A stretch of DNA of 64,000 nt from Haloarcula mannanilytica (GTDB lineage: Archaea > Halobacteriota > Halobacteria > Halobacteriales > Haloarculaceae). The notes beneath the pieces were generated by a model. That model was not told the DNA's origin. It saw nothing but the letters and a program-made list of their open reading frames with translations, and did no database searches. The stretch is from the NCBI RefSeq assembly GCF_005406125.1, contig NZ_BIXZ01000001.1:992001-1056000 (forward strand). Reading direction: 5' to 3'. Position 1 is the first letter of the stretch; every line of letters begins with the position of its first letter. Shown here in pieces: positions 1-64,000 of the stretch. A program made the translations under genes and the position numbers.

Positions 1-1014
1 CTCGGCCAGCCGAATCTGAGTCTTTCCGGCTTCGGAAAGTACCTCGCCGAGCACGTCCTCGGGCTGGTTCGGCGGGAAGGCGACCGGCAGGTCGAACGTC
101 TCGTCGTACTCGGTCATAGTCACCAGTCGGGTGTCCGGCGGCTCGGTGTCGGCTCCCCAGTCCTCGGGCCGAATGTCGCCGAGCATGCGGGTGAGTTGCC
201 GGGCGCGGTCCGACCGGAAGTTGAAAAAGATGACCGCATCGCCGTCTTCGAGGCCGGCGTGGTCGCCGACGGTCGTCGGTTCGATGAACTCGTCGGTGGT
301 GTCGCGGGCGTAGGATTCGGTGGCTGCCGTGACGGCATCCTCTGCGTGGTTGTCGTCCTCGCGGTGAACGATAGCGTCGTAGGCCCGGCGCGTCCGTTCC
401 CAGTTCTGGTCGCGGTCCATCGCGTAGTAGCGGCCACAGACGGTAGCGACGTGGCCCGTGCCGTGCTCTTCGGCGTGAGCTTCGAGGTCCGTGAGGTAGC
501 TCTCTCCGCCAGTCGGCGACGTGTCGCGGCCGTCGGTGAAGGCGTGCGAGACGGCATCTGTCCCGCGCTCGCCGGCGAGTTCGATGAGCGCGTGGAGATG
601 GTCCTGATAGGAGTGAACACCGCCGTCAGAAACGAGGCCCATGAAGTGCACGCGGCCGCCGTGGTCCTCGGCGTAGTCGAAGGCCGATAGAATCGTCTCG
701 TTCTCGAAGAAGGGCGGGTCCTGTGCGGCGTCGTCGGGCGGCGACTGTCCCCGTGAGCGAGCGATGCTGTCGCTGACGCGGGCGGAGTCCTGCTTGACGA
801 CGCGGCCGGCCCCGATGTTGAGGTGGCCGACCTCGGAGTTGCCCATCTGGCCCTCCGGGAGGCCGACCCGGCGGCCGTGAGTGGCAAGCGTCGACGCTGC
901 ACCTGCGTCTCGGTAGCGGTCGAAGTTCGGCGTGTCGGCGGCGGCGACGGCATCCTGGACATCGTTGTCCGGGTTCAGGCCCCAACCGTCCAAGATAATG
1001 AGTCCGACATCCAT
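1..1014 (-). CDS. gpmI: 2,3-bisphosphoglycerate-independent phosphoglycerate mutase (partial)
   Basis: Interconverts 3- and 2-phosphoglycerate in glycolysis and gluconeogenesis in the cytosol. The first 338 residues are present and the C-terminus runs off the left edge; the family is about 500 residues. The N-terminus reads MDVGLIILDGWGL, a metal-binding block of the alkaline-phosphatase superfamily. The motif QMGNSEVGHLNIGAGR carries the phosphorylated serine (Ser60), and HAFTDGRDTSP follows. The ATG at 1014 begins the conserved N-terminal block, so the start is secure. The neighbour at 1176 is divergent. Confidence 0.96.
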   Translation of the reverse strand, partial: MDVGLIILDGWGLNPDNDVQDAVAAADTPNFDRYRDAGAASTLATHGRRVGLPEGQMGNSEVGHLNIGAGRVVKQDSARVSDSIARSRGQSPPDDAAQDPPFFENETILSAFDYAEDHGGRVHFMGLVSDGGVHSYQDHLHALIELAGERGTDAVSHAFTDGRDTSPTGGESYLTDLEAHAEEHGTGHVATVCGRYYAMDRDQNWERTRRAYDAIVHREDDNHAEDAVTAATESYARDTTDEFIEPTTVGDHAGLEDGDAVIFFNFRSDRARQLTRMLGDIRPEDWGADTEPPDTRLVTMTEYDETFDLPVAFPPNQPEDVLGEVLSEAGKTQIRLAE

Positions 1015-1175
1015 ACTCGGAGGGTTGCGCGACCGGCCTAATACACTGTCGGTCAGTATCGAACGTGACGGTCGATAATGCGGGACCCGCGGCCGTATGG
1101 CCGTCCGGCACTCTGAAGGGTGGGGGGGGTTGCTGGAACCATGTTGTTAAGAGGCTGGCCCGTCTCCTCTCCGGT

Positions 1176-1568
1176 ATGACTCGGAACATTCTCTCGGACG
1201 ATCTGGCCGACGCAATCGTCACGACAGCCCGGACGGCGACGGGCGACTCGCTCCGGTCAGTGACCTATTTCACACGTGCGAACTTCGAGCAGCTCTACCT
1301 GCGGGACGACCTCGAACAGGACGCCGACCTCAACGACTTCGTCGGCCACGAGTGGCAGGGGTACAAGCAGACGAAAAACGCCTATCAGGAGTCCGAACTG
1401 GGCGATTACCGCTTTACCGTCCGCGCCTTCTCGAACGGCTACCTGCTCCGAGCGACGACCGAGCGCCAGGGCGTGCTCATCACCACGGACGGCCTGACGA
1501 TGCAGTCCTACGAGGAGATTGCCGAGGCCATCGAACGACTGCTCCGCGAGGAGTCCGGCAAGGAGTGA
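1176..1568 (+). CDS. Small haloarchaeal protein of unknown function
   Basis: A 130-residue acidic soluble protein with no signal peptide or membrane segment. It begins MTRNILSDDLADAIV and contains SLRSVTYFTRANFEQLYLRDDL and GVLITTDGLTMQSYEEIAEAI. It looks like a single alpha/beta domain of a family common in haloarchaea (possibly catalogued as DUF7522, from memory). The ATG at 1176 was chosen because the upstream in-frame sequence (from 1065) is low in coding character and would intrude on the gpmI promoter. No function can be assigned. It sits 56 bp before nurA on the same strand and might be co-transcribed. Confidence 0.75.
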   Translation: MTRNILSDDLADAIVTTARTATGDSLRSVTYFTRANFEQLYLRDDLEQDADLNDFVGHEWQGYKQTKNAYQESELGDYRFTVRAFSNGYLLRATTERQGVLITTDGLTMQSYEEIAEAIERLLREESGKE

Positions 1569-1624
1569 GCGCCGAATCGGCGGGTTGACCAAAGGGTTAT
1601 GGCCGTTCCCGCGAACGCACGGGC

Positions 1625-2875
1625 ATGACACTGGACCCGGTCCACGTCGACGGGATCGCCAAGCTCGCCGGGCAGGTGCGCGAGACCGTCGAGACAAGCG
1701 ACCAGGAGGCAGCTGCCGAGGACGTGTGGGACAGCTTTCTCGACCCGTTGTGGCAGGACGGGACGAAGATTCTGGAGCCACTGGACGAGCAGCGCCGCCG
1801 GAAAGTGCCGGTCGAGGACATCGCTCTGGCGGACCCGCCGTTTCCGACCCAGCACGGCCTTGATTCGGGCACGATCAATCCCACGACGTTCAAGAACGGG
1901 CTGGTACTGGACGTGGCACAGGCGGCGATGGGCAGCGTGCCCTCGGACATCGAACTGCATCGCGGCCGGACAATTATCATGGCCGTCCATTCGAACGACG
2001 CGACGCTGAGGTTCGACGGCGAATGGCAGGGCGGGGACCGCGGCTACGCCAAGCGGCGCGTCCTCGACGTGCCACAGGTCGACCGCTACGAGCAGCGGGT
2101 CGTCCACGCGCTGGCGCTGTATCTCGCGGAGAGCCAGCACGCACTGACGAACGCCGATATGGTCGAGGACCTGTTCATCCTCGACGGGCCGATCTACCCG
2201 ACCGGCGTGCTCCGCTGGGCCGACCGCGACACCGAACTGGCCGACCTGCTCGCGGAGGACGACCGGCCCAAGACGGTGGTGAACAACTACGTCGACCTCG
2301 TCGAGCGGTTCGTCGAGCGGGACGTGCCGATGGTGGGGTTCATCAAAAACTCCTCGACAAAGGCGCTCACGCGGGCGCTCCGTCGGAAAACGAACGCTCC
2401 ATGGGTGAACGACACCGCCTTCTTCCGCCGCATCCTGGAACGGCGCGACGACGACGGCGAGCAGCGGACGGACTGTCTCACTGCGACGAACTGGTTCCGC
2501 TCGCGGGCCGGCACCGACGGCATCATGGCCGCCGACGGCGACGCACTGGGCATCGAACGGTCGCTCGATCCCGAGGCCTACGAAGTGACGTTTTTCGTTC
2601 TCTACGACCCGCGCTCCGACCTCGTGTTCCGCGTCGAGGCCCCCTACGCCTTCACCAAGGACCCGGACCGCCGGGCCAAACTCACACGGCAGATACTCCA
2701 CGACGTGGCCAAAGAGCAGGGGCCGCCGCTGGCTATCGGAAAGGCCGACGAACTCGCCAAGATCGACCGACAGGGCAGCGAGGAGCTTACCCGCCGCATC
2801 GAGCGGACGTTCGAGACCGACCGCGAACGAGAGTACAATGATATCCGCTGGGGAGCCGTCGAGGAATCGTTCTGA
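1625..2875 (+). CDS. nurA: NurA domain nuclease (DNA end processing)
   Basis: A 416-residue protein matching haloarchaeal NurA. In archaea NurA is a 5'-3' nuclease that works with the HerA translocase, Mre11 and Rad50 to resect double-strand breaks. The body has an N-terminal helical part (about 1-75), a conserved strand block GLVLDVAQAAMG with an acidic residue, and a C-terminal RNase H-like half with TFFVLYDPRSDLVFRVEAPYAFTKDP. The assignment rests on overall family resemblance, since individual catalytic acids are hard to place. Its usual partner herA is at 7446 on the same strand, separated by other genes and an AT-richer islet. Confidence 0.8.
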   Translation: MTLDPVHVDGIAKLAGQVRETVETSDQEAAAEDVWDSFLDPLWQDGTKILEPLDEQRRRKVPVEDIALADPPFPTQHGLDSGTINPTTFKNGLVLDVAQAAMGSVPSDIELHRGRTIIMAVHSNDATLRFDGEWQGGDRGYAKRRVLDVPQVDRYEQRVVHALALYLAESQHALTNADMVEDLFILDGPIYPTGVLRWADRDTELADLLAEDDRPKTVVNNYVDLVERFVERDVPMVGFIKNSSTKALTRALRRKTNAPWVNDTAFFRRILERRDDDGEQRTDCLTATNWFRSRAGTDGIMAADGDALGIERSLDPEAYEVTFFVLYDPRSDLVFRVEAPYAFTKDPDRRAKLTRQILHDVAKEQGPPLAIGKADELAKIDRQGSEELTRRIERTFETDREREYNDIRWGAVEESF

Positions 2876-2877
2876 GG

Positions 2878-3180
2878 CTATCCACGGCGGGCGAGGACGA
2901 TAGCATAGAGGAGTACGAGCAGCCCAGCGAGTTCCGTGATGGTACTGGGGATCGGAAAGACCACTCGCGGGACGACTTGCACGGCACCGAGAGTGACGAG
3001 ATACGAGACGAAGGTTAGGAGGCTGATACCGACGGCGAGTGCGAGCATGGAGCGGGTCCGCTGGCGACGGTAGCCGACGAGCGCCAACGCGGCGATTAAC
3101 AGCCCTACGCCCATCTGTGCGAAGTGGATAGCGAACTTCACCGTGACCCACGTCTCGTCAGCGAATCCGAGGAACTCCAT
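2878..3180 (-). CDS. Small membrane protein coupled to a winged-helix regulator
   Basis: A 100-residue protein with about three to four hydrophobic helices (FAIHFAQMGVGLLIAALALVGY, MLALAVGISLLTFVSYLVTLG, ITELAGLLVLLYAIVLA) and an arginine-rich cytoplasmic loop (YRRQRTRS). Its ATG at 3180 overlaps the TGA of the upstream winged-helix gene by one base (TGATG on the minus strand), so the two are surely translated together. Pairs of a winged-helix protein and a small membrane protein recur in haloarchaea, suggesting a membrane partner or sensor for the regulator. That role is inference. Its stop is convergent with nurA, three bases away. Confidence 0.75.
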   Translation of the reverse strand: MEFLGFADETWVTVKFAIHFAQMGVGLLIAALALVGYRRQRTRSMLALAVGISLLTFVSYLVTLGAVQVVPRVVFPIPSTITELAGLLVLLYAIVLARRG

Positions 3181-3530
3181 CAGAGTCCCTCCCAGAGGTC
3201 GACTAGGGCGTCGGCGAACTCGTGTGTCGATGACTCCACGGAGAGGCTGACATCGAATGTCCCGTCGGTGAGACACACGGTGAGTTCGTCCATCTGTGCC
3301 TCGTACACGTCCGGGTGATGGCCGTCGTCCGCGAGTTGCGTTCGAGCGGCGACGAGGCCACAGTCTTCGAGGGCGTCGAGGCGGCGATACACGGTCGAGA
3401 GCGACATGTCGCAGTCGTTGCTGAGTTCGGTTGCGGTCATCGGTCTGTGACTCGTGGCTGCAAGGAGCGCGCGAGCGTATTCGTCATCGAGGAGGGCGAA
3501 CACCTCGGTCGGGGACGGATCCTCGGCCAC
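3180..3530 (-). CDS. Winged-helix transcriptional regulator (ArsR-like)
   Basis: A 116-residue protein with an N-terminal winged helix: EVFALLDDEYARALLAATSHRPMTATELSNDCDMSLSTVYRRLDALEDCGLVAARTQL. The recognition helix is around MSLSTVYRRLDALE. The C-terminal 50 residues form a short dimerisation or ligand part (DVYEAQMDELTVCLTDGTFDVSLSVESS). A TATA-like GTTATACCAC (minus strand, about 3557-3566) lies roughly 28 nt before the ATG, consistent with a leaderless transcript. It forms a two-gene operon with the membrane protein that follows. The regulated target is unknown. Confidence 0.8.
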   Translation of the reverse strand: MAEDPSPTEVFALLDDEYARALLAATSHRPMTATELSNDCDMSLSTVYRRLDALEDCGLVAARTQLADDGHHPDVYEAQMDELTVCLTDGTFDVSLSVESSTHEFADALVDLWEGL

Positions 3531-3666
3531 GCGCAGTGGGTTCGCCTGTCACCGTGGTATAACTCACCGGTCGTTCGCTGACCCAGAAAACGGCCGGTCA
3601 GTCACAGCGAGCCGAAGTAGTCATAGAATGGGTCACATACCATCCCTACAACTTCCCGACGAACGG

Positions 3667-3861
3667 TCAGTACAGGCAACGTAGAGAACAGTTCGAGGTG
3701 TATCTGATTTCTAGTAGAAGTTGCATGCTGAATCCAGGAGATGAGTGCAGCACAGTAGCTTCATTCCTTTCACGCTGAAGCCAGCGAACCAGTTGCTCAG
3801 TGTACCGATTCAAACAGCGTGGGGATATGGGTGCTCCCAACTGACTGGAGTTGACTTTCAC
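3667..3861 (-). pseudogene. Possible radical SAM gene fragment
   Basis: The minus frame ends MQLLLEIRYTSNCSLRCLY followed by TGA. The radical SAM signature CxxxCxxC would need a cysteine exactly where the TGA stands (TGC or TGT to TGA is one base). After the stop only PFVGKL remains before another stop. A short upstream part (CLNRYTEQLVRWLQRER) is consistent with an N-terminal extension. The frame opens with a GTG at 3861, but no promoter was identified. It could be a chance motif, so confidence is low. Confidence 0.2.
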
Positions 3862-4319
3862 TGAGTGACGATTAAGCGTTGCTCAGCAGGAATGGTGGGC
3901 CCTGGTGGTCAAGCAGTCCGGCGCCATCACCGTGGATTCGTCGCCGAGTCTGGCTCCGCCAACGAGTTTCTGTCCTCTATGGCGGTGGGGAAGTCCGGCT
4001 ATGCGTTCCGCGTCACACCTGTCCAGTATCGAGATGCACAACCACCGGCCGATAGCCGGGATATTGAACCCAGACCTTGGACCAGTCAGCCGGGCACTGT
4101 AGACTCGATGCTAAGTGGGACCTCTCAGCGCACGGCGCCACCGACAGACATCGCTGTGCTCGTCTTTCGAGCCCTCGCTTGCTGGTACTCGCGAGGAAGA
4201 CGAAGCGCTGCAGTCGGCGCGATGGCACGCCTCGCAGCGATCTACTCGTGCTCACTCCGTTGCGCGCGATCCCCGTTTACGAGTTGTATTATTGAACTTC
4301 TGATCAAGATAGGTGTGGA

Positions 4320-4565
4320 ATGAACCTTGATGTGCGACGCGGCCAGATAGCTGGACACATGTTGCTATTGATGCTGATGCTACTCCCGGAGGTACTCGTC
4401 ACCGGTACTGTATATCGCCCCGTTTCTACTCTCTTAATCACCGCACTTGGGGTGGTGATACGTTTCACGAAGGGAGCAAGCTACAGGGCCCGTCGAGATC
4501 TCACGCACACAATCGTGAAATCAACAGTGGAACTTCCAGCAGTGTGCCAGATGCGGCCGATCTAA
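4320..4565 (+). CDS. Doubtful small membrane ORF
   Basis: An 81-residue frame with one long hydrophobic stretch (GHMLLLMLMLLPEVLVTGTVY) and a second weaker one (VSTLLITALGVVIRF), ending ten bases before the ATG of the Nudix-like gene. The position fits a small partner gene translated just ahead of it. However, there is no recognised homology, and the frame lies in a stretch of low coding character. Confidence 0.2.
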   Translation: MNLDVRRGQIAGHMLLLMLMLLPEVLVTGTVYRPVSTLLITALGVVIRFTKGASYRARRDLTHTIVKSTVELPAVCQMRPI

Positions 4566-4575
4566 TCGCAAAGAA

Positions 4576-5850
4576 ATGAAACTCTCAGAACGCGCAAACG
4601 ACGAACTGGCCCGACTGAAAACCGTTCTCTTCCAACGCCAGGTGGTTGTCGGGCTCGGCCTGACAGTGGTGCTCGCAGGATTGCTCGTAGTGGTGGGGTT
4701 GTATCGTCCGAGCAGTCTTGCGAATGTAGTTATTGACTCAGCTGTTTCCGTACTGGTCGCACTCATTGCGGTGTACCTTTCGATAGACACTTTCCGGCGC
4801 TACTTCCGTCGATCTGAAGCAGGGCGTATTGACTCGATGGAAAGGATAGTACAACGGTATGCCGACCTCAGTCTGCTGTCGCTGGAAACCGTACCTGGGT
4901 GGCGATCCAACTCTTTCAATCGCGGCCCGCGTGTTCCGTTCGTGACTGAATATCAACCCGATAACCCAACGTCCGTTGATCGCTACGACATTGAGTACAT
5001 CGACGAGCATGACGCGACACTTGACGATGAGGTGGCGCTAGTACTCGAGCCGTATAGAGACCGATTCGCCCGTGATTTTACCCGGGAAGATCACTTCAAC
5101 GGACGGCGTGTTGCGCTTGAGGCCGTTAGTGACAACCGGTTCGGTGTATCCCCAACCTCCTTTTTTCATTCGTATATGACTGTTTTCAGCCCCGATACGG
5201 AGTTATCTGGAGGGCGAAGCCTTCGCGACTTAACCGAGGAATTGCTGCTCGCCGAAGACGGCCAACTGGCGCCAGTATCTGAGTCTCCCTTTGATGGAGC
5301 CTTCGGCGGCGGTGCGTTACTTTTCACCGAAGACGGCCGTGTGGTGATTCCGACGAGGAGCCGGCAAGTTGTCAATACCGGCGGGGTGAATGGAGTCTCA
5401 TTCGGTGGTACATTGGATCCGACGGTTGTGACAAATGGCGATCTCCGAGAGCACTTTGAGTCAGAGCTTAGACAGGAACTCAATATTGAGCCGACAAACC
5501 TCAGTCAACTTCGAGTCCTAAGCATCGTCAGACGATTAGAAGCCTTAGGAAAGCCGGACATACTCGCAATGGGCCTCGCAGATGCCAGTGTAGTACCCGA
5601 ACAGGCGAGCAATGAGCACATTCGGTTGATTGACCCACAGGTCGTCCCTGATCGCTATCTTCCCATCGAGTCGGTTGATGACTTACTACAGGGGGATGTC
5701 GCCGAGGTGACTCTCCGGAGCGTGTTCGACGTGTTGGAGGACAGTTATTACGAACCTGGTCAATCACTCTTGGGGACTCTCTGGTACCTACACAGCCACG
5801 CCGAATATACCGATAGTGAGTCAGCCGACAGCGTTGCCCGGGATGAGTAG
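4576..5850 (+). CDS. Membrane-anchored protein with degenerate Nudix-like domain
   Basis: 424 residues. Two N-terminal helices (about 23-43 and 50-70: VVVGLGLTVVLAGLLVVVGLY and NVVIDSAVSVLVALIAVYLSI) are followed by a basic juxtamembrane stretch (RRYFRRSEAGR), a linker (about 85-240) and a C-terminal domain (about 243-345). That domain looks like a Nudix fold: GGGALLFTEDGRVVIPTRS, FGGTLDP, then LREHFESELRQELNIEP where the Nudix box should lie. The box is degenerate (RExxxEExG becomes SELRQELN), so a nucleotide or metabolite sensor is as likely as a hydrolase. Codon use is less GC-rich than in the neighbours, suggesting transfer. The last third has no recognised domain. Confidence 0.75.
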   Translation: MKLSERANDELARLKTVLFQRQVVVGLGLTVVLAGLLVVVGLYRPSSLANVVIDSAVSVLVALIAVYLSIDTFRRYFRRSEAGRIDSMERIVQRYADLSLLSLETVPGWRSNSFNRGPRVPFVTEYQPDNPTSVDRYDIEYIDEHDATLDDEVALVLEPYRDRFARDFTREDHFNGRRVALEAVSDNRFGVSPTSFFHSYMTVFSPDTELSGGRSLRDLTEELLLAEDGQLAPVSESPFDGAFGGGALLFTEDGRVVIPTRSRQVVNTGGVNGVSFGGTLDPTVVTNGDLREHFESELRQELNIEPTNLSQLRVLSIVRRLEALGKPDILAMGLADASVVPEQASNEHIRLIDPQVVPDRYLPIESVDDLLQGDVAEVTLRSVFDVLEDSYYEPGQSLLGTLWYLHSHAEYTDSESADSVARDE

Positions 5851-6187
5851 CAGCAGACGCCGACTGGCTGTGACTCCGTCCAGAGAGTCACCGCAGTGGT
5901 GGCACTCATACCCGCCACCTTTGCGACCCGGCATGCGGGAAGTGGTACCAAGCCGAGTAGGGGCATCTCAGTCCCGCAGGTGGTCGCTTGCGTGGCTGTT
6001 CGATACGACATGAGTTCTGCCGTACCGCTGCATTTGCGCCCTCCATCTTGCATGGCACTCAGCACATCATTTGAAACGGATAAGAATTTCAGCAGTCCAG
6101 TCGCAGACCGACGTCTCGAACAATTCACGGTAATATAGATGGAATGCTCCCTGAGATGCCGTTCTTGACACCCGCACAGCGAGCCAG
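5851..6187. other. Intergenic stretch, no gene identified
   Basis: Between the Nudix-like gene and the minus-strand gene ending at 6188. Frames here lack coding character. On the minus strand a 37-codon frame (5821-5934) contains YECHHCGDSLDGV, reminiscent of the first half of a zinc ribbon, but it lacks a second CxxC. The stretch probably contains decayed coding remnants. Confidence 0.5.
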
Positions 6188-6523
6188 CTACGCCGTCTCA
6201 GCCTGCTGCACCGTCACGTCGACTGTTTCACCGGCCACGCCGAGCCGGGCGAACTGCGTTCGGACGTGTTCCTTGGCCGCGTCGATGGCCGCGTCCCGTG
6301 TCTCGAAGCCGCGGGGCATCGGGGATTCGAAGGCGATTCGGATCTCGCGGTCGCCGATAGCCTGGACCTGGCCGCCGCTTTCCACCTCGTAGAAGGCGTC
6401 ACAGACCCAGACGTAGGGCGTTCCCTCGTCCGGCGCGCCGTTGAACTCGGGCGGTTCCTCGCCCGGCTCGTACAGCGTCCCGGTCAGCGCCGTCCCACCT
6501 GCTGTGCCCCGAATAAGCAACAT
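6188..6523 (-). CDS. Small haloarchaeal protein of unknown function
   Basis: A 111-residue protein, MLLIRGTAGGTALTGTLYEPG..., with no membrane segments. Recognisable blocks are GTPYVWVCDAFYEVESGGQVQAIGDREIRIAFESPMPRGFETRDAAIDAAKEHVRTQFARLGV. The last block looks like a helix with an AKEHVRTQ pattern as in small alpha/beta domains. The start at 6523 is the first ATG of the conserved block. It lies 43 bp downstream of the EEP hydrolase on the same strand, so co-transcription is possible. Confidence 0.7.
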   Translation of the reverse strand: MLLIRGTAGGTALTGTLYEPGEEPPEFNGAPDEGTPYVWVCDAFYEVESGGQVQAIGDREIRIAFESPMPRGFETRDAAIDAAKEHVRTQFARLGVAGETVDVTVQQAETA

Positions 6524-6566
6524 AGCGAGGTATAGGGGCCACAAGGGCAAAAGAGTCGCCCCCAGA

Positions 6567-7364
6567 TCAGGGTTCGCAGTCGACCACGACGGGCAGGTGG
6601 TCGGAGCCGTAGTGGTCGTCGTCGCGGTCGGCGATGACCGCTCTGGTGTCGACGGCTACGTCCTCGCTGACGAACACGTGGTCGATGCCCATGTTCGGGA
6701 GCAGGTCGTGGAAGTCGGTCCGGGTCGTCGTCGGGCCGTGGGTCGCGGTCGCTGTGTCGCGGGCGTCGACCAGCGTGCGGCCGTCCGGAAGTTCGTGGCC
6801 CGCGGCTCGCTCGTAGGCCGGCTCGCCGACGACGCAGTTGAAGTCGCCGGTCACGACCGCGGCGGCCTCGCGGGCGATAGAGTCGAGATGGTCGAGCACC
6901 AGTTCGATGCCCTCGACCCGCGCGTCGGCCCCCTGATGGTCCAGATGCGTGTTCAGACACAGCAGGTCCTCGTCGGTATCGAGGTCCCGGAGGCGCGCCC
7001 AGGTCGCCACGCGAGGGTACGCGGCATCCCAGCCGACGCTGCTTGGCTCGGCCGGCTGTTCGGAGAGCCAGAACGTGTTCGTGGCTGTGCAGTCGAACCG
7101 CTCGGTCCGGTAGCCGATGGCTGTGTGCTCCCCGCCGGCGTCGACGGAATCCCGCGGGTCACCAACCCATTCGTAGCCGTCAAGCAGCACCTCTAGCTCC
7201 CGGAGCTGGTGGGCCATCGCCTCCTGCACTCCGATGACATCCGGACTATGATACCGGATTGTGGACGCCACGAGCCGCCGCCTGTGCGGCCAGCTGTCTA
7301 CCCCGTCCCCGGCGGTGTCGTACCGCACATTGAAAGACATCACCCGCGTCCGCTTCATATGCAT
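6567..7364 (-). CDS. Endonuclease/exonuclease/phosphatase (EEP) family hydrolase
   Basis: A 265-residue metal-dependent phosphodiesterase or phosphomonoesterase fold. Motifs in order: RVMSFNVRYD (Asn of the first metal site), IGVQEA (catalytic Glu), LNTHLDHQG, VVTGDFNC (Asp/Asn pair), and GSDHLPVVVDCEP at the C-terminus (catalytic Asp-His). The full EEP set is therefore intact. There is no signal peptide. Substrates in this family range from DNA to phospholipids and sugar phosphates and cannot be chosen from sequence. Two ATGs six bases apart (7364 and 7358) are both plausible starts. Confidence 0.88.
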   Translation of the reverse strand: MHMKRTRVMSFNVRYDTAGDGVDSWPHRRRLVASTIRYHSPDVIGVQEAMAHQLRELEVLLDGYEWVGDPRDSVDAGGEHTAIGYRTERFDCTATNTFWLSEQPAEPSSVGWDAAYPRVATWARLRDLDTDEDLLCLNTHLDHQGADARVEGIELVLDHLDSIAREAAAVVTGDFNCVVGEPAYERAAGHELPDGRTLVDARDTATATHGPTTTRTDFHDLLPNMGIDHVFVSEDVAVDTRAVIADRDDDHYGSDHLPVVVDCEP

Positions 7365-7445
7365 TCGTTGACAGCCACCCGGGTAAGGTTTCACTTTCAC
7401 ATCGCTGGGGAAAGGTGTTAATCCCCGGCTACCCTGGAGTTGGGT

Positions 7446-9338
7446 ATGTCCGACCTCGGGGATTTCACTGATTTCGACGGCGATGACGCGGCCGACGACG
7501 AGTCCGGCGATTCGGCCGCTAGAGTCGACGATGACGACCAAACTGTCGACACATCGACGGACACAGACACGACAGCACAAACCACAGACGACTTCGAAGA
7601 GATGGACGTGGCACCGGCAGGGAGCGACACCGGCCTCGGCGTTCTCTCGGCGGCGAACGGGCTCAAAATCAGTGAAGAGGACGACGAATCGATCCTACGG
7701 GCGTACGTCACCGCGCGGAACCGCTCGCGACTGCGCATCGGGACGTACCTGCTCGTTCCGTATCCCGACGGGGCGGCTTCGCCGCCAGACCAGAAGCGGG
7801 CCGATAGGCCCGCAGACGGCGAGCGCCTGTTCTGTCGCATCAAGGCGCTGGAGTACGCCCAGGAGTTCCACGCCGACGACGCGACCGAAATCCACGCCCG
7901 GCGGGCGATGCGCGAGCGAGGTATCGACGAGCGGGACTTCAAATTCATCGCGGAACTGGAGCCAGTCGCCGTTCTCTACTCCGACGGCGGCGAACTCAAG
8001 CGGCGGATGACCGACCGGGTTCCCAAGCCCGAAACTATCGTGCGAGAGGCCACCGACAAATCCGAGATCAAGACCGGCCTGAAGATTCCCGAGGACGGCG
8101 TCTTTCTGGGACATCTCTCCGTCGGTGGCGAGAAGGTCCGCACCGCCGCCGAGCCACCGACCATCGACTACCGGCTGAAAGACGACTACGACGCCGGTGA
8201 CCCGCTCGTGTTCCGGCACACCCTCGTCGCAGGCGGGACCGGGTCGGGGAAGACCCACAGTTCGAAGAACGTCCTGCGGCAGTATCTCGGTCGGACCTAC
8301 GAGATGGGCGACGGCCGCACGCCCGAACTCGCTGTCGTCCAGTTCGACCCCCAGGACGAGTACGCCCAGATGCACGACGACAACCCCGCGATGACTGACG
8401 ACTTCGAGCGCCGCTGTGAGCGGGAGGGCGTCGCCTACGGCGGCTACGACAACACCATCGCGTTCGTGCCGAAGGTGGCCGGGGCCGACTACAACGCCAG
8501 CCACCACCGCGCCGAGCAGGTGGAGTTCACCATCCCGTTCTCGCTCGTCCACGACAACCCGTGGCTCATCGCCGGGTCGAGCCTCAACGACAACCAGTAC
8601 GGCGCACTGGTGAACACGCTGCTTCCGCGATTCAAGCGCGAATACGGCGAGGGTGGCACCTATAGCGACTTCCGAACGTTCCTCGGAGACCCCGCCCTCA
8701 AGGAGGAACTGGACGAGGCGGGCGACGTTCACGAGGCGACGTTCGATGCCATCAAACGCCGCATTCAGGGCTTCGGGGCCGTCTTCGACCAAGACGCCCG
8801 CCCGATCACCGACCAGATCTCGCAGTTCGTCCGCGACGGTGGCCTGACGGTCATCCCGACCTACCACATCACGGACTCCCGGACTGCCTCGACCATCGTT
8901 CTGGCCGTCTCCAGCCTGCTCATCGACCAGAAGCTCTCGAACGACCCCGACTACGACCGCATCAAAGAGACGCCCCTCGTTTTGGGGATGGACGAGGCCC
9001 ACAACTTCCTCACCGACGCCGACAGCGTCCAGGGCCGCAAGGTCATCGGGAAGTTCACCGAAGCCGCAAAGCAGGGCCGCAAGGAGCGCCTCGGCCTCTA
9101 TCTCATCACCCAGGACCCACAGGACATCGCCGACCCGGTGTTCAAGCAGATCAACACGACGATGGTGCTCAACCTCGGCGACGAGGACGCCATCTCGGCC
9201 GTGAACATCCCGAACAATCTGGAGTCGAAAGTCCCCTACATGGAGAAGGGCCAGCGGGTCGTCTACTCGCCGGACAACTCCGAGCCGGTGGAACTCATCG
9301 GCCTCTCGACGTGTGTGACCCGCCACGGCCGGGAGTGA
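7446..9338 (+). CDS. herA: HerA family ATP-dependent DNA translocase
   Basis: 630 residues. Residues 1-55 are a very acidic low-complexity tail (DFDGDDAADDESGDSAARVDDDD). A barrel-like region (about 70-250) precedes the ATPase core, with Walker A GGTGSGKTHSS near residue 262 and Walker B LVLGMDEAHNFL near 512. An arginine and glutamine segment (KQGRKERLGLYLITQDPQDI) matches HerA/FtsK-type motors. HerA is a hexameric translocase that partners NurA in end resection. It lies in the same direction as nurA (1625-2875) but about 4.6 kb away. The ATG at 7446 is preferred over an upstream TTG. Confidence 0.88.
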   Translation: MSDLGDFTDFDGDDAADDESGDSAARVDDDDQTVDTSTDTDTTAQTTDDFEEMDVAPAGSDTGLGVLSAANGLKISEEDDESILRAYVTARNRSRLRIGTYLLVPYPDGAASPPDQKRADRPADGERLFCRIKALEYAQEFHADDATEIHARRAMRERGIDERDFKFIAELEPVAVLYSDGGELKRRMTDRVPKPETIVREATDKSEIKTGLKIPEDGVFLGHLSVGGEKVRTAAEPPTIDYRLKDDYDAGDPLVFRHTLVAGGTGSGKTHSSKNVLRQYLGRTYEMGDGRTPELAVVQFDPQDEYAQMHDDNPAMTDDFERRCEREGVAYGGYDNTIAFVPKVAGADYNASHHRAEQVEFTIPFSLVHDNPWLIAGSSLNDNQYGALVNTLLPRFKREYGEGGTYSDFRTFLGDPALKEELDEAGDVHEATFDAIKRRIQGFGAVFDQDARPITDQISQFVRDGGLTVIPTYHITDSRTASTIVLAVSSLLIDQKLSNDPDYDRIKETPLVLGMDEAHNFLTDADSVQGRKVIGKFTEAAKQGRKERLGLYLITQDPQDIADPVFKQINTTMVLNLGDEDAISAVNIPNNLESKVPYMEKGQRVVYSPDNSEPVELIGLSTCVTRHGRE

Positions 9339-9407
9339 AAAACGCGGGTTCGCTCGGCGATTGCAGCGGGGCAAAGATTCAAACCGGCCCCAGCGGAACG
9401 GGGGCGT

Positions 9408-9839
9408 ATGGCGAAGCGAATCCTCGTTCCGATCGACAGTTCCGATCAAGCAACGGTGGCCTGTGAGTTCGCGGCCGAGGAACACCCCGACGCGACGCTC
9501 GTTCTCCTACACGTCATCAATCCTGCAGAGGCCGGCTACAGTGCGGAGGCGTCGATCCCCTCTTTCTCCGAAGAGTGGTACGAACAGCAGGAAGCCGCCG
9601 CGACAGAACTGCTCGATGACCTCGAAGCGACGGTGACCGATGCCGGTGTCGAGTCCGTCGAACGCGTCATCGAGGTCGGGCGACCGACGAAAGTCATCGT
9701 GGATTACGCGGACGACCACGATATCGACCAGATCGTCATGGGGAGCCACGGCCGCTCTGGCATGTCCCGCATCCTGCTCGGTAGCGTCGCCGAAATCGTC
9801 GTCAGGCGTGCGTCCGTTCCCGTGACTGTCGTCAGGTAG
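9408..9839 (+). CDS. Universal stress protein UspA family
   Basis: A 143-residue single Usp domain. The N-terminus KRILVPIDSSDQA holds the first strand and Asp. The ATP-binding signature G-x2-G-x9-G-S is seen in MGSHGRSGMSRILLGSVAEIV, followed by the VPVTVV terminal strand, so this is probably an ATP-binding type. Its stop codon directly abuts the stop codon of the convergent UspA gene (TAG then CTA at 9837-9842), leaving no intergenic base. Confidence 0.95.
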   Translation: MAKRILVPIDSSDQATVACEFAAEEHPDATLVLLHVINPAEAGYSAEASIPSFSEEWYEQQEAAATELLDDLEATVTDAGVESVERVIEVGRPTKVIVDYADDHDIDQIVMGSHGRSGMSRILLGSVAEIVVRRASVPVTVVR

Positions 9840-10283
9840 CTACGGATGACGGACGATATGCACGTCGTACTGGGGGTCTTCCGACACCGGTGAGCCGACG
9901 CTACAGACCGGCGTCGACACCCGACCGGCGTTCTCGCTCCCGATAAACACGATGGAGGCCCCCTCCTCGTGAGCGACTTTCCTGATGGTTCGGGTGATGT
10001 CCGTCGTCGTCGACGCCATCGAACTCACGTCCGCCGGGACCTCGTAGCGAAACGACACCGTCGGGACAACCGCCTCGGCCTGTTCTCGCATCCGGTCGGC
10101 GACGGCTTCGATATCCAAAGTCTCGTCCGCGTCGATCCAGCCGCGTTCTCTCGCGTACTCCTCGTCATCGGGAATGACGGACAGCGCGACGATCCCCTCG
10201 TCTCGGTAGTCCGCGAACTCCGTCGCACGCTCCAGGGCGGCTTTCGACAGGGGCGAACCGTCGAAGGGCACGAGTAGTACCAT
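9840..10283 (-). CDS. Universal stress protein UspA family, divergent type
   Basis: 147 residues. The N-terminal strand VLLVPFDGSPLSKAALERA fits Usp, and so does the C-terminal VHIVRHP. The nucleotide loop is altered: IVFIGSENAGRVSTPVCSVGSPVSE replaces the usual GSHGRSG loop, keeping a G..G spacing but not the sequence. A non-ATP-binding or modified type is therefore possible. It is convergent with the neighbouring UspA, end to end. The start ATG at 10283 follows a short AT-rich stretch. Confidence 0.88.
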   Translation of the reverse strand: MVLLVPFDGSPLSKAALERATEFADYRDEGIVALSVIPDDEEYARERGWIDADETLDIEAVADRMREQAEAVVPTVSFRYEVPADVSSMASTTTDITRTIRKVAHEEGASIVFIGSENAGRVSTPVCSVGSPVSEDPQYDVHIVRHP

Positions 10284-10440
10284 ATCACACGTGTCGCCCG
10301 GTTGTGGTTTATTGGTTCCGCACGCATCTACCCCATGTAATATCAGGCTCGGTTCCGATACCGGTCCCCTCCTGCGGTAAGCCGAGCGAATATCTCGGCA
10401 AGGAGTCTGTAACTAAACGTGTGGCGTGTGAGCAACAGTC

Positions 10441-11154
10441 ATGGAATCGATAGAAGAGACACTAACGTACCCAATGGAAGACGACGACTGGACCGTGACC
10501 GTCCTCATCGGTGGCGTCCTCAGCCTCCTATCGTTCCTCATCGTTCCCGGATTCCTCGTGTACGGTTACCTCGTCCGAGCCGTCCGAGAGCGGGCCGACG
10601 GGGCGACACAGCCGCCGGCGTTCGAAGACTGGGGCGAACTGCTCGTCGACGGCGTCAAAGCCTGGGTCATCGGGCTCGTGTACATGCTCGTCCCGCTCAT
10701 CGTGTTCGGCGTGACCGTCGGCGGCAGCCTGTTCGCGATGGCGACCGGGACCCGCGCCGGAGCGGGCGCCGGTCTGGCCGGGCTGCTCGGCGGGCTAGCG
10801 ATCTCGTTCGTCCTGTCGCTGGTGTTTGGCTACGTTGCGACGGCGGCGATCATCCATTTCGCCTGTACCGGCGAACTCGGTGCCGGCTTCGACTTCGGAA
10901 CGCTGCGGAAGTTAGCCCTGTCCCCGGAGTACGCGACGCCGTGGCTGGTCTCGATTGCGTTGTTCATCGCGGCGAACGTCGTGGTGAACCTGTTCAACGT
11001 GATTCCGTTCATCGGCTCGCTCATCGCCGCAGTGCTCAGTCCGTTCGCCAGTTTCTACATGGTGGTCGTCGCGACTGACCTCTGGGCCGGCGGCTACAAC
11101 GCCGCGCTCGACGAACGGGAGGAATCGGAGTCGGTCGGAACGGCGACCGTCTAA
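10441..11154 (+). CDS. DUF4013 family multi-pass membrane protein
   Basis: 237 residues with about five hydrophobic segments: VLIGGVLSLLSFLIVPGFLVYGYL, AWVIGLVYMLVPLIVFGVTV, a Gly/Ala-rich GLAGLLGGLAISFVLSLVFGYV, WLVSIALFIAANVVVNLF and FIGSLIAAVLSPFASFYMVVVATDLW. The order, including the cytoplasmic start MEDDDWTVTVLIGG and a terminal YNAALDE, matches the DUF4013 family of archaeal membrane proteins. The function is unknown. It converges with the KaiC-like gene. Confidence 0.85.
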   Translation: MESIEETLTYPMEDDDWTVTVLIGGVLSLLSFLIVPGFLVYGYLVRAVRERADGATQPPAFEDWGELLVDGVKAWVIGLVYMLVPLIVFGVTVGGSLFAMATGTRAGAGAGLAGLLGGLAISFVLSLVFGYVATAAIIHFACTGELGAGFDFGTLRKLALSPEYATPWLVSIALFIAANVVVNLFNVIPFIGSLIAAVLSPFASFYMVVVATDLWAGGYNAALDEREESESVGTATV

Positions 11155-11176
11155 GACGAGCAGCAATCCGTCCGCG

Positions 11177-12385
11177 TTAGAAGATGTTGGCCTGCTGGTA
11201 GACGGAGATTCCGTCGTTCGTGATCTCGTAGGGTTTCGTCTCCCGGGAGTGGTTTGCGTTCCGTATCTTCTGTATCTCGACGGCGAGTCGCGTCTCGCGG
11301 GTTTCAGCTCGGACGTACTGGAGGATGAACACGGCGTCGGTCAGGTACTCGATGATGCCGTGTCTGGACGCGAAGGGGTTGGTCTCGCTGGCCTCGGAGA
11401 CGAGCATCGTCGTCACGCCGGCCTCCTTCAGCGACCGCGTGAAATCGAACACCTCGGTGCGGCGTCGGGACTGGTCGTCGTACATCATCTCAAGCAGCGA
11501 GACGGAGTCAAGTACCAGCCGGTCGGCGTCGAACTTCTCGATGAGCGCCGGGAGTTCCCCCCGGATATTGTCGAGGCTGTTCGCCATCTCGACCGGGTCG
11601 AGGTCGACGATGGCTAGCTGGCCCTGTTCTTCGTACTCCTCGAACCCCCAGCCGCGGTCGCCGGCGGTGTCCAGTATCGCCTCGTGTGACTGTTCGAGGG
11701 TCAGAAACACCGCGTTCTCGCCGTTCTGGAGGCCATGATGGAGGAACTGCAGCCCGAAGGTCGTCTTCCCGGTCCCGGCCGACCCGATGGTGACGATGAG
11801 ATGCCGTTTCGGGATCCCGCCCTGGATCATCTGGTCGAGGCCCTCGATACCGATGTCCACCCGCGGAATGTCGGACTCGAATTCCTCCTCGAAGCCACTG
11901 TCGCCGTCGCCACCGCTGCCGGCGGACTCGAACGCGGAGGCGAAATCGTCATCGAAGAGGCCGCCGCCATCGTCGCCGGATCCGGTGTCGGCATCGGCGG
12001 CACTACCTTCAGTCCCACCGAACGGGCTATCACCGCTGTTGTCGAACGGGCTGCTCTCACTTTCCTCACCGAACGAACCGCTGTCACTACTCTCGTCGAC
12101 AGAACGGCCCCCCGCATCATCGAACGGGGTGTCGTCACGCTCTCCGCCGAAGGAACTGCCCCCCGCATCATCGAACGGGCTGTCGTCATCACTGTCGTCA
12201 TCGAACGGGCTGTCGTCATCACTGTCGTCTCCAAACGGTTCAGTGTCCGCGGCGGCCCTCTCTTCGGTGTCGCTGTCGAATGTTGACGCCGACATGTCGT
12301 CCCCGTCTGCCGGTTCGGCGTCGCCGTCCTCGTCGTCCAGCGCGCTTTCGAACCAGTCGTCGTCGGACCCGTCGTCCTCGCTCAT
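11177..12385 (-). CDS. KaiC/RadA-like RecA-superfamily ATPase with acidic repeat tail
   Basis: 402 residues. Residues 1 to about 175 are an Asp/Ser/Gly-rich disordered tail with repeated (S/T)PF(D/G) blocks (DDDSPFDD, DDTPFDD, ESSPFDN, GDSPFGG). The remainder is one RecA-fold domain: IPRVDIGIEGLDQMIQGGIPKRHLIVTIGSAGTGKTTFGLQFL (Walker A GSAGTGKT), LTLEQSHEAIL and RLVLDSVSLLEMM (Walker B). Single-domain KaiC homologues in haloarchaea include the Cir and ArlH types, but no arl genes are nearby. Divergent from nadK. The ATG at 12385 begins the acidic tail and precedes all repeats. Confidence 0.85.
   Translation of the reverse strand: MSEDDGSDDDWFESALDDEDGDAEPADGDDMSASTFDSDTEERAAADTEPFGDDSDDDSPFDDDSDDDSPFDDAGGSSFGGERDDTPFDDAGGRSVDESSDSGSFGEESESSPFDNSGDSPFGGTEGSAADADTGSGDDGGGLFDDDFASAFESAGSGGDGDSGFEEEFESDIPRVDIGIEGLDQMIQGGIPKRHLIVTIGSAGTGKTTFGLQFLHHGLQNGENAVFLTLEQSHEAILDTAGDRGWGFEEYEEQGQLAIVDLDPVEMANSLDNIRGELPALIEKFDADRLVLDSVSLLEMMYDDQSRRRTEVFDFTRSLKEAGVTTMLVSEASETNPFASRHGIIEYLTDAVFILQYVRAETRETRLAVEIQKIRNANHSRETKPYEITNDGISVYQQANIF
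12171..12235. repeat. 30-bp in-frame tandem repeat in the KaiC-like gene
   Basis: Within the acidic tail coding sequence a 30-bp unit (12181-12210) is repeated almost perfectly at the next 19 or so bases. The repeat encodes back-to-back copies of DSDDDSPFDD. The near-identity at DNA level suggests recent slippage or recombination. Confidence 0.8.
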
Positions 12386-12462
12386 ACGTACGACCACCGG
12401 CCACACGAACGGCTCATGGAAGTGGATACTCGTCGGGACGGATATAATTGCCGTCGTAGAGG

Positions 12463-12472
12463 GTTTATATGC
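12463..12472 (+). promoter_or_regulatory. TATA box for nadK
   Basis: The string gtttatatgc lies 23-32 nt before the nadK ATG at 12495, the expected distance for a leaderless haloarchaeal transcript. It also argues for that ATG over any upstream in-frame start. Confidence 0.6.
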
Positions 12473-12494
12473 GGCCGGCCGGAAATTCCGGGCA

Positions 12495-13346
12495 ATGACT
12501 GTCGGCATCGTCGCCCAGCGGGACAACGACCGGGCCATGTCGCTTGCGAGTACACTGTGTGACCGGTTGCGTGCCACGTCGGCGGCGGTCGTCGTCGACG
12601 AAACGACCGCCGGGGCGCTGGGCGACCACGACGCCTGGGAGGCTGCGGTACCCGAGTCGGCTCCAGTCGAGGAGATGTCCGCGTGTGACCTCGTCGTGAG
12701 TATCGGCGGAGACGGGACCTTTCTGTACGCAGCCCGCGGCGCGGGGTCGACACCGATACTCGGGGTCAATCTCGGCGAAGTGGGCTTTCTGAACGCTATC
12801 GCACCCGAGGAAGCCGTCGAGACGGTCGTCGCTGAGGTCGAACACATCCAGAAGACCGGCAGCGCCCGGACGCGGGCCATGCCACGGCTCCAGGCCAGCG
12901 GCGACGACTGGGCGCTCTCACCGGCGCTGAACGAGGTCGTCGTGCAGGGCGAGCGCCGCGGTCACGGCGGCGGGGCGACGCTCGACGTGTACGTCGACGA
13001 CTCGCTGTACGCCTCAGGCCACGCCGACGGCGTGCTCGTCGCCACGCCCACCGGATCGACGGCGTACAACCTCAGCGAGCGGGGGCCGCTCGTCCACCCC
13101 GACGTGGCCGGCCTCATCGTCACGGGGATGGCAGACGAGACGGGGACGCCGCCGCTGGTCGTCGACGTTGACAGCGAAATCGTCGTCGAACTCACGGACG
13201 CCGACAGCGGTGTCGTCGTGAGTGACGGCCGGGTCCGAAAAGACGTGGAGCCGCCGGAACGAATCACCCTCTCGCGTGCGAGCGAACCGGTCCGGCTCGC
13301 GGGTCCGCCGCTGGATTTCTTTACCGCACTGGACAAACTGGCCTAA
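12495..13346 (+). CDS. nadK: NAD(+)/NADH kinase
   Basis: A 283-residue ATP-NAD kinase making NADP. The signature VVSIGGDGTFLYAARG (GGDGT) is intact, followed by LGVNLGEVGFLN, the NE of PALNEVVV and the nucleotide-binding VATPTGSTAYNLS. The upstream open frame is antisense to the KaiC-like tail and is not coding. The last three bases overlap the stop codon of the convergent membrane gene at 13343. Confidence 0.95.
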   Translation: MTVGIVAQRDNDRAMSLASTLCDRLRATSAAVVVDETTAGALGDHDAWEAAVPESAPVEEMSACDLVVSIGGDGTFLYAARGAGSTPILGVNLGEVGFLNAIAPEEAVETVVAEVEHIQKTGSARTRAMPRLQASGDDWALSPALNEVVVQGERRGHGGGATLDVYVDDSLYASGHADGVLVATPTGSTAYNLSERGPLVHPDVAGLIVTGMADETGTPPLVVDVDSEIVVELTDADSGVVVSDGRVRKDVEPPERITLSRASEPVRLAGPPLDFFTALDKLA

Positions 13347-13630
13347 CGCCGACCGACGGCGTACAGCACCGGTGCGAGGACGAGCAGGACCAGCCCGAAC
13401 AGCTTGTACTGGAACGACGACGCGAGGACGCTCGCGCTGTTTGGTTCCATCGCCGACGCCGGTGTAATCACGAGCAACGCGCCAAGCGCGATAGTGTGTA
13501 GTCCCAGCATTCGGAGTGATCGTTGTGGGAGAATCGCCACGAGCCCACCCACAAAGCCCAGCAGCAGGACATCACCGATGGTGTAGTTCAGCAGGAAACT
13601 ATCGATGAGTTGCAGCGGTGACGCGAGCAT
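13343..13630 (-). CDS. Small three-helix membrane protein
   Basis: 95 residues with three hydrophobic segments: YTIGDVLLLGFVGGLVAIL, MLGLHTIALGALLVITPAS and YKLFGLVLLVLAPVLYAVGRR. The start ATG at 13630 follows GGATAGGA, and a TATA-like TTTAAAG (minus strand, about 13662-13668) lies around 33-38 nt upstream. Its stop overlaps the convergent nadK stop by three bases. The function is unknown; haloarchaea carry many such small membrane proteins. Confidence 0.75.
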   Translation of the reverse strand: MLASPLQLIDSFLLNYTIGDVLLLGFVGGLVAILPQRSLRMLGLHTIALGALLVITPASAMEPNSASVLASSFQYKLFGLVLLVLAPVLYAVGRR

Positions 13631-13706
13631 TCCTATCCAGGATTTCGCCGTGATGGAATCTTTAAAGTTCCGTTCCGCCGCCGAGCCGAGCGGCACATGT
13701 GGCCGC

Positions 13707-14315
13707 TCAGTTGGCAGCCGTTCCCAGCGGCGTGAGCAGGAGATAGCCGGCCGACGGGACCCCGGCCGTCCGCAGCCGGAACTGCCGCGGTTCGTCGTGT
13801 GCCGTCGAGAGGGCCACGACATCGAGATCGGTTGCACTGACCGTCTCGGCGTCCACTTCATCGATACCGGCCACGAGCAGCGCCTCGGAGAGTGCCGTCC
13901 CGTCGAGCCGGTCGGACGGTACGTCGAACGTGGTCCCGAAGGCCTCGTTGGCCGCACGCACGATTGGGCCGTGGCCCTCGTCGACGAAGTACAGTACCGG
14001 GTCCGGATGCCCGTCGAAGAGGTCAATCGGTTGCGGCTCCGGGGCTCGCTCGGTCTCCGCCGAGACCGTCATCGTCTCGTCGGCTGTTTCGCCGGGCGAA
14101 TCAGCCACCAGGAGATAGGAGACGCCGCCAAGTCCACCGCCGAGTGCCAGGCCGAGACCGACGGTGACCTGTTCCGAGAGCCCCAGCGCAAACACCGACT
14201 GCACTACCAGTGCGACGGTTGCGACTACGACCGCTCCAGCCCCTATCCAACCGATTACGGCCGCGAGGCTCCCGAGGCGCTGTCGGCCGCCTCTGCCCGC
14301 CGACGACTCACTCAT
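13707..14315 (-). CDS. Membrane protein with PAS-like domain
   Basis: 202 residues. Two N-terminal helices (LAAVIGWIGAGAVVVATVALVVQSVF and EQVTVGLGLALGGGLGGVSYLLVA) are followed by a soluble part resembling a short PAS fold: FDGHPDPVLYFVDEGHGPIVRAANEAFGTTFDVPSDRLDGTALSEAL and a terminal strand LRTAGVPSAGYLLLTPL. No output domain is attached. It is divergent from the HalX response regulator (start at 14410), and a membrane sensor input for that regulator is conceivable but unproven. Confidence 0.7.
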   Translation of the reverse strand: MSESSAGRGGRQRLGSLAAVIGWIGAGAVVVATVALVVQSVFALGLSEQVTVGLGLALGGGLGGVSYLLVADSPGETADETMTVSAETERAPEPQPIDLFDGHPDPVLYFVDEGHGPIVRAANEAFGTTFDVPSDRLDGTALSEALLVAGIDEVDAETVSATDLDVVALSTAHDEPRQFRLRTAGVPSAGYLLLTPLGTAAN

Positions 14316-14409
14316 CGGTATACACTCTATGGGCCATCGGTTAACGCCTTTCGAGAGCACACTGCCGATAAAACATTTACAGTCGCCACCCCTAGCGTCC
14401 CCTGAGACA

Positions 14410-14982
14410 GTGTCCAGAACGACAGGCAGCCAGCCGCGGGTACTCATTGTCGATGACGAGCATGACGTGGCCGACACCCAGGCGCTGAAACTCGGCGAGC
14501 GCTACGAGACCACTGTCGTCTACAGTGGCCAGGCAGCACTCGACACCACCGGGCCGGCGTTCGACGCCGTGTTGCTCGACCGTCGGATGCCGGACGTTCA
14601 CGGCGACGACGTGCTGTCGCAGTTGCGCGAACGCGGCTACGAGGGCGTCGTTATCATGCTGACCGCGGTCGACGCCGACCTGAACATTCTGGAGATGCCT
14701 TTCGATGACTACCTCCAGAAGCCGGTCGACCAGTCGACGCTCCTGTCGACCCTTGACCAGCATCTCGACCGGTCCGGCGAGGACAGCAAACTCGACGAGT
14801 ACTTCCGGATCTCGTCGAAGCTCTCCGTGCTGGAAAGCGAGAAGTCCGCGTCACAACTGGACGCGAGCACGGAGTACACCAAGCTGAAAGAACGGGCCAG
14901 AGAGCTGGAGTCGGAGCTGCGGGCCGAAAACGATGATTTCGAGGAGCTAAAAGAGACACACCAGTCGATCAGCCGGAACTAG
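14410..14982 (+). CDS. Response regulator with HalX domain
   Basis: 190 residues. The receiver domain (about 12-125) has the acidic pair VLIVDDEHD, phosphoacceptor Asp in AVLLDRRMPDVHGD, MLTAVDAD and the lysine in YLQKPVD. The C-terminal part (EYFRISSKLSVLESEKSASQLDASTEYTKLKERARELESEL) is the coiled HalX domain of haloarchaeal regulators, with no DNA-binding domain. The start is taken as GTG at 14410: no ATG lies close to the receiver, and the TATA-like aacatttaca (14373-14382) stands about 30 nt upstream. Its 3' end overlaps the convergent TetR gene by four bases. Confidence 0.9.
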   Translation: MSRTTGSQPRVLIVDDEHDVADTQALKLGERYETTVVYSGQAALDTTGPAFDAVLLDRRMPDVHGDDVLSQLRERGYEGVVIMLTAVDADLNILEMPFDDYLQKPVDQSTLLSTLDQHLDRSGEDSKLDEYFRISSKLSVLESEKSASQLDASTEYTKLKERARELESELRAENDDFEELKETHQSISRN

Positions 14983-15599
14983 CTGTCGAGCAACAGCGTG
15001 TCTTCGATATACGCGTCGATGGTGCCCCGGACCGTCGAAACGGGGTCGTCGTTTCGCGTCGCGTTCTGCAGAATCACGCCGTCGAGTACCATTATCATGA
15101 ACTGCGAGACCTTCTCGGGGTCGACATCGGCGAACTCCCCCTGTTCGATGCCGTCCTCGATGATCTGTGCGAACTGCTGGGCGAACAGCTTGTCCGTTTC
15201 GGTGAACTTCTCCCGGAAATCCGGGTTCTGAACCGCCTGTGCGCGCATCTCGACGTAGGACCCGAGCACCGCGTTCTTCTCGGGCGTCTCGACGCAGTCG
15301 GGGAAGTCATCGAGAATCAGACTGATAAACGTCTTGAGGTCCTGTTCGGGGTCGCCGGTCGACTCTAACTGGAAGATGCGGTTGAACTCCGCGAGGATGA
15401 ACTCCTGAAACGACAGCAGGAGGTCTTCCTTGCCGTCGAAGTGGTGGTAAAACGTCGACTTGCTGAGATCGGCCTCGTCCGCGATCCGTTGTATCGAAAG
15501 TCCGGCATACCCGTATTCCCGGAGGGCGCGGAACGTGGCTCGCATGATCGCCTCGTGCGAGTCCTCCGGTTCCCCGGCGAACGGAATTCCATCACTCAT
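14979..15599 (-). CDS. TetR/AcrR family repressor
   Basis: 206 residues. The N-terminal DNA-binding domain is clear: IMRATFRALREYGYAGLSIQRIADEADLSKSTFYHHFDGKEDLLLSFQEFI, with recognition helix STFYHHF. The C-terminal helical domain (about 70-200) would bind a ligand. It is divergent from the secreted COG1361 protein and RND permease, the standard arrangement for a repressor of an export operon. Two matching palindromes lie in the shared intergenic region, one abutting its own start codon (see 15602-15619), suggesting autorepression. Confidence 0.93.
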   Translation of the reverse strand: MSDGIPFAGEPEDSHEAIMRATFRALREYGYAGLSIQRIADEADLSKSTFYHHFDGKEDLLLSFQEFILAEFNRIFQLESTGDPEQDLKTFISLILDDFPDCVETPEKNAVLGSYVEMRAQAVQNPDFREKFTETDKLFAQQFAQIIEDGIEQGEFADVDPEKVSQFMIMVLDGVILQNATRNDDPVSTVRGTIDAYIEDTLLLDS

Positions 15600-15601
15600 C
15601 C

Positions 15602-15619
15602 CGAACGAATATTCGGTCG
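15602..15619. promoter_or_regulatory. Probable TetR operator, site 1
   Basis: The sequence CGAACGAATATTCGGTCG is an inverted repeat with perfect inner (cgaat/attcg) and outer (cga/tcg) arms. It lies between the TATA-like ctatttac (minus strand, about 15625-15632) and the tetR start at 15599, where binding would block tetR transcription. It matches site 2 under the shared pattern CGANCGAAYRTTCGNTCG. Confidence 0.7.
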
Positions 15620-15665
15620 GGCTGTAAATAGCTTCCCACTGTCACTGAACCACAACGTTGATAGG

Positions 15666-15683
15666 CGACCGAACGTTCGTTCG
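15666..15683. promoter_or_regulatory. Probable TetR operator, site 2
   Basis: The sequence CGACCGAACGTTCGTTCG shows the same arm and spacer layout as site 1, with centres 64 bp apart. It directly precedes the TATA-like gatatac (15683-15689) of the export operon, so binding would occlude that promoter. Confidence 0.7.
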
Positions 15684-15801
15684 ATATACACGGTTCGAAC
15701 GGGAGTCTGCACAGAGGTATGTGGGGTGTGACCCGATTTCTCTGTTACACCGTCCCGTCCGAACAGGACCAATCCATGGAATGCCCGAAGTTCCCCTACG
15801 C

Positions 15802-17727
15802 ATGAAACCACGAACGATACTGACGCTGACTGTTGTCGCATTGCTCATGGCGTCCGGAACGGCGATCGCCGCCGTTACCGGGAGTCCGGACTTCGACGCG
15901 ACGTTCGTCGATGACACCGTCACGCCCGGCGAAGAGACAACCCTTGACGTTGTCCTCGTCAACAGTGGCACGGTGAACACCGGGTCCACGACCCAGGGAG
16001 TCCAGACCAGTGAGGTGACGACTGCCCGCGGAACCATCGTCAGGGTCAACAGCGGCGACGCTCCCATTACCGTGACGACGAACAAGCAGGCCGTGGGCTC
16101 TGTCCCAGAGGGCAAGACGGAGCCGATACCGTTCGAAATCAGCGTCGATGACGACGCCAGCCCCGGAAGCTACACCGTCCCCGTCACCATCAAATACGAG
16201 TATACGAGCTACGTTTCCGAAGTCGATGGCTCGCGTGAGGAATCGAGCACGACCGAGCGGATCGAACTCGAACTCGACATCGACAACGACGCGGCTTTCG
16301 ACGTGGTGAGCGTCGACTCCGGCGCACGCGTTGGCTCGACCGGCACGGTCGCCGTCACGGTCGAAAACACCGGTGACAAGCGTGCTCGTGAAGCCTCCGT
16401 GACGCTGGAATCGTCGAACCCCGAACTCACGGTCGGCAGTGACACCAGCAGTTCCCGATTCATCGAAACCTGGGAAGCCGGCGAGCAGCGAACGCTTCGC
16501 TACCGCGTCGGCGCAAGCAGTGATGCCCGGGCCGAACCATATCAATTCGACCTCCAGGTCGACTTCGACGACACGAATGGTGTGCGAAAGAGCACGTCCG
16601 CCTCCTCGCTCGGTATCACGCCCGACCCGGAGCAGACGTTCAGCGTTCGGGGCGTCGAGAGCGATGTCGCCGTCGGCGATTCGGGGACCTACAACGTGAC
16701 GCTTCACAACGACGGACCGGTGACTGTCAGGGACGCCACGGTCTCCCTGCGCTCACAGAGCAGCGAAATCGCCTTCGGCGAGTCCGAATCCGCCGAGCAG
16801 TACATCGGGACGTGGGAGCCCGGTGAGACTCGGACCGTCAGCGTCGACGCGTCCGCGAGTGAGGGCGCGTCCGTCAGAGGGTACGCGATCTCTGCCACGG
16901 TCGGCTACAAAGACCCGGAAGGCGATTCCGGTGCTGACGACGGGATTGCACTCGGTATCCGGCCGGAACCGGAGCAGTCCTTCGAGATTGGCGACGTGGA
17001 GTCGACGCTGCAGGCCGGCGACGACGGGACGCTCGAAGCGTCACTGACCAACACCGGCGACCAGACCGTCCGCAACGTCGTCCTGAACTGGGCGAGCGAC
17101 CACGACAATATCTCGCCAAAGGAGACCCAGTACGCCGTCGGTGACCTCGAACCCGGCGAGTCGGCCACCGTTTCCTTCGATGCCGACGTATCGGACAACG
17201 CGAACGCCGGCCCGCGGCAGTTCGACTTCGTCGCCAACTACCGCAACAGCGAGGGCGACAGCCGTGAGAGCGACACGCTCGAAATCCGGCAGGACATCTC
17301 GGGCAGCGCCGACGAGTTCGCACTCGAAACCGCGAACGCCTCGGTGAATGTCGGCGGCTCCGACACGCTCGAAGTCACCATCACGAACGAGGCCGGCGAG
17401 ACGCTGACTGACATCGAGGCGAAGCTGTTCGCCGAGTCCCCCATCTCGGTGTCCGACGACCAGGCCTACGTCAACAGCCTCGAACCCGGCGAGTCGGCGA
17501 CTATCGAGTTCGGAATCAGTGCGAGCGGGACCGCGATGACGAAAGACTACCCCGTCTCGATCGACTTCCAGTACGAGGAGCCGGACGGCGACACGCCGGT
17601 GTCTGACACCTATCGAATCCCGGTTTCCGTGACCGACTCAAGCGGTGGTGGCTCGCCGCTGACGGCCATTATCGGTGTCGCACTCGTGGCCGTCCTTGCC
17701 ATCGGCGGCTACTTCAGGTTCCGCTAA
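15802..17727 (+). CDS. Secreted COG1361-type repeat protein partnering an RND permease
   Basis: 641 residues with a signal peptide (MKPRTILTLTVVALLMASGTAIA), a series of Ig-like/CARDB-type beta repeats and a C-terminal anchor helix (LTAIIGVALVAVLAIGGYFRF). Repeats are marked by recurring V(T)VTLxNxG and EPGE(S/T)xTV(S)F blocks at roughly 110-residue spacing and by the shared sequence ITPDPEQTFSVRGVES / IRPEPEQSFEIGDVES. It probably sits on the outer face of the membrane as an accessory to the permease that begins three bases after its stop. An in-frame ATG at 15781 is the alternative start. It is probably repressed by the divergent TetR. Confidence 0.85.
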   Translation: MKPRTILTLTVVALLMASGTAIAAVTGSPDFDATFVDDTVTPGEETTLDVVLVNSGTVNTGSTTQGVQTSEVTTARGTIVRVNSGDAPITVTTNKQAVGSVPEGKTEPIPFEISVDDDASPGSYTVPVTIKYEYTSYVSEVDGSREESSTTERIELELDIDNDAAFDVVSVDSGARVGSTGTVAVTVENTGDKRAREASVTLESSNPELTVGSDTSSSRFIETWEAGEQRTLRYRVGASSDARAEPYQFDLQVDFDDTNGVRKSTSASSLGITPDPEQTFSVRGVESDVAVGDSGTYNVTLHNDGPVTVRDATVSLRSQSSEIAFGESESAEQYIGTWEPGETRTVSVDASASEGASVRGYAISATVGYKDPEGDSGADDGIALGIRPEPEQSFEIGDVESTLQAGDDGTLEASLTNTGDQTVRNVVLNWASDHDNISPKETQYAVGDLEPGESATVSFDADVSDNANAGPRQFDFVANYRNSEGDSRESDTLEIRQDISGSADEFALETANASVNVGGSDTLEVTITNEAGETLTDIEAKLFAESPISVSDDQAYVNSLEPGESATIEFGISASGTAMTKDYPVSIDFQYEEPDGDTPVSDTYRIPVSVTDSSGGGSPLTAIIGVALVAVLAIGGYFRFR

Positions 17728-17730
17728 CGC

Positions 17731-20247
17731 ATGGACTATCAGCGCTACATCGACTGGGCGGACGACCGCATCGTCGACGATTCGCGGAAGGTCGTCGTCG
17801 CCTTCCTGCTCGTGACGGTGGTGTTCAGCGCCGGCCTCGGGAGCGTCTCGACCAGCGCCGGCACGTCACAGTTCACGAGCGACCTCCCCGCCGAAGAGGC
17901 GTTAGAACGGATTAACACCGAGTTTTCGCCGGCGTTCTCGCCGGATACAGGAAGTACCCAGCTCATCCAGCGGGAAAACAACGTCCTCTCGAAACAGGGG
18001 CTGTTGCGGATGCTCCGGTCCCAACACCGGTTAGAGCAACACGACAGTCTCCGAGTCACATCATCCTCAAGCGCGGCGAGCATCGTCGCTCAGCAGTTAG
18101 ATCCCGAAGCGACGACGACCGAACAGCAGATATACGCCGTCGAATCCGCTACTGGCAGCGATATCGATGCCGCAGTCCAGCGCGCTGCCGATGAGGACTC
18201 GCAGTTCACGTCGCTGTTGAGTGAGGATTTCAACCGCAAGTCGGCGTCGGCGTCGGCGACTATCGGCGTCGTGAACCACGAGGTCCCCGCCGGCATCTCC
18301 TCGGGGTCGGGACAGGGCGGTTCCAGCCCGCTAACGAGCATCCAGCAACAGGCCGAGTTCACCGTCTCTTCGGCGGGCCAGGGGACGATCACCGTCTTCG
18401 GGAGCGGGATCGTCGCTGACGAGTTCTCGAACGTCATCACCGACTCGCTCATCCTGACTGTCCCCGCGGCAGTGCTTTTCATCCTGTTTTTCCTGACGAT
18501 TGCCTACCGCGACCTCGCCGACATGGCGCTTGGCCTGGTCTCGCTGTTCATGGCCGTCGTCTGGACGTTCGGCTTCATGGGACTCGCCGGCATCGCCTTC
18601 TCGCAGATGCTCATCGCCGTTCCGCCGCTGTTGCTAGCGGTGGGCATCGACTTCGGGATTCACGCCGTCAACCGGTACCGCGAGGAGCGCGAGGACGGTG
18701 AGTCCATCGAGACCTCGATGCGGATCACGACCGACCAGCTGCTGGTCGCGTTCTTCATCGTCACCGGCACGACGGTCATCGGCTTCGCGGCCAACCTCAC
18801 CAGTTCGCTCCCGCCGATTCAGGACTTCGGCTACGTCGCGTCTATCGGTATCACCTTCACGTTCCTCATCTTCGGCGTGTTCCTGCCCGCCGCGAAGGTG
18901 GAACTGGACAGACTGCGCCAGCGCTACCCCATCCCCACGTTCAGCGAGACCCCGCTTGGCTCCGAGGGGTCCGCGCTCGGGGGCGTCCTCCGGGGCGGGG
19001 TCGTCATCGCCGACCGAGCGCCGGTCATTTTCCTGCTGATCGTCCTCGTGACGACCGCAGGCGCGGGCTACTACGCGACTGGCGTCTCGACATCGTTCAC
19101 CCAGAAAGACTTCCTCCCGCCCGAGGAGAGCCCCGACTTCGTCGAGTCACTGCCGGAGCCGTTCGCGCCGAGCGACTACACTGTCACCGGCGTGTTGAAC
19201 TACCTCGAAGACAACTTCGCCACGACCCAATCCAGCCAGACAACGATATACGTCGAGGGGCCGATGCGGCAGGACTCGGCGCTCGAACAGATGTATCGCG
19301 CCGGCGACGACCCGCCGGAGTCGTTCGTCCGTGAAGACGGGCGCGCCGACTCCACCTCCATTGTGACGGTCATCCAGGACCGCGCCGAGAGCGACCCCGA
19401 GTTCCGCCGGATGGTCGAGCGCAACGACCGCAACGACAACGGCGTTCCGGACGACAACCTCGGAGAAATCTACGACTACCTGCTGGACTCGTCCTCCCGC
19501 AGTGAGGCGCTCAACTATATCACCGAGGACTACCGGAGCGCCCGCGTCGTCTACACTGTCGAGTCCGACGCGAGCGACTCGGAGATAACCGAGGACACAC
19601 GGACCGTGGCCGAGGACTTCCGATACGAAGCCACTGCCACCGGCTCCGTCGTCGTGTTCCAGGCGGTCGCCGACCTCATTTTCGAGTCAGCCATCCAGTC
19701 GCTCGCCCTCGCACTGGCGGGTGCGTCGGTGTTCCTCGTGATCATCTACACCGTGCTTGAGGGGCGGCCGTCGCTCGGACTCGTCAACATCGTCCCCGTC
19801 GTCGTCACCGTCGCGTTACTGGCTGGGACGATGCGACTGCTGTCGATCCCGTTCAACGCCCTGACGGCCACGATGTTGGCGATTACCATCGGACTCGGGG
19901 TCGACTACTCGGTCCACGTCACCCACCGATTCGCCGACGAGTTCGCCATCAACGACCTCCAGACGGCCCTCGACCGGACGGTTCGCGGGACCGGCGGGGC
20001 GCTGTTGAGCAGCATGCTGACCACCGTGTTCGGTATCGGTGTGCTCGGGCTGGCTGTGTTCCCGGCCATCGGCCAGTTCGGCATCCTGACGGCGCTGTCT
20101 ATCGCATACGCCTTCCTCGCGTCCCTGCTGGTGCTCCCGTCGACAATCATCGTCTGGGACCGGGTGTTCAACGCCGAGCGGTCGTTCCGGGACCTACTGT
20201 CGCTCAGTGGCGGGCGGAAGCCGTCGCCCGTCGACGGCGACGACTGA
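17731..20247 (+). CDS. RND superfamily (MMPL-type) exporter
   Basis: 838 residues in the two-fold RND layout: an N-terminal helix (VVVAFLLVTVVFSAGLGSV), an extracellular domain, a bundle of five or six helices from about residue 230 (SLILTVPAAVLFILFFLTIAYR onward) containing AVGIDFGIHAVNRYREE, then a second extracellular domain and bundle with TIGLGVDYSVHVTHRFADE. The GxDxxxH pairs are the proton-relay type motifs of hydrophobe/MMPL exporters. The substrate is unknown. It forms an operon with the preceding secreted protein and is probably controlled by the TetR at 14979-15599. Confidence 0.93.
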   Translation: MDYQRYIDWADDRIVDDSRKVVVAFLLVTVVFSAGLGSVSTSAGTSQFTSDLPAEEALERINTEFSPAFSPDTGSTQLIQRENNVLSKQGLLRMLRSQHRLEQHDSLRVTSSSSAASIVAQQLDPEATTTEQQIYAVESATGSDIDAAVQRAADEDSQFTSLLSEDFNRKSASASATIGVVNHEVPAGISSGSGQGGSSPLTSIQQQAEFTVSSAGQGTITVFGSGIVADEFSNVITDSLILTVPAAVLFILFFLTIAYRDLADMALGLVSLFMAVVWTFGFMGLAGIAFSQMLIAVPPLLLAVGIDFGIHAVNRYREEREDGESIETSMRITTDQLLVAFFIVTGTTVIGFAANLTSSLPPIQDFGYVASIGITFTFLIFGVFLPAAKVELDRLRQRYPIPTFSETPLGSEGSALGGVLRGGVVIADRAPVIFLLIVLVTTAGAGYYATGVSTSFTQKDFLPPEESPDFVESLPEPFAPSDYTVTGVLNYLEDNFATTQSSQTTIYVEGPMRQDSALEQMYRAGDDPPESFVREDGRADSTSIVTVIQDRAESDPEFRRMVERNDRNDNGVPDDNLGEIYDYLLDSSSRSEALNYITEDYRSARVVYTVESDASDSEITEDTRTVAEDFRYEATATGSVVVFQAVADLIFESAIQSLALALAGASVFLVIIYTVLEGRPSLGLVNIVPVVVTVALLAGTMRLLSIPFNALTATMLAITIGLGVDYSVHVTHRFADEFAINDLQTALDRTVRGTGGALLSSMLTTVFGIGVLGLAVFPAIGQFGILTALSIAYAFLASLLVLPSTIIVWDRVFNAERSFRDLLSLSGGRKPSPVDGDD

Positions 20248-20334
20248 GTCCGCGTTTCGGTGACACGGACCGGTCGTGTCTCGTCCGGACACGCCACTGA
20301 AGCCTTTATGCCGCGGCACCGTTCTAGGGCCGAT

Positions 20335-21735
20335 ATGACTCACGTCGTCATCATCGGCGCGTACGGGAGTGCCGGGGCCGCGGTCGCCGGCGAACTCGTC
20401 GAGGAAGCGGGGATCGAACTGACGCTCATCGACAACGGCGAGCCCGGGGGCGGCCTCTGTATCCTGCGGGGCTGTATGCCGTCCAAGGAGGTCCTCTCGG
20501 CGGGGGCCCACCGGTTCCAGGCGCGCCACGACGAGCGCCTCGTCGGCGACGTACCCGAAGTCGATCTTGAGGCCGTCGTCGAGCGCAAGGACGACCACGT
20601 GCTGGGCTGGGCCGGCCATCGCCGGGACTCCATCCACGAGATGGCCGAGCGCGAGGACGTGACTTTCATCCACGACACCGCCACCTTCGTCGACGAGCAC
20701 ACGGTCCTGGCCGGCGGCGAGGAACACGAGGCAGATTACGTCGTTATCGCCACCGGCTCCAGCGTGAACATCCCCGACACGCCCGGCATCGACGAGGTCG
20801 ATTTCATGACCAGCGACCAAGTGCTCGACGCCACAGAGTTCCCCGACTCCGGCATTGTCATGGGCTTTGGCTATATCGGGATGGAGATGGTCCCGTATCT
20901 CGCCGAGGCCGGCGGGATGGAACTCACCGTCATCGAGCACGACGACCGCCCCATCAACGAGGGCGACCCCGAGTTCGGCGACGCGGCGCTTGACATCTAC
21001 GAGGACAACTGGGACGTGACCATCCCGACGAACTGCTACGAGAAGGAACTGGAGGAGACCGAGGACGGCGGCGTCCGCCTCACCGTCGAGTACGACGACG
21101 GCAGCGAGGAGACCTTCGAGGCCGACCAGCTGTTCCTCTTTACCGGTCGTCGCCCGACCGTCGAGGGGCTGGGCCTGGAGAACACGTCCATCTCCGCGGA
21201 GGGCGACTGGGCCAAAGACACGATGCAGACCCGCGACGCCGACCACATCTACGCCGTCGGTGATGTCAATGGCAAGGAGCCGATCCTCCACGTCGCCAAG
21301 GAGCAGGGCTTCACCGCCGCCGAGAACATCGTCCACCAGGAGGCCGGCGGGAGCCTCGAAGCGTACCGGAACGTCCACCACCACGTCATTTTCTCCGGGC
21401 TGGGGGTCTACCCGTTCGCCCGCGTCGGCCACAACGAGGAGACGGCGAAAGCGGCGGGCTACGATGTCGTCACAGCGACGCGCCAGGCCAGCGACGACGG
21501 CGTGTTCAAATCGAAGGACGTGCCCGAGGGGCTGGGGAAGCTCGTCGTTGACGCCGATGACGGGACGGTGCTGGGCTGGCAAGGTATGCACTACCACGCT
21601 GACAGTTTCGCCAAGAAATTCCAGATCGTCGTCGAGTTAGGACTCGACGTTCGTGACCTGCCCGACCGGGCCTACCACCCGACGCTGCCCGAGAACGTCG
21701 ACGGCCTCATCCGGGACTGCGTCGACCAGCTGTAG
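20335..21735 (+). CDS. Pyridine nucleotide-disulfide oxidoreductase (dihydrolipoamide dehydrogenase-like)
   Basis: 466 residues. FAD-binding N-terminus VVIIGAYGSAGAAVAGEL, redox-active disulfide in GGLCILRGCMPSKEVL (C-x4-C), VIATGSSVNIP, NAD(P)-binding GFGYIGMEMVPYLAE, second FAD motif YAVGDVNG and a C-terminal dimerisation domain with the MHYHAD histidine region. The usual GxGxxG is altered to GAYGSAG. It belongs to the dihydrolipoamide dehydrogenase / mercuric reductase group; no lipoyl enzyme genes are adjacent, so its electron acceptor is unknown. A TATA-like gcctttatg (20302-20310) precedes the chosen ATG. Confidence 0.88.
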   Translation: MTHVVIIGAYGSAGAAVAGELVEEAGIELTLIDNGEPGGGLCILRGCMPSKEVLSAGAHRFQARHDERLVGDVPEVDLEAVVERKDDHVLGWAGHRRDSIHEMAEREDVTFIHDTATFVDEHTVLAGGEEHEADYVVIATGSSVNIPDTPGIDEVDFMTSDQVLDATEFPDSGIVMGFGYIGMEMVPYLAEAGGMELTVIEHDDRPINEGDPEFGDAALDIYEDNWDVTIPTNCYEKELEETEDGGVRLTVEYDDGSEETFEADQLFLFTGRRPTVEGLGLENTSISAEGDWAKDTMQTRDADHIYAVGDVNGKEPILHVAKEQGFTAAENIVHQEAGGSLEAYRNVHHHVIFSGLGVYPFARVGHNEETAKAAGYDVVTATRQASDDGVFKSKDVPEGLGKLVVDADDGTVLGWQGMHYHADSFAKKFQIVVELGLDVRDLPDRAYHPTLPENVDGLIRDCVDQL

Positions 21736-23655
21736 TCACGCGACCTGAATGCCGGTCACGTCGAAGCGCGTGCCGCCGGCCTCGCTTTCTGCGACGGTGA
21801 TCCGGCCACCGTGTGCATCGACGATTTCGGAGACGATAGCCAGCCCGAACCCGGTTCCTTCGTCACTCGTGGTGTAGCCGCGTTCGAACACCCCATCGCG
21901 CTCGTCTTCGGGGATACCGGGACCGTCATCGGCCACGTAGAACCCCTGGCCGTCCGAATGCGTCCCGACACGGATAGTCACGGGGCCGTCACTGTGCTCC
22001 ACGGCATTTCGGAAGAGGTTCTCGAACAGTTGCTGGAGACGTGTCTGGTCGCCCGTGATTGTCGCATCCGTGTCGTCTCGCTCCAGCGTCGCATCCGAAT
22101 TCTCGACGGTGTCCCAGGCGGCCGTAATGATATCGTCCAGCGACGTGTCGGTCGCGTCGATGACCTTGTGGCCGCCGCGGGCGAGCGCGAGCACGTCGTC
22201 GATGAGTTCGTCCATCCGTTCGAGTGCCCGCCGGAGCGCATCGACGTGTTCCGGGTCCCCGTCGTACTCCTCGTCGATGAGCGTAAGCCGACCGACAGCG
22301 ACGTTAAGCGGGTTCCGGAGGTCGTGGCTGACGACGCTGGCAAAGTCCTCCAGCCGGTTGCGCTCGCGGGTGAGTTCCGCCTCGCGGCGCTCCCGTTCCT
22401 GTTCGTAGCTGACCCAGTTCCCCATCAACTCGACGAGCGTGACCTCCCACTCGGAGAAGGCGTCCCGCGTCTTGCTGTCATAAAAGCAGAAGGTTCCGTA
22501 CACCTCGCCGTCGACAATAACTGGCGTTCCAAGGTAGCAGGAAACGCCCATCTCCGTGTACCCCGCCTTGTCGGTCAGGTCCGGACGGTCCCTGGCGACA
22601 TCAGCGAGCACCAGCGTCTGTTCCTCGACGACGGCGCGCTCACAGTTCGTCGCCTCCAGCGGAACCGTATCGCCCGCTTCGGTGTTGCCCGTCCGGTCGC
22701 ACACGATTTCGAAGACGTACGTCTCGCCCTCGATACGTGAGAGGGCGGCCGTCTCGGTCCCGAGGACTTCCTGCCCGATTTCCAGCAGCCGCTCGATTTT
22801 CTTCTCGAAGTTCAGGTCCTTGCGGGACGTGACTCGGTAAACCTCTCTGAGCGTCCGCTCTCTGGCCCGTATCTCTTCTTCCTGCCTGTGGCGCTCGGTG
22901 ACATCACGGAAGTACACCGAAATCCCCGTCGGTGAGGGGTAGACGGACACTTCGAACCAAGTCTGCAGCGGCTCGAAGTACGCTTCGAAGGAGACGGATT
23001 CCTGCTGGCTCATTGCCTGCCGGTACTGTTTGCTGAACTCCGTTCCTTCCAGCGACGGAATCGCCTCCCAGATGTTGCGCCCCAGCAGGTCAGTGGTATC
23101 CGCGTCGCCCTCCATCGCACGGCCGATGACGCGGCGACCGCGCTCGTTGGCGTACGTGAACTCCCAGTTCTCGTCCACCGCGAAGAAGGCGTCCGTCATC
23201 CGGTCGAGGATGTCCGCTTCCTCCCGCCGGCGGGCGACGGCCGACGTGATTCGCTGGCGGAGCCGTTCCGTCTGCTCCGGAAGCGGTGTTTTGGTTACGT
23301 AGTCCGTGACGCCGGCCGAGATAGCGTCGCTTGCTACGCCCTCGTCGCCGTCATCAGTAAAGAGCAGAAACGGGAGGTCGTGAGACTGGTCCCTAACGGC
23401 CCGTAACAGGTCGACCCCGTTTCGGTCCGGGAGTCGGTACTCGCTGACGACACAATCGTACAACACGCTGTCCAAGGCATCGAGTGCGTCGTCCGCCGTC
23501 TCACACACTGTCACAGTGAATTCGTCGGCGCTACCGCGTAGCGTCTCCTTGACTGCCGTGATATCGTCACATTCTGAGTCGACATAGAGGACGCGCAGCC
23601 GCCCGGCGGTTCCATCGTCCCCGTGACGGGTCGACGTAGCCACGGGTGTGTCCAT
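21736..23655 (-). CDS. Sensor histidine kinase: degenerate receiver, PAS, GAF, HisKA, HATPase
   Basis: 639 residues with no membrane segment. Residues 20-140 form a receiver-like domain whose phosphoacceptor is replaced by Glu (Glu72 in YDCVVSEYRLPDRNG) and whose acidic pair is VDSE. Next come a PAS domain (ILDRMTDAFFAVDENWEFTYANERG), a GAF domain (about 270-410), HisKA with [18 protein letters not shown] (the phosphorylated His) and HATPase with [22 protein letters not shown] and GTGFGLAIV. The TTG upstream was rejected as start because a TATA-like aactttagcc (minus strand, about 23679-23688) lies about 27 nt before the ATG at 23655. No partner regulator lies next to it. Confidence 0.92.
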   Translation of the reverse strand: MDTPVATSTRHGDDGTAGRLRVLYVDSECDDITAVKETLRGSADEFTVTVCETADDALDALDSVLYDCVVSEYRLPDRNGVDLLRAVRDQSHDLPFLLFTDDGDEGVASDAISAGVTDYVTKTPLPEQTERLRQRITSAVARRREEADILDRMTDAFFAVDENWEFTYANERGRRVIGRAMEGDADTTDLLGRNIWEAIPSLEGTEFSKQYRQAMSQQESVSFEAYFEPLQTWFEVSVYPSPTGISVYFRDVTERHRQEEEIRARERTLREVYRVTSRKDLNFEKKIERLLEIGQEVLGTETAALSRIEGETYVFEIVCDRTGNTEAGDTVPLEATNCERAVVEEQTLVLADVARDRPDLTDKAGYTEMGVSCYLGTPVIVDGEVYGTFCFYDSKTRDAFSEWEVTLVELMGNWVSYEQERERREAELTRERNRLEDFASVVSHDLRNPLNVAVGRLTLIDEEYDGDPEHVDALRRALERMDELIDDVLALARGGHKVIDATDTSLDDIITAAWDTVENSDATLERDDTDATITGDQTRLQQLFENLFRNAVEHSDGPVTIRVGTHSDGQGFYVADDGPGIPEDERDGVFERGYTTSDEGTGFGLAIVSEIVDAHGGRITVAESEAGGTRFDVTGIQVA

Positions 23656-23744
23656 ACACAATTCAGGGCATGTAGGGCTAAAGTTGTACCGACAGTAAGA
23701 TTTCCTTACCGCGGTTCTACCCGGCGTTTAATCGAACTGAGCAC

Positions 23745-24473
23745 TCAGTCAGGCTGACGTACCGCAAGCACCGGTATGTCCTCGATACGGTCGGCGGAAA
23801 GCGCATTCCAGTCGACACCCGTTGGCGTCGCGTGCGGTGTCTCCGTCTCGACAGTGCGCTCCGGCGTCACGACCCAGTCCATCGGCACGTCGTGGTCGTC
23901 GACGGGCACGGCGGTGTCGACCACTCCATCGGGACCGCCGACGACCTGGAGTTCGTGGACCGTCGTCACGACCGGCGTCGTCTCGTCGACCAGCCCCAGT
24001 TCCCGGAGGATGGCGTATTCGAGGTCGCTGTATCCCTCACCCTTGCCGATGCGAGCGCCGTCCTCGGTGACCGCGACGGAGCCCGACACCACGAGGTCGA
24101 CGCTCCCGACGGCTTCTGGTCCGACCTGTCGGGCGTGGTCGGCGACGTTCGAAATCGCCGGTGCCGCCTCGATGTCATCGAGTTCGGCCGGGTCGAGTTC
24201 GTAGAAACACCGCTCGTCCCGGAGCCGCGGGACTGCCATATACACCGTCTTGCCGGCCCGCAGCGCCGCTCGGCGGACCGGGAGCTGTGGCGAGTCCGGG
24301 TTCGCCTTGACCGTCTCCGCCTCCTCCCAGACTGCCGTCTCAGTCAGGCGCTGTGCGGCCTCGCTCGCCCCCTCAAAGTTCGGGATGCGGTCATGTGGCG
24401 GGAACGGGAACCGGGCTATTCCGCGCTCCTCCAGGGCGTCCCAGACCCGCTCTCTGAGCGTCTGTTTGTCCAC
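23745..24473 (-). CDS. 5-formyltetrahydrofolate cyclo-ligase family protein
   Basis: 242 residues. It contains the family core: RVWDALEERGIARFPFPPHDRIPNFEGA, KTVYMAVPRLRDERCFYELDP, and the nucleotide/folate loop RIGKGEGYSDLEYAIL (GxGxGYxD). MTHFS enzymes convert 5-formyl-THF to 5,10-methenyl-THF with ATP; haloarchaea use folates. I prefer the GTG at 24473, four bases after the stop of the upstream binding-protein gene, since the ATG at 24509 would overlap that gene by over 30 bases. It is probably the last gene of that transcript. Confidence 0.85.
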   Translation of the reverse strand: MDKQTLRERVWDALEERGIARFPFPPHDRIPNFEGASEAAQRLTETAVWEEAETVKANPDSPQLPVRRAALRAGKTVYMAVPRLRDERCFYELDPAELDDIEAAPAISNVADHARQVGPEAVGSVDLVVSGSVAVTEDGARIGKGEGYSDLEYAILRELGLVDETTPVVTTVHELQVVGGPDGVVDTAVPVDDHDVPMDWVVTPERTVETETPHATPTGVDWNALSADRIEDIPVLAVRQPD

Positions 24474-24477
24474 GGCG

Positions 24478-25581
24478 TCACGACCTCCGGCGTGAGAATC
24501 CGGTCCCAAGCGCGAGCACTGCGAGAACCGTCCCGACGACCGTGAACCCGGGACCGCTGGCGTCGGTCGTGGGCCGGTCCGTGCTCGGCGTGTTGTCCGC
24601 GGGCGTCGGCTCGCTCGTCTGGGTCGCGGTTGTCGCCGTCCCGAAAGGTGTCACCGCCGACCGGGGGACGTAGCTGTCGGCGTCGTAGCGGTCCGGGTAG
24701 AGCTGTGCAGTGGCGTTGTGGGCGACGTTGACGACGCTGCGGGGCGCGGGCTGGTTGAGGTCCCTGACCCGCAGAAACACCGTCGCGTTCCCTTCGCCGG
24801 CCGTGGTGCTGGCGTAGGGCTCCGTGGTGGCGATGTCCGCTGAGTTCTCGGTGACGAAGAGTACGTCGGGGTCCATCCGCAGAATCACTTCGTCGCTGAG
24901 TTGCGGATATCCCGTGTGGTTGCGCGCGGCGACGTTCTCCGCACCGGCGAGTTCGATGAGCGAACTGACGAACGTGTCCCCGGCGGCCACATAGCCACTC
25001 CCCAGCGGGTACAGCGCCTTTGGACGATCCTCGACGCCGGCTGTCACTTCGCCGACGGCCTCGACGTTCGCGTCCATCCAAGCGTTGGCCTCGGCCGCCC
25101 CCTCGCAGTTCCCGGTTAGCCGCCCGGTAGTCGTCGTCTTCTCACGGATGTCGGCGATGGTCGTCGCGGCGGGGAAGTGATACACCGTCAGGCCGGCCTG
25201 CCGGAGCGGTGCCACGTCGCCGGCGCTGGCGTTCGGCGCGAGCACGAGGTCCGGTTCCGTGTCGACGACCCGCTCGACGCTGACGCCGAAACTGGCAGAG
25301 ACGTTCGTCCGACTCTCGGCCCCCTCCAGGTAGCTGGCGTACTGCGTCAGGCCGACGACCTGCGACCGGCCGCCGATTTCCCACATCGTCTGTGCGGCCG
25401 ACGGATTGGTCGTCGTGACCCGCTCCGGGCGCTTCTCGATGGTGACCTCGGTCCCGGTCGCGTCGGTCACGGTCACCGGAAAGGAGCAGTCGTCGGCCTG
25501 CACTGTGGCCGTCGCCGCGGCCGGGGCCGCGAGCGAGCCCACGAGCAAGACGAGAACACAGGCGAGAGAAAGGTATCGCAT
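24478..25581 (-). CDS. ABC importer substrate-binding protein (BtuF/FhuD type), PGF-CTERM anchored
   Basis: 367 residues. Signal peptide MRYLSLACVLVLLVGSLAAPAAATA, then a helical-backbone binding protein (RPERVTTTNPSAAQTMWEIGG, EPDLVLAPN, AGAENVAA, LRMDPDVLFVTE), a Thr/Ser/Pro-rich linker (about 325-345), and a C-terminal GPGF hydrophobic helix ending RRRS. The last is a PGF-CTERM signal, processed by archaeosortase ArtA with lipid attachment. Ligands of this class are cobalamin, haem or Fe-siderophores. It is divergent from the permease gene across a 58-bp promoter region. Confidence 0.9.
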   Translation of the reverse strand: MRYLSLACVLVLLVGSLAAPAAATATVQADDCSFPVTVTDATGTEVTIEKRPERVTTTNPSAAQTMWEIGGRSQVVGLTQYASYLEGAESRTNVSASFGVSVERVVDTEPDLVLAPNASAGDVAPLRQAGLTVYHFPAATTIADIREKTTTTGRLTGNCEGAAEANAWMDANVEAVGEVTAGVEDRPKALYPLGSGYVAAGDTFVSSLIELAGAENVAARNHTGYPQLSDEVILRMDPDVLFVTENSADIATTEPYASTTAGEGNATVFLRVRDLNQPAPRSVVNVAHNATAQLYPDRYDADSYVPRSAVTPFGTATTATQTSEPTPADNTPSTDRPTTDASGPGFTVVGTVLAVLALGTGFSRRRS

Positions 25582-25639
25582 GCTGTATGCGGGTGCCAGG
25601 AGCAATAAATACTTATCTACTGCAACTGGGGTTTCACAC
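25582..25639. promoter_or_regulatory. Shared divergent promoter of the ABC importer
   Basis: The 58-bp gap between the binding-protein and permease start codons holds an AT-rich core, aataaatacttatc (about 25603-25616), readable as a TATA element on both strands and about 25-30 nt from either ATG. One regulatory site could therefore control both transcripts. Confidence 0.6.
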
Positions 25640-26710
25640 ATGCGTTTCGCGGGGCGTACCGTCGGTTGGTCGGCCGGTCTCACCGCCGTCCTCTGTGCCG
25701 TGGTGACGGTGAGCGCCGGTATCGGTCCGGTGTGGATTCCGCCGGCCGCGGTCACCAAGGTGCTTCTCAACGCCGTCGCCGTCCCGACCGGCGTCTCCCT
25801 CTCCGGGCCCGCCCTCGACGTGTCCACGACCCGTCTGTTCGCCTACCCCGTCACCGACCTCCAGACCCAAATCGTCATGCAGGTCCGCCTGCCTCGCATC
25901 CTGCTGGGCGCGGTCGTCGGCTTCTCGCTGGCTGCGGCGGGCACCATCATGCAGGGCATCTTCCGGAACCCGATGGCCGACCCCTCCATCATCGGCGTCT
26001 CCTCCGGCGCGGCGGTCGGCGCGGTCGGGTACATCGTCGCGCCGGTCGCGATACCGCTCGGCCTCGGTCTGCGCGGCGCGGCCTTCGCGGGGGCGCTCCT
26101 CGCCGCCTTCGGCGTCTACCTCATCGCGACGCGCAACGGCGAGACGCCCGTCGCGACACTGCTGCTGGCGGGCGTGGCCGTCCAGACGTTCCTGGGCGCG
26201 GTCGTCTCCTTTCTCCTCCTGCAAAGCGGCGAGAGCATCCGCCGGGCGCTGTTCTGGCTGATGGGCCATCTGAAGGGCGCGTCGTGGCCGGAGGTGACCA
26301 CCAGCGTCCTCCTCGTCGCCGTCCCGTTCGTCGTCTTGCTGGCCTATGCACGGGACCTGAACGTCATGCTGCTGGGCGAGGAAGACGCCCAGAGCCTCGG
26401 CATCGAGGTCGAGCGGACCAAGCGGGTCCTGCTCGCGCTGTCGTCGGTCGTCACGGCCGCCGGCGTCGCCGTCGCCGGAATCATCGGCTTCGTCGGCCTC
26501 ATCGTCCCCCATGTCATGCGCCTGCTCGTCGGCCCGGACCACCGAATCCTGCTCCCCACGGCGGCGCTGGCGGGGGCCTCCTTCCTCGTCGCGACGGACA
26601 CGCTCGCACGCTCCGGCAGCGCCGAGGTCCCCGTCGGAATCGTCACCGCCGCCTTAGGAGCGCCCTTCTTCCTGTACCTGCTCCGCAAGCGGGAGGTGCG
26701 AGAGCTGTGA
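25640..26710 (+). CDS. btuC: ABC importer permease (BtuC/FecCD family)
   Basis: 356 residues with about ten hydrophobic segments. Family blocks: LRLPR-type VRLPRILLGAVVGFSLAAAGTIMQGIFRNPMADPSIIGVSSGAAVGA (G..MQ...RNPLA-like), the coupling-helix region LGEEDAQSLGIEVERTKRVLLAL, and GIIGFVGLIVPHVMRLLVGPDHR. It transports vitamin B12, haem or siderophore-type ligands across the membrane. Its stop overlaps the GTG start of the ATPase gene by two bases. Confidence 0.93.
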   Translation: MRFAGRTVGWSAGLTAVLCAVVTVSAGIGPVWIPPAAVTKVLLNAVAVPTGVSLSGPALDVSTTRLFAYPVTDLQTQIVMQVRLPRILLGAVVGFSLAAAGTIMQGIFRNPMADPSIIGVSSGAAVGAVGYIVAPVAIPLGLGLRGAAFAGALLAAFGVYLIATRNGETPVATLLLAGVAVQTFLGAVVSFLLLQSGESIRRALFWLMGHLKGASWPEVTTSVLLVAVPFVVLLAYARDLNVMLLGEEDAQSLGIEVERTKRVLLALSSVVTAAGVAVAGIIGFVGLIVPHVMRLLVGPDHRILLPTAALAGASFLVATDTLARSGSAEVPVGIVTAALGAPFFLYLLRKREVREL

Positions 26711-27978
26711 GCGGTCCGAGCAGGTCCAACGGCACGGACCCCGAGCAGGACCGCGCCGGGCCGATGCTCGACGTGGCCGACCTCTCGGTGGCTTTCGGCG
26801 ACCAGTCGGTCGTGTCGGGTGTCGATTTCGGCGTCGACCGGGGGTCGTTCGTCGGCCTCGTCGGCCCCAACGGCGCGGGCAAGACGACGGTCCTGCGGAC
26901 GGTCAAGGGGACGCTGGCCCCGGACCGCGGGACGGTCCGCGTCGACGGCGAACCGGTCTCGGACCGCTCGGCGAAGGAAGTCGGTCGCCTCGTCGCCAGC
27001 ACGCCCCAGGGGACCGACCTCTCCTTCGATTTCACCGTCAGACAGACCGTAGAGATGGGGCGGACGCCCCACCTCGGGCGCTTCGACCGGATGGGCGAGC
27101 GCGACCACAGCGCCGTCGAGACGGCGATGGAGCGCGCGAGCGTCGTCCGGTTCGCCGACCGGCCGTTCACCTCGCTGTCCGGCGGCGAGCGCCAGCGCGT
27201 CCTGCTGGCCCGAGCGCTGGCCCAAGAGACGCCGCTCCTCTTGCTCGACGAGCCGACGGCGAACCTGGACATCAACCACGCCGTCCGGACGCTCGAACTG
27301 GTCCGCTCGCTCGTCGCCGACGGGAAGACGGCCGTCGCCGCCATCCACGACCTCAATCTGGCGGCGCGGTACTGCGACGAACTGGTGTTGCTCGCCGGCG
27401 GCGGAGTTCGCGCCGCGGGCCGCCCGAGCGACGTGCTCACCAGCGACACGCTCCGTGACGCCTTCGACGCGGAGACGCTGGTGACGACCCAGCCCGGAAC
27501 CGACGCGCCGCTGGTGACGCCGCTGGCCGAGCGGGAGTCGGTCGACCGGCGGGTCCACGTCGTCGGGACCGGCGCGCCGGCGGCCGACGCCCTCGCGGCG
27601 CTCGTCGGAGCCGACTGCCGGGTGACCGTCGGGGTCGTTCCGGCCGGCGACGCGGCCGCCGAACGCGCCGCCGAACTCGACTGCGAGGCGGTGACGGTCC
27701 CGTCCTTCGCCGGCGTCGACGACGCGGCCCGCGAGCGCGCGGTCGGCTTCGCCCGGGCCGCCGACGCCGTCGTGGTCGCGGGGGCAGTCGGCGACAGGAA
27801 CGCACCGGTGGTCGAGGCCGGTCGCGCCCGACTCGGCGTCGAGACGGGCGATAGGGCGACCGTCAGCGGCGTCGACGACACCGTCCCGCTGGTCGCGCTC
27901 CCGGCGGCGGTCGCGTCCCTGCCGCCCGCAGAGGGGAGCGACGCGGTACGGCCGCCCAACCAGTCCCCCACCGACTGA
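26707..27978 (+). CDS. btuD: ABC importer ATPase (BtuD/FecE type) with C-terminal extension
   Basis: 423 residues. Residues 20 to about 265 are a complete ATPase: Walker A GPNGAGKTT, Q-loop TPQGTD, signature LSGGERQRVLLARAL, Walker B LLLLDEPTANLD and switch histidine AAIHDLNLA. About 150 residues follow that ordinary importer ATPases lack, ending with an alternating Ala/Val-rich fold (VVGTGAPAADALAALVG, DAVVVAGAVGDRNAPVVEAG). Long C-terminal parts are also known from halobacterial BtuD. GTG at 26707, overlapping the permease stop, is the start because no ATG precedes the first strand. Confidence 0.92.
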   Translation: MSGPSRSNGTDPEQDRAGPMLDVADLSVAFGDQSVVSGVDFGVDRGSFVGLVGPNGAGKTTVLRTVKGTLAPDRGTVRVDGEPVSDRSAKEVGRLVASTPQGTDLSFDFTVRQTVEMGRTPHLGRFDRMGERDHSAVETAMERASVVRFADRPFTSLSGGERQRVLLARALAQETPLLLLDEPTANLDINHAVRTLELVRSLVADGKTAVAAIHDLNLAARYCDELVLLAGGGVRAAGRPSDVLTSDTLRDAFDAETLVTTQPGTDAPLVTPLAERESVDRRVHVVGTGAPAADALAALVGADCRVTVGVVPAGDAAAERAAELDCEAVTVPSFAGVDDAARERAVGFARAADAVVVAGAVGDRNAPVVEAGRARLGVETGDRATVSGVDDTVPLVALPAAVASLPPAEGSDAVRPPNQSPTD

Positions 27979-28018
27979 GAACAGCAACACCGATACCCCT
28001 CGTCCACGTAAACCGCCC

Positions 28019-30439
28019 GTGGACGACACGATCGCGTGGCTCCGGGACCGGCCGTACTACGAGGGACAGATAGTCGACCAGCGGACGGTCCCCGGCCGAG
28101 ACGCGAAAACCGCGGACTGCGACCTGCCTGACCGCCTCGCCGATGTCCTCGAAGACCGAGGCATCACGGACCTCTACGCCCACCAGGTGGACGCTATCGA
28201 GGCGGTCCGGGCCGGTGATAACGTCGTCCTCGCGACCGAGACGGCCAGCGGCAAGAGCCTCGCCTACACCGTGCCGGCCTTCGAGCGGGCGCTTGACCGC
28301 CGGGCAACGACGCTATACGTCGCACCCCAGGTCGCGCTCATCAACGACCAGACGGAGACGCTGTCGGACCTTGCCCAGGGACTTGGCTTCGCCTCCGGCG
28401 TCTCCGTCGCCCAGTACACCGGCCGCCAGTCCAAATCCGAGAAGGAGGCCATCCGGGAGCGCCAGCCGACCGTCCTGCTGACGACGCCCGATATGCTCCA
28501 CTACGGGATTCTGCCCCACGCCCACCGGCTGTGGGACTGGTTCTTCCAGCGCCTCGAAACCGTCGTAATCGACGAGGTCCACGGCTACCGCGGCGTGTTC
28601 GGCAGTCACGTCTCGCTGGTGCTGCGTCGCCTCCAGCGGGTCGCCGAGCGGTTCGACGCCGGCAGCAACGGTGCGGTGAGCGAGAGCGCCACCCCGGGTG
28701 GTCCGGAATGGGTCTGTTGCTCTGCGACCATCGGCAACCCAGTCGAGCACGCGGCGGCCGTCACCGGCCAGTCCGAATCGTCGTTCGCGCTGGTCGACGA
28801 GGACGCCAGCGCCAGCGGGCCGCGCCACTGGGTGCTGTGGAACCCGCCGGAGTACGAGGGCGACGGCTGGGGGAGCGGCCGCCGGAAATCGAACCACGTT
28901 GAGACGAAACAGCTGTTCGTGGACCTCGTCGAGCGGGGCCTCCAGACGGTCGTGTTCGCCGGGTCGCGCCAGACGGCCGAACGGTACGCCAGCGACAGCG
29001 CCGACGAACTCCGGAGCCGCGGCGAACACGACTTGGCAGACAGCGTCGGTGCGTACCAGGCCGCGTTGACCGACGACCGCCGGCGCGAACTGGAACGGGG
29101 CCTGCAGTCCGGCGACTTGCGCGGCGTCTGGTCGACAAGCGCCCTCGAACTGGGCGTCGACGTGGGGGGCCTCGACGCCGTGTTGCTGGACGGGTACCCC
29201 GGGACGCGGATGCGGGCGTTCCAGCAGGCCGGCCGGGCCGGCCGTGGCACCGACCCCGCGCTGGTCGCGCTGGTCGGCGGCGAGGACCAGCTGGACCAGT
29301 ACGTCCTGCGCAACCCCGACGCGCTGTTCGAGACGGGAGCCGAGCAGGCCGTGACCAACCCCGAGAACGAGCAACTGCTCCCGGCCCACGTCCACGCGGC
29401 CGCCTGCGAGAACTGGCTCTCGCCCGAGGACGACCGCCACTTCGGCGATCGGTTCCCCGACGTGGTCGCGGACCTCGAATCGGCTGGGAAGCTCGACCGC
29501 CGCCAGACCGACCAGGGGATGCGCTGGCTGGGCAACGGCAGCCCACACCACGAGATGAGCCTGCGGACTGTCGACGACGGCGAGGTGAAACTGGTGGCGA
29601 AAGGCGACGTGATAGCGAAGCTCTCGGTCGAGGACGCGCTGCGGGACGCCCACCCCGGCGCGATTTACCACCATCAGGGCCGACGCTACGAGGTGACCGA
29701 CCTCGACCTGGATGCGGGCGTCGCACAGCTCGACCGGACGTGGGCCGATTACTTCACTCGCGTCCTGCACGACAAGACCATCACCGTCGAGGCCGACCTT
29801 GCGGAGCGGCGACTGCCGACCCGGGAGGACGTGCCGGTACGGTTCGCATCGGTGACGATGCGCAAGCAGATCACCGGCTACGAGCGCCGCGACGGCTCAT
29901 CCGGGGAGGTGCTGGGACAGCGCTCGCTCGACCTGCCCGAGACGACCTTAGAGACGAAAGCGCTGTACCACACCGTGCCGTCGGACCTAGAAAGCGAGAT
30001 ACGACAGGGCGCGTACGGAGGCGAGAGCGGCAGTACTGGGCAGCCCGGCGAAACAGCCACCGACGGCGGCAGCGACCCCGGCGATTTCCCAGGGGCCATC
30101 CACGCCGCCGAACACGCCATGATTTCGATGTTCCCTTTCGAGTACCTCTGTGACCGCGGCGACATCGGCGGCCTGTCGACACCGCGGCACCCCCACACCG
30201 GCGAGCCGACCATCTTCATCTACGACGGCTACCCCGGCGGCATCGGCCTGACACGGGCGGGCTACCACGACATCGGACCGCTGATGGACACCACGCTCTC
30301 GATGCTGACTGCGTGTGACTGTGCCGACGGCTGTCCGGCCTGCGTGCAGTCGCCCCACTGCGGGAACGCCAACGACCCGCTGGACAAACACGGCGCGATA
30401 CACCTGCTTGACGGGCTGACGGACGAAACGTCGGAGTGA
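28019..30439 (+). CDS. DEAD/DEAH-box helicase of the MrfA (DUF1998) type
   Basis: 806 residues. Helicase domain 1: ATETASGKSLAYTVPAFERAL (Walker A), LYVAPQVALINDQ and VVIDEVHGYRGVFGSH (DEVH box). Domain 2: VFAGSRQTAERYA, STSALELGVDVGGLDAVLLDGYPGT and QQAGRAGRG (motif VI). The C-terminus is a DUF1998 domain with a four-cysteine cluster CDCADGCPACVQSPHCGN. Bacterial MrfA is a 3'-5' helicase involved in repair of mitomycin damage. Translation probably starts at GTG 28019. It stands 40 bp after the ABC operon and may have its own promoter. Confidence 0.93.
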   Translation: MDDTIAWLRDRPYYEGQIVDQRTVPGRDAKTADCDLPDRLADVLEDRGITDLYAHQVDAIEAVRAGDNVVLATETASGKSLAYTVPAFERALDRRATTLYVAPQVALINDQTETLSDLAQGLGFASGVSVAQYTGRQSKSEKEAIRERQPTVLLTTPDMLHYGILPHAHRLWDWFFQRLETVVIDEVHGYRGVFGSHVSLVLRRLQRVAERFDAGSNGAVSESATPGGPEWVCCSATIGNPVEHAAAVTGQSESSFALVDEDASASGPRHWVLWNPPEYEGDGWGSGRRKSNHVETKQLFVDLVERGLQTVVFAGSRQTAERYASDSADELRSRGEHDLADSVGAYQAALTDDRRRELERGLQSGDLRGVWSTSALELGVDVGGLDAVLLDGYPGTRMRAFQQAGRAGRGTDPALVALVGGEDQLDQYVLRNPDALFETGAEQAVTNPENEQLLPAHVHAAACENWLSPEDDRHFGDRFPDVVADLESAGKLDRRQTDQGMRWLGNGSPHHEMSLRTVDDGEVKLVAKGDVIAKLSVEDALRDAHPGAIYHHQGRRYEVTDLDLDAGVAQLDRTWADYFTRVLHDKTITVEADLAERRLPTREDVPVRFASVTMRKQITGYERRDGSSGEVLGQRSLDLPETTLETKALYHTVPSDLESEIRQGAYGGESGSTGQPGETATDGGSDPGDFPGAIHAAEHAMISMFPFEYLCDRGDIGGLSTPRHPHTGEPTIFIYDGYPGGIGLTRAGYHDIGPLMDTTLSMLTACDCADGCPACVQSPHCGNANDPLDKHGAIHLLDGLTDETSE

Positions 30440-30454
30440 GAGCGCGCCCTGGGG

Positions 30455-31555
30455 CTACCGGAAGTCGTTGAGCCGCATCTGGTCGGGCGACAGGCCGTCC
30501 GGTTCGCCGGCACCGAGCAGCCGTGGCAGCGCCGTATTTGCGAACGTCAGTCCGACGACGAGCAGTATCGGCGCGAAAAACAGGCCGTAGAACCCGAGCA
30601 CGACGGGACCGAGCGTGTACGCGAGCATGAGGAGTCCGACGTGGGTGTTCTCGCCGCTGAGCAGCGGCCGGAGCAGGAGGTCCGGAATCGTGTCGACGAC
30701 GACCACCGCGACGAGGAGAAATCCGAGCACGTACACGAGCAGCGAGGACTGGCCGTCGAGTACCACCGGGAGCGCGGCGATACCGGTCAGCGGGAGGTAG
30801 ATTACTTTCATCCCGACGACGGGAATCAGGCTGGCGATACCGGTCAGCGCGCCGGCGAGCGTCGGATACGGGACCTCCACAGCTGTCGGGACCACGGCGT
30901 TGTAGCCGGTGAACGCGGCAATGGCGATGAGCGATATCGCCAGGACGTTCAGGAGGTTCCCGAACAGCACCGCCTCAAGCTCCTCGTCGACGGCTTCGAG
31001 ATATTCGCGGATGATGGCGTCGTCGTCGAACCGAAGCAGCCACTCGCGGATGCGCCGGCCGTCCACGAGGAGGTAGTACGTGACGATGGTCGTGATGAAC
31101 AGATTGAGGACGAATTCGGAGATGACCGACGTAAGCACCATTGCATTCTCGCTGAGGAAGTCGACAAAGGGCGTGAGCTGCCCGGACTGATAGGCCTCGT
31201 ACAGCCCCTCGACGGTGAGGTCGGGGACCGAATCCGCGCCGTCGAGCCAACTGACGTGGGTCGCGGCCACGTCGATAAGCGCATACTGGGTGACGAACTG
31301 CCGGGCTTCGACGATCAGCAGGACGGTCGCGTAGCTGACGAGCAACAACAGCGGCAGCGCCAGTGAGGCCATAACGACGACCGCGCGAATCCGTGCGGGG
31401 AGGCGCAAGCGACGCAGCGAGCTGTAGTACCGCCGTGTCGAGTAGTAGAGGAACACCGACACAGTGAGCGCCGCGATGAACTGGTACGCGAGCACACCCA
31501 CCACCACCGAGACAGCGAGACCGAAGAGGGCGACGACGAAGCGCTTCTCGTCCAT
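30455..31555 (-). CDS. AI-2E family transporter
   Basis: A 366-residue multi-pass membrane protein with the family layout: two N-terminal helices, a long amphipathic loop (about 110-165), then five or six helices including SEFVLNLFITTIVTYYLLVDGRRIREWL and IPVVGMKVIYLPLTGIAALPVVL. Members range from Na+/H+ antiporters to AI-2 exporters, and the substrate is not evident here. TATA-like gtttatatc (minus strand, about 31578-31586) lies about 25-30 nt before the ATG at 31555. Its stop is 15 bp from the convergent helicase gene. Confidence 0.9.
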   Translation of the reverse strand: MDEKRFVVALFGLAVSVVVGVLAYQFIAALTVSVFLYYSTRRYYSSLRRLRLPARIRAVVVMASLALPLLLLVSYATVLLIVEARQFVTQYALIDVAATHVSWLDGADSVPDLTVEGLYEAYQSGQLTPFVDFLSENAMVLTSVISEFVLNLFITTIVTYYLLVDGRRIREWLLRFDDDAIIREYLEAVDEELEAVLFGNLLNVLAISLIAIAAFTGYNAVVPTAVEVPYPTLAGALTGIASLIPVVGMKVIYLPLTGIAALPVVLDGQSSLLVYVLGFLLVAVVVVDTIPDLLLRPLLSGENTHVGLLMLAYTLGPVVLGFYGLFFAPILLVVGLTFANTALPRLLGAGEPDGLSPDQMRLNDFR

Positions 31556-31661
31556 ATACGTACCATCTTATGAGCAGATATAAACGTACGGACGCCGGTC
31601 CCTGGTCTCATAAGCGACAGCCGGCAGAATCGTCTCCCAGACCGTACCGTGTCCCGACCGG

Positions 31662-32540
31662 TCACTCACCGGTCGGTTCGTCCGGCGACCCAACACCGTC
31701 GTAAACGCCGATATCGCCGGAGAGTTCGTGCTGGCTCGTATCGCTGAGGTCGATACCCTCCGCGTGACAGTCCTCCTGGACCCGCTGAATGAACGCTGAC
31801 CTGACTGAAACGACTCGGTTCCGTCGCTCGTTGGGAATCCAGATTCGGCCTGTCAGGATGACCGCTGTGGGGGCGAGGTCGCTGACCCTGGCTGTCGGAG
31901 CCGGTTTCTCCGAGACGTGGTCGATATCGCGGGCGGCGTTCTCGATGATGGACCGGACCGTGTCGATGTCGTCGTCGTAGCTGATGCCGAACTGGTAGGA
32001 GATCCCGATAGGTCCGGTTGAGGTCTGGTTCGTCACCGCGCTCGTCGCCAGCGTCGTGTTCGGGACGATGATGCGCTCGTTGTCCGGCGTCCGAATTCGG
32101 GTCACGCGCAGGTCGATGTCCATCACCGTCCCCTCTATTCCGTTCCAGGCGATGGTGTCGCCGACATTCAGGTCCGGGTCGGTCACGATGAACGCGCCAG
32201 CGACAAAGTTCCCCAGCACGTCCTGTGCGGCCAGCCCCACCGCCAGCGTGATGCCCGCCGCCAGCAGCGTCGACCCCGCGAGCGCGCCCCGAAAGCCCGC
32301 GACGCTGGCCCCGATAATAACAGCGAGGACGACCGACACCAGATGGACGGCGCTGGTCAGTGCGCTCGCGACCGTCTTGTTGGTCCCTGTCCGTGACAAC
32401 GCCCATCGAACCACCGGGACGGCGAGCAGCCGACCGATAGCGTAGAGCAGCGCCGCGACGGCGAGAAACTGTGCGCCGTCCGTTGCGAGTTGGCCGTACG
32501 TCGAGACGATGTCAATATCCAGGCCCGCCGGAAACTGCAT
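31662..32540 (-). CDS. MscS-type small-conductance mechanosensitive channel
   Basis: 292 residues. Three N-terminal helices (about 20-130), a pore-lining Gly/Ala-rich TM3 (GFRGALAGSTLLAAGITLAVGLAAQDVLGNFVAGAFIV), then the beta domain with VGDTIAWNGIEGTVMDIDLRVTRIRTPDNERIIVPNTTLATSAVTN and an alpha/beta C-terminal cage. It is complete and of typical length, and opens under hypo-osmotic membrane tension. A stretch of repeats lies upstream of its ATG (32541-32989). Confidence 0.93.
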   Translation of the reverse strand: MQFPAGLDIDIVSTYGQLATDGAQFLAVAALLYAIGRLLAVPVVRWALSRTGTNKTVASALTSAVHLVSVVLAVIIGASVAGFRGALAGSTLLAAGITLAVGLAAQDVLGNFVAGAFIVTDPDLNVGDTIAWNGIEGTVMDIDLRVTRIRTPDNERIIVPNTTLATSAVTNQTSTGPIGISYQFGISYDDDIDTVRSIIENAARDIDHVSEKPAPTARVSDLAPTAVILTGRIWIPNERRNRVVSVRSAFIQRVQEDCHAEGIDLSDTSQHELSGDIGVYDGVGSPDEPTGE

Positions 32541-32637
32541 ACCGGCTGTCGTAGCTCGATCAGTATGAAATCAAGGTGTCACGTCCGGACTGGACGAGGC
32601 CACGGCGTCGCCCAGCCGTTCCCAATCAAACGAGGGT

Positions 32638-32948
32638 GCTCACTCCGTCCGCGCCCTTCGCTCTCCTCACGGGTCGTTCCTCCCCGTCGTCGGGCGGCAA
32701 TACCGCCCGACTGCCTGCGGGACCGAAGGTCCCGCTCCGCTCGCAATTCCGAGAGCCGCGCTTCGCGCGCCCCTCGCTACTCCTCACGGCTCGCTGACGC
32801 TCACCGTTCGCATGAAACGAGGCCGCTCACTTCGTTCGCGCCCTTCGCTCTCCTCACGGCTCCTACCGTCGCCGTTCGCATGAAACGGGGCCGCTCACTT
32901 CGTTCGCGTCCTCGCTACTCCTCACGGCTCGCTCCAGCTCGCCGTTCG
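32638..32948. repeat. Degenerate intergenic direct repeats of about 68 bp
   Basis: The 450-bp gap between mscS and carA is filled with related copies of a unit reading gctcacttcgttcgcg, a cctcgct-rich middle, tcctcacggctc, then gccgttcgcatgaaacg. Two good copies start at 32825 and 32893 (68-bp period), with partial copies near 32757 and 32638. The unit is not coding in any frame. The string gaattcgcggttctc further on pairs with cgaaccgc before the carA stop to form a hairpin (about 32956-32989). Confidence 0.75.
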
Positions 32949-32955
32949 GAATTCG

Positions 32956-32989
32956 CGGTTCTCACTCGCGTTGCTCGCTCCGAACCGCG
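32956..32989 (-). terminator. Possible hairpin after carA
   Basis: The inverted repeat gcggttc / gaaccgc (7-bp arms, about 20-base loop) sits immediately after the carA stop codon. No oligo-U tract is evident, so termination is only a possibility. Confidence 0.3.
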
Positions 32990-34036
32990 CTACTCCCCCG
33001 CCATCCCCAGCACATCATCGAAGAAGCCAAGCGAGTCGTGTGGGCCGGGGTTGGCCTCGGGGTGGTACTGACGCGTGATGATGTTCAGGTCGTCGTTCTC
33101 CAGCCCTTCTGGCGTATCGTCGTTGACGTTAATCTGGGTCACGTCGAGCTTGTCGCCGGGGTCGGCGACGGTGTAGCCGTGGTTCTGGGTCGTCATGACG
33201 ACCTGGTTCGAACGCAGGTCACGGACCGGCTGGTTCACGCCGCGGTGGCCGAACTCCATCTTTTCGGTCTCGCCGCCCAAGGCGTTGGCGACGACCTGCT
33301 GGCCGAGACAGATGCCCGCGAGCGGTACGTCGCCGACGTAGGTCTCGACGAGTTCGCCGGCCTGCTCGAAGTTCTCGGGGTCGCCGGGACCGTTCGAGAT
33401 GAACAGCAGGTCCGGGTCCACCGCGGCCACGTCGTCCTCGCTGGCGTTGTAGGGGAACACATGGACCTCGGCGTCGCGCTCGACCAGCGAGGAGACGATA
33501 GAACCCTTCGCGCCGCAGTCGACCAGCGCGACCGTCTCGCCGTCGCCGCCCTCGTTGTGGACCTCAACCTCGTCGACGGACACCTGCGCGCCGATGTCGG
33601 TGTGATCGGACATGTGCTTGCACTCGTGGAGTTCATCGAGCGCGTCCTGTTCGGTCACGTCCGGACCGGCGGCGATGCCGCATTTCATCGCCCCCTCGTC
33701 GCGGATTTCGGTGACGATGTCGCGCGTGTCGAGGTGGTCGACAGCGGGGACGCCCTCGCTCTCCAGCCACTCGGCCACGTCGTCGGTCATCTCGCGGGCC
33801 ACCGCCGCGCGCGGGTGGACGCGGTCGGACTCGAAGCGCTCCTCTCGGACGCCGTAGTTCCCGATCAGCGGGTAGGAGAACGTCAGGACCTGCTCCTCGT
33901 AGGAGGGGTCGGTGAGACTCTCCTCATAGCCGGTGTACGCCGTTGTGAATACCAGTTCGCCACGGGCGGTGCCGGGAGCGCGAGCGCGCGCCTCGATGAC
34001 GCGGTCGCCTTCGATTGCCACGTATGCGTCAGCCAT
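32990..34036 (-). CDS. carA: Carbamoyl-phosphate synthase small (glutaminase) subunit
   Basis: 348 residues. The N-terminal half has the small-subunit domain (GELVFTTAYTGYEESLTDPSYEEQVLTFSYPLIGNYG). The class I glutamine amidotransferase half has SNGPGDP, the nucleophile Cys in LAGICLGQQVVANALGG, and the His/Glu pair in ITRQYHPEANPG. It releases ammonia from glutamine for carbamoyl phosphate, feeding pyrimidine and arginine synthesis. The partner carB lies 4.7 kb away at 38783-42034, same strand, with three genes between. A TATA-like cttatggcc (minus strand, about 34061-34069) lies about 27 nt upstream. Confidence 0.96.
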   Translation of the reverse strand: MADAYVAIEGDRVIEARARAPGTARGELVFTTAYTGYEESLTDPSYEEQVLTFSYPLIGNYGVREERFESDRVHPRAAVAREMTDDVAEWLESEGVPAVDHLDTRDIVTEIRDEGAMKCGIAAGPDVTEQDALDELHECKHMSDHTDIGAQVSVDEVEVHNEGGDGETVALVDCGAKGSIVSSLVERDAEVHVFPYNASEDDVAAVDPDLLFISNGPGDPENFEQAGELVETYVGDVPLAGICLGQQVVANALGGETEKMEFGHRGVNQPVRDLRSNQVVMTTQNHGYTVADPGDKLDVTQINVNDDTPEGLENDDLNIITRQYHPEANPGPHDSLGFFDDVLGMAGE

Positions 34037-34076
34037 TACGAGATGCGTATACTATAGTCGGCCATAAGGGTTGCTT

Positions 34077-34103
34077 TCGAAGACGAGTTTCGAATTTCGT
34101 AAT
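34077..34103. promoter_or_regulatory. Candidate car operator upstream of carA and lrp
   Basis: The pattern TCGAAG-N5-TTTCGAATTTCGTAAT lies 41 bp before the carA ATG and 36 bp before the divergent lrp ATG. A match with the same 5-bp spacer is found before carB (42087-42113). The core holds palindromic TTCGAA and a direct repeat TTTCGAA / TTTCGTA. The adjacent Lrp protein is the obvious candidate binder. Confidence 0.6.
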
Positions 34104-34138
34104 CCTCAAGTCACGACCGGTGATACTGTCACATCTCG

Positions 34139-34552
34139 ATGGACGACCTCGACAGGGAGATACTCTCGATACTCCGCCGGGACGCCCGAACGCCGTACAC
34201 GGAAATCGCGGACCGGGTCGGTACGTCGGAAGGGACCGTACGAAACCGCGTCGAGCGGCTGGTCGACGACGGCGTCATCGAACGCTTTACCGTCGCGACG
34301 CGGACCGGCAACGTGAAAGCGATGATCGAGGTCAGCGTCGACGTGAACGTCGACACGGGCGAGGTGTCCGACCGCATCGCCGAGTGGCAGGAGGTCGATT
34401 TCGTCTGGCAGGTCTCCGGCGAGGAGGACATCGTCGTCGTCGTCGACGCCGCGGACACCGACGCCGTTAACGGACTCATCACCAAAGCGCGGGAGTTAGA
34501 AGAGGTCGTGGGGACGAAGACGAGGCTAATTCTGAACGAACGAGTTGGGTAA
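34139..34552 (+). CDS. lrp: Lrp/AsnC family transcriptional regulator
   Basis: 137 residues. N-terminal helix-turn-helix: LDREILSILRRDARTPYTEIADRVGTSEGTVRNRVERLVDDGVIERFTV. C-terminal RAM/AsnC ligand domain: KAMIEVSVDVNVDTGEVSDRIAEWQEVDFVWQVSGEEDIVVVVDAADTDAVNGLI, with the G-E-D motif of the effector site. The last nine residues are RLILNERVG. It is divergent from carA over a shared promoter carrying the car motif, so control of carbamoyl phosphate synthesis, possibly in response to an amino acid, is likely by position. A second, synonymous copy of its last ten codons stands 80 bp downstream. Confidence 0.93.
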   Translation: MDDLDREILSILRRDARTPYTEIADRVGTSEGTVRNRVERLVDDGVIERFTVATRTGNVKAMIEVSVDVNVDTGEVSDRIAEWQEVDFVWQVSGEEDIVVVVDAADTDAVNGLITKARELEEVVGTKTRLILNERVG

Positions 34553-34570
34553 CGCGTGGCGAGCCACGCG
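34553..34570 (+). terminator. Hairpin directly after lrp
   Basis: The repeat cgcgtggc / gccacgcg (8-bp arms, 2-base gap) begins at the base after the lrp TAA. A second similar hairpin follows the duplicate lrp tail (34637-34657). Archaeal termination mostly uses T-tracts, so this could act on RNA stability instead. Confidence 0.4.
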
Positions 34571-34602
34571 AGCCAACTCGATGAATCGGAATTCGCCGAG
34601 TG

Positions 34603-34632
34603 AGGTTGATTTTAAACGAGCGCGTCGGGTGA
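34603..34632 (+). pseudogene. Relic 3' end of a second lrp allele
   Basis: These 30 bases translate to RLILNERVG and stop, exactly the end of Lrp (34523-34552). Eight of 30 bases differ, every difference synonymous (cta/ttg, ctg/tta, gaa/gag, cga/cgc, gtt/gtc, taa/tga). The sequence upstream of it has no Lrp similarity. It is followed at 34637 by its own hairpin. It therefore looks like the tail of a diverged orthologue rather than a fresh duplication. Confidence 0.7.
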
Positions 34633-34636
34633 CCAG

Positions 34637-34657
34637 CGAGGCCGCGACGCGGCCTCG
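34637..34657 (+). terminator. Hairpin after the relic lrp tail
   Basis: The repeat cgaggccgc / gcggcctcg has 9-bp arms and a 3-base loop, five bases after the relic TGA. It mirrors the hairpin that follows the intact lrp gene. Confidence 0.4.
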
Positions 34658-34724
34658 ATATACGAGCGGCGCAGCCACGAGTAGTAGCCCAGTTCGAGGC
34701 GAGCGAATAGGAATCGAGTGGCTC

Positions 34725-34807
34725 ATAGTGATTCTTGTAGATTATTTCCGGATAGCGCCGCCCCCGGAGGACGGCGCGTCCCGGTAAATCGCTCCAAGAA
34801 TCACTAT
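34725..34807. mobile_element. 83-bp inverted-repeat element, copy 1 (MITE-like)
   Basis: Perfect 13-bp terminal inverted repeats (atagtgattcttg and caagaatcactat) enclose an imperfectly palindromic core with cggatagcgccg on one side and cggcgcgtcccgg on the other. The whole element can fold into one long hairpin. It is too short to code. Copy 2, inverted, is at 61247-61328. Read on the minus strand, it starts at the stop codon of the gene ending at 34807, as copy 2 does with its own neighbour. Confidence 0.75.
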
Positions 34808-35433
34808 CAGTCGCTGTCGTCGTCGATTGGCTGCCCGCGGTAGTATGTCGTCTGGTCGCTCTCCGTATCGTCGGTCGTGGTGTCTTGTGGCGCGACGGGT
34901 CGGCCGCGATACATGACCCGATTGGCGTTGTCGTCGCCGTCGATGGAGTCCGGACTCTCCTGTTGATGATTCTCGATGAACTCGGCGGCCGCCTTGAGGA
35001 CCGATTTGTCGGTCTTGCGGTGGACCCAGCAGTGGTACATCTTCCGTGGAGTCCGGAGCGCGAGTCGGTGCGCACGGAACCCAGTCTTGGTGGTGACATC
35101 TGCAACCGACTCGTGTGGGACCTCGATGACCTCGTCGTCCTCGTCTTTCCCGATAAGACAGAGCGTCCGACGGCCAGTGATCAGAATGACTGTCCGGCGG
35201 TCCCCGACCGGCGAGTCGGTCTTGCGTTTCGTCCCGCGACCGACGCCGCGCTTCCCGTTTGTCAGGAGATACGCCGGTGCTTCCGCGCCGTCGAGGTAGG
35301 TCAGCGGTGGGTTGTTCAGCGGCGGCGACTCCGAGAATCGGCTCTCGTGCCCAGCGAGGACCGCCGTCGTAACCGAGTCACTGGGAGCCATCTCCGCGAC
35401 CGTCTCCGCCCGGTCTGCGACGTTCTCTATCAT
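34807..35433 (-). CDS. Haloarchaeal protein with PH-like core and YRG(R/Q)P motifs
   Basis: 208 residues. The middle (about 45-160) has a beta-rich block resembling a bacterial PH-like domain: LTYLDGAEAPAYLLTNGKRGVGRG, RRTVILITGRRTLCLIG, EVIEVPHESVADVTTKTGFRAHRLALRTPRKMYHCWVHRK, then helix AAAEFIENHQQ. The acidic tail carries two copies of a short motif, MYRGRPV and YYRGQPI, 24 residues apart. No enzyme motif is seen. Its stop codon abuts the 83-bp inverted-repeat element. Confidence 0.75.
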   Translation of the reverse strand: MIENVADRAETVAEMAPSDSVTTAVLAGHESRFSESPPLNNPPLTYLDGAEAPAYLLTNGKRGVGRGTKRKTDSPVGDRRTVILITGRRTLCLIGKDEDDEVIEVPHESVADVTTKTGFRAHRLALRTPRKMYHCWVHRKTDKSVLKAAAEFIENHQQESPDSIDGDDNANRVMYRGRPVAPQDTTTDDTESDQTTYYRGQPIDDDSD

Positions 35434-35647
35434 CGGGCTCCCGAAAGAGCGACAGCGGTTGCAACGCGATGCATACTGGTAGTGCTACAGCCCCGAAAAT
35501 GAGTGTTACGAACGTGCCATTATTGTCCCAGAACAGGACAGATAGTCACCAGATGGTGTTGATGGCCTGCATATAGCCGATATTTAGCCGGTGATAGTTC
35601 TGAGTTGGAAGTCAAAGCGGAGCTGTCAGTGGCGAGTGGCTACCACG

Positions 35648-38600
35648 TCAGAACACTTGCTTGACACCGGTGAACTCAAACCGTGCGCCGCCGTCGTCGC
35701 TCTCAGTCACGGACACGGACCAGTCGTGTGCCGCCGCGATCTCCTTGACGATAACGAGGCCGAACCCGGTGCCATCGTCAGAGGTGGTGTAGCCGCTTTC
35801 GAACACGCTCTCGCGTTTCTCCGGCGGAATCCCGGGACCGTCGTCGGCGACGTAAAAGCCCGAATCTCCGATATCGCCGACCTCCACAGTAACATCCGGG
35901 CCGCCGTGTGTCACGGCGTTGTTGATGAGGTTTTCGAGGAGTTGGCGGGTCCGACTCTCATCGGCGTAGATCGTGCTCTCGGTGGTGATTTCGAGGGTCG
36001 CGTCCGATGTCTCGACGGCGTACCAGCAGGACTGCACAGTCGATTCGAGGTCGAGCGGCTCCGTCTCCGAGACCGTCTCCCCCTCGCGGGCGAGGGTGAG
36101 CAGATCCTCGATGAGCTCTTTCATGCGATCGATTGCGCGATAGCAGCGGTCAAACTGCTCGTCGTCGCCGGTCTCTCTGGCGAGAGCGAGTGAGCCTTCG
36201 AGGACGCTGATCGGGTTCCGGAGGTCGTGACTGACGATGCTTGCGAACTCTTCGAGCCGGTCGTTTTGCCGCTCCAGTTCCTCGCGGTACTCGATGCGGT
36301 CGGAGATGTCCCGGGAGATGACGACGAGGCGGGTGATCTCCTCGTCGGCGAAGATCGGCGTTATCTGTGTCTCCCAGACGCCGGTGGTGTGGAACTCGTC
36401 GGTTTCCTCAAACGTAATGGTGCCGCCGTTGGCGACACACCGCTCGTAGTGAGCAGTTATTCGACTCCCAGTGTCCTGGCCGGCGGCCTCGGCCGGGGTC
36501 TGGCCGGCCACCGATTCGGTGCCGAGTCCGGTTCGCCGTTCGTAAGCCTGGTTCGTCCGGATATACCGGAAGGTCGGGTCCTCGGTCGACCCCTCAACGT
36601 CGACGAGCGCAATGGCGTCGTTCGTGTTCTCGAAGACCGCCTCGTACTCGTCGGTGAGCCGAGCCAGTTCCCGCTCGCGCCGTTTCTGCTCTGTGATATC
36701 GGTTGCGACGACACAGAGAGCGTACGGCTCGCCGTCCTCGTCGAGGATCGGCGTCTTTCGCGTCAGGTGCGTCCGCTCCGTCCCGGCAACGGGAATCACC
36801 TCCTCGACTTCGACAGTGTCTCTCGTTTCGAGGGCGCGCTGGTCGTCGGCGTAGGTCTGGTCCGCGATGTGCTCCGGAAAGAGGTCGTAATCCGTCAGCC
36901 CGACGACGGACTCGTCGGCGTCGAGTCCGAACATGTCACGGGCCGCGTCGTTGACGAAGAGGAACTGACTGTCAGTGTCTTTCATCAGGATGTACGTCGG
37001 TGCCGTGTCGAGAATGACCTGCAGTTTGCGGCTCGTGTCTTCGAGTTCCTGTTTCCGTTCTTTGTGTTCGGTCACGTCCTGATGAATCCCCACTGCACGG
37101 AGCGGGTCGCCGTTCTCGTCACGTTCGAACACCTTGCCGATGTCGCGGATCCACCGATACTCGCCAGTGGCCGTCTTGAGCCGGTGGTCGCATTCGTATG
37201 TCTCCGTCTCACCGTCGAGATGGGCGTTCAGCGCCTCGTAGGTCCGCTGCCGGTCTTCGGGGTGGATAAGGTCATCCCAGGTGTCTACCGTCGGGTCGAG
37301 TTCGTCGAGTGAGTAACCGAGCATGTTGGCCCATCGCTCGTCGAACGTGACTTCGTCCGTCTGGACGTTCCAGTCCCAGACGCCGAGTTCAGCGCTCTCA
37401 AGCGCAAGTTCGTGGCGCTCCGTGAGCGTTCGGAGTTCCCGCTCCCGGTCGAGTCTGGAAAGCGCCTCCTCGGTGTTGGCGGCGAGGGTTTGGAGCAGCG
37501 AGACCGACGCATCCTCGAACGCGGCGATGTCAGTCGAGGCGGCGGCCAGCACGCCGTGATCGCCGAGCGGCAGCAGAATCTCACTTCTGAGGGGCGTCTC
37601 GGGGTTGTACCGGTCCGGGTGGGTGGACACGTCATCGAAGACGCGCTGTTCGCCGGATTCGAACACCGTCCAGATGAGGCCGTCACCCGCGCTGAAGGTC
37701 GGAATATCACCAAGAGTCGCCCGTGCCTGGTGGGTCACTGCGCCCGGTCTGAGGCAGTCAGTCGACTCGTCGTACAAAAAGACACCGCTGATCGGAAACC
37801 CGAGCAGGTCGCGCGTGGTCTCGACGACAAGTCCAGCGACGGCCTCTCGCGACTCGGCGTTCATCAGTTCACGGGTCGTATCGTGGAGCGCTTCGATACG
37901 CTGCTGTCGCCGCTGCCGTGCAGTTATCTCCTGGAACTGCGAGAAAATCGCGACGGTCTCCCCCTCGTCTCGAATGATGCGGTTGTGCCACTCACAGACG
38001 ATCTGTTCGCCGTCGCCGGTCTCGATATCGAGGACCGCGTTGTAGCCGCCGCTGTCGTCCTGCAGGGCCGTAATCGTCTCCTCGACCGTCTCCAGTTCCG
38101 ACTCCGGGACAAGCGTGTCGAACCGCTTGCCGACGAGGTCCGCCTCCGAACGCCCCAGAATCGCCTCGCCTTTTTCATTGACCTGGACGATCTCGAAGTT
38201 CTCGTCCCATTCAATGACGCCGAGAGGTGACTTATCGATAAACAGCGAGAGCCGCTCCCGACTCGCTTCGAGCGCCCGGCGGGACCGGTACTGCTCGACC
38301 GCGTTGGTGATACGGTTTGCCAGCAGCGTGAACTGGTCGGTCCCCTGCTGTTTCTGGAGATAGTCGGTCACGCCGGCCGAAATCGCCTCGCTCGCTACTT
38401 CCTCGGAGCCTTTGCCGGTAAAGAGGATAAACGGCAGGTCATCATCGACCGTCCGGACGGACTCCAGAAACTCGATACCGTCTTTCTTCGGCATGTCGAA
38501 ATCCGACACGACGCAGTCGACGGACTCATCGCTCAGCCGAGTGAGCCCTTCGTCCGCCGACAATGCCGTTGTCACGTCGAAGCAGTCGTCGAGACGAGCG

Positions 38601-38671
38601 AGAAACGCCGCCGTCATGGACGCGAATTCGGCGTCGTCGTCGACGTGTAAAACTCGCACGGCCTCAGCCAT
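35648..38671 (-). CDS. Large soluble hybrid sensor kinase: receiver, PAS, GAF, three PAS, HisKA, HATPase
   Basis: 1007 residues without membrane helices. The receiver (1-120) is intact, with [10 protein letters not shown] and phosphoacceptor Asp57 in [18 protein letters not shown]1 (about 140-255), GAF (about 275-415), PAS2 of the PAS_3 type with its C-terminal [11 protein letters not shown] block (about 425-545), PAS3 (about 550-670) and PAS4 (about 680-795) follow. HisKA has [18 protein letters not shown] and HATPase [27 protein letters not shown] and [14 protein letters not shown]-like atacttattc (minus strand, about 38697-38706) fits the ATG at 38671. It separates carA/lrp from carB. Confidence 0.94.
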
Positions 38672-38782
38672 TGCTCATGTGTGAGCGTGTCGAATGAATA
38701 AGTATTTCTGTCCAGTTGATTGGCTGATAGGAATTCGTCCCGCTGTGGGTAGCCGCCCGAGCCGCTAAAAGAGATGACCGCC

Positions 38783-41700
38783 TTACTCAGCGCCCCACTC
38801 GCGCTGGGTCTTTGGCCGTTCGTCGATGGCCTGGACGGCGAGTGGCTGGTCGGCGGAGTTGATGGCTTCCAGCGCCGCCTCGGCGCTCTCGCGAGTCGAG
38901 AAATACGTGACCGTCTCCTCGACACAGGCTTCCAGCACGTCGCGGTCGCGGGAGACGACGAGGTCGACCTCGCCGCTCTGGATGGCGTCGATGATGGCCT
39001 CCGTGTCCTCGTAGTCGTCGAAGTCCTGTACGTCGAAGTGCTCCTCGAAGCCCAGAATCGGAAGGTCGACAATCGCAGTTCCTTCGAGGGGGATCGGCTT
39101 GCCGACGGCCATCTGGGCCTTCTGGTAGGCCTTGCCGAAGGAGCCGGCGGTGCCCATGACCTCACCGGTGGACTTCATCTCCGGGCCGAGACGTGGGTCC
39201 GAACCCGGCAGGCGGTCGAAGGGCAGCACGACCTCCTTGACCGACACCTGGTCGGGAATCTGCTCTTGTACGTCGAGGTCTTCGAGCGACGCCCCGGACA
39301 TCACCTTCGCGGCAATTTTGGCAATCGGGACGCCGGCGGTCTTGGAGATGAACGGAACGGTACGCGAGGAGCGCGGGTTCGCTTCGAGGACGAACACCTC
39401 GCCGTCGCGGACCGCCAGTTGGACGTTCAGCAGGCCGACCGTATCCAGTGCGTCGGCGATGTCCTCGACGACCGCACGGATGCGGGGCATCACGTCCTTG
39501 ATCTCCTGGGAGCGTGGCGGAATCATACACGCCGAGTCCCCGGAGTGGACGCCGGCCGTCTCGACGTGTTCCATGACACCGCCGATGAGCACGTCGTCCT
39601 CGTCAGCCACGGCGTCAACGTCCAGTTCGACGGCATCGGCGAGGAACTCGTCGACGAGAATCGGCTTGTCCGGGCTCACGCGGACGGCTTCCTCGATGTA
39701 CGTTTCGAGGTCCTCGTCGTTGTACACCACGTCCATCGCGCGGCCGCCGAGCACGTAACTCGGACGCACGAGGACCGGGTAGCCGATGTCGTGGGCCAGG
39801 TCCAGGGCCTCCTCCTTGGATGTCGCGGAGCCGCCTTCGGCCTGTGAGATCCCGAGTTCGTCCATCAACTTGTTGAACCGGTCGCGGTCCTCCGCGAGGT
39901 CCATCGCGTCGACAGAGGTCCCCATGATCTCACAGTCGAGGTCGCGGCGTTGGAGTTCCTGTTCGAGCGGGTGGCCGATGTCGACGGAGGTCTGGCCGCC
40001 GAACTGGACCATCACGCCGTCAGCGTTGGTCGCCTCGATGACATCGGCGACTTCCTCGGCGGTGACCGGTTCGAAGAACAGCCCATCACTGGTGTCGTAG
40101 TCGGTCGACACCGTCTCGGGGTTGTTGTTGACGACGTGGGCGTCGATGCCCAGTTCCTCCAGCGCGCGGACGGCGTGGACCGAACAGTAGTCGAACTCCA
40201 CGCCCTGCCCGATGCGGATTGGGCCGCCGCCGACGACGACGACGCTCTCGATGCCCGGGTCGATCTGGAGTTCGTTGCGGTCGATGCCCGAGACCGGATC
40301 CCGTGTCGAGTAGTAGTACGGCGTCGTCGCCTCGAACTCGCCGGCGCAGGTGTCGACCAGCTTGAAGTCGCGGTCGGTGGTGTCGGTCTCGACGGTGTCG
40401 ACGGTGATACCGGAGCCGTCGGTGGCCGCTTCGACTTCCGGCTCGTCGCCGCCGTCGTCGCCGAGGTCTGCCGGGAGCCAGGAGACGTGCGTGTCGTTGA
40501 ACTCGCCGCCGGCCAGCGCGGTGATTTCCTGGTCGGTGAAGCCGGCCTGTGCGGCGGTCTCGTAGTCGCCGTTCCGGGCGGCCTTGGCGGCGTCTGCGAC
40601 TTCCTTGAACCGCTCGACGTACCACGCCTCGATATCCGTGATATCGACGACTTCTTCGACCGTGTAGCCGCGCGTGAACGCCTCGAACATCGCGTACGGG
40701 CGGTCAGGCGTCGCCTTTTCGAGGTACTCCGTTTCGAGTTCCGCGTCGTCGACCTCGTTGAAGTCAACAGCCGGGTTGTACTCGGAGGAGCGCAGCGCCT
40801 TCAGCAGGCTTTCAGGGAAGGTCCGACCGATGGACATCGCCTCGCCGGTGGATTTCATCGCCGTCGAGAGCTCGAACTCGGTGTCCTGGAACTTGTCGAT
40901 GGGCCAGCGTGGCACCTTCGTCACGACGTAGTCGATGGCCGGCTCGAACGCCGCCGTCGTCTCGCCCGTGATTTCGTTGTCGATCTCGTGGAGGCGCTTG
41001 CCCATCGCCACCTTCGCCGTAACGCGGGCGATGGGGTAACCGGTCGCCTTCGAGGCCAGTGCCGAGGAGCGGGAGACGCGTGGATTGACTTCGACCACAC
41101 GGTACTCACCGCCGGGCGTGCCGTCGTCGCGCCAGGCGTGCTGGATGTTACAGCCGCCCTCGATGCCGAGTTCGCGGATGACCTTCAGCGCGGAGTCGCG
41201 CATCTCCTGGTGGCCCTCGTCGGGGATGACCTGCGAGGGCGTGACGACGGTGGACTCGCCGGTGTGGATGCCCATCGGGTCGATGTTCTCCATGTTGCAG
41301 ATGATGATACAGGAGTCGTCGGCGTCCCGCATCACCTCGTATTCGAGTTCGACCCAGCCCTCGATGGACTCGGTGATGAGCACCTCGTTGTTACGCGAGA
41401 GGCGCAGGCCCTTACGGACCCGCTCGATGAGTTCGTCCATCTCGTCGACGACGCCGGAGCCGGACCCACCCAACGTGTACGTCGTACGTGCGATGACGGG
41501 CAGCCCGCCGACTTCGTCGACGGCCGCCTCGACGCGGTCCACGAGCGACTCCTCGTCGAGGTCGGTGACCGACTCGCCCTCGTCGAGCGTGATGGTCGTC
41601 GAGCGCGCCACCGGCTCGCCGATGTCCTCCATCCGCTGTTTGAATAGGTCCCGATCCTCCGTCGCGTAGATGGTGTCCAGTGGCGTCCCCATCACGTCCA

Positions 41701-42034
41701 CGTCGTACTCGTCGAGGATGCCCTCCTCTGCGAGTTCGGCCGTGACGTTGAGGCCGGTCTGGCCGCCCAGCCCGGCGATGACGCCGTCGGGGTTCTCCTT
41801 CCGGATGATCTCCGAGATGGCTTCAGTGTTGATGGGTTCGAGATACACCTTGTCGGCCATCTCCGGGTCGGTCATAATCGTCGCCGGGTTCGAGTTCACG
41901 AGCACGACGCGAGCACCTTCCTCCTGAAGGGCACGGCACGCCTGTGCGCCGGAGTAGTCGAACTCGGCCGCCTGTCCGATCTTGATCGGTCCGCTGCCGA
42001 TGAGTAGGATTGTACGGTCCTCGTCCGCTGTCAT
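38783..42034 (-). CDS. carB: Carbamoyl-phosphate synthase large subunit
   Basis: 1083 residues with the duplicated ATP-grasp structure: first half GSGPIKIGQAAEFDYSGAQACRALQEEG ... GVIAGLGGQTGLNVTAEL, second half GGGPIRIGQGVEFDYCSVHAVRALEELG ... GVMVQFGGQTSVDIG. A C-terminal MGS-like allosteric domain follows (from about residue 940). It synthesises carbamoyl phosphate from bicarbonate, ammonia and two ATP. The second half contains a central acidic stretch (DDGGDEPEVEAATDG) as in other haloarchaea. It carries its own promoter (ggcttattac on the minus strand, about 42058-42067) and the same upstream motif as carA. Confidence 0.97.
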   Translation of the reverse strand: MTADEDRTILLIGSGPIKIGQAAEFDYSGAQACRALQEEGARVVLVNSNPATIMTDPEMADKVYLEPINTEAISEIIRKENPDGVIAGLGGQTGLNVTAELAEEGILDEYDVDVMGTPLDTIYATEDRDLFKQRMEDIGEPVARSTTITLDEGESVTDLDEESLVDRVEAAVDEVGGLPVIARTTYTLGGSGSGVVDEMDELIERVRKGLRLSRNNEVLITESIEGWVELEYEVMRDADDSCIIICNMENIDPMGIHTGESTVVTPSQVIPDEGHQEMRDSALKVIRELGIEGGCNIQHAWRDDGTPGGEYRVVEVNPRVSRSSALASKATGYPIARVTAKVAMGKRLHEIDNEITGETTAAFEPAIDYVVTKVPRWPIDKFQDTEFELSTAMKSTGEAMSIGRTFPESLLKALRSSEYNPAVDFNEVDDAELETEYLEKATPDRPYAMFEAFTRGYTVEEVVDITDIEAWYVERFKEVADAAKAARNGDYETAAQAGFTDQEITALAGGEFNDTHVSWLPADLGDDGGDEPEVEAATDGSGITVDTVETDTTDRDFKLVDTCAGEFEATTPYYYSTRDPVSGIDRNELQIDPGIESVVVVGGGPIRIGQGVEFDYCSVHAVRALEELGIDAHVVNNNPETVSTDYDTSDGLFFEPVTAEEVADVIEATNADGVMVQFGGQTSVDIGHPLEQELQRRDLDCEIMGTSVDAMDLAEDRDRFNKLMDELGISQAEGGSATSKEEALDLAHDIGYPVLVRPSYVLGGRAMDVVYNDEDLETYIEEAVRVSPDKPILVDEFLADAVELDVDAVADEDDVLIGGVMEHVETAGVHSGDSACMIPPRSQEIKDVMPRIRAVVEDIADALDTVGLLNVQLAVRDGEVFVLEANPRSSRTVPFISKTAGVPIAKIAAKVMSGASLEDLDVQEQIPDQVSVKEVVLPFDRLPGSDPRLGPEMKSTGEVMGTAGSFGKAYQKAQMAVGKPIPLEGTAIVDLPILGFEEHFDVQDFDDYEDTEAIIDAIQSGEVDLVVSRDRDVLEACVEETVTYFSTRESAEAALEAINSADQPLAVQAIDERPKTQREWGAE

Positions 42035-42086
42035 TGTACGAGCGGAGTCTACACATCGTAATAAGCCCGGCGAAAGGATGCGAAGC

Positions 42087-42113
42087 TCGAAGCCAAATTT
42101 CGAATATCGTAAT
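42087..42113. promoter_or_regulatory. Candidate car operator upstream of carB
   Basis: TCGAAG-N5-TTTCGAATATCGTAAT, 53 bp before the carB ATG, differs from the copy before carA (34077-34103) by one base outside the spacer. It has the same orientation relative to the gene and lies just upstream of the TATA element. Confidence 0.6.
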
Positions 42114-42192
42114 GCGAGGGCGTCACACGGTGGAAAGTCTCACCCGCTGGTCCCCGAACTGTCACTGTGACGGCAGCAGTGCTGCCGAACGG

Positions 42193-42423
42193 TCAGTTGT
42201 TTCGGTCGGGAACGCGATAGCGGTAGGGCTGGCCCTGAATGACCTCGACCTCGCCGGTCTGGGCACGACGACCGAGGACGGTCGCTACCCGATGGGCGCT
42301 CCCGAACTCCTCGTCGTGTTCTTCGAGCAAATCACAGATTTCGCTGGCCGTCAGTGTGCCGTCGGCGTCGGCTTCTTCGAGCACCGTCAGGATACGCTCG
42401 AACTCTCCCTCGCGCATAGCCAT
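42193..42423 (-). CDS. Small winged-helix-like protein
   Basis: 76 residues: MAMREGEFERILTVLEEADADGTLTASEICDLLEEHDEEFGSAHRVATVLGRRAQTGEVEVIQGQPYRYRV. The helix TASEICDLLEEHDEEFGSAHRVATVLGRR followed by a short wing reads as a winged-helix fold (DNA-binding or protein-protein). The ATG at 42423 is chosen over 42450 because the TATA-like ttatatgg lies at 42447-42454, which would overlap the earlier start and suits a leaderless transcript from 42423. Confidence 0.7.
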   Translation of the reverse strand: MAMREGEFERILTVLEEADADGTLTASEICDLLEEHDEEFGSAHRVATVLGRRAQTGEVEVIQGQPYRYRVPDRNN

Positions 42424-42470
42424 ACACTGGTACAACACCGCATCAACCATATAACACCGTCAGACAGCAG

Positions 42471-43277
42471 TCAGACGGCGGATTTCGGCAAACCAACGGA
42501 CGGCGTACCGGCAGTGCTGTCAGACAGCGCGGGGTCGCTGTCTGTCGCGTTCGACCAGCGCTTGCTGACCCACGCCGGCCGGGAGACGGTCGTATCGCCG
42601 ATTGCGGAGTATCGAATTTCGTATCTGACCATGGCGTCCCTGGTGGGGTCCCAGTACGAGACTGTGAGCGACTGGACGAGGCCGTCCGGCCGGACATCGG
42701 CCCGAGCGCTGAAATTTTCGGCTGGTTCGAACGCCGCCGGTGGATCTGTGGCCGTGAGCGTCGTGGTACAGGTGTCGCAGTCGTCTCGCGGGCGGTCGAC
42801 GCTGACATTCGTGGCCAGGTAGGCTTCGATGAGTCGAGCGGGATCCGGGTCGAGTACCCTGCTGACCGGAATCGGCTGTCGCGTCGCGGTCCAGGCTCGC
42901 TGCGTTCGCTCGTCGTAGATGTATCGGCGGTCCCCGTTGGTATACACCCGCTTGGTGTAGTTCTGGTCGACGATTTCGGTACGATATTCGTAGTTGTGCC
43001 TGTCTTCGACGACGACGGAGACGATCTGCGTGCCCCACTCAAGAGACAGTCTGATCCCCAGCACGTACGAGCGGTTCCGCGTCGCGCGCCGGTGTGCCGC
43101 CGCGAGTTCCCGTGCGTCGACAGTATCCCCAGTCACTGCCGCGTCGAGGCGGTCATCCTGGGCGTCCTCGGGGACCGGAACTGGCGTCACGGTCTGGCGG
43201 TCCGTCCCACCGAAGGCTCCACAACCGGCCAAAAGCAAGAGCACGAGCGTGAACAGGACCGCCGCGCGACCCGCCAT
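42471..43277 (-). CDS. Haloarchaeal lipoprotein of unknown function
   Basis: 268 residues. A lipobox LLLLAGC with Cys19 follows a short hydrophobic segment (AVLFTLVLLLLAG), predicting lipid attachment outside the cell. The mature part has YVLGIRLSLEWGTQIVSVVVEDRHNYEYRTEIVDQNYTKRVYTNGDRRYIYDERTQRAW and a later CDTC pair. The beta-strand pattern resembles LolA/outer-membrane-carrier-like folds seen in many haloarchaeal lipoproteins, but this is only structural impression. It sits just upstream of the small winged-helix gene on the same strand. Confidence 0.8.
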   Translation of the reverse strand: MAGRAAVLFTLVLLLLAGCGAFGGTDRQTVTPVPVPEDAQDDRLDAAVTGDTVDARELAAAHRRATRNRSYVLGIRLSLEWGTQIVSVVVEDRHNYEYRTEIVDQNYTKRVYTNGDRRYIYDERTQRAWTATRQPIPVSRVLDPDPARLIEAYLATNVSVDRPRDDCDTCTTTLTATDPPAAFEPAENFSARADVRPDGLVQSLTVSYWDPTRDAMVRYEIRYSAIGDTTVSRPAWVSKRWSNATDSDPALSDSTAGTPSVGLPKSAV

Positions 43278-43324
43278 ACGTCACTGTGTGAGCTATACCC
43301 ACAAAGTACTCAGGTCGCAGGCAG

Positions 43325-43858
43325 TCAGATTGCGGTGTCCGACCGCCCGTCGAAGTTCCGCTCCTCGCGGTACTGCTCGACGAACACGTCGACATCGAAC
43401 TGCAGCATCTGTTCCTCGAACTCGGCCATCACGTCGTCGTCCTCGGCGTGGCTGATAGCGTGTTCCATCAGTTCCACGAGCAGTTCGACGACGATCTCGT
43501 GGAGGCGGCGGGAGTCGAAGTCGCTCACCCACGCCAGCGAGAAGCCGACCGACCCGTCCTCGCTGGTGTCGGCGGCGACGACCTCGTCCGGGAACTCCTC
43601 CATGACGACGCCCATCAGGTGGACCGTCGTGAACTCGTCGTAGTCGTCGTTGGTCTCGATGGTCGCGTGCAGCACTTCGGTAAGAAATTCCGGGACGAAG
43701 CGCGCCAGCGGGTGCGGGTCGAGCACGACGGCGTGTGTCTTCCCGCAGTCACACGCGAACTCCCGCATCCCCAGATGGAGGTCATGCGTGTCGACGCGTT
43801 CGCCACAGGGCAGTTCGAGTTCGGACTCGCGCCCGCCGGGCACGCGCGGTTCAGCCAT
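43325..43858 (-). CDS. Haloarchaeal protein of unknown function (DUF5815-like)
   Basis: 177 residues, strongly acidic. A small Cys/His block near the N-terminus (LPCGERVDTHDLHLGMREFACDCGKTHAVVLDPHPLARFVPEFL) could bind zinc through Cys17, Cys35 and Cys37 with nearby His residues. The rest is helical (VVMEEFPDEVVAAD, RRLHEIVVELLVELMEHAISHAEDDDVMAEFEEQML). I believe it corresponds to DUF5815, but that identification is from memory. Confidence 0.75.
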   Translation of the reverse strand: MAEPRVPGGRESELELPCGERVDTHDLHLGMREFACDCGKTHAVVLDPHPLARFVPEFLTEVLHATIETNDDYDEFTTVHLMGVVMEEFPDEVVAADTSEDGSVGFSLAWVSDFDSRRLHEIVVELLVELMEHAISHAEDDDVMAEFEEQMLQFDVDVFVEQYREERNFDGRSDTAI

Positions 43859-43912
43859 TACCCGCGATTGGTCGCTCGCGTGGTTAAAGGCCGCGATACG
43901 AACCGCAGCGGC

Positions 43913-44689
43913 CTACAGTCCGCCGACAGACTCCGTCATGTGAGCACCGTTAGGCTCGGACTCAGTGGCCTGAAGGTACGCCATTGTCGTCACAGCAATC
44001 GAGAACACGCCGACAACGCTCGAAAGGACTGTCGAAACCGTCGTCGAAACCATCGCCGGCAGCGATATCGGAAGGAAGCCAAAGGCGGCACCGATAACGA
44101 GTCCGAGCACCCCGAGAACCACGAAGAGAACGGCTGCGGGAACGATGTTGTCGATGACGATACCGATACTGTTGCTGATGGACTCGATGACGCCGCTGTC
44201 GTTCAGTGCGATTTCCTGCCGGACGAAGAAAAACAGGAATGCGAGCAGTAGTCCGGGGATGATGAGCAGGATAATGCCGATGCCAACGGCAATGGCTGTC
44301 AGGATGCCGGCCGCAATCGCAACCGCGACAGTCTTGCCGAGTCGCCGACCGACGTTGTCCGGAATCGGGTCGCTGGTGTCACTGGCAAACGCCCGGATTG
44401 CGACGATGTTCAGCGCCTCGCTGACGACGAACAGAGCGAGTGCGCCGACAGCGGCCACGGCAACGGGTATTTCGAACGCCAGCGGCGCGGTTTCGCTCAT
44501 CACTGTCTGGGCCTCTACGTCGCTCGGTAGGGACCCGATGAATAACTCTACGAGACCCTGGGACAACGATGTCCAGATGATGCCGTTGGCCAACCCGAGT
44601 ACGATGAATGCGCCAGCAAACACCGCACCGCGTTCACTGAGAAACTCGTCGATACCGTCTTGGAAGGCACGGCCGATTTGGAGGGCCAT
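43913..44689 (-). CDS. Multi-pass membrane protein, paralogue A
   Basis: 258 residues. The cytoplasmic start MALQIGRAFQDGIDEFLSERGAVFAGAFIVLGLANGI is shared with the next gene. About five hydrophobic segments follow, with an ion-neutral GILTAIAVGIGIILLIIPGLLLAFLFFFVRQEIALND and long loops. The family (haloarchaeal DUF of DUF4013 general type) has no known role. A TATA-like ttttatattc (minus strand, about 44712-44721) lies about 25-30 nt before the ATG, matching the paralogue's promoter. Confidence 0.8.
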   Translation of the reverse strand: MALQIGRAFQDGIDEFLSERGAVFAGAFIVLGLANGIIWTSLSQGLVELFIGSLPSDVEAQTVMSETAPLAFEIPVAVAAVGALALFVVSEALNIVAIRAFASDTSDPIPDNVGRRLGKTVAVAIAAGILTAIAVGIGIILLIIPGLLLAFLFFFVRQEIALNDSGVIESISNSIGIVIDNIVPAAVLFVVLGVLGLVIGAAFGFLPISLPAMVSTTVSTVLSSVVGVFSIAVTTMAYLQATESEPNGAHMTESVGGL

Positions 44690-44787
44690 AGACGCCAGCC
44701 CTCCCGGCTGGAATATAAAACTGAATGAATATTTCGCAGTGAACGAGGGCCCGACAGCAGTGGCCGGTAAGCAATCGGGACCGGTTC

Positions 44788-45636
44788 TCAGAAATCGTTG
44801 TCGTCCTGATCCGCCCGCACCTGGATGTAGGCATCGGTAATCACGGCGAGACTGAACGCCTGCACCGGCGCGTTCAGCACCATCGACGCGACCTGCAGGA
44901 TCGACTGGGACGGCAGGTCGAACGTGCCGGGGAGGAACATCGACAGGACCGAGGCTGTCGAGGGAATCCCCGGAATGATACCGATAAGGAACAGCAGGAA
45001 CAGGAGGACGATGATCTGTGCCGGGGCGTCCATGAACCGAGCCGCGCAGTGTTTGAGCGTCTCGACGTAGCCGCCGTCGTACAGGGCAATCGACTGGAGG
45101 AGATAAACGAAAACGAGGCCGAGAATCAAGGAGATGAGACCGCCAACGAGTCCGGCGAGGCCACCCAGCAGTGGCTGGCCGTTGAGATTCAATACCGTGG
45201 AACCAATCGAACCGGCGAACGTGAGAACCGCAACGCCGCCACCGAGGACGACAGCCATAACAGCTCTCTCAGAGGTATTCTTTTCCATAATCTCCGCCGG
45301 TTCGGCGAACAGCCGGATGCCCCAGAACTTGACGAGTTGCCCGACCACGAGGAACACCAGCGCCAGCACGAGGGCAATCGGCGCTGCGACATCGAGTGCG
45401 AACGGACCGGTGAAGTCCGCCATCGAAAATCCGGGTGTCCCTGCTCCGCCGGCCCCGCCCGGCCCGCCGGGACTACCTGCACCCATCAGTTCGTCGAACA
45501 GCACCCCGGTGAGCGAGGAATTTGCGACAGTGTTCCCGAGATTGTACAGGAGGAAGACGCCGGTAATCAGGAGTCCGTTTTCGCTGAGGAGGTCGTCGAT
45601 ACCACTACGCAGGGCGTCACCGATTTGGAGGGCCAT
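44788..45636 (-). CDS. Multi-pass membrane protein, paralogue B
   Basis: 282 residues beginning MALQIGDALRSGIDDLLSENGLLITGVFLLYNLGN, clearly related to the protein at 43913-44689. It adds a glycine-rich loop (GSPGGPGGAGGAGTPGF) after the first helix and a helical block GLVGGLISLILGLVFVYLLQSIALYDGGYVETLKHCAARFM. The ATG at 45636 is preferred over upstream frames by similarity to the paralogue. TATA-like ttttatattc (minus strand, about 45658-45667) repeats the same promoter layout. Probably a gene duplication. Confidence 0.82.
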   Translation of the reverse strand: MALQIGDALRSGIDDLLSENGLLITGVFLLYNLGNTVANSSLTGVLFDELMGAGSPGGPGGAGGAGTPGFSMADFTGPFALDVAAPIALVLALVFLVVGQLVKFWGIRLFAEPAEIMEKNTSERAVMAVVLGGGVAVLTFAGSIGSTVLNLNGQPLLGGLAGLVGGLISLILGLVFVYLLQSIALYDGGYVETLKHCAARFMDAPAQIIVLLFLLFLIGIIPGIPSTASVLSMFLPGTFDLPSQSILQVASMVLNAPVQAFSLAVITDAYIQVRADQDDNDF

Positions 45637-45713
45637 ACGTTCAATCGCTGCCCGGGAGAATATAAAACCAGTCGAATTGTTGTCACTCGTTCGCACGCGG
45701 GACGGAGCGCGCC

Positions 45714-46130
45714 CTATGGCCAGTCGTCGCGCTCGTCGTCATCTTCTGTCGGTGCGTCCGGGGCCTCGGGTTCGCCCAGTTCCCAGTCGGCCGCCTCAGC
45801 GGCCTGTTCGACCGGCAGGTACTCCCAGCCCGCCGTCTCGGCGAGGTCGGCGTCGTCGTCGTTCGCACCTACGAAGACGTGCCGGTCGGTGTCGAACTGC
45901 TCTTTGACGTTTTCGAGGCTCTCCTCGCGGCCGCGCGGGCCGGAGAAGAAGTCTTGCCGGATTCGATGTTTCCGGGTGAAGTTCGTCACGACGTAGGTGG
46001 GCTGTTCGGAGATGACGCCGACGTACTCCGACCACTGGCGCGCGTCGTTGAACACGCTGTCCGGATAGGCCAGTTGCTTGAGAGCGTCGAGGTCGAACGC
46101 GAGGGTCATATCGCCGCTGCCGCCATCCAT
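45714..46130 (-). CDS. Small acidic haloarchaeal protein of unknown function
   Basis: 138 residues, soluble and very acidic at the C-terminus (PDAPTEDDDERDDWP). The core reads MTLAFDLDALKQLAYPDSVFNDARQWSEYVGVISEQPTYVVTNFTRKHRIRQDFFSGPRGREESLENVKEQFDTDRHVFVGANDDDADLAETAGWEYLPVEQAAEAADW, an alternating alpha/beta pattern. Start is uncertain: ATG at 46130 or at 46109 (MTLAFD). No function is recognised. Confidence 0.7.
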   Translation of the reverse strand: MDGGSGDMTLAFDLDALKQLAYPDSVFNDARQWSEYVGVISEQPTYVVTNFTRKHRIRQDFFSGPRGREESLENVKEQFDTDRHVFVGANDDDADLAETAGWEYLPVEQAAEAADWELGEPEAPDAPTEDDDERDDWP

Positions 46131-46182
46131 ACGCAACTCTCCGCTTTAGGCCGAAAAAAGAGCGTCGTTCTTCCGCTGGCAG

Positions 46183-46413
46183 TCACCGCTCGCGGTGCCG
46201 GTCCTGTTCGGCGAGGCGCTCGGCTTCGTCCTGTATTGCAGCCACCTCGCTGGCCGCCTGTGCGTCGCTCTGGCCGTGGCTGTAGTTGACCGACGAATCG
46301 AGCAGCGATCCGGCGAAGACACCGCTGTCGTCCGACCCGTCAGTTTCGACCGCTGACTCGTCCGCGTCGGCCCCGGTGAGCCAGGTAAGGACGCGGGAGA
46401 CGACGTTACGCAT
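46183..46413 (-). CDS. Short acidic hypothetical protein
   Basis: 76 residues: an N-terminal amphipathic helix (MRNVVSRVLTWLTGA), an acidic middle and a charged C-terminal helix (EVAAIQDEAERLAEQDRHRER). No homologue is recognised. It lies between two well supported genes on the same strand, 45 bp from the oxidoreductase, and could be part of that transcript. Confidence 0.5.
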   Translation of the reverse strand: MRNVVSRVLTWLTGADADESAVETDGSDDSGVFAGSLLDSSVNYSHGQSDAQAASEVAAIQDEAERLAEQDRHRER

Positions 46414-46458
46414 ACGCGTGGGTACGTCCGCAGCGCGTAAAAAGATCGGTGGCGACGG

Positions 46459-47709
46459 TTATTCGGCTGGTGCGGGCGTCTGGGCCTTCACTTCTTCGAG
46501 GTCGACTTCCTTCTCCAGCAGGAGCTCTTTTTTGTCCGCGACCTTGCGCTCTTCGCGGATGAGCTGTTTGAACGCCGACTGCTGTGAGAGGTCGCCGATC
46601 AGCACGCCGCCGACGAGCTGTCCGTCCTCGAAGGCGAGGCGTCGCCATTCGCTGTCGGAGTACTTCCGCTCTGCCTCGTCGTCGCCACGGGTCGGGTGAC
46701 CAAAGGAGAGGAACGGGAAGTCAAAGTGCGTGATGGAGTACGAGGAGACCCAGCGGAACTCCTCTGCCTCGGCGTCTTCGACCATGTTCGTGCCGGCGAC
46801 CGAGCCCTGCTCCTTGGCCGAGCCCCACGCGCCGTTTTGCGCCTGGGAGTCGAGGATGGTGTCGTAGAACTGGGTGAGGTCGCCCGCGGCGTAGATGTCC
46901 TCGACGTTGGTCTGCATGTACTCGTCGACGACGACGCCGTCGTCGAGTTCCAGGCCGGTTCCGTTGAGGAACTCGGTGTTGAAATCGAGACCGATAGCGA
47001 CGCCGGCCCACTCGCCGTCGTAGTGGTTGCCGTCGGGGTCGACCGCGCCGGTGACGTGGCCGTCGTCGTCGACTTCGAAGTGGTCGACGCCGGACTCGAA
47101 GACGGGTTCGACGCCGTTCTCTTCGAGTGCCTCGTGGATGATCTCCGCGCCGTCCTCCGAGAGCGCGTAGCGCCACCAGCGGTTGCCACGCATCAGGTAC
47201 TTCGCGTCGATGCCCTGGGCAGCACACACCGCGGCGAGGTCGATACCGAGCAGCCCCGCCCCGACGATGATACCCTGGTCAGCTTCTTCAGCGTGCTCGC
47301 GGATGCCACGCGCGTCCTGGAACGTCCAGAAGTGGTGGATACCGTCGGCGTCGCTGTTCTCGACTGGGACCTGTGCCGGTGTCCCGCCCGTGGCCACCAG
47401 CAGTTTGTCGTACTCGTAGGTGTCACCCTCGTGCGTGTGGATCTCGTGGGCGTCAGGGTCGATATCCGTGACGTGGGTGTTCAACTGGAGGTCGATGTCG
47501 CGCTCGTCGTACCACTCCGGCTCGTGGATCGAGATCGGCGCTTCCGGCAGTTTCCCCTTGGCGAACTCTTTGATCAGGATCCGGTTGTACAGTGCCTCCC
47601 CCTCGTCGGTCAGAACCGTGACCGACGCGTCCGGGTCCGCTTCCCGGATTGTCTCGGCTGCGGACGCACCCGCAATGCCGTCACCGATTATCACGTGCGA
47701 CGTGCTCAT
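46459..47709 (-). CDS. FAD/NAD(P)-dependent oxidoreductase (rubredoxin/nitrite reductase type)
   Basis: 416 residues. N-terminal FAD-binding HVIIGDGIAGASAAETIREADPDASVTVLTDEG (GxGxxG), then LLVATGG, a second dinucleotide fold GIIVGAGLLGIDLAAVCAAQGIDAKYLMRG, and EDIYAAGDLTQF, the second FAD motif, all typical of the pyridine nucleotide-disulfide class without redox cysteines. The C-terminal part (about 330-400) is of the type found in NirB/NasB-like reductases. No cognate rubredoxin, ferredoxin or nitrite reductase gene lies nearby, so its electron partner is unknown. Confidence 0.87.
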   Translation of the reverse strand: MSTSHVIIGDGIAGASAAETIREADPDASVTVLTDEGEALYNRILIKEFAKGKLPEAPISIHEPEWYDERDIDLQLNTHVTDIDPDAHEIHTHEGDTYEYDKLLVATGGTPAQVPVENSDADGIHHFWTFQDARGIREHAEEADQGIIVGAGLLGIDLAAVCAAQGIDAKYLMRGNRWWRYALSEDGAEIIHEALEENGVEPVFESGVDHFEVDDDGHVTGAVDPDGNHYDGEWAGVAIGLDFNTEFLNGTGLELDDGVVVDEYMQTNVEDIYAAGDLTQFYDTILDSQAQNGAWGSAKEQGSVAGTNMVEDAEAEEFRWVSSYSITHFDFPFLSFGHPTRGDDEAERKYSDSEWRRLAFEDGQLVGGVLIGDLSQQSAFKQLIREERKVADKKELLLEKEVDLEEVKAQTPAPAE

Positions 47710-47840
47710 GTACGGCCGATACGAAATCGGGCTTAATGTGGATTGCTATCTGCGTATCGTTTGCGATAGCCCGCTGAATCGGACGGAAGACGCCGGTAGT
47801 CGGGGATTTGAAGGCGCTGGGACCCGTATCCGGGAGTGAC

Positions 47841-48449
47841 ATGAAAATCTACCAGAACCCGCGCCACTGGGCGAGCAAGAAGGCGCTGACCACACCCGGC
47901 GTCCGGTCGCTGGCCAACTACGGGCTGGTGAAACTCCACACCAAGATCTTCCTCGGGAAGGCCGACGAGGCTCACCGGGAGGTGCGCCGCGACCACCTCG
48001 ATGACTTCTTCGACGCCACGATGGACACCTACGTGGCCGCGCTGCAGGCCGACTACTCGGAAGCCGAGGCCCGGGAGATCACCCACATCCAGGCGAACTT
48101 CGACTTCTACAACCACGGCTGGACGGAGATGATGGAGTTCCCGGCCGACGAACTCGAAGCCCACTACGAGCGGTACGCGGACTTTTTCGACGCCCACGAC
48201 ATTACCATCGACGACCCCCTCGGAACGTTCCGCCCGGCCGACGGCGTCGCCGACGCCCCGTCAACGCCGGAGAAACTGGACGAGCCGGAACACCCCCACG
48301 CCGTCGGTGGCTTCGCCGACGACGTGTACGTCGAAACCGAAGACGGCGAGATGATCGTCGGTGGCGGCCGCGAGGAACCGGACGATGTGAGCCCGACTGA
48401 CGCGCCGGTCGTCGACGAGGATGACGTGGAAAGCGCGGCCGGCGACTGA
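47841..48449 (+). CDS. Haloarchaeal protein of unknown function (DUF6149-like)
   Basis: 202 residues. A conserved helical core (MKIYQNPRHWASKKALTTPGVRSLANYGLVKLHTKIFLGKADEAHREVRRDHLDDFFDATMDTYVAALQADYSEAEAREITHIQANFDFYNHGWTEMMEFP) is followed by an acidic tail rich in Asp and Pro. The ATG at 47841 is the first within the conserved block and lies after GGGAGTGAC. I recall a DUF6149 family of this kind, but function is unknown. It converges with the following oxidoreductase. Confidence 0.8.
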   Translation: MKIYQNPRHWASKKALTTPGVRSLANYGLVKLHTKIFLGKADEAHREVRRDHLDDFFDATMDTYVAALQADYSEAEAREITHIQANFDFYNHGWTEMMEFPADELEAHYERYADFFDAHDITIDDPLGTFRPADGVADAPSTPEKLDEPEHPHAVGGFADDVYVETEDGEMIVGGGREEPDDVSPTDAPVVDEDDVESAAGD

Positions 48450-48487
48450 ACCGAGGGCGATTACAGGATTTCTTCGGCAGGACGCTC

Positions 48488-49846
48488 TCAGCGCTGGGCT
48501 TCCGAAAGCGGCGAATCGTCGTCCGTCGTCGCTGCCGGTCCGCTTGCGATTCGGTCGGCACACTCGAACCCGGCGACGATCCCGCCGTTGAGCGAGCGCT
48601 CCGGGTACTGGGCGCGTGAGGCCATGCCGGCGTAGTAGAGACCGTCGGCGACGGCGTCACCAAGGTCGTAGGGAATGACCATCTCCAGATAGCCGCGTTC
48701 GTAGACCGGAGCTGTCCGGGGGTTTCGACCCGTCCGAATCCAGTTGACGGCGTCGCGGTCGAACTCGGGAAAGAGCGATTCGATGCCCTGCAGCCACGTC
48801 TCGGCGACCTCGTCGTCGCTCTGTTGCCAGACAGCTTCGGATTCGTCCTGGATGTATCGCGCGACGTACAGCAGGTGTTCGCCGCCATAGCGCTCGGCGG
48901 AAACGAAGTTCGTGTGTTCGATGAGCGCGCCGAAGGGGGCGTCGTCGGCGATGTTCAGCCAGTACGTATCGAGCAGAGATTCGTCCATGCTGATGACCGA
49001 ACACACCGTCCCTTGGAAATCGATCTCGCAGGTGTAGCCGGTCAGCTCCTCCAGGACGTTGGGCATCGTCGCGACGACGACGCCGTCGACCTCGTGGACC
49101 GTCGTCTCGGTGCCGTCGGTGGCCGTCAGCGACGAGACGGCCCCGCCGCTCGTATCGAGGTCAGTCACACGCGTGCCCGTGGCGATGTTGTCACGGCCCA
49201 CGGCGTCGACCAGCGCGTCAAGCAACCGGCCGAAGCCGCCGTCGAAGTAACCCAGAATCTCGCCGTTCAGGATGTCCCGCTCGCCGCGGAACTTGACCCG
49301 CCCGAGCAGCCACGCGGCGCTCACGTCGGCTTTCCGGTCGCCGAACTTCGCGTCCAGTAGCGGCTCGAAGAAGTTCTCGTAGACCCCTCTGGTGGTGTGT
49401 TCGACGACGAACTCCTCGATGGGCACATCCTCGAAGTCCTCCAAGCGTTCGTAGGTGTCGAATTTTGGGATGCCGCCGCGAACGTCGATATCGAGGACGA
49501 GCATCCCCAGCCGGAACGTGTCGTACAGCGAGAGATGCGGGTACGAGAGGATTTCCCAGGGCTTGTCCATCGGGTGAACGACGCCGTCGACGTAGTAGGC
49601 GTTCTTGCCGATATGCCACTCGACGGCGTCACCGAGGCCCAGTTCCTCGGCGAGGTCGACGATGGTCTCCTCGGATTTCGAGAGATGGTGATAGAACTTC
49701 TCGATGGGGTCCCCGGCCGTCTCGTAGGTCGCTGCCAGGCCGCCGAGGTCCTCGCTCGCTTCGAAGACACGGACCTCGTGGCCGCGTTGCTGGAGCCGGT
49801 ACGCTGCCGAGAGGCCGGCGATACCGCCACCGACGACGCCAATCAT
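48488..49846 (-). CDS. FAD-dependent amine oxidase/protoporphyrinogen oxidase-like protein
   Basis: 452 residues. N-terminal FAD motif MIGVVGGGIAGLSAAYRLQQRGHEVRVFEASEDLGGLAATY with the GGRxxT-type block (DLGGLAAT). The middle contains DKPWEILSYPHLSLYDTFRLGML and the C-terminus GLYYAGMASRAQYPERSLNGGIVAGFECADRI, the second FAD-contacting block. Archaeal relatives include phytoene desaturase-like and protoporphyrinogen oxidase-like flavoproteins; no haem or carotenoid genes are adjacent, so the substrate remains open. The divergent flank is the histidine kinase end, 12 bp away. Confidence 0.87.
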   Translation of the reverse strand: MIGVVGGGIAGLSAAYRLQQRGHEVRVFEASEDLGGLAATYETAGDPIEKFYHHLSKSEETIVDLAEELGLGDAVEWHIGKNAYYVDGVVHPMDKPWEILSYPHLSLYDTFRLGMLVLDIDVRGGIPKFDTYERLEDFEDVPIEEFVVEHTTRGVYENFFEPLLDAKFGDRKADVSAAWLLGRVKFRGERDILNGEILGYFDGGFGRLLDALVDAVGRDNIATGTRVTDLDTSGGAVSSLTATDGTETTVHEVDGVVVATMPNVLEELTGYTCEIDFQGTVCSVISMDESLLDTYWLNIADDAPFGALIEHTNFVSAERYGGEHLLYVARYIQDESEAVWQQSDDEVAETWLQGIESLFPEFDRDAVNWIRTGRNPRTAPVYERGYLEMVIPYDLGDAVADGLYYAGMASRAQYPERSLNGGIVAGFECADRIASGPAATTDDDSPLSEAQR

Positions 49847-49857
49847 ACCCCGACCTA

Positions 49858-52089
49858 TCAGTGGTTGTGGGATTTAGCTTGCGCTTCGGTCGCCGTCCCG
49901 TCGTCGCTATCACGATGGGATTCGTAATCCGGTCCTTCAGCCCCCGGCACCCGCTGGAATTCGAGGATTGCGACGGTCCCCGTCGGATGGTTGTCCTCGA
50001 ACCAGAGCGTGCCGCCGTACAGGTCCATCATGACCGAGACGAAGTACAGCCCGAAGCCGCCAGCGGTCTGGTCGGGCGAGAGCCCGCGCTCGAACACCGT
50101 CGTCTTCAGTTCGTCGCTCATCCCGGGGCCGTCGTCGGCGATGCGGACCTGTAGCCAGTCGCTAGCCTGCTGGACTGACACCGTCACCTGCGGGGTGTCG
50201 GCGCTGTTGTGGTCAATCGCGTTCCGGAGAATACTCAGAAGAACTTCCTCCAGGAGCTCGTTCGCCTGCACGCAGTAGTCGCCGCCCAGTTCGCAGTCGA
50301 CCGATACCGAGTCGTACTCGACCCGGAGCGCCTGGATGGAGCGCCGGATCGTCGCGTTAAGATCGATCGCGTCCAACCGCTCCGTTTCGCTTGCCGTCAC
50401 AGTGTTGTTGATATCACGGATCGTCTCGCTCATGTCCGTGAGCTTCCCGCACCAGTCGCTGATGCTGTCGAGATGCCGCTGTTTCGACGGCGGCACGTCG
50501 TCTCTAATGTGTTCGGCGCGGCCGCGGATGACGACCATGGCGTTGTGCAGCGAGTGCCTGAGGACGCCGTTGAAGAACTCGATCTGCTCGCGGCGTCGTT
50601 TGACCGACCCGCGGCTCTGGCGGAGTTCGCGCTCGCGCTCGACCTGATCGAGGGCGACCTGCGTGGTCTGTGCGAGAATCGCGGCGTATCGCCTGTCTTC
50701 AGTAGCGAAGGTGGTGTCGTGTGACGCAATCGCCATCACGCCGTAGTCGCCAAGCGGCAGCATCAACGCGTTATCAAGCGGGTCGAGTCCGTCCTGATCG
50801 AGCGAGACATTCTGTATCTCGCCGGTTTCGTAGGTCCGCCAGAGGTTACTCTCGGGGTCGTCAGTCGGCGAACCGTACAGCAGTTCCTCCTCGACGTGTT
50901 TCTGGATCGAGTCGCTGATAACAGTCGGTTCGAGAACGTTGTCGTCTTCTAAGAACACGCCCGCCGCGTTCTGGTCGAGGACGGCCGTCGCGAACTCGAC
51001 GGCCATTTCAGCGACCGCCTCGGCGGTTTCGGCCTCGATGAACTGCTGGGTCGCGGCCTGGAGCGCTTCGAGGCGGTCCTGCCGGCGCTGCTGTCCGGTC
51101 ACATCCCTGAGGACGACGAGTCGCCCGCGTTCCGTCCCGAACTGGTCGGTGAGGCTCGTCGTCTGTGGGTTGTAGTACGTAAGCGAATCCCCAAAGGAAA
51201 ACACCTCACCGCGCTCGATGTGATCGGAGAGGCCCGAAACGAGGTCATCGAGGTGTTCGCCGCTCGGGTCCGGATGGTCCAGCGCAGTCGCCGCCGCGGC
51301 GTTGTAATCGATGACGGTACAGTCCGCACCAACTGCCACCACCGGGTCGGGGAGGTTGTCGACGAGGGTGTCACCCGACAGCGCCGTCACGGACAGCGAC
51401 TCGTCCCGGAACAGGACCCAGCCGACGAGTATCGCGTTGAGTGAGAACGCCACCGGCGTGAAATCGATGGCCGGATGCGGCGTGTAGCCGGCGTCGTACA
51501 GCACGGCGACGAGTATCGGCAGGCCGGTTCCGATAACGATTGCCGCGGTCTGCCGGCGGTAGACGTTCCGCGACCGGAACAGGAACTCGACGAGGAGGGC
51601 GTAGCCAACCAGTAACAGCCAGTAATTGACGGCGAGGAAAACTGCGTACGCGGGACCGCGCATGATGACGAACAGTGTCGTTCCGGTCTGCGTAACGGGA
51701 AGCGCCGTCACCTCGACGAGACCGTGTATCTGCTTGGTCAGCAGTAATAGCGCGTCGGCGTTCACCACGAAAAACAGCGGCACGAGACGGGAGGGGCGGA
51801 GCCAGGACCGTCGCCCGGTGTAGGCGAGCGCGAAGACGACCCAGAGGCCGATGACCTGCACCGTGGCGAACCGCTCCAGCAGGTACGCCGTCTCGGCGGC
51901 GGCAGGGCCTGTGACCACCAGTCGCCATATCGAGACAGCACACCAGCAGCTCCCGGCCAGCGCGAGCCAGCCGTACTGGCGAGCGCCGGGGACATCCCGG
52001 TTTCTGGCGGCGACAATTGCAATCGCGAGACCGACGAGTGCCCCACCCGTGTTCCCCAGGATGGCGACCGTGGCGATGTCGACATCCAT
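49858..52089 (-). CDS. Membrane sensor histidine kinase with 7TM-type sensor, PAS and GAF
   Basis: 743 residues. About seven N-terminal hydrophobic segments (from ILGNTGGALVGLAIAIVA to VAFSLNAILVGWVLF), a PAS domain (about 225-330, LPDPVVAVGADCTVIDYNAAAATALDH), GAF (about 345-490), a HisKA variant with LRHSLHNAMVVIRGRAEHI (His and Asn conserved, ordinary Arg position His) and HATPase with LLSILRNAIDHNS, IADDGPGMSDELKTTVF and AGGFGLYFVS. The ATG at 52089 starts the sensor. No receiver protein is adjacent. It diverges from thrB, sharing a short promoter region. Confidence 0.92.
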   Translation of the reverse strand: MDVDIATVAILGNTGGALVGLAIAIVAARNRDVPGARQYGWLALAGSCWCAVSIWRLVVTGPAAAETAYLLERFATVQVIGLWVVFALAYTGRRSWLRPSRLVPLFFVVNADALLLLTKQIHGLVEVTALPVTQTGTTLFVIMRGPAYAVFLAVNYWLLLVGYALLVEFLFRSRNVYRRQTAAIVIGTGLPILVAVLYDAGYTPHPAIDFTPVAFSLNAILVGWVLFRDESLSVTALSGDTLVDNLPDPVVAVGADCTVIDYNAAAATALDHPDPSGEHLDDLVSGLSDHIERGEVFSFGDSLTYYNPQTTSLTDQFGTERGRLVVLRDVTGQQRRQDRLEALQAATQQFIEAETAEAVAEMAVEFATAVLDQNAAGVFLEDDNVLEPTVISDSIQKHVEEELLYGSPTDDPESNLWRTYETGEIQNVSLDQDGLDPLDNALMLPLGDYGVMAIASHDTTFATEDRRYAAILAQTTQVALDQVERERELRQSRGSVKRRREQIEFFNGVLRHSLHNAMVVIRGRAEHIRDDVPPSKQRHLDSISDWCGKLTDMSETIRDINNTVTASETERLDAIDLNATIRRSIQALRVEYDSVSVDCELGGDYCVQANELLEEVLLSILRNAIDHNSADTPQVTVSVQQASDWLQVRIADDGPGMSDELKTTVFERGLSPDQTAGGFGLYFVSVMMDLYGGTLWFEDNHPTGTVAILEFQRVPGAEGPDYESHRDSDDGTATEAQAKSHNH

Positions 52090-52212
52090 ATCGATACCTA
52101 CTCGAAGGTCATGTTTCCCTGTCTTATGCCTTTGGGCCGCGTTCTCAGTACTGGGAAAAAGTTCCAGTATCGGTTCGCTACCTTTTTGACGACACTGCTG
52201 AAATTCGCAGGC

Positions 52213-53088
52213 ATGCTGACAGTCCGGGCGCCGGCTACCAGTGCGAACCTCGGGAGCGGCTTCGACGTGTTCGGCGTCGCACTGGAGCGTCCGGCCGACG
52301 TTGTCCGTCTGGAGAAGGCCGACCGAGTCACCATCGAAATGACCGGCGCTGGCAGCCAGTACATCCCGGAAGATCCCGACAAGAACACCGTGGGTGCGGT
52401 CGCCGATGCGCTCAACGCCCCGGCCCGCATCCAGATCGACAAGGGCGTCCGCCCTGCGTCGGGGCTTGGCTCCTCTGCAGCCAGTGCCGCTGCGGCGGCC
52501 GTCGGACTGAATGAACTGTACGACCGAGGCTACTCCCGGGAGGAACTGGTTCCCATCGCCGCCAAAGGCGAAGCCGTCGTCTCCGGCGACGCCCACGACG
52601 ACAACGTCGCGCCCTCCATCCTGGGCGGATTCACCATCGCCACCGAGAAGGGCGTCACGCAGGTCGACGCCGATATCCCGCTCGTGGCCTGCCTCCCAGA
52701 CATCGTCGTTTCGACGCGGGACGCGCGCAACGTCGTCCCCGAGACTGCCCGCGTCGACCAGATGATAGAGACGGTGGGTAACGCGGCGGCGCTGACGACG
52801 GGGATGCACCGCGACGACCCCGAACTCGTCGGCCAGGGGATGCACGACACCGTCGTGACGCCGGCCCGCGCGAAACTCATCGACGGCTACAAACAGGTCC
52901 GTGACGCCGCCCTGGCGGCTGGTGCGACCGGCGTCACCATCTCCGGGGCCGGCCCGACGGTTATCGCCGCCTGCGCCGAGGAGGACCGCCGGCGGATTGC
53001 GAGTACGATGCTCGACGCCTTCGGCGAGCGCGGCGTCGACGCCCGCGTGTACCAGACCCGAATCGGCGGCGGTGCAGAAGTGTTCTAG
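52213..53088 (+). CDS. thrB: Homoserine kinase
   Basis: 291 residues of the GHMP kinase family: VRAPATSANLGSGFDVFGVAL (substrate block), KGVRPASGLGSSAASAAAAAVG (P-loop motif 2) and GVTISGAGPTVIAAC (motif 3). It phosphorylates homoserine on the route to threonine. The upstream in-frame region is not coding. TATA-like cctttttgac (52180-52189) lies about 28 nt upstream of the ATG. No other threonine genes are in the window. Confidence 0.95.
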   Translation: MLTVRAPATSANLGSGFDVFGVALERPADVVRLEKADRVTIEMTGAGSQYIPEDPDKNTVGAVADALNAPARIQIDKGVRPASGLGSSAASAAAAAVGLNELYDRGYSREELVPIAAKGEAVVSGDAHDDNVAPSILGGFTIATEKGVTQVDADIPLVACLPDIVVSTRDARNVVPETARVDQMIETVGNAAALTTGMHRDDPELVGQGMHDTVVTPARAKLIDGYKQVRDAALAAGATGVTISGAGPTVIAACAEEDRRRIASTMLDAFGERGVDARVYQTRIGGGAEVF

Positions 53089-53150
53089 GTTGGGTGGCGG
53101 TACTGCTATTTCCGCCGTGTATCACGAAGTGACAATCTGGTCGAAACCCA

Positions 53151-53603
53151 CTAGCCACCCTGCACGTACTCGTTGCGCACGTCGTGAAGCACTTCCGCAG
53201 CGTGGCCCTCGGGGTCCGAGAGGTCCGGGTCGTAAACGGACTTGACTTCGCCGTCGGCCAGCACGAACGTCCGGCGGTCCGTGCGGCCGCCGCTGGTATC
53301 CAGGCCGAACGCTTCGGCGACGGTTCCGTCGGGGTCGGCCAACAGGTCATACAGCAGCCCTTCCTCCTCGGCGAACTCGTCGTGGGTCGCCACGTCGTCC
53401 ATCGAGACGCCGTAGACGGTGATGCCGCCTTCGCGGAACTGCGGGAGGTGCTCCTGAAAATCGCGGGCCTCGATGGTACAGCCACCGGTGAAATCTTCGG
53501 GGTAGAAGTACACGACTGTCGGCTCCTCAAAGTCCGGTGAGACGGTTTCGCCGAACTGGTTCTGTGCGCTGATGTCGGGCGCGGGCGCTCCGGGTTCGAG
53601 CAT
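53151..53603 (-). CDS. 1-Cys peroxiredoxin (BCP-like)
   Basis: 150 residues. Thioredoxin fold with [19 protein letters not shown], where Cys42 is the peroxidatic residue (the usual PGCT is GGCT), then the Arg in [14 protein letters not shown]. No second cysteine occurs, whereas BCP proteins often have one five residues later, so this is a 1-Cys type needing an external thiol. It reduces hydroperoxides. Convergent with thrB across a 62-bp gap. Confidence 0.93.
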
Positions 53604-53709
53604 TACGCTCGGATACGCTCGGGAGGCCTACACACCTTTGGGTGGCGGCAGGGCGGCCCGCCGGCAGGATTTGGATAACCATTTAACGGACCCCTTAGAA
53701 ACCGTGCCT

Positions 53710-54360
53710 ATGTCGAATCCGCGAATCCTGATTCTCGGGCCGCCGGGAGCCGGCAAAGGAACCCAGAGCGCGAACCTCGCCGACGAGTACGGCGTCGAAC
53801 ACGTCACGACCGGGGACGCGCTCCGGGCGAACAAGGACATGGACATCAGCGACATGGACACCGAGTACGACACGCCACGGGAGTACATGGAAGCGGGCGA
53901 TCTCGTGCCGGACGCGGTGGTCAACGCCATCGTCGACGAGGCGCTGTCCCAGGCCGACGGGTTCGTCCTCGACGGCTACCCGCGCAATCTCGACCAGGCC
54001 GAGGAACTGGCGGGGATGACCGACCTCGACGTGATCCTCTCGCTCGACGTTTCCCGTGAGGAACTGGTCGACCGGCTCACGGGCCGGCGGGTCTGTGACG
54101 ACTGCGGGACAAACTACCACGTCGAGTTCAACCAACCCGAAGAGGAAGGCGTCTGTGACGAGTGCGGCGGGGATCTCATCCAGCGCGACGACGACAACGA
54201 GGAGTCCGTCCGCAACCGACTGGACGTATTCGACGATAACACCGCACCGGTCATCGACCACTACGAAGGCCACGACGGTTTCGTCGCCATCGACGGCGAG
54301 CAGACGCCCGACGAGGTCTGGAGCGACATCCAGGCCGCCGTCGACGAGCAGACACCCTGA
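53710..54360 (+). CDS. adk: Adenylate kinase
   Basis: 216 residues. P-loop [16 protein letters not shown]-binding [10 protein letters not shown] and FVLDGYPRN, and a zinc-type LID with CDDCGTNYH and CDECGGDL. It equilibrates ATP+AMP and 2 ADP. The first gene of the cluster adk - DUF106 - cmk - cbf5 that is conserved across haloarchaea. The ATG at 53710 directly precedes the P-loop strand. Confidence 0.97.
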
Positions 54361-54447
54361 GCGGGTCCCGAACCCCCGTCTGAAGCTGCGGCCGCCGAGA
54401 CAGACAGAGTAAAACGTTGATATGCCGTCGCACCTCAATCATATCCA

Positions 54448-55341
54448 ATGGCACGTACCGCGCCGAAGGTAGAACGACTCGCCGAGGACGGCGAGGCAAT
54501 GACCGACGCGCTCGCGACGGTGCTCGCTGCGGCCGAAGAGAACGGGACCGTCACCTGGAGCGACGTGAGCGACGACCTCACGAGCGGCGAATGGGGCCGG
54601 CTCATCGAGTCCGGCCTGCTCATCGACGCCGACGGCGAGGGGTTCGTTATCGACGACCCCGAGGGCGTCCGCGAGGCGCTCGAAGACTCCGACGCGGCTC
54701 CAAGCGACGATGACGACGAGGACAGCGGCTGGTCGAAGTGGGACAAGCTCGCCGGTCTCGCGACGCTTGGCCTGTTCGCCGGCTACTCCATGACCTCGGT
54801 CCGCGACGTTATCGCGGGCGGGTTCATCGACATCTTCCTCGGACCGCTCAACGACATGCTGCCGTTCTACGCCGTTATCCTGGTGCTTGCGATCATCACC
54901 GGGACCACCTCGACGATTCTGCAGGACAACCTCATGGACATGTCGGGGATGGGCGACCATCAGGAGAAGATGGAGGACCTGAAAGAGCGCCGCAAAGCCG
55001 CAAAAGAACGCGACGACCAAGAGGCCCTGGACCGCCTCGAAGAGGAGCAGATGGAGCTGATGACCGACCAGATGGGGATGTTCAAACAGCAGTTCCGCCC
55101 GATGGTGTGGATTATGCTCGTCAACATCCCGCTGTTCCTCTGGCTCTACTGGATTGTCTTCGGAGCCGGCGTCGAGGCGAGCCCGGTGATTACGCTCCCC
55201 ATCTTCGGGGAGGTCGAGGCGTGGCGCAACGGCGTCGCAGGCCCGGTCCAGGCGTGGATTGTCTGGTACTTCCTGTGCTCGCTATCCTTCACCCAAATAA
55301 TCCGGAAGGCGCTCAACGTCGAGACGACGCCGACCGGGTAG
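54448..55341 (+). CDS. DUF106 membrane protein (Oxa1/EMC3/TMCO1-like insertase)
   Basis: 297 residues. An N-terminal helical cytoplasmic region (about 1-105, acidic linker SDDDDEDSGWSKWD), then TM helices in the DUF106 order: VILVLAIITGTTSTILQD, a coiled-coil cytosolic hairpin (MEDLKERRKAAKERDDQEALDRLEEEQMELMTDQ), FRPMVWIMLVNIPLFLWLYWIVF and QAWIVWYFLCSLSFTQIIRKAL. The family is the archaeal branch of the Oxa1 superfamily, which helps insert membrane proteins. It is in the adk-cbf5 cluster. Confidence 0.9.
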   Translation: MARTAPKVERLAEDGEAMTDALATVLAAAEENGTVTWSDVSDDLTSGEWGRLIESGLLIDADGEGFVIDDPEGVREALEDSDAAPSDDDDEDSGWSKWDKLAGLATLGLFAGYSMTSVRDVIAGGFIDIFLGPLNDMLPFYAVILVLAIITGTTSTILQDNLMDMSGMGDHQEKMEDLKERRKAAKERDDQEALDRLEEEQMELMTDQMGMFKQQFRPMVWIMLVNIPLFLWLYWIVFGAGVEASPVITLPIFGEVEAWRNGVAGPVQAWIVWYFLCSLSFTQIIRKALNVETTPTG

Positions 55342-55386
55342 GCGCGAAGAGACAGCCCTTTCTATCGGGGCGTCCCGAACACCTCT

Positions 55387-55965
55387 ATGTTGATTACCGT
55401 CTCCGGCCCGGCCGGCAGCGGCAAGAGCACGCTTGCCAAGAGCCTGGCCGACGCCCTGAACTACGAGCACGTCAGCGGCGGCGACATCTTCCGCTCGCTG
55501 GCCGAGGAGCGCGGGATGACACCTCTCGAACTGAACAAGGCCGCCGAGGAGGACGCCCAGATCGACCGCGATCTGGACCGCCGGCTTCGGGATATCGCCG
55601 CCGAGCGCAACGACCTCGTACTGGAGTCGCGTCTCGCCGGCTGGATGGCGGGCGAGTACGCCGACATGAAACTGTGGTTGACCGCACCGCTCGACGTGCG
55701 CGCCGACCGCATCGCGACCCGGGAGAACAAGCCCTTCGAGCAGGCCAAAACCGAGACGCGGGAGCGCGGCGAGAGCGAGGCCCAGCGCTACAGCGACTAC
55801 TACGACATCGACTTCGACGACCTCTCGATCTACGACCTGTCGGTCAACACTGCCCGCTGGGACCCACAGGGCGTTCTGAGCGTGACCTTGCACGCCGTCG
55901 AATCGTACAGCCCCGACGGCGACGAGGGCCAAGCGCCAGTCGAAAACATCCGGTACGAGTTCTGA
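55387..55965 (+). CDS. cmk: Archaeal (d)CMP kinase
   Basis: 192 residues. P-loop [14 protein letters not shown], the CMP-type block [32 protein letters not shown] and the LID-like [14 protein letters not shown]. Archaeal CMP kinases are shorter and unlike bacterial Cmk. It makes CDP for RNA and DNA precursors. The ATG at 55387 is 45 bp after the DUF106 stop; cbf5 follows within five bases of its stop. Confidence 0.95.
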
Positions 55966-55969
55966 GCCG

Positions 55970-56860
55970 ATGACGCTTCGCGCCCCGCCCGACGAACGGG
56001 ACCTCGATTCGCTTCGGTCCTTCGGCGTCGTCAACCTCGACAAGCCACCGGGGCCGTCAGCCCATCAGGTTGCGGCCTGGATTCGCGACGCTACCGGGCA
56101 GGGCCGAGTCGCCCACGGCGGGACGCTCGACCCGAAGGTGACGGGCTGTCTGCCCGTGTTGCTCGGCGACGCCGCCCGGATGGCCCAGGTGTTCGATGAC
56201 GCCATCAAGGAGTACGTCACCGTCCTCGAACTCCACGACCAGGCCCCGGCCGATATTACGGATATCGTCGCCGAGTTCGAGACCGATATCTACCAGAAGC
56301 CGCCCCGAAAGAGCGCGGTCAAGCGCCAACTGCGCTCGCGCCGGATTCACGCACTGGATATCCTCGAACGGGAGGACCGCAGACTGCTCCTGCGTGTTCA
56401 GTGCGCTTCGGGCACCTACATCCGGAAACTGTGTCACGACATCGGGCTGGCCGCGGGGACTGGCGGGCACATGGGCGACCTCCGCCGGACGGCGACCGGG
56501 AGCTTCGACGATGGGTCGCTATCGACGATGCACGACCTCGTCGATGCGCTGGCCTTTGCCGAAGACGGCGATGAGTCACAGCTTCGCGAGTTCATCCAGC
56601 CGGCCGAGCGTGCGCTGGTCCACCTCCCGCAAGTCACGATTGCACCCAGCGCCGCCCGCGAGGTCGCCGAGGGCGCGCCGGTGTACGCCCCCGGCGTCAT
56701 CGAGACCGGCTCGGCCGAAGTGGGCGATGCCACGCCCGAAACGGGCGCGCAGGTGGTCTGTGTCACGCCCGACGGCGCTGCGGTCTGTCTGGGCACGCTC
56801 GTCGACGACCCGGACGGCGACAGTGGCCTCGTCGTCGAACTCGACCGCGTGTTAGTTTGA
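55970..56860 (+). CDS. cbf5: H/ACA RNP pseudouridine synthase subunit Cbf5/TruB
   Basis: 296 residues. The catalytic block HGGTLDPKVTGCLPVLLGDAARM contains the essential Asp. The TruB domain (about 20-215, including IYQKPPRKSAVKRQLRSRRIHAL and ASGTYIRKLCHDIG) is followed by a C-terminal PUA domain (about 225-295). In archaea Cbf5 with Nop10, Gar1 and L7Ae pseudouridylates rRNA guided by H/ACA RNAs, and it can also act on tRNA U55. No guide RNA gene was identified nearby. Confidence 0.96.
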   Translation: MTLRAPPDERDLDSLRSFGVVNLDKPPGPSAHQVAAWIRDATGQGRVAHGGTLDPKVTGCLPVLLGDAARMAQVFDDAIKEYVTVLELHDQAPADITDIVAEFETDIYQKPPRKSAVKRQLRSRRIHALDILEREDRRLLLRVQCASGTYIRKLCHDIGLAAGTGGHMGDLRRTATGSFDDGSLSTMHDLVDALAFAEDGDESQLREFIQPAERALVHLPQVTIAPSAAREVAEGAPVYAPGVIETGSAEVGDATPETGAQVVCVTPDGAAVCLGTLVDDPDGDSGLVVELDRVLV

Positions 56861-56913
56861 GTGGTTGTCCGTGATTCGGGAAGAGCTAAGGCCGTTTCCC
56901 GTGTATTACTAGC

Positions 56914-57534
56914 ATGGATCGATGGGTCGACCCGGACGAGGCCGACCCGGCGCAGTGGCGCGGAACGGGACCGCACGACGACCTGCGTCGGGGCGCAAAG
57001 ACGGTCTCAGTACTGGAACGCGCGCGTCGGACGCCGCTGCCGTACCAGTACGAAATCGAGGTCCACCACACGGACGGTATCGCGGAGCAGTTCCGATCAA
57101 GCGAGTACGAACACGCCCGTATCGTCTACAACAGCGGCGTGGACACGAAACGACGGATCAAGCTGCTGGCCCGCGGGGTGCTGTGGGGCAGCGACGAAAC
57201 ACAGCAGCGATTTCAGGCGCAGTACCGCCGCCCGCCACCGCCGACCGATAGCGTCCCGTTTGGAGAGTACACCGTCTGGACCCGGTAGCAGTACGGGACC
57301 ATCGAGCGAACGGACGACGGGCTGACGTTCACTGCGGCCGAAGAGGAGCCCGACGAATCGCTCCGGGAACTCGACTGGGCGACGCTTTTCGACCCGGTCC
57401 GAGAACGGCTCGCGGAACTGGAACTGGTTCGGAACCCCCCCTTTGCGAAGTACCGGCTGGAAGAACTCGACGAGTGGGCAGCCTATCGCGCTCGGTTCCG
57501 GTACGACCCGGATGCGTTCGCCATCGGGCCCTGA
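56914..57534 (+). pseudogene. Hypothetical gene interrupted by in-frame TAG
   Basis: One frame runs from ATG 56914 to TGA 57532-57534 (207 codons) except for a TAG at 57286-57288. Before it is a 124-residue part ending EYTVWTR; after it, with no shift, QYGTIERTDDGLTFTAAEEEPDESLRELDWATLF ... KYRLEELDEWAAYRARFRYDPDAF continues for 81 codons with normal haloarchaeal codon use and acidity. A single change TGG to TAG would explain it. The N-terminal part has no recognised domain. The gene may be recently inactivated, or the TAG may be read through. Confidence 0.7.
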
Positions 57535-57579
57535 TTAGGTCCTGTATAATAAAATGTGATATTACCATTAGACTCCGCT

Positions 57580-57771
57580 ATGAACCACCTACTAACCGCT
57601 GTCCCACTCCAGCCCGGCGGCGGGTTCCTCGAACTGGCACTACTCTTTCTCGTCCTCGCTGTCGTCGCCGGACTGGCCGGACTGGGGGGCGTAGCGGGAC
57701 TCAGCATGCGGATCGCGAAGATCCTCGTCGTCGTATTCCTCGTCCTGATGGTCGTTAGCTTCCTCCTGTAA
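57580..57771 (+). CDS. Mini membrane protein (DUF1328-like)
   Basis: 63 residues, almost wholly hydrophobic: two helices, GFLELALLFLVLAVVAGLAGLGGVAGL and IAKILVVVFLVLMVVSFLL, joined by a glycine-rich turn GLGGVAGLSMR. The pattern matches DUF1328 stress-type mini membrane proteins. An AT-rich promoter (gtataataaaatg, about 57543-57555) stands 25-35 nt before the ATG. The function is unknown. Confidence 0.8.
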   Translation: MNHLLTAVPLQPGGGFLELALLFLVLAVVAGLAGLGGVAGLSMRIAKILVVVFLVLMVVSFLL

Positions 57772-57845
57772 CGACCGCCCCGAAAACGGTGTCGCCGTCA
57801 CACCGTTTCTGAATCCTTTTATCTACGTGACGACTCCTAGCGGGT

Positions 57846-58526
57846 ATGACCGAGCAGGACGCAGCCGACGACACGGCCGCGACGGAGGAGTCGACCGCGA
57901 GCGAAGCGCCCGCGGACGGCGACAGCGATTTTGATGATACGCCCGATGGCGTTGACGCCGACGAGGTCGACCTTGGTGAGTTCGAGGTAGACGATGACCT
58001 CGTCGACCGAGTCGCCGAATCGGACCCGGAGGATATCGCTCGGGAACTCGCTGCGCTGCGGACGCGGACCGACAGCCTCGAATCACAGGTCGAACAGCAA
58101 GACGAGGATATCGAAGAGCTGGAATCGAAACTCAAGCGCAAGCAGGCGGAGTTCCAGAACTACAAGAAGCGGATGGACAAGCGCCGGGAGCAGGAACAGA
58201 AGCGCGCAACCGAGGACCTCGTGACGCGGTTGCTGGACGTTCGGGACAACCTCGAACGGGCCCTCGAACAGGACGAAGATACGGATATCAGAGGCGGCGT
58301 CGAATCTACGCTCCGCCAGCTCGACGACGTGCTGGACGCCGAGAACGTCGAGGTCATCGACCCCGATCCCGGTGAGGACGTGGACCCGACACAGCAGCAG
58401 GTGCTGGCCCGCGTCGACAGCGACCAGCCCGAAGGAACGATTGCCGATGTTCACCGACCCGGCTACGAGATGGCCGACAAAGTGCTGCGCGAGGCCCAGG
58501 TAACCGTCAGCGAGAGCGAGGAGTAA
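57846..58526 (+). CDS. grpE: GrpE nucleotide exchange factor
   Basis: 226 residues. An acidic N-terminal tail (about 1-60), a long coiled coil (DSLESQVEQQDEDIEELESKLKRKQAEFQNYKKRMDKRREQEQKRATEDLVTRLLDVRDNLERAL) and a C-terminal beta-wing (DPTQQQVLARVDSDQPEGTIADVHRPGYEMADKVLREAQVTV). It exchanges ADP from DnaK. A TATA-like ccttttatct (57815-57824) lies about 28 nt before the ATG. dnaK follows after 165 bp. Confidence 0.95.
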   Translation: MTEQDAADDTAATEESTASEAPADGDSDFDDTPDGVDADEVDLGEFEVDDDLVDRVAESDPEDIARELAALRTRTDSLESQVEQQDEDIEELESKLKRKQAEFQNYKKRMDKRREQEQKRATEDLVTRLLDVRDNLERALEQDEDTDIRGGVESTLRQLDDVLDAENVEVIDPDPGEDVDPTQQQVLARVDSDQPEGTIADVHRPGYEMADKVLREAQVTVSESEE

Positions 58527-58597
58527 CGGGCGGCCGCGGCGGTGTAGCGGTCGTATTGCGGTACATTAAATAATCACCGGTCGGGGAACGGAACCGA

Positions 58598-58607
58598 GTA
58601 TAAAACC
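58598..58607 (+). promoter_or_regulatory. TATA-like element upstream of dnaK, distal
   Basis: The string gtataaaacc, preceded by a BRE-like ggaaccga, stands about 90 nt before the dnaK ATG. A second element, acttttaacc (about 58656-58665), is about 30 nt before it and would suit a leaderless start. dnaK may thus have two promoters, separate from that of grpE. Confidence 0.45.
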
Positions 58608-58691
58608 GCCCGGAGGAGGGGTCGTCGGACGCTTTTCGAATCAGTACATCTAGCAACTTTTAACCGGCCCAATCCGCTATGAGCGGGTAAG

Positions 58692-60602
58692 ATGGCGAGC
58701 AACAAGATTCTGGGTATCGACCTCGGGACCACGAACAGCGCGTTCGCGGTCATGGAAGGTGGCGACCCTGAAATCATTGTCAACGGTGAAGGCGAACGGA
58801 CGACACCCTCTGTCGTCGCGTTCGACGACGGCGAGCGACTCGTCGGGAAACCGGCGAAGAATCAGGCGATCAAGAACCCCGACCAGACCATCCAGTCGAT
58901 CAAGCGCCACATGGGCGAAGACGACTACTCGGTAGAACTGGACGGGGAGGAGTACACGCCCGAGCAGGTCTCGGCGATGATCCTCCAGAAGATCAAACAC
59001 GACGCCGAGGAGTACCTCGGCGACGAGATCGAGAAGGCGGTCATCACCGTCCCGGCGTACTTCAACGACCGACAGCGCCAGGCGACCAAGGACGCCGGCG
59101 AGATCGCCGGCTTCGAGGTCGAGCGCATCGTCAACGAGCCGACCGCGGCCGCGATGGCCTACGGCCTCGACGACGAATCCGACCAGACCGTCCTCGTGTA
59201 CGACCTTGGGGGCGGGACCTTCGACGTGTCCATCCTCGACCTGGGCGGGGGCGTCTACGAGGTCGTCGCGACCAACGGGGACAACGACCTCGGTGGCGAC
59301 GACTGGGACCACGCCATCATCGACTACCTCGCCGATGAATTCGAAGCCGAACACGGCATCGACCTCCGCGACGACCGGCAGGCCCTCCAACGGCTGACCG
59401 AGGCCGCCGAGGAAGCCAAAATCGAACTCTCCTCGCGCAAGGAGACCCGCATCAATCTCCCGTTCATCGCGACCACAGACGACGGCCCGCTGGACCTCGA
59501 ACAGAAGATCACGCGCGCGAAGTTCGAGTCGCTGACCGAGGATCTCATCGAGCGCACCGTCGGCCCGACGGAGCAGGCGCTTGCCGACGCGGACTACGAC
59601 AAGAGCGACATCGACGAGGTCATCCTCGTCGGCGGCTCGACGCGGATGCCACAGGTGCAAGACCAGGTCGAGGAGATGACCGGGCAGGAGCCAAAGAAGA
59701 ACGTCAACCCCGACGAGGCCGTCGCGCTGGGTGCGGCCATCCAGGCTGGCGTCCTCTCTGGTGACGTGGACGACATCGTCCTGCTCGACGTGACGCCGCT
59801 GTCGCTGGGCGTCGAAGTCAAAGGCGGCCTGTTCGAGCGGCTCATCGACAAGAACACCACCATCCCGACCGAGGAATCGAAGATCTTCACGACCGCCCAG
59901 GACAACCAGACGCAGGTCCAGATCCGTGTCTTCCAGGGCGAACGCGAAATCGCCGAGGAGAACGAACTGCTCGGCGCGTTCGCGCTCTCGGGCATCCCGC
60001 CGGCCCCCGCAGGCACGCCGCAGATCGAGGTGTCGTTCAACATCGACGAGAACGGCATCGTCAACGTCGAAGCCGAAGACAAGGGCTCGGGTAACAAGGA
60101 GGACATCACCATCGAGGGCGGTGCTGGCCTCTCCGACGACCAGATCGAGGAGATGCAGGAAGAGGCCGAGCAGCACGCCGAGGAGGACGAGCAGCGCCGC
60201 GAGCGCATCGAGGCCCGCAACGAGGCAGAGGCCTCGGTCCGCCGCGCCGAGACGCTGCTTGAGGAGAATGAAGAGGAGGTCGACGACGACCTCCGGTCCG
60301 ACATCGAGGCAAAGATCGAGGACGTTGAGGAAGTCCTCGAAGACGAAGACGCCACAAAGGAGGACTACGAGGAGGTCACCGAGACCCTGAGCGAGGAACT
60401 GCAGGAGATCGGCAAGCAGATGTACCAGGAGCAGGCCCAGCAGGCCGCCGGCGGTGCCGCGGGCGCTGGTCCGGGCGGTGCAGCCGGTGCCGGCCCCGGT
60501 GGCGCTGCCGGCCCGGGCGACGCAGCAGGCGGCGCGGCCGACCAGGGTGAGGAGTACGTCGACGCCGACTTCGAGGACGTAGACGAGGACGACGAAGAAT
60601 AA
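58692..60602 (+). CDS. dnaK: Hsp70 chaperone DnaK
   Basis: 636 residues, full length. ATPase domain: [66 protein letters not shown]. Substrate domain: [20 protein letters not shown] onward. The lid ends in a Gly/Ala/Pro repeat tail ([16 protein letters not shown]) and an acidic terminus ([17 protein letters not shown]), a halophile variant of the EEVD tail. It follows grpE; dnaJ is not adjacent and is absent from this window. Confidence 0.97.
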
Positions 60603-60935
60603 GTCGTTTTCATCAGCCCGTCAGGTGTACTCTGACGACGTGGACACCGAGGCTGACGACAGCGAGGACTACCAAGCCGATTCAGTTCTCAGCTCGGCAG
60701 TGTATATCAGTTACGGCAGTTCCGAAGTAGACAAATAATCTATACATTATCGAAGTGGCTAGTAGCTGCCACGTGTTCAGTAAACGGATAATGACAGCCA
60801 CATACCGCCGTGCTACCGCTTCTATTCCGTTAATTGAAAATACACAGCGCCAATTTTGTTCACCCTGTTACTCAAAACAATAGAGATAGTGAAAATGGTG
60901 CATATATATCAGATGGCCGAACGTATGATCGCACA
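60603..60935. other. Intergenic stretch after dnaK, with hairpin
   Basis: No gene is supported. A perfect hairpin cgtcag / ctgacg (60619-60637, 6-bp arms, 7-base loop) follows a short T-run (cgtttt, about 60605-60610), together a plausible dnaK 3' processing or termination signal. Further on the sequence becomes AT-rich, ending in gtgcatatatatc (60899-60911), the TATA of the next gene. Confidence 0.5.
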
Positions 60936-61247
60936 GTGAGTAATCAGAAACAGATCCAGCCACAGTGTCTGAGTGCCCAACTCGAAGCAGTACAGCACGA
61001 GGACCGCCGAGCGGTACTGTTCGCGTTGCGGGGGGCGGAGCAGTGGCGACCGGCCGCAGCTGCCGATGACGGAGACCTCATCGGCGAGCCATCAATTCCA
61101 GCCACTCTGTACCACCAGCATCTCCCGAAACTGGCGGAGATGGGACTCATCGAATGGAATCGGGAGACCCACCGGGTGACACGCGGACCGGAGTACGAGC
61201 GGCTCCGGCCGCTGCTCGACTTTCTCTACGAGTACTACGACGACTGA
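60936..61247 (+). CDS. Winged-helix (DUF7344-like) regulator
   Basis: 103 residues, mostly one winged helix: QLEAVQHEDRRAVLFALRGAEQWRPAAAADDGDLIGEPSIPATLYHQHLPKLAEMGLIEWNRETHRVTRGPEYERLRPLLDFLYEYYDD. The segment ATLYHQHLPKLAEMGLIEW holds the recognition helix and WNRETHRVTRG the wing. The GTG at 60936 is chosen because the TATA cluster at 60899-60911 lies about 25 nt upstream, and the longer frame has non-coding composition. The stop codon is the first of three stops in TGATAGTGA, where an inverted-repeat element begins. Confidence 0.8.
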   Translation: MSNQKQIQPQCLSAQLEAVQHEDRRAVLFALRGAEQWRPAAAADDGDLIGEPSIPATLYHQHLPKLAEMGLIEWNRETHRVTRGPEYERLRPLLDFLYEYYDD

Positions 61248-61328
61248 TAGTGATTCTTGGAGCGATTTACCGGGACGCGCCGACCCCGGTGGCGGCGCTA
61301 TCCGGAAATAATCTACAATAATCAGTAT
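61247..61328. mobile_element. 82-bp inverted-repeat element, copy 2 (MITE-like)
   Basis: The same element as at 34725-34807, in opposite orientation in the window. Left end atagtgattcttg is identical; right end caataatcagtat has two mismatches to the ideal repeat. The core shares gagcgatttaccggga, cgcgccg and ggcggcgctatccgg with copy 1. It begins at the last base of the stop codon of the winged-helix gene. Confidence 0.75.
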
Positions 61329-61367
61329 GAGAAGCGCGGATTGTGACGCCCCGCACCGCATGGCCCG

Positions 61368-62177
61368 CTAATCTTGTTCCGGCGTGGTCATCTCAACGAC
61401 GCCCTGCGAGAGGAGGCGGCGCGCGATGACGATGAGTCCGTTTCTGAGCCCGGTCGCGAAGATAGCCTGTTCGTCGCCCGTCGGCGGGTCGATTGAACTG
61501 ACCAGCAACGCCGACCGGTCGACGAGCAGGAGACGCCCGACGGCGGCGTCCTCTTCGGGCACCATCTCCCCGTGGAGCCATTCCAGTTCCGACAGGAACG
61601 TGGTGGCACGTGGGATCTCCTGGTCTACTTGGTCCTGTATCGAAACGGATCCGCTGCCGACGATGAGATCGGTGTCCGGATCGAGCGAATTGAGTTGCTC
61701 GATCAGCGTATCGGTGAGGACCATTTCGGTGCCGATAACGAGAACCACTTCATCGGTCGCCTCGTCGATGATCGCCGCGGCGCGGTTCTCGATGGCGGCG
61801 GAGTCGGAGAGCGACCAGACCTCCTGTAGCTCAGCTTCCTCGTCGTCGGACTCGACGCTCCTGATTTCGCTCAGTGCGGATTGGAGCCGTTCGACCCGGT
61901 TCTCGTACTGATCCCGGAGCGTTTCGGTCGCCTCGGGGAGCGGGACCGCACGGAACTGCTGTGGACTCGAATGCTGGACCTCGACAAGGCCTTTCGCTTC
62001 GAGGATCCGGACTGCGTCGTAAACGCGGGTTCTCGGGACCTCCGTCACCTCGCTCAGTCCCTTCGCTGTACCGCTGGACATCCGGGAGAGTCCCACAAAG
62101 CATTTCGCCTCGTACTCTTTCAACCCCAGCTCCTGAAGTAAACTTACTGCTTCTTCGTGTGTTGCATCAGATGTCAT
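61368..62177 (-). CDS. TrmB family transcriptional regulator
   Basis: 269 residues. N-terminal TrmB winged helix: EEAVSLLQELGLKEYEAKCFVGLSRMSSGTAKGLSEVTEVPRTRVYDAVRILEAKGLVEVQHSSPQQFRAV. Then a coiled coil (TLRDQYENRVERLQSALSEIRSVE) and a C-terminal phospholipase-D-like effector domain (AAIIDEATDEVVLVIGTEMVLTDTLIEQL ... AVGRLLLVDRSALLVSS). Halobacterium TrmB controls sugar and gluconeogenesis genes via TACT-N7/8-GAGTA. A hairpin (ctcgg/ccgag, 62194-62209) overlapping a GAGTA half-site lies about 17-34 nt before this start and may be an autoregulatory site. Confidence 0.9.
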   Translation of the reverse strand: MTSDATHEEAVSLLQELGLKEYEAKCFVGLSRMSSGTAKGLSEVTEVPRTRVYDAVRILEAKGLVEVQHSSPQQFRAVPLPEATETLRDQYENRVERLQSALSEIRSVESDDEEAELQEVWSLSDSAAIENRAAAIIDEATDEVVLVIGTEMVLTDTLIEQLNSLDPDTDLIVGSGSVSIQDQVDQEIPRATTFLSELEWLHGEMVPEEDAAVGRLLLVDRSALLVSSIDPPTGDEQAIFATGLRNGLIVIARRLLSQGVVEMTTPEQD

Positions 62178-62804
62178 GTGTCCCAACCTTCACCTCGGTA
62201 GAAGCCGAGTACATCTAGTGGGATGACGCCCACAGGTAAAAGACGTTGTTACTGTCACACTGCCGCCGTTCGTCGCAGATAGCATATTTTAATATCTGGG
62301 TCGCGGCGTTCAGACGCTAAGCCGGTTTAAACGGTTGTTATCGCCGACCTGAGGATTAGTTAAGGAACTGTTGTATTTTGTTTTACTCAGTTAATCACAC
62401 AACTGTTATACATGGGTGTTGACTATAGATAGTTGGCACGCAGCACTCTATGTGTCCCAACCACATCGGCTGCGTGCCGTTTTCACGAAACTATCCCTGT
62501 TGGCCGTAAGCAGTGATTTCTCGGCAAAGAGAGTCAGTGACGACGGCCGGAACTGTCCCGGCAGCCAAGTCGCTGTCCACATTGCAGTCACAACATCGCC
62601 GCTCACGATCAGTCATGCCACCACCAATTTACGGTTTCACCGCATAGAAATCATATCAGGTTACGACTATAAAATTAGAACATTATGATTTTAGGAGAGT
62701 TACGTCTGGGTGTTTACTCGAATATTAGCAGTTATTTCTATATCAATAATACGACTGAAAACTTGACAGTACAATTAATATGTTGGATGTGCACAGTTCA
62801 CATA
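62178..62804. other. AT-rich regulatory stretch, no gene supported
   Basis: A 627-bp gap between divergent trmB-like and HalOD1 genes. A frame at 62416-62688 lacks recognisable sequence and has atypical composition, so it is left unannotated. The stretch holds AT tracts (ataattttaatatc-type near 62283-62294, gtatatt/tattttg near 62371), the trmB-proximal hairpin (62194-62209) and a probable TATA for the HalOD1 gene (ttaatatg, about 62776-62783). Confidence 0.6.
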
Positions 62805-63113
62805 ATGAGCGGGTCTGACAACCGGTCCGAACGGGCACCCGACAGCAGTGATATTCTCCACGCCGAGTTTGACTGGACTGTTATCTCACCGTCGTTGGCG
62901 ATCGTTCAGACGGTCGCAATTGCGGCCGACCGGAAAGCGATAGAACTCCCGCCACTCATCGAAACGGTCGATCCGGATGCGCTCGACGAGCTTTTCCAGT
63001 ACCCGACCGAACCGGACAGCAACATCTCGCTCTCGTTTCGGCTGGGTGACTACGAAGTCACCGTGACCGAGCACGGCGACGTGTACGTCCATAACGGACG
63101 CCTCGGTTCGTGA
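62805..63113 (+). CDS. Stand-alone HalOD1 domain protein
   Basis: 102 residues. A variable N-terminus is followed by WTVISPSLAIVQTVAIAADRKAIELPPLIETVDPDALDELFQ and ISLSFRLGDYEVTVTEHGDVYVHN, the pattern of the HalOD1 output domain (L/V-E-x-x-V-A-x-x-x ... L-P-P-L ... I-D-x-D-A-L). In haloarchaea this domain usually ends sensory proteins; here it is alone, and its mode of action is unknown. The ATG at 62805 follows a TATA-like ttaatatg by about 25 nt. Confidence 0.85.
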   Translation: MSGSDNRSERAPDSSDILHAEFDWTVISPSLAIVQTVAIAADRKAIELPPLIETVDPDALDELFQYPTEPDSNISLSFRLGDYEVTVTEHGDVYVHNGRLGS

Positions 63114-63158
63114 CCACCGCAGGACAGCTGTAGCGACGTCGACGGCACGTCGGATTAG

Positions 63159-64000
63159 TTAGCCCGCCCGGTCCGGTGTGGCCTCGCTTCCGTGGAGTTT
63201 CTCGCCCCGGAACAGACGACGGGCGATGTCGAACGTCTGGTTCCGCTCCCGTCGCGTCGGGAAGTGAGCGGCAAGATAGCGGGCTGCCGCGACCAGCGAA
63301 AGCCGTCGCTCCGCCGTGGTTGCGGCGAACTCGGCCTGTCGGACGGCAGCCTCCAGATGCTGCAGTTCGTGAAAGCCCGCGTCCTCGCGCAACAGCCCCT
63401 TTGCGAGCGTCCGCTGGAGGGCTTTGACAGTCCCGCCCGCGTCGAAGTGTTCCCTGACGAGCGCCCCGGCGTCGCCGACGCGGCCCTGTTCATCGAAGGT
63501 TCCCAGGAGGTCCTCGCGGATAGCCGCCGGGTCGCGGTCGGACTCCCCGGGGTCGGGCAGCGGCGCGGGCGGAGAGTTCAAAAATCGGCCGAGATACACC
63601 GACATTGCGCCGTCGAAACACGGCCGGTAGGCCTCGACTGCGTCGGTCCGAGCCGCGAGCGCGTGGGCGGCGTTGGCGTAGCTGAACGTGTGGTGGACGG
63701 TGTTCCAGTCCGAGAACTCGTTGCTCGTCCCGAACTGGGCCACCCGGCGGGTCGCCGCGAGTGCGACGGCTCGCGTCAGTTGCTCGGCGGTCGCGCCAGA
63801 CCGGATGGCGTCTTGGAGCGCGTCGACGATGGCTTCGGGGTCGGCCTGCAGGAGCGTCTCGACAAAGTCGTCGGGGCGGTCCCAGGTCCGGCCCTCGCCG
63901 GCGGCGACGAGGTCAGGAAGCGCCCCGTGGGCGTCGAAACACAACTGTGCCACGTCGACGGGTTGTCGCCACTGGGACCGCTCCTCGCTCCGTACGGCGT
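63159..64000 (-). CDS. C-terminal fragment of a large helical protein of unknown function
   Basis: The frame is open across the right edge, so the N-terminus lies outside the window; 280 residues are visible. It is helical and Ala-rich with DRPDDFVETLLQADPEAIVDALQDAIRSGATAEQLTRAVALAATRRVAQFGTSNEFSDWNTVHHTFSYANAAHALAAR and FDGAMSVYLGRFLNSPPAPLP. The HH in NTVHHTF and the regular helices recall questin-oxidase-like repeats found in some oxidoreductases, but this is only a resemblance. No conserved catalytic set is recognised with confidence. Confidence 0.65.
   Translation of the reverse strand, partial: AVRSEERSQWRQPVDVAQLCFDAHGALPDLVAAGEGRTWDRPDDFVETLLQADPEAIVDALQDAIRSGATAEQLTRAVALAATRRVAQFGTSNEFSDWNTVHHTFSYANAAHALAARTDAVEAYRPCFDGAMSVYLGRFLNSPPAPLPDPGESDRDPAAIREDLLGTFDEQGRVGDAGALVREHFDAGGTVKALQRTLAKGLLREDAGFHELQHLEAAVRQAEFAATTAERRLSLVAAARYLAAHFPTRRERNQTFDIARRLFRGEKLHGSEATPDRAG

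Follow-up and report, generated by a model that had tools for sequence, protein, structure and literature searches.

The two short inverted repeats found in the stretch of Haloarcula mannanilytica DNA analysed here (64,000 nt, referred to as the window) are very probably copies of a MITE that often sits at stop codons through the combined effect of its target sequence and selection. The repeat family is short (71-82 bp), non-coding and multicopy, has terminal inverted repeats and is flanked by a target site duplication. The original prediction had offered either a mobile MITE whose target resembles a stop codon or a structured RNA element at gene 3' ends. The first of these was borne out by further copies, a 3-bp duplication, empty sites, insertion in both orientations and the coincidence of the TSA trinucleotide with TGA stops.

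Two copies in the window start at stop codons

The positions of both copies, their flanking duplications and their host genes are listed below. Scores are from a covariance model of the repeat family built from 35 diverse copies, and gene calls are from a codon-usage caller made for the analysis.

34723..34725, no strand: target duplication on the distal side of copy 1, TCA on the plus strand and TGA on the gene strand, read from the sequence
34726..34806, minus strand: probable MITE, copy 1, 81-bp core, TAGTGATTCTTGG...CAAGAATCACTA on the minus strand (covariance model 94.1 bits, E 3.3e-21)
34807..34809, minus strand: target duplication on the proximal side of copy 1, which is the TGA stop of the upstream gene (distance 0)
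34807..35433, minus strand: host gene of copy 1, stop codon hit (called gene, 208 aa)
60936..61247, plus strand: host gene of copy 2, stop codon hit (103 aa from the called start, DUF7344)
61245..61247, plus strand: target duplication on the proximal side of copy 2, which is the TGA stop codon (from the sequence and the distance to the stop)
61248..61327, plus strand: probable MITE, copy 2, 80-bp core, TAGTGATTCTTGG...CAATAATCAGTA (covariance model 86.5 bits, E 2.8e-19)
61328..61330, no strand: target duplication on the distal side of copy 2, TGA, read from the sequence

Both elements had been predicted, at 34725-34807 and 61247-61328, and both were confirmed with their cores redrawn to 34726-34806 (-) and 61248-61327 (+). 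Each copy is bracketed by a direct trinucleotide repeat that the original prediction had overlooked (copy 1, TCA/TCA; copy 2, TGA/TGA), and in both cases this trinucleotide is TGA when read in the direction of the upstream gene. The description of the ends as perfect 13-bp terminal repeats held for copy 1, whose arms are perfect, and not for copy 2, which has two mismatches in 12 bases; the length of 13 bp counts in a single base of the target duplication at either end. As predicted, on the gene strand both copies start where a called gene ends in TGA, and the transcript of each would fold into one long hairpin (copy 1, -49.3 kcal/mol, z -7.2; copy 2, -33.8 kcal/mol, z -3.5). The host gene of copy 1 (34807-35433, -) had no confident Pfam family. 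Elsewhere in the window, at 32614-32948, a 62-nt repeat unrelated to the MITE is present in three direct copies with 77-87% identity and adjoins a gene at 32990.

The repeat is common in Halobacteria

The original prediction had suggested a search of this and other haloarchaeal genomes, and this search returned dozens of further copies for which orientation, duplication and distance to the stop codon were recorded. The host genome (Haloarcula, 4.2 Mb) has about 27 copies of the roughly 80-bp repeat. A blastn-type search of this genome found about 20 copies beyond the pair in the window (E = 1e-39 to 1e-9), and a pattern of the terminal repeats matched 31 times forward and 30 times in reverse as compared to 1 and 3 matches for a reversed control. 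Matches to the repeat were detected in 25 of 60 relatives. Hits in named records included Haloarcula hispanica, H. marismortui, H. litorea, Halomicrobium, Halocatena, Halapricum, Halococcus and Natrinema plasmids, and the Haloarcula rara chromosome. Of the 194 Halobacteria genomes sampled, 87 from 34 of 65 genera matched the covariance model, making this a common small repeat of the class. When a sample of the phylum was searched (247 genomes), 13 genomes had matches and all 13 belonged to one order.

Copy number was higher in some genomes. One of them (G098) has about 140 copies, its terminal repeats numbering 139 in the forward and 138 in the reverse direction with 0 control matches; in another (G152) the numbers were 86 and 90. 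Identical copies were numerous inside single genomes, including distant ones, suggesting recent movement of the family. Some copies appear to be old and vertically inherited, as four species carry the element at one shared site, some 37 bases upstream of the start of a gene (L045, L050, L052, L118). Half elements such as L131 looked like truncated copies. Phage records searched with the element gave no match, and the matches of viral contigs to the terminal-repeat pattern were isolated singles that we judged to be due to chance.

Insertion is precise and duplicates three bases

Perfect 3-bp direct repeats were present at 101 of 133 copies from the host and related genomes, and in 98 of these the repeated trinucleotide was TGA or TCA. 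Empty sites were sought by joining the flanks of ten copies from the host genome and searching 31 genomes with the joined sequence. Orthologous empty sites with a single TGA were found in several relatives, one of them matched at 90% identity; for example, relatives read GGCGACGACTGAGTGTCGCC where the host genome reads GGCGACGACTGA-(80 bp)-TGAGTGTCGCC. Both window copies have such counterparts, with one TGA at the empty site of a relative for copy 1 (L233) and one TGA at three empty sites of copy 2 (L222-L224). Insertion of the element is therefore precise and is accompanied by a 3-bp duplication. The consensus of the target was GWC-TSA-GWC, and insertions away from stops showed the same preference. 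At stop codons the core was found in both orientations relative to the gene (56:38). As the core can lie either way relative to the TGA, this trinucleotide belongs to the target and not to the element.

These results bear on whether the repeat could be a single-strand DNA element recognised through its hairpin. Elements of the IS200/IS605 or REPIN/RAYT type are typically imperfect palindromes of similar size, and in this family the complementarity of the arms and of the apical stem is conserved more than their sequence. However, the IS200/IS605 and REPIN/RAYT systems are not known to duplicate their target, and they integrate in a single orientation. The 3-bp duplication, the single-copy empty sites and the use of both orientations relative to a directional TGA make such an origin very unlikely.

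Target sequence and selection probably account for most of the placement at stops

The placement at gene ends is real: 95 of 165 clean sites are the exact TGA stop of a called gene, and the other 42% lie elsewhere. It had been supposed that target duplications would speak against a gene-end bias; here the two are present together. In the first set of sites the stop codons hit were TGA in 78 of 79 cases, with one TAA and no TAG, as compared to 212 of 470 control genes (45%) ending in TAG or TAA. The left half of the target motif, GAC TGA, is also the commonest gene end here.

The expected share of stops was calculated by weighting each background TGA of the same loci by the insertion motif. With the motif taken from non-stop sites, the predicted stop share of non-coding hits was 28% against the observed 58% (p = 3e-15), and with the motif taken from all sites it was 49% against 58% (p = 0.016); these p-values are rough, as sites were treated as independent and some are orthologous. 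The expectation of 49% is generous because the all-site motif is contaminated by stop context. Only one probable coding insertion was found among the 165 sites, whereas the motif predicted that about 56% of hits would be coding. Motif preference combined with loss of coding insertions thus predicts 28-49% of copies at stops, explaining most or all of the bias; a small excess stands above the most generous motif expectation.

This excess over the 28-49% expected is what would favour a transposition machinery that actively recognises gene ends beyond the TSA motif, perhaps by sensing the termination of translation or of transcription. A modest additional preference for gene ends may exist. We consider active recognition unlikely, as TGA was essentially the only stop hit, non-stop insertions are governed by the same motif, and selection against insertions on the promoter side would yield the same excess.

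In the mechanism that we propose for the MITE, a transposase supplied in trans would cut the palindromic GWC-TSA-GWC with a 3-base stagger, the element would enter in either orientation and the TSA (TGA or TCA) would be duplicated. The usual end of a haloarchaeal gene, the Asp codon GAC followed by TGA, would provide the left half of the target, so that insertion at a stop would leave GAC TGA before the element. With a duplicated TGA in front of the element the upstream protein would be unchanged, giving a simple route for a transposon to insert exactly at a stop codon and leave the gene unharmed. Insertions into coding sequence would disrupt genes and then be lost, and target sequence together with purifying selection would thereby concentrate copies at stop codons. 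We infer that the transposase is of the DDE type, and selection is the presumed cause of the missing coding insertions.

The arms of the element covary

The terminal inverted repeats measure 12-15 bp, and at 165 sites 10 or more of the 15 arm positions are complementary. Inside them are a conserved and asymmetric motif (CGATTTACCGG...CCGGAAATAAT) and a variable apical hairpin. This inner motif (CGATTTACCGGTA / ATCCGGAAATAAT, alignment columns 16-28 and 53-66) is kept across families; it is unpaired in the predicted consensus structure and is possibly a protein-binding site. Covariation extends over the arms and the apical stem, with changes on both sides in 19 of 27 pairs, 109 double-change cells as compared to 33 in shuffles, and a covariation score of 0.36 as compared to 0.04-0.14 when the partners were slid.

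Strong covariation of both stems, a stable hairpin and the start of so many copies exactly at a stop codon are also what a structured 3'-end RNA element, recruited by genes as a terminator, processing site or stabiliser, would display. This reading is very unlikely and the part of the original prediction that proposed it is not upheld. The element is absent from the orthologous genes of relatives, its insertions are lineage-specific and often recent, a large share of copies lie away from stops and those at stops may point with the gene or against it. There was no terminator-like site at either window element and no Rfam match in the window. T-runs just downstream were found at 13 of 95 copies as compared to 7 of 95 controls, which gave no convincing rule. 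Mismatches on the sense strand of copies at stops were G-U in 22 cases and A-C in 21, which is not an RNA signature, as selection for RNA pairing would be expected to favour G-U. Where a haloarchaeal transcript ends in a hairpin, the hairpin may often be a copy of this element, and such ends should not be taken as conserved terminators.

As G-U is not above A-C on the transcribed strand, it seems to be at the level of DNA that the pairing of the arms is constrained or homogenised. The element may need to adopt a DNA hairpin or cruciform in order to be mobilised, or template switching may homogenise its arms. Covarying terminal repeats are unusual for a transposase recognition site; they are puzzling if the transposase recognises its ends in the ordinary way, and count against the MITE account. 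We tentatively raise the possibility that the family is a transposase-orphan, haloarchaea-wide element in which arm pairing is conserved and not sequence, and for which duplication makes the TGA stop a safe harbour.

Comparison with known elements and search for a partner

PIF/Harbinger Tourist MITEs duplicate the central 3 bp of a short palindromic target. They share the 3-bp duplication seen here, as do IS5-type elements with their MITEs, and no matching autonomous element was present among the loci examined. REPINs and PATEs are small palindromic dispersed repeats mobilised in trans, REPINs being paired REP hairpins that go with a RAYT; they are not known to duplicate their target, in contrast to the 3-bp duplication demonstrated here by empty sites. 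Elements of the IS605 type and PATEs are not known to have terminal inverted repeats or a target duplication, and both are present in this family.

MITEs described from haloarchaea and other archaea are, like this family, short and non-coding with terminal inverted repeats, target duplications and many copies, and their partner IS is often absent or not recognisable (PMC3119063, PMC3852290). The archaeal MITEs that have been tabled are 89-570 bp long and are listed for single hosts (PMC3852290). The present family differs in its length of about 80 bp, its occurrence in many genera, the TSA duplication, the placement at gene ends and the covarying arms. Among MITEs of IS5-type elements with a 3-bp duplication, one of Methanosarcina acetivorans is 140 bp long and was attributed to ISMma12 (IR 16, DR 3) (PMC3852290). 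The SMR-A and SMR-B repeats of Haloquadratum are 80-110 bp long, with inverted terminal repeats, many copies and no identifiable transposase; SMRs make no target duplication, and SMR-A has a strong preference for IS605/PATE palindromes (PMC3119063). The family shares size, inverted repeats and high copy number with the SMRs, but duplicates TSA and sits at stop codons. Our literature search found archaeal MITEs and SMRs, and no description of this family in the open papers searched.

Candidate transposases were sought in three genomes, which had 20, 37 and 47 PF01609 matches. No partner with matching ends was found among the 30 of 104 PF01609 loci examined, which have other ends, or among up to 16 of 44 PF13358 loci examined, and the genomes tested contained neither PF13586 nor PF13359 matches. 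The Haloquadratum survey, too, reported MITEs with a broken or missing partner (PMC3119063), and a survey of 30 archaeal genomes listed 19 MITE-like structures without a partner (PMC3852290). A 2.1-kb candidate partner (L324, contig C1 of G152, at about 1.564 Mb) was rejected because it looks like a copy of the MITE into which a different IS has inserted. The apparent interrupting insertion sequence at this locus is about 2 kb long and has GAGGGTGTCATAGAAC ends, and the adjoining TTTATTGT may be its duplication.
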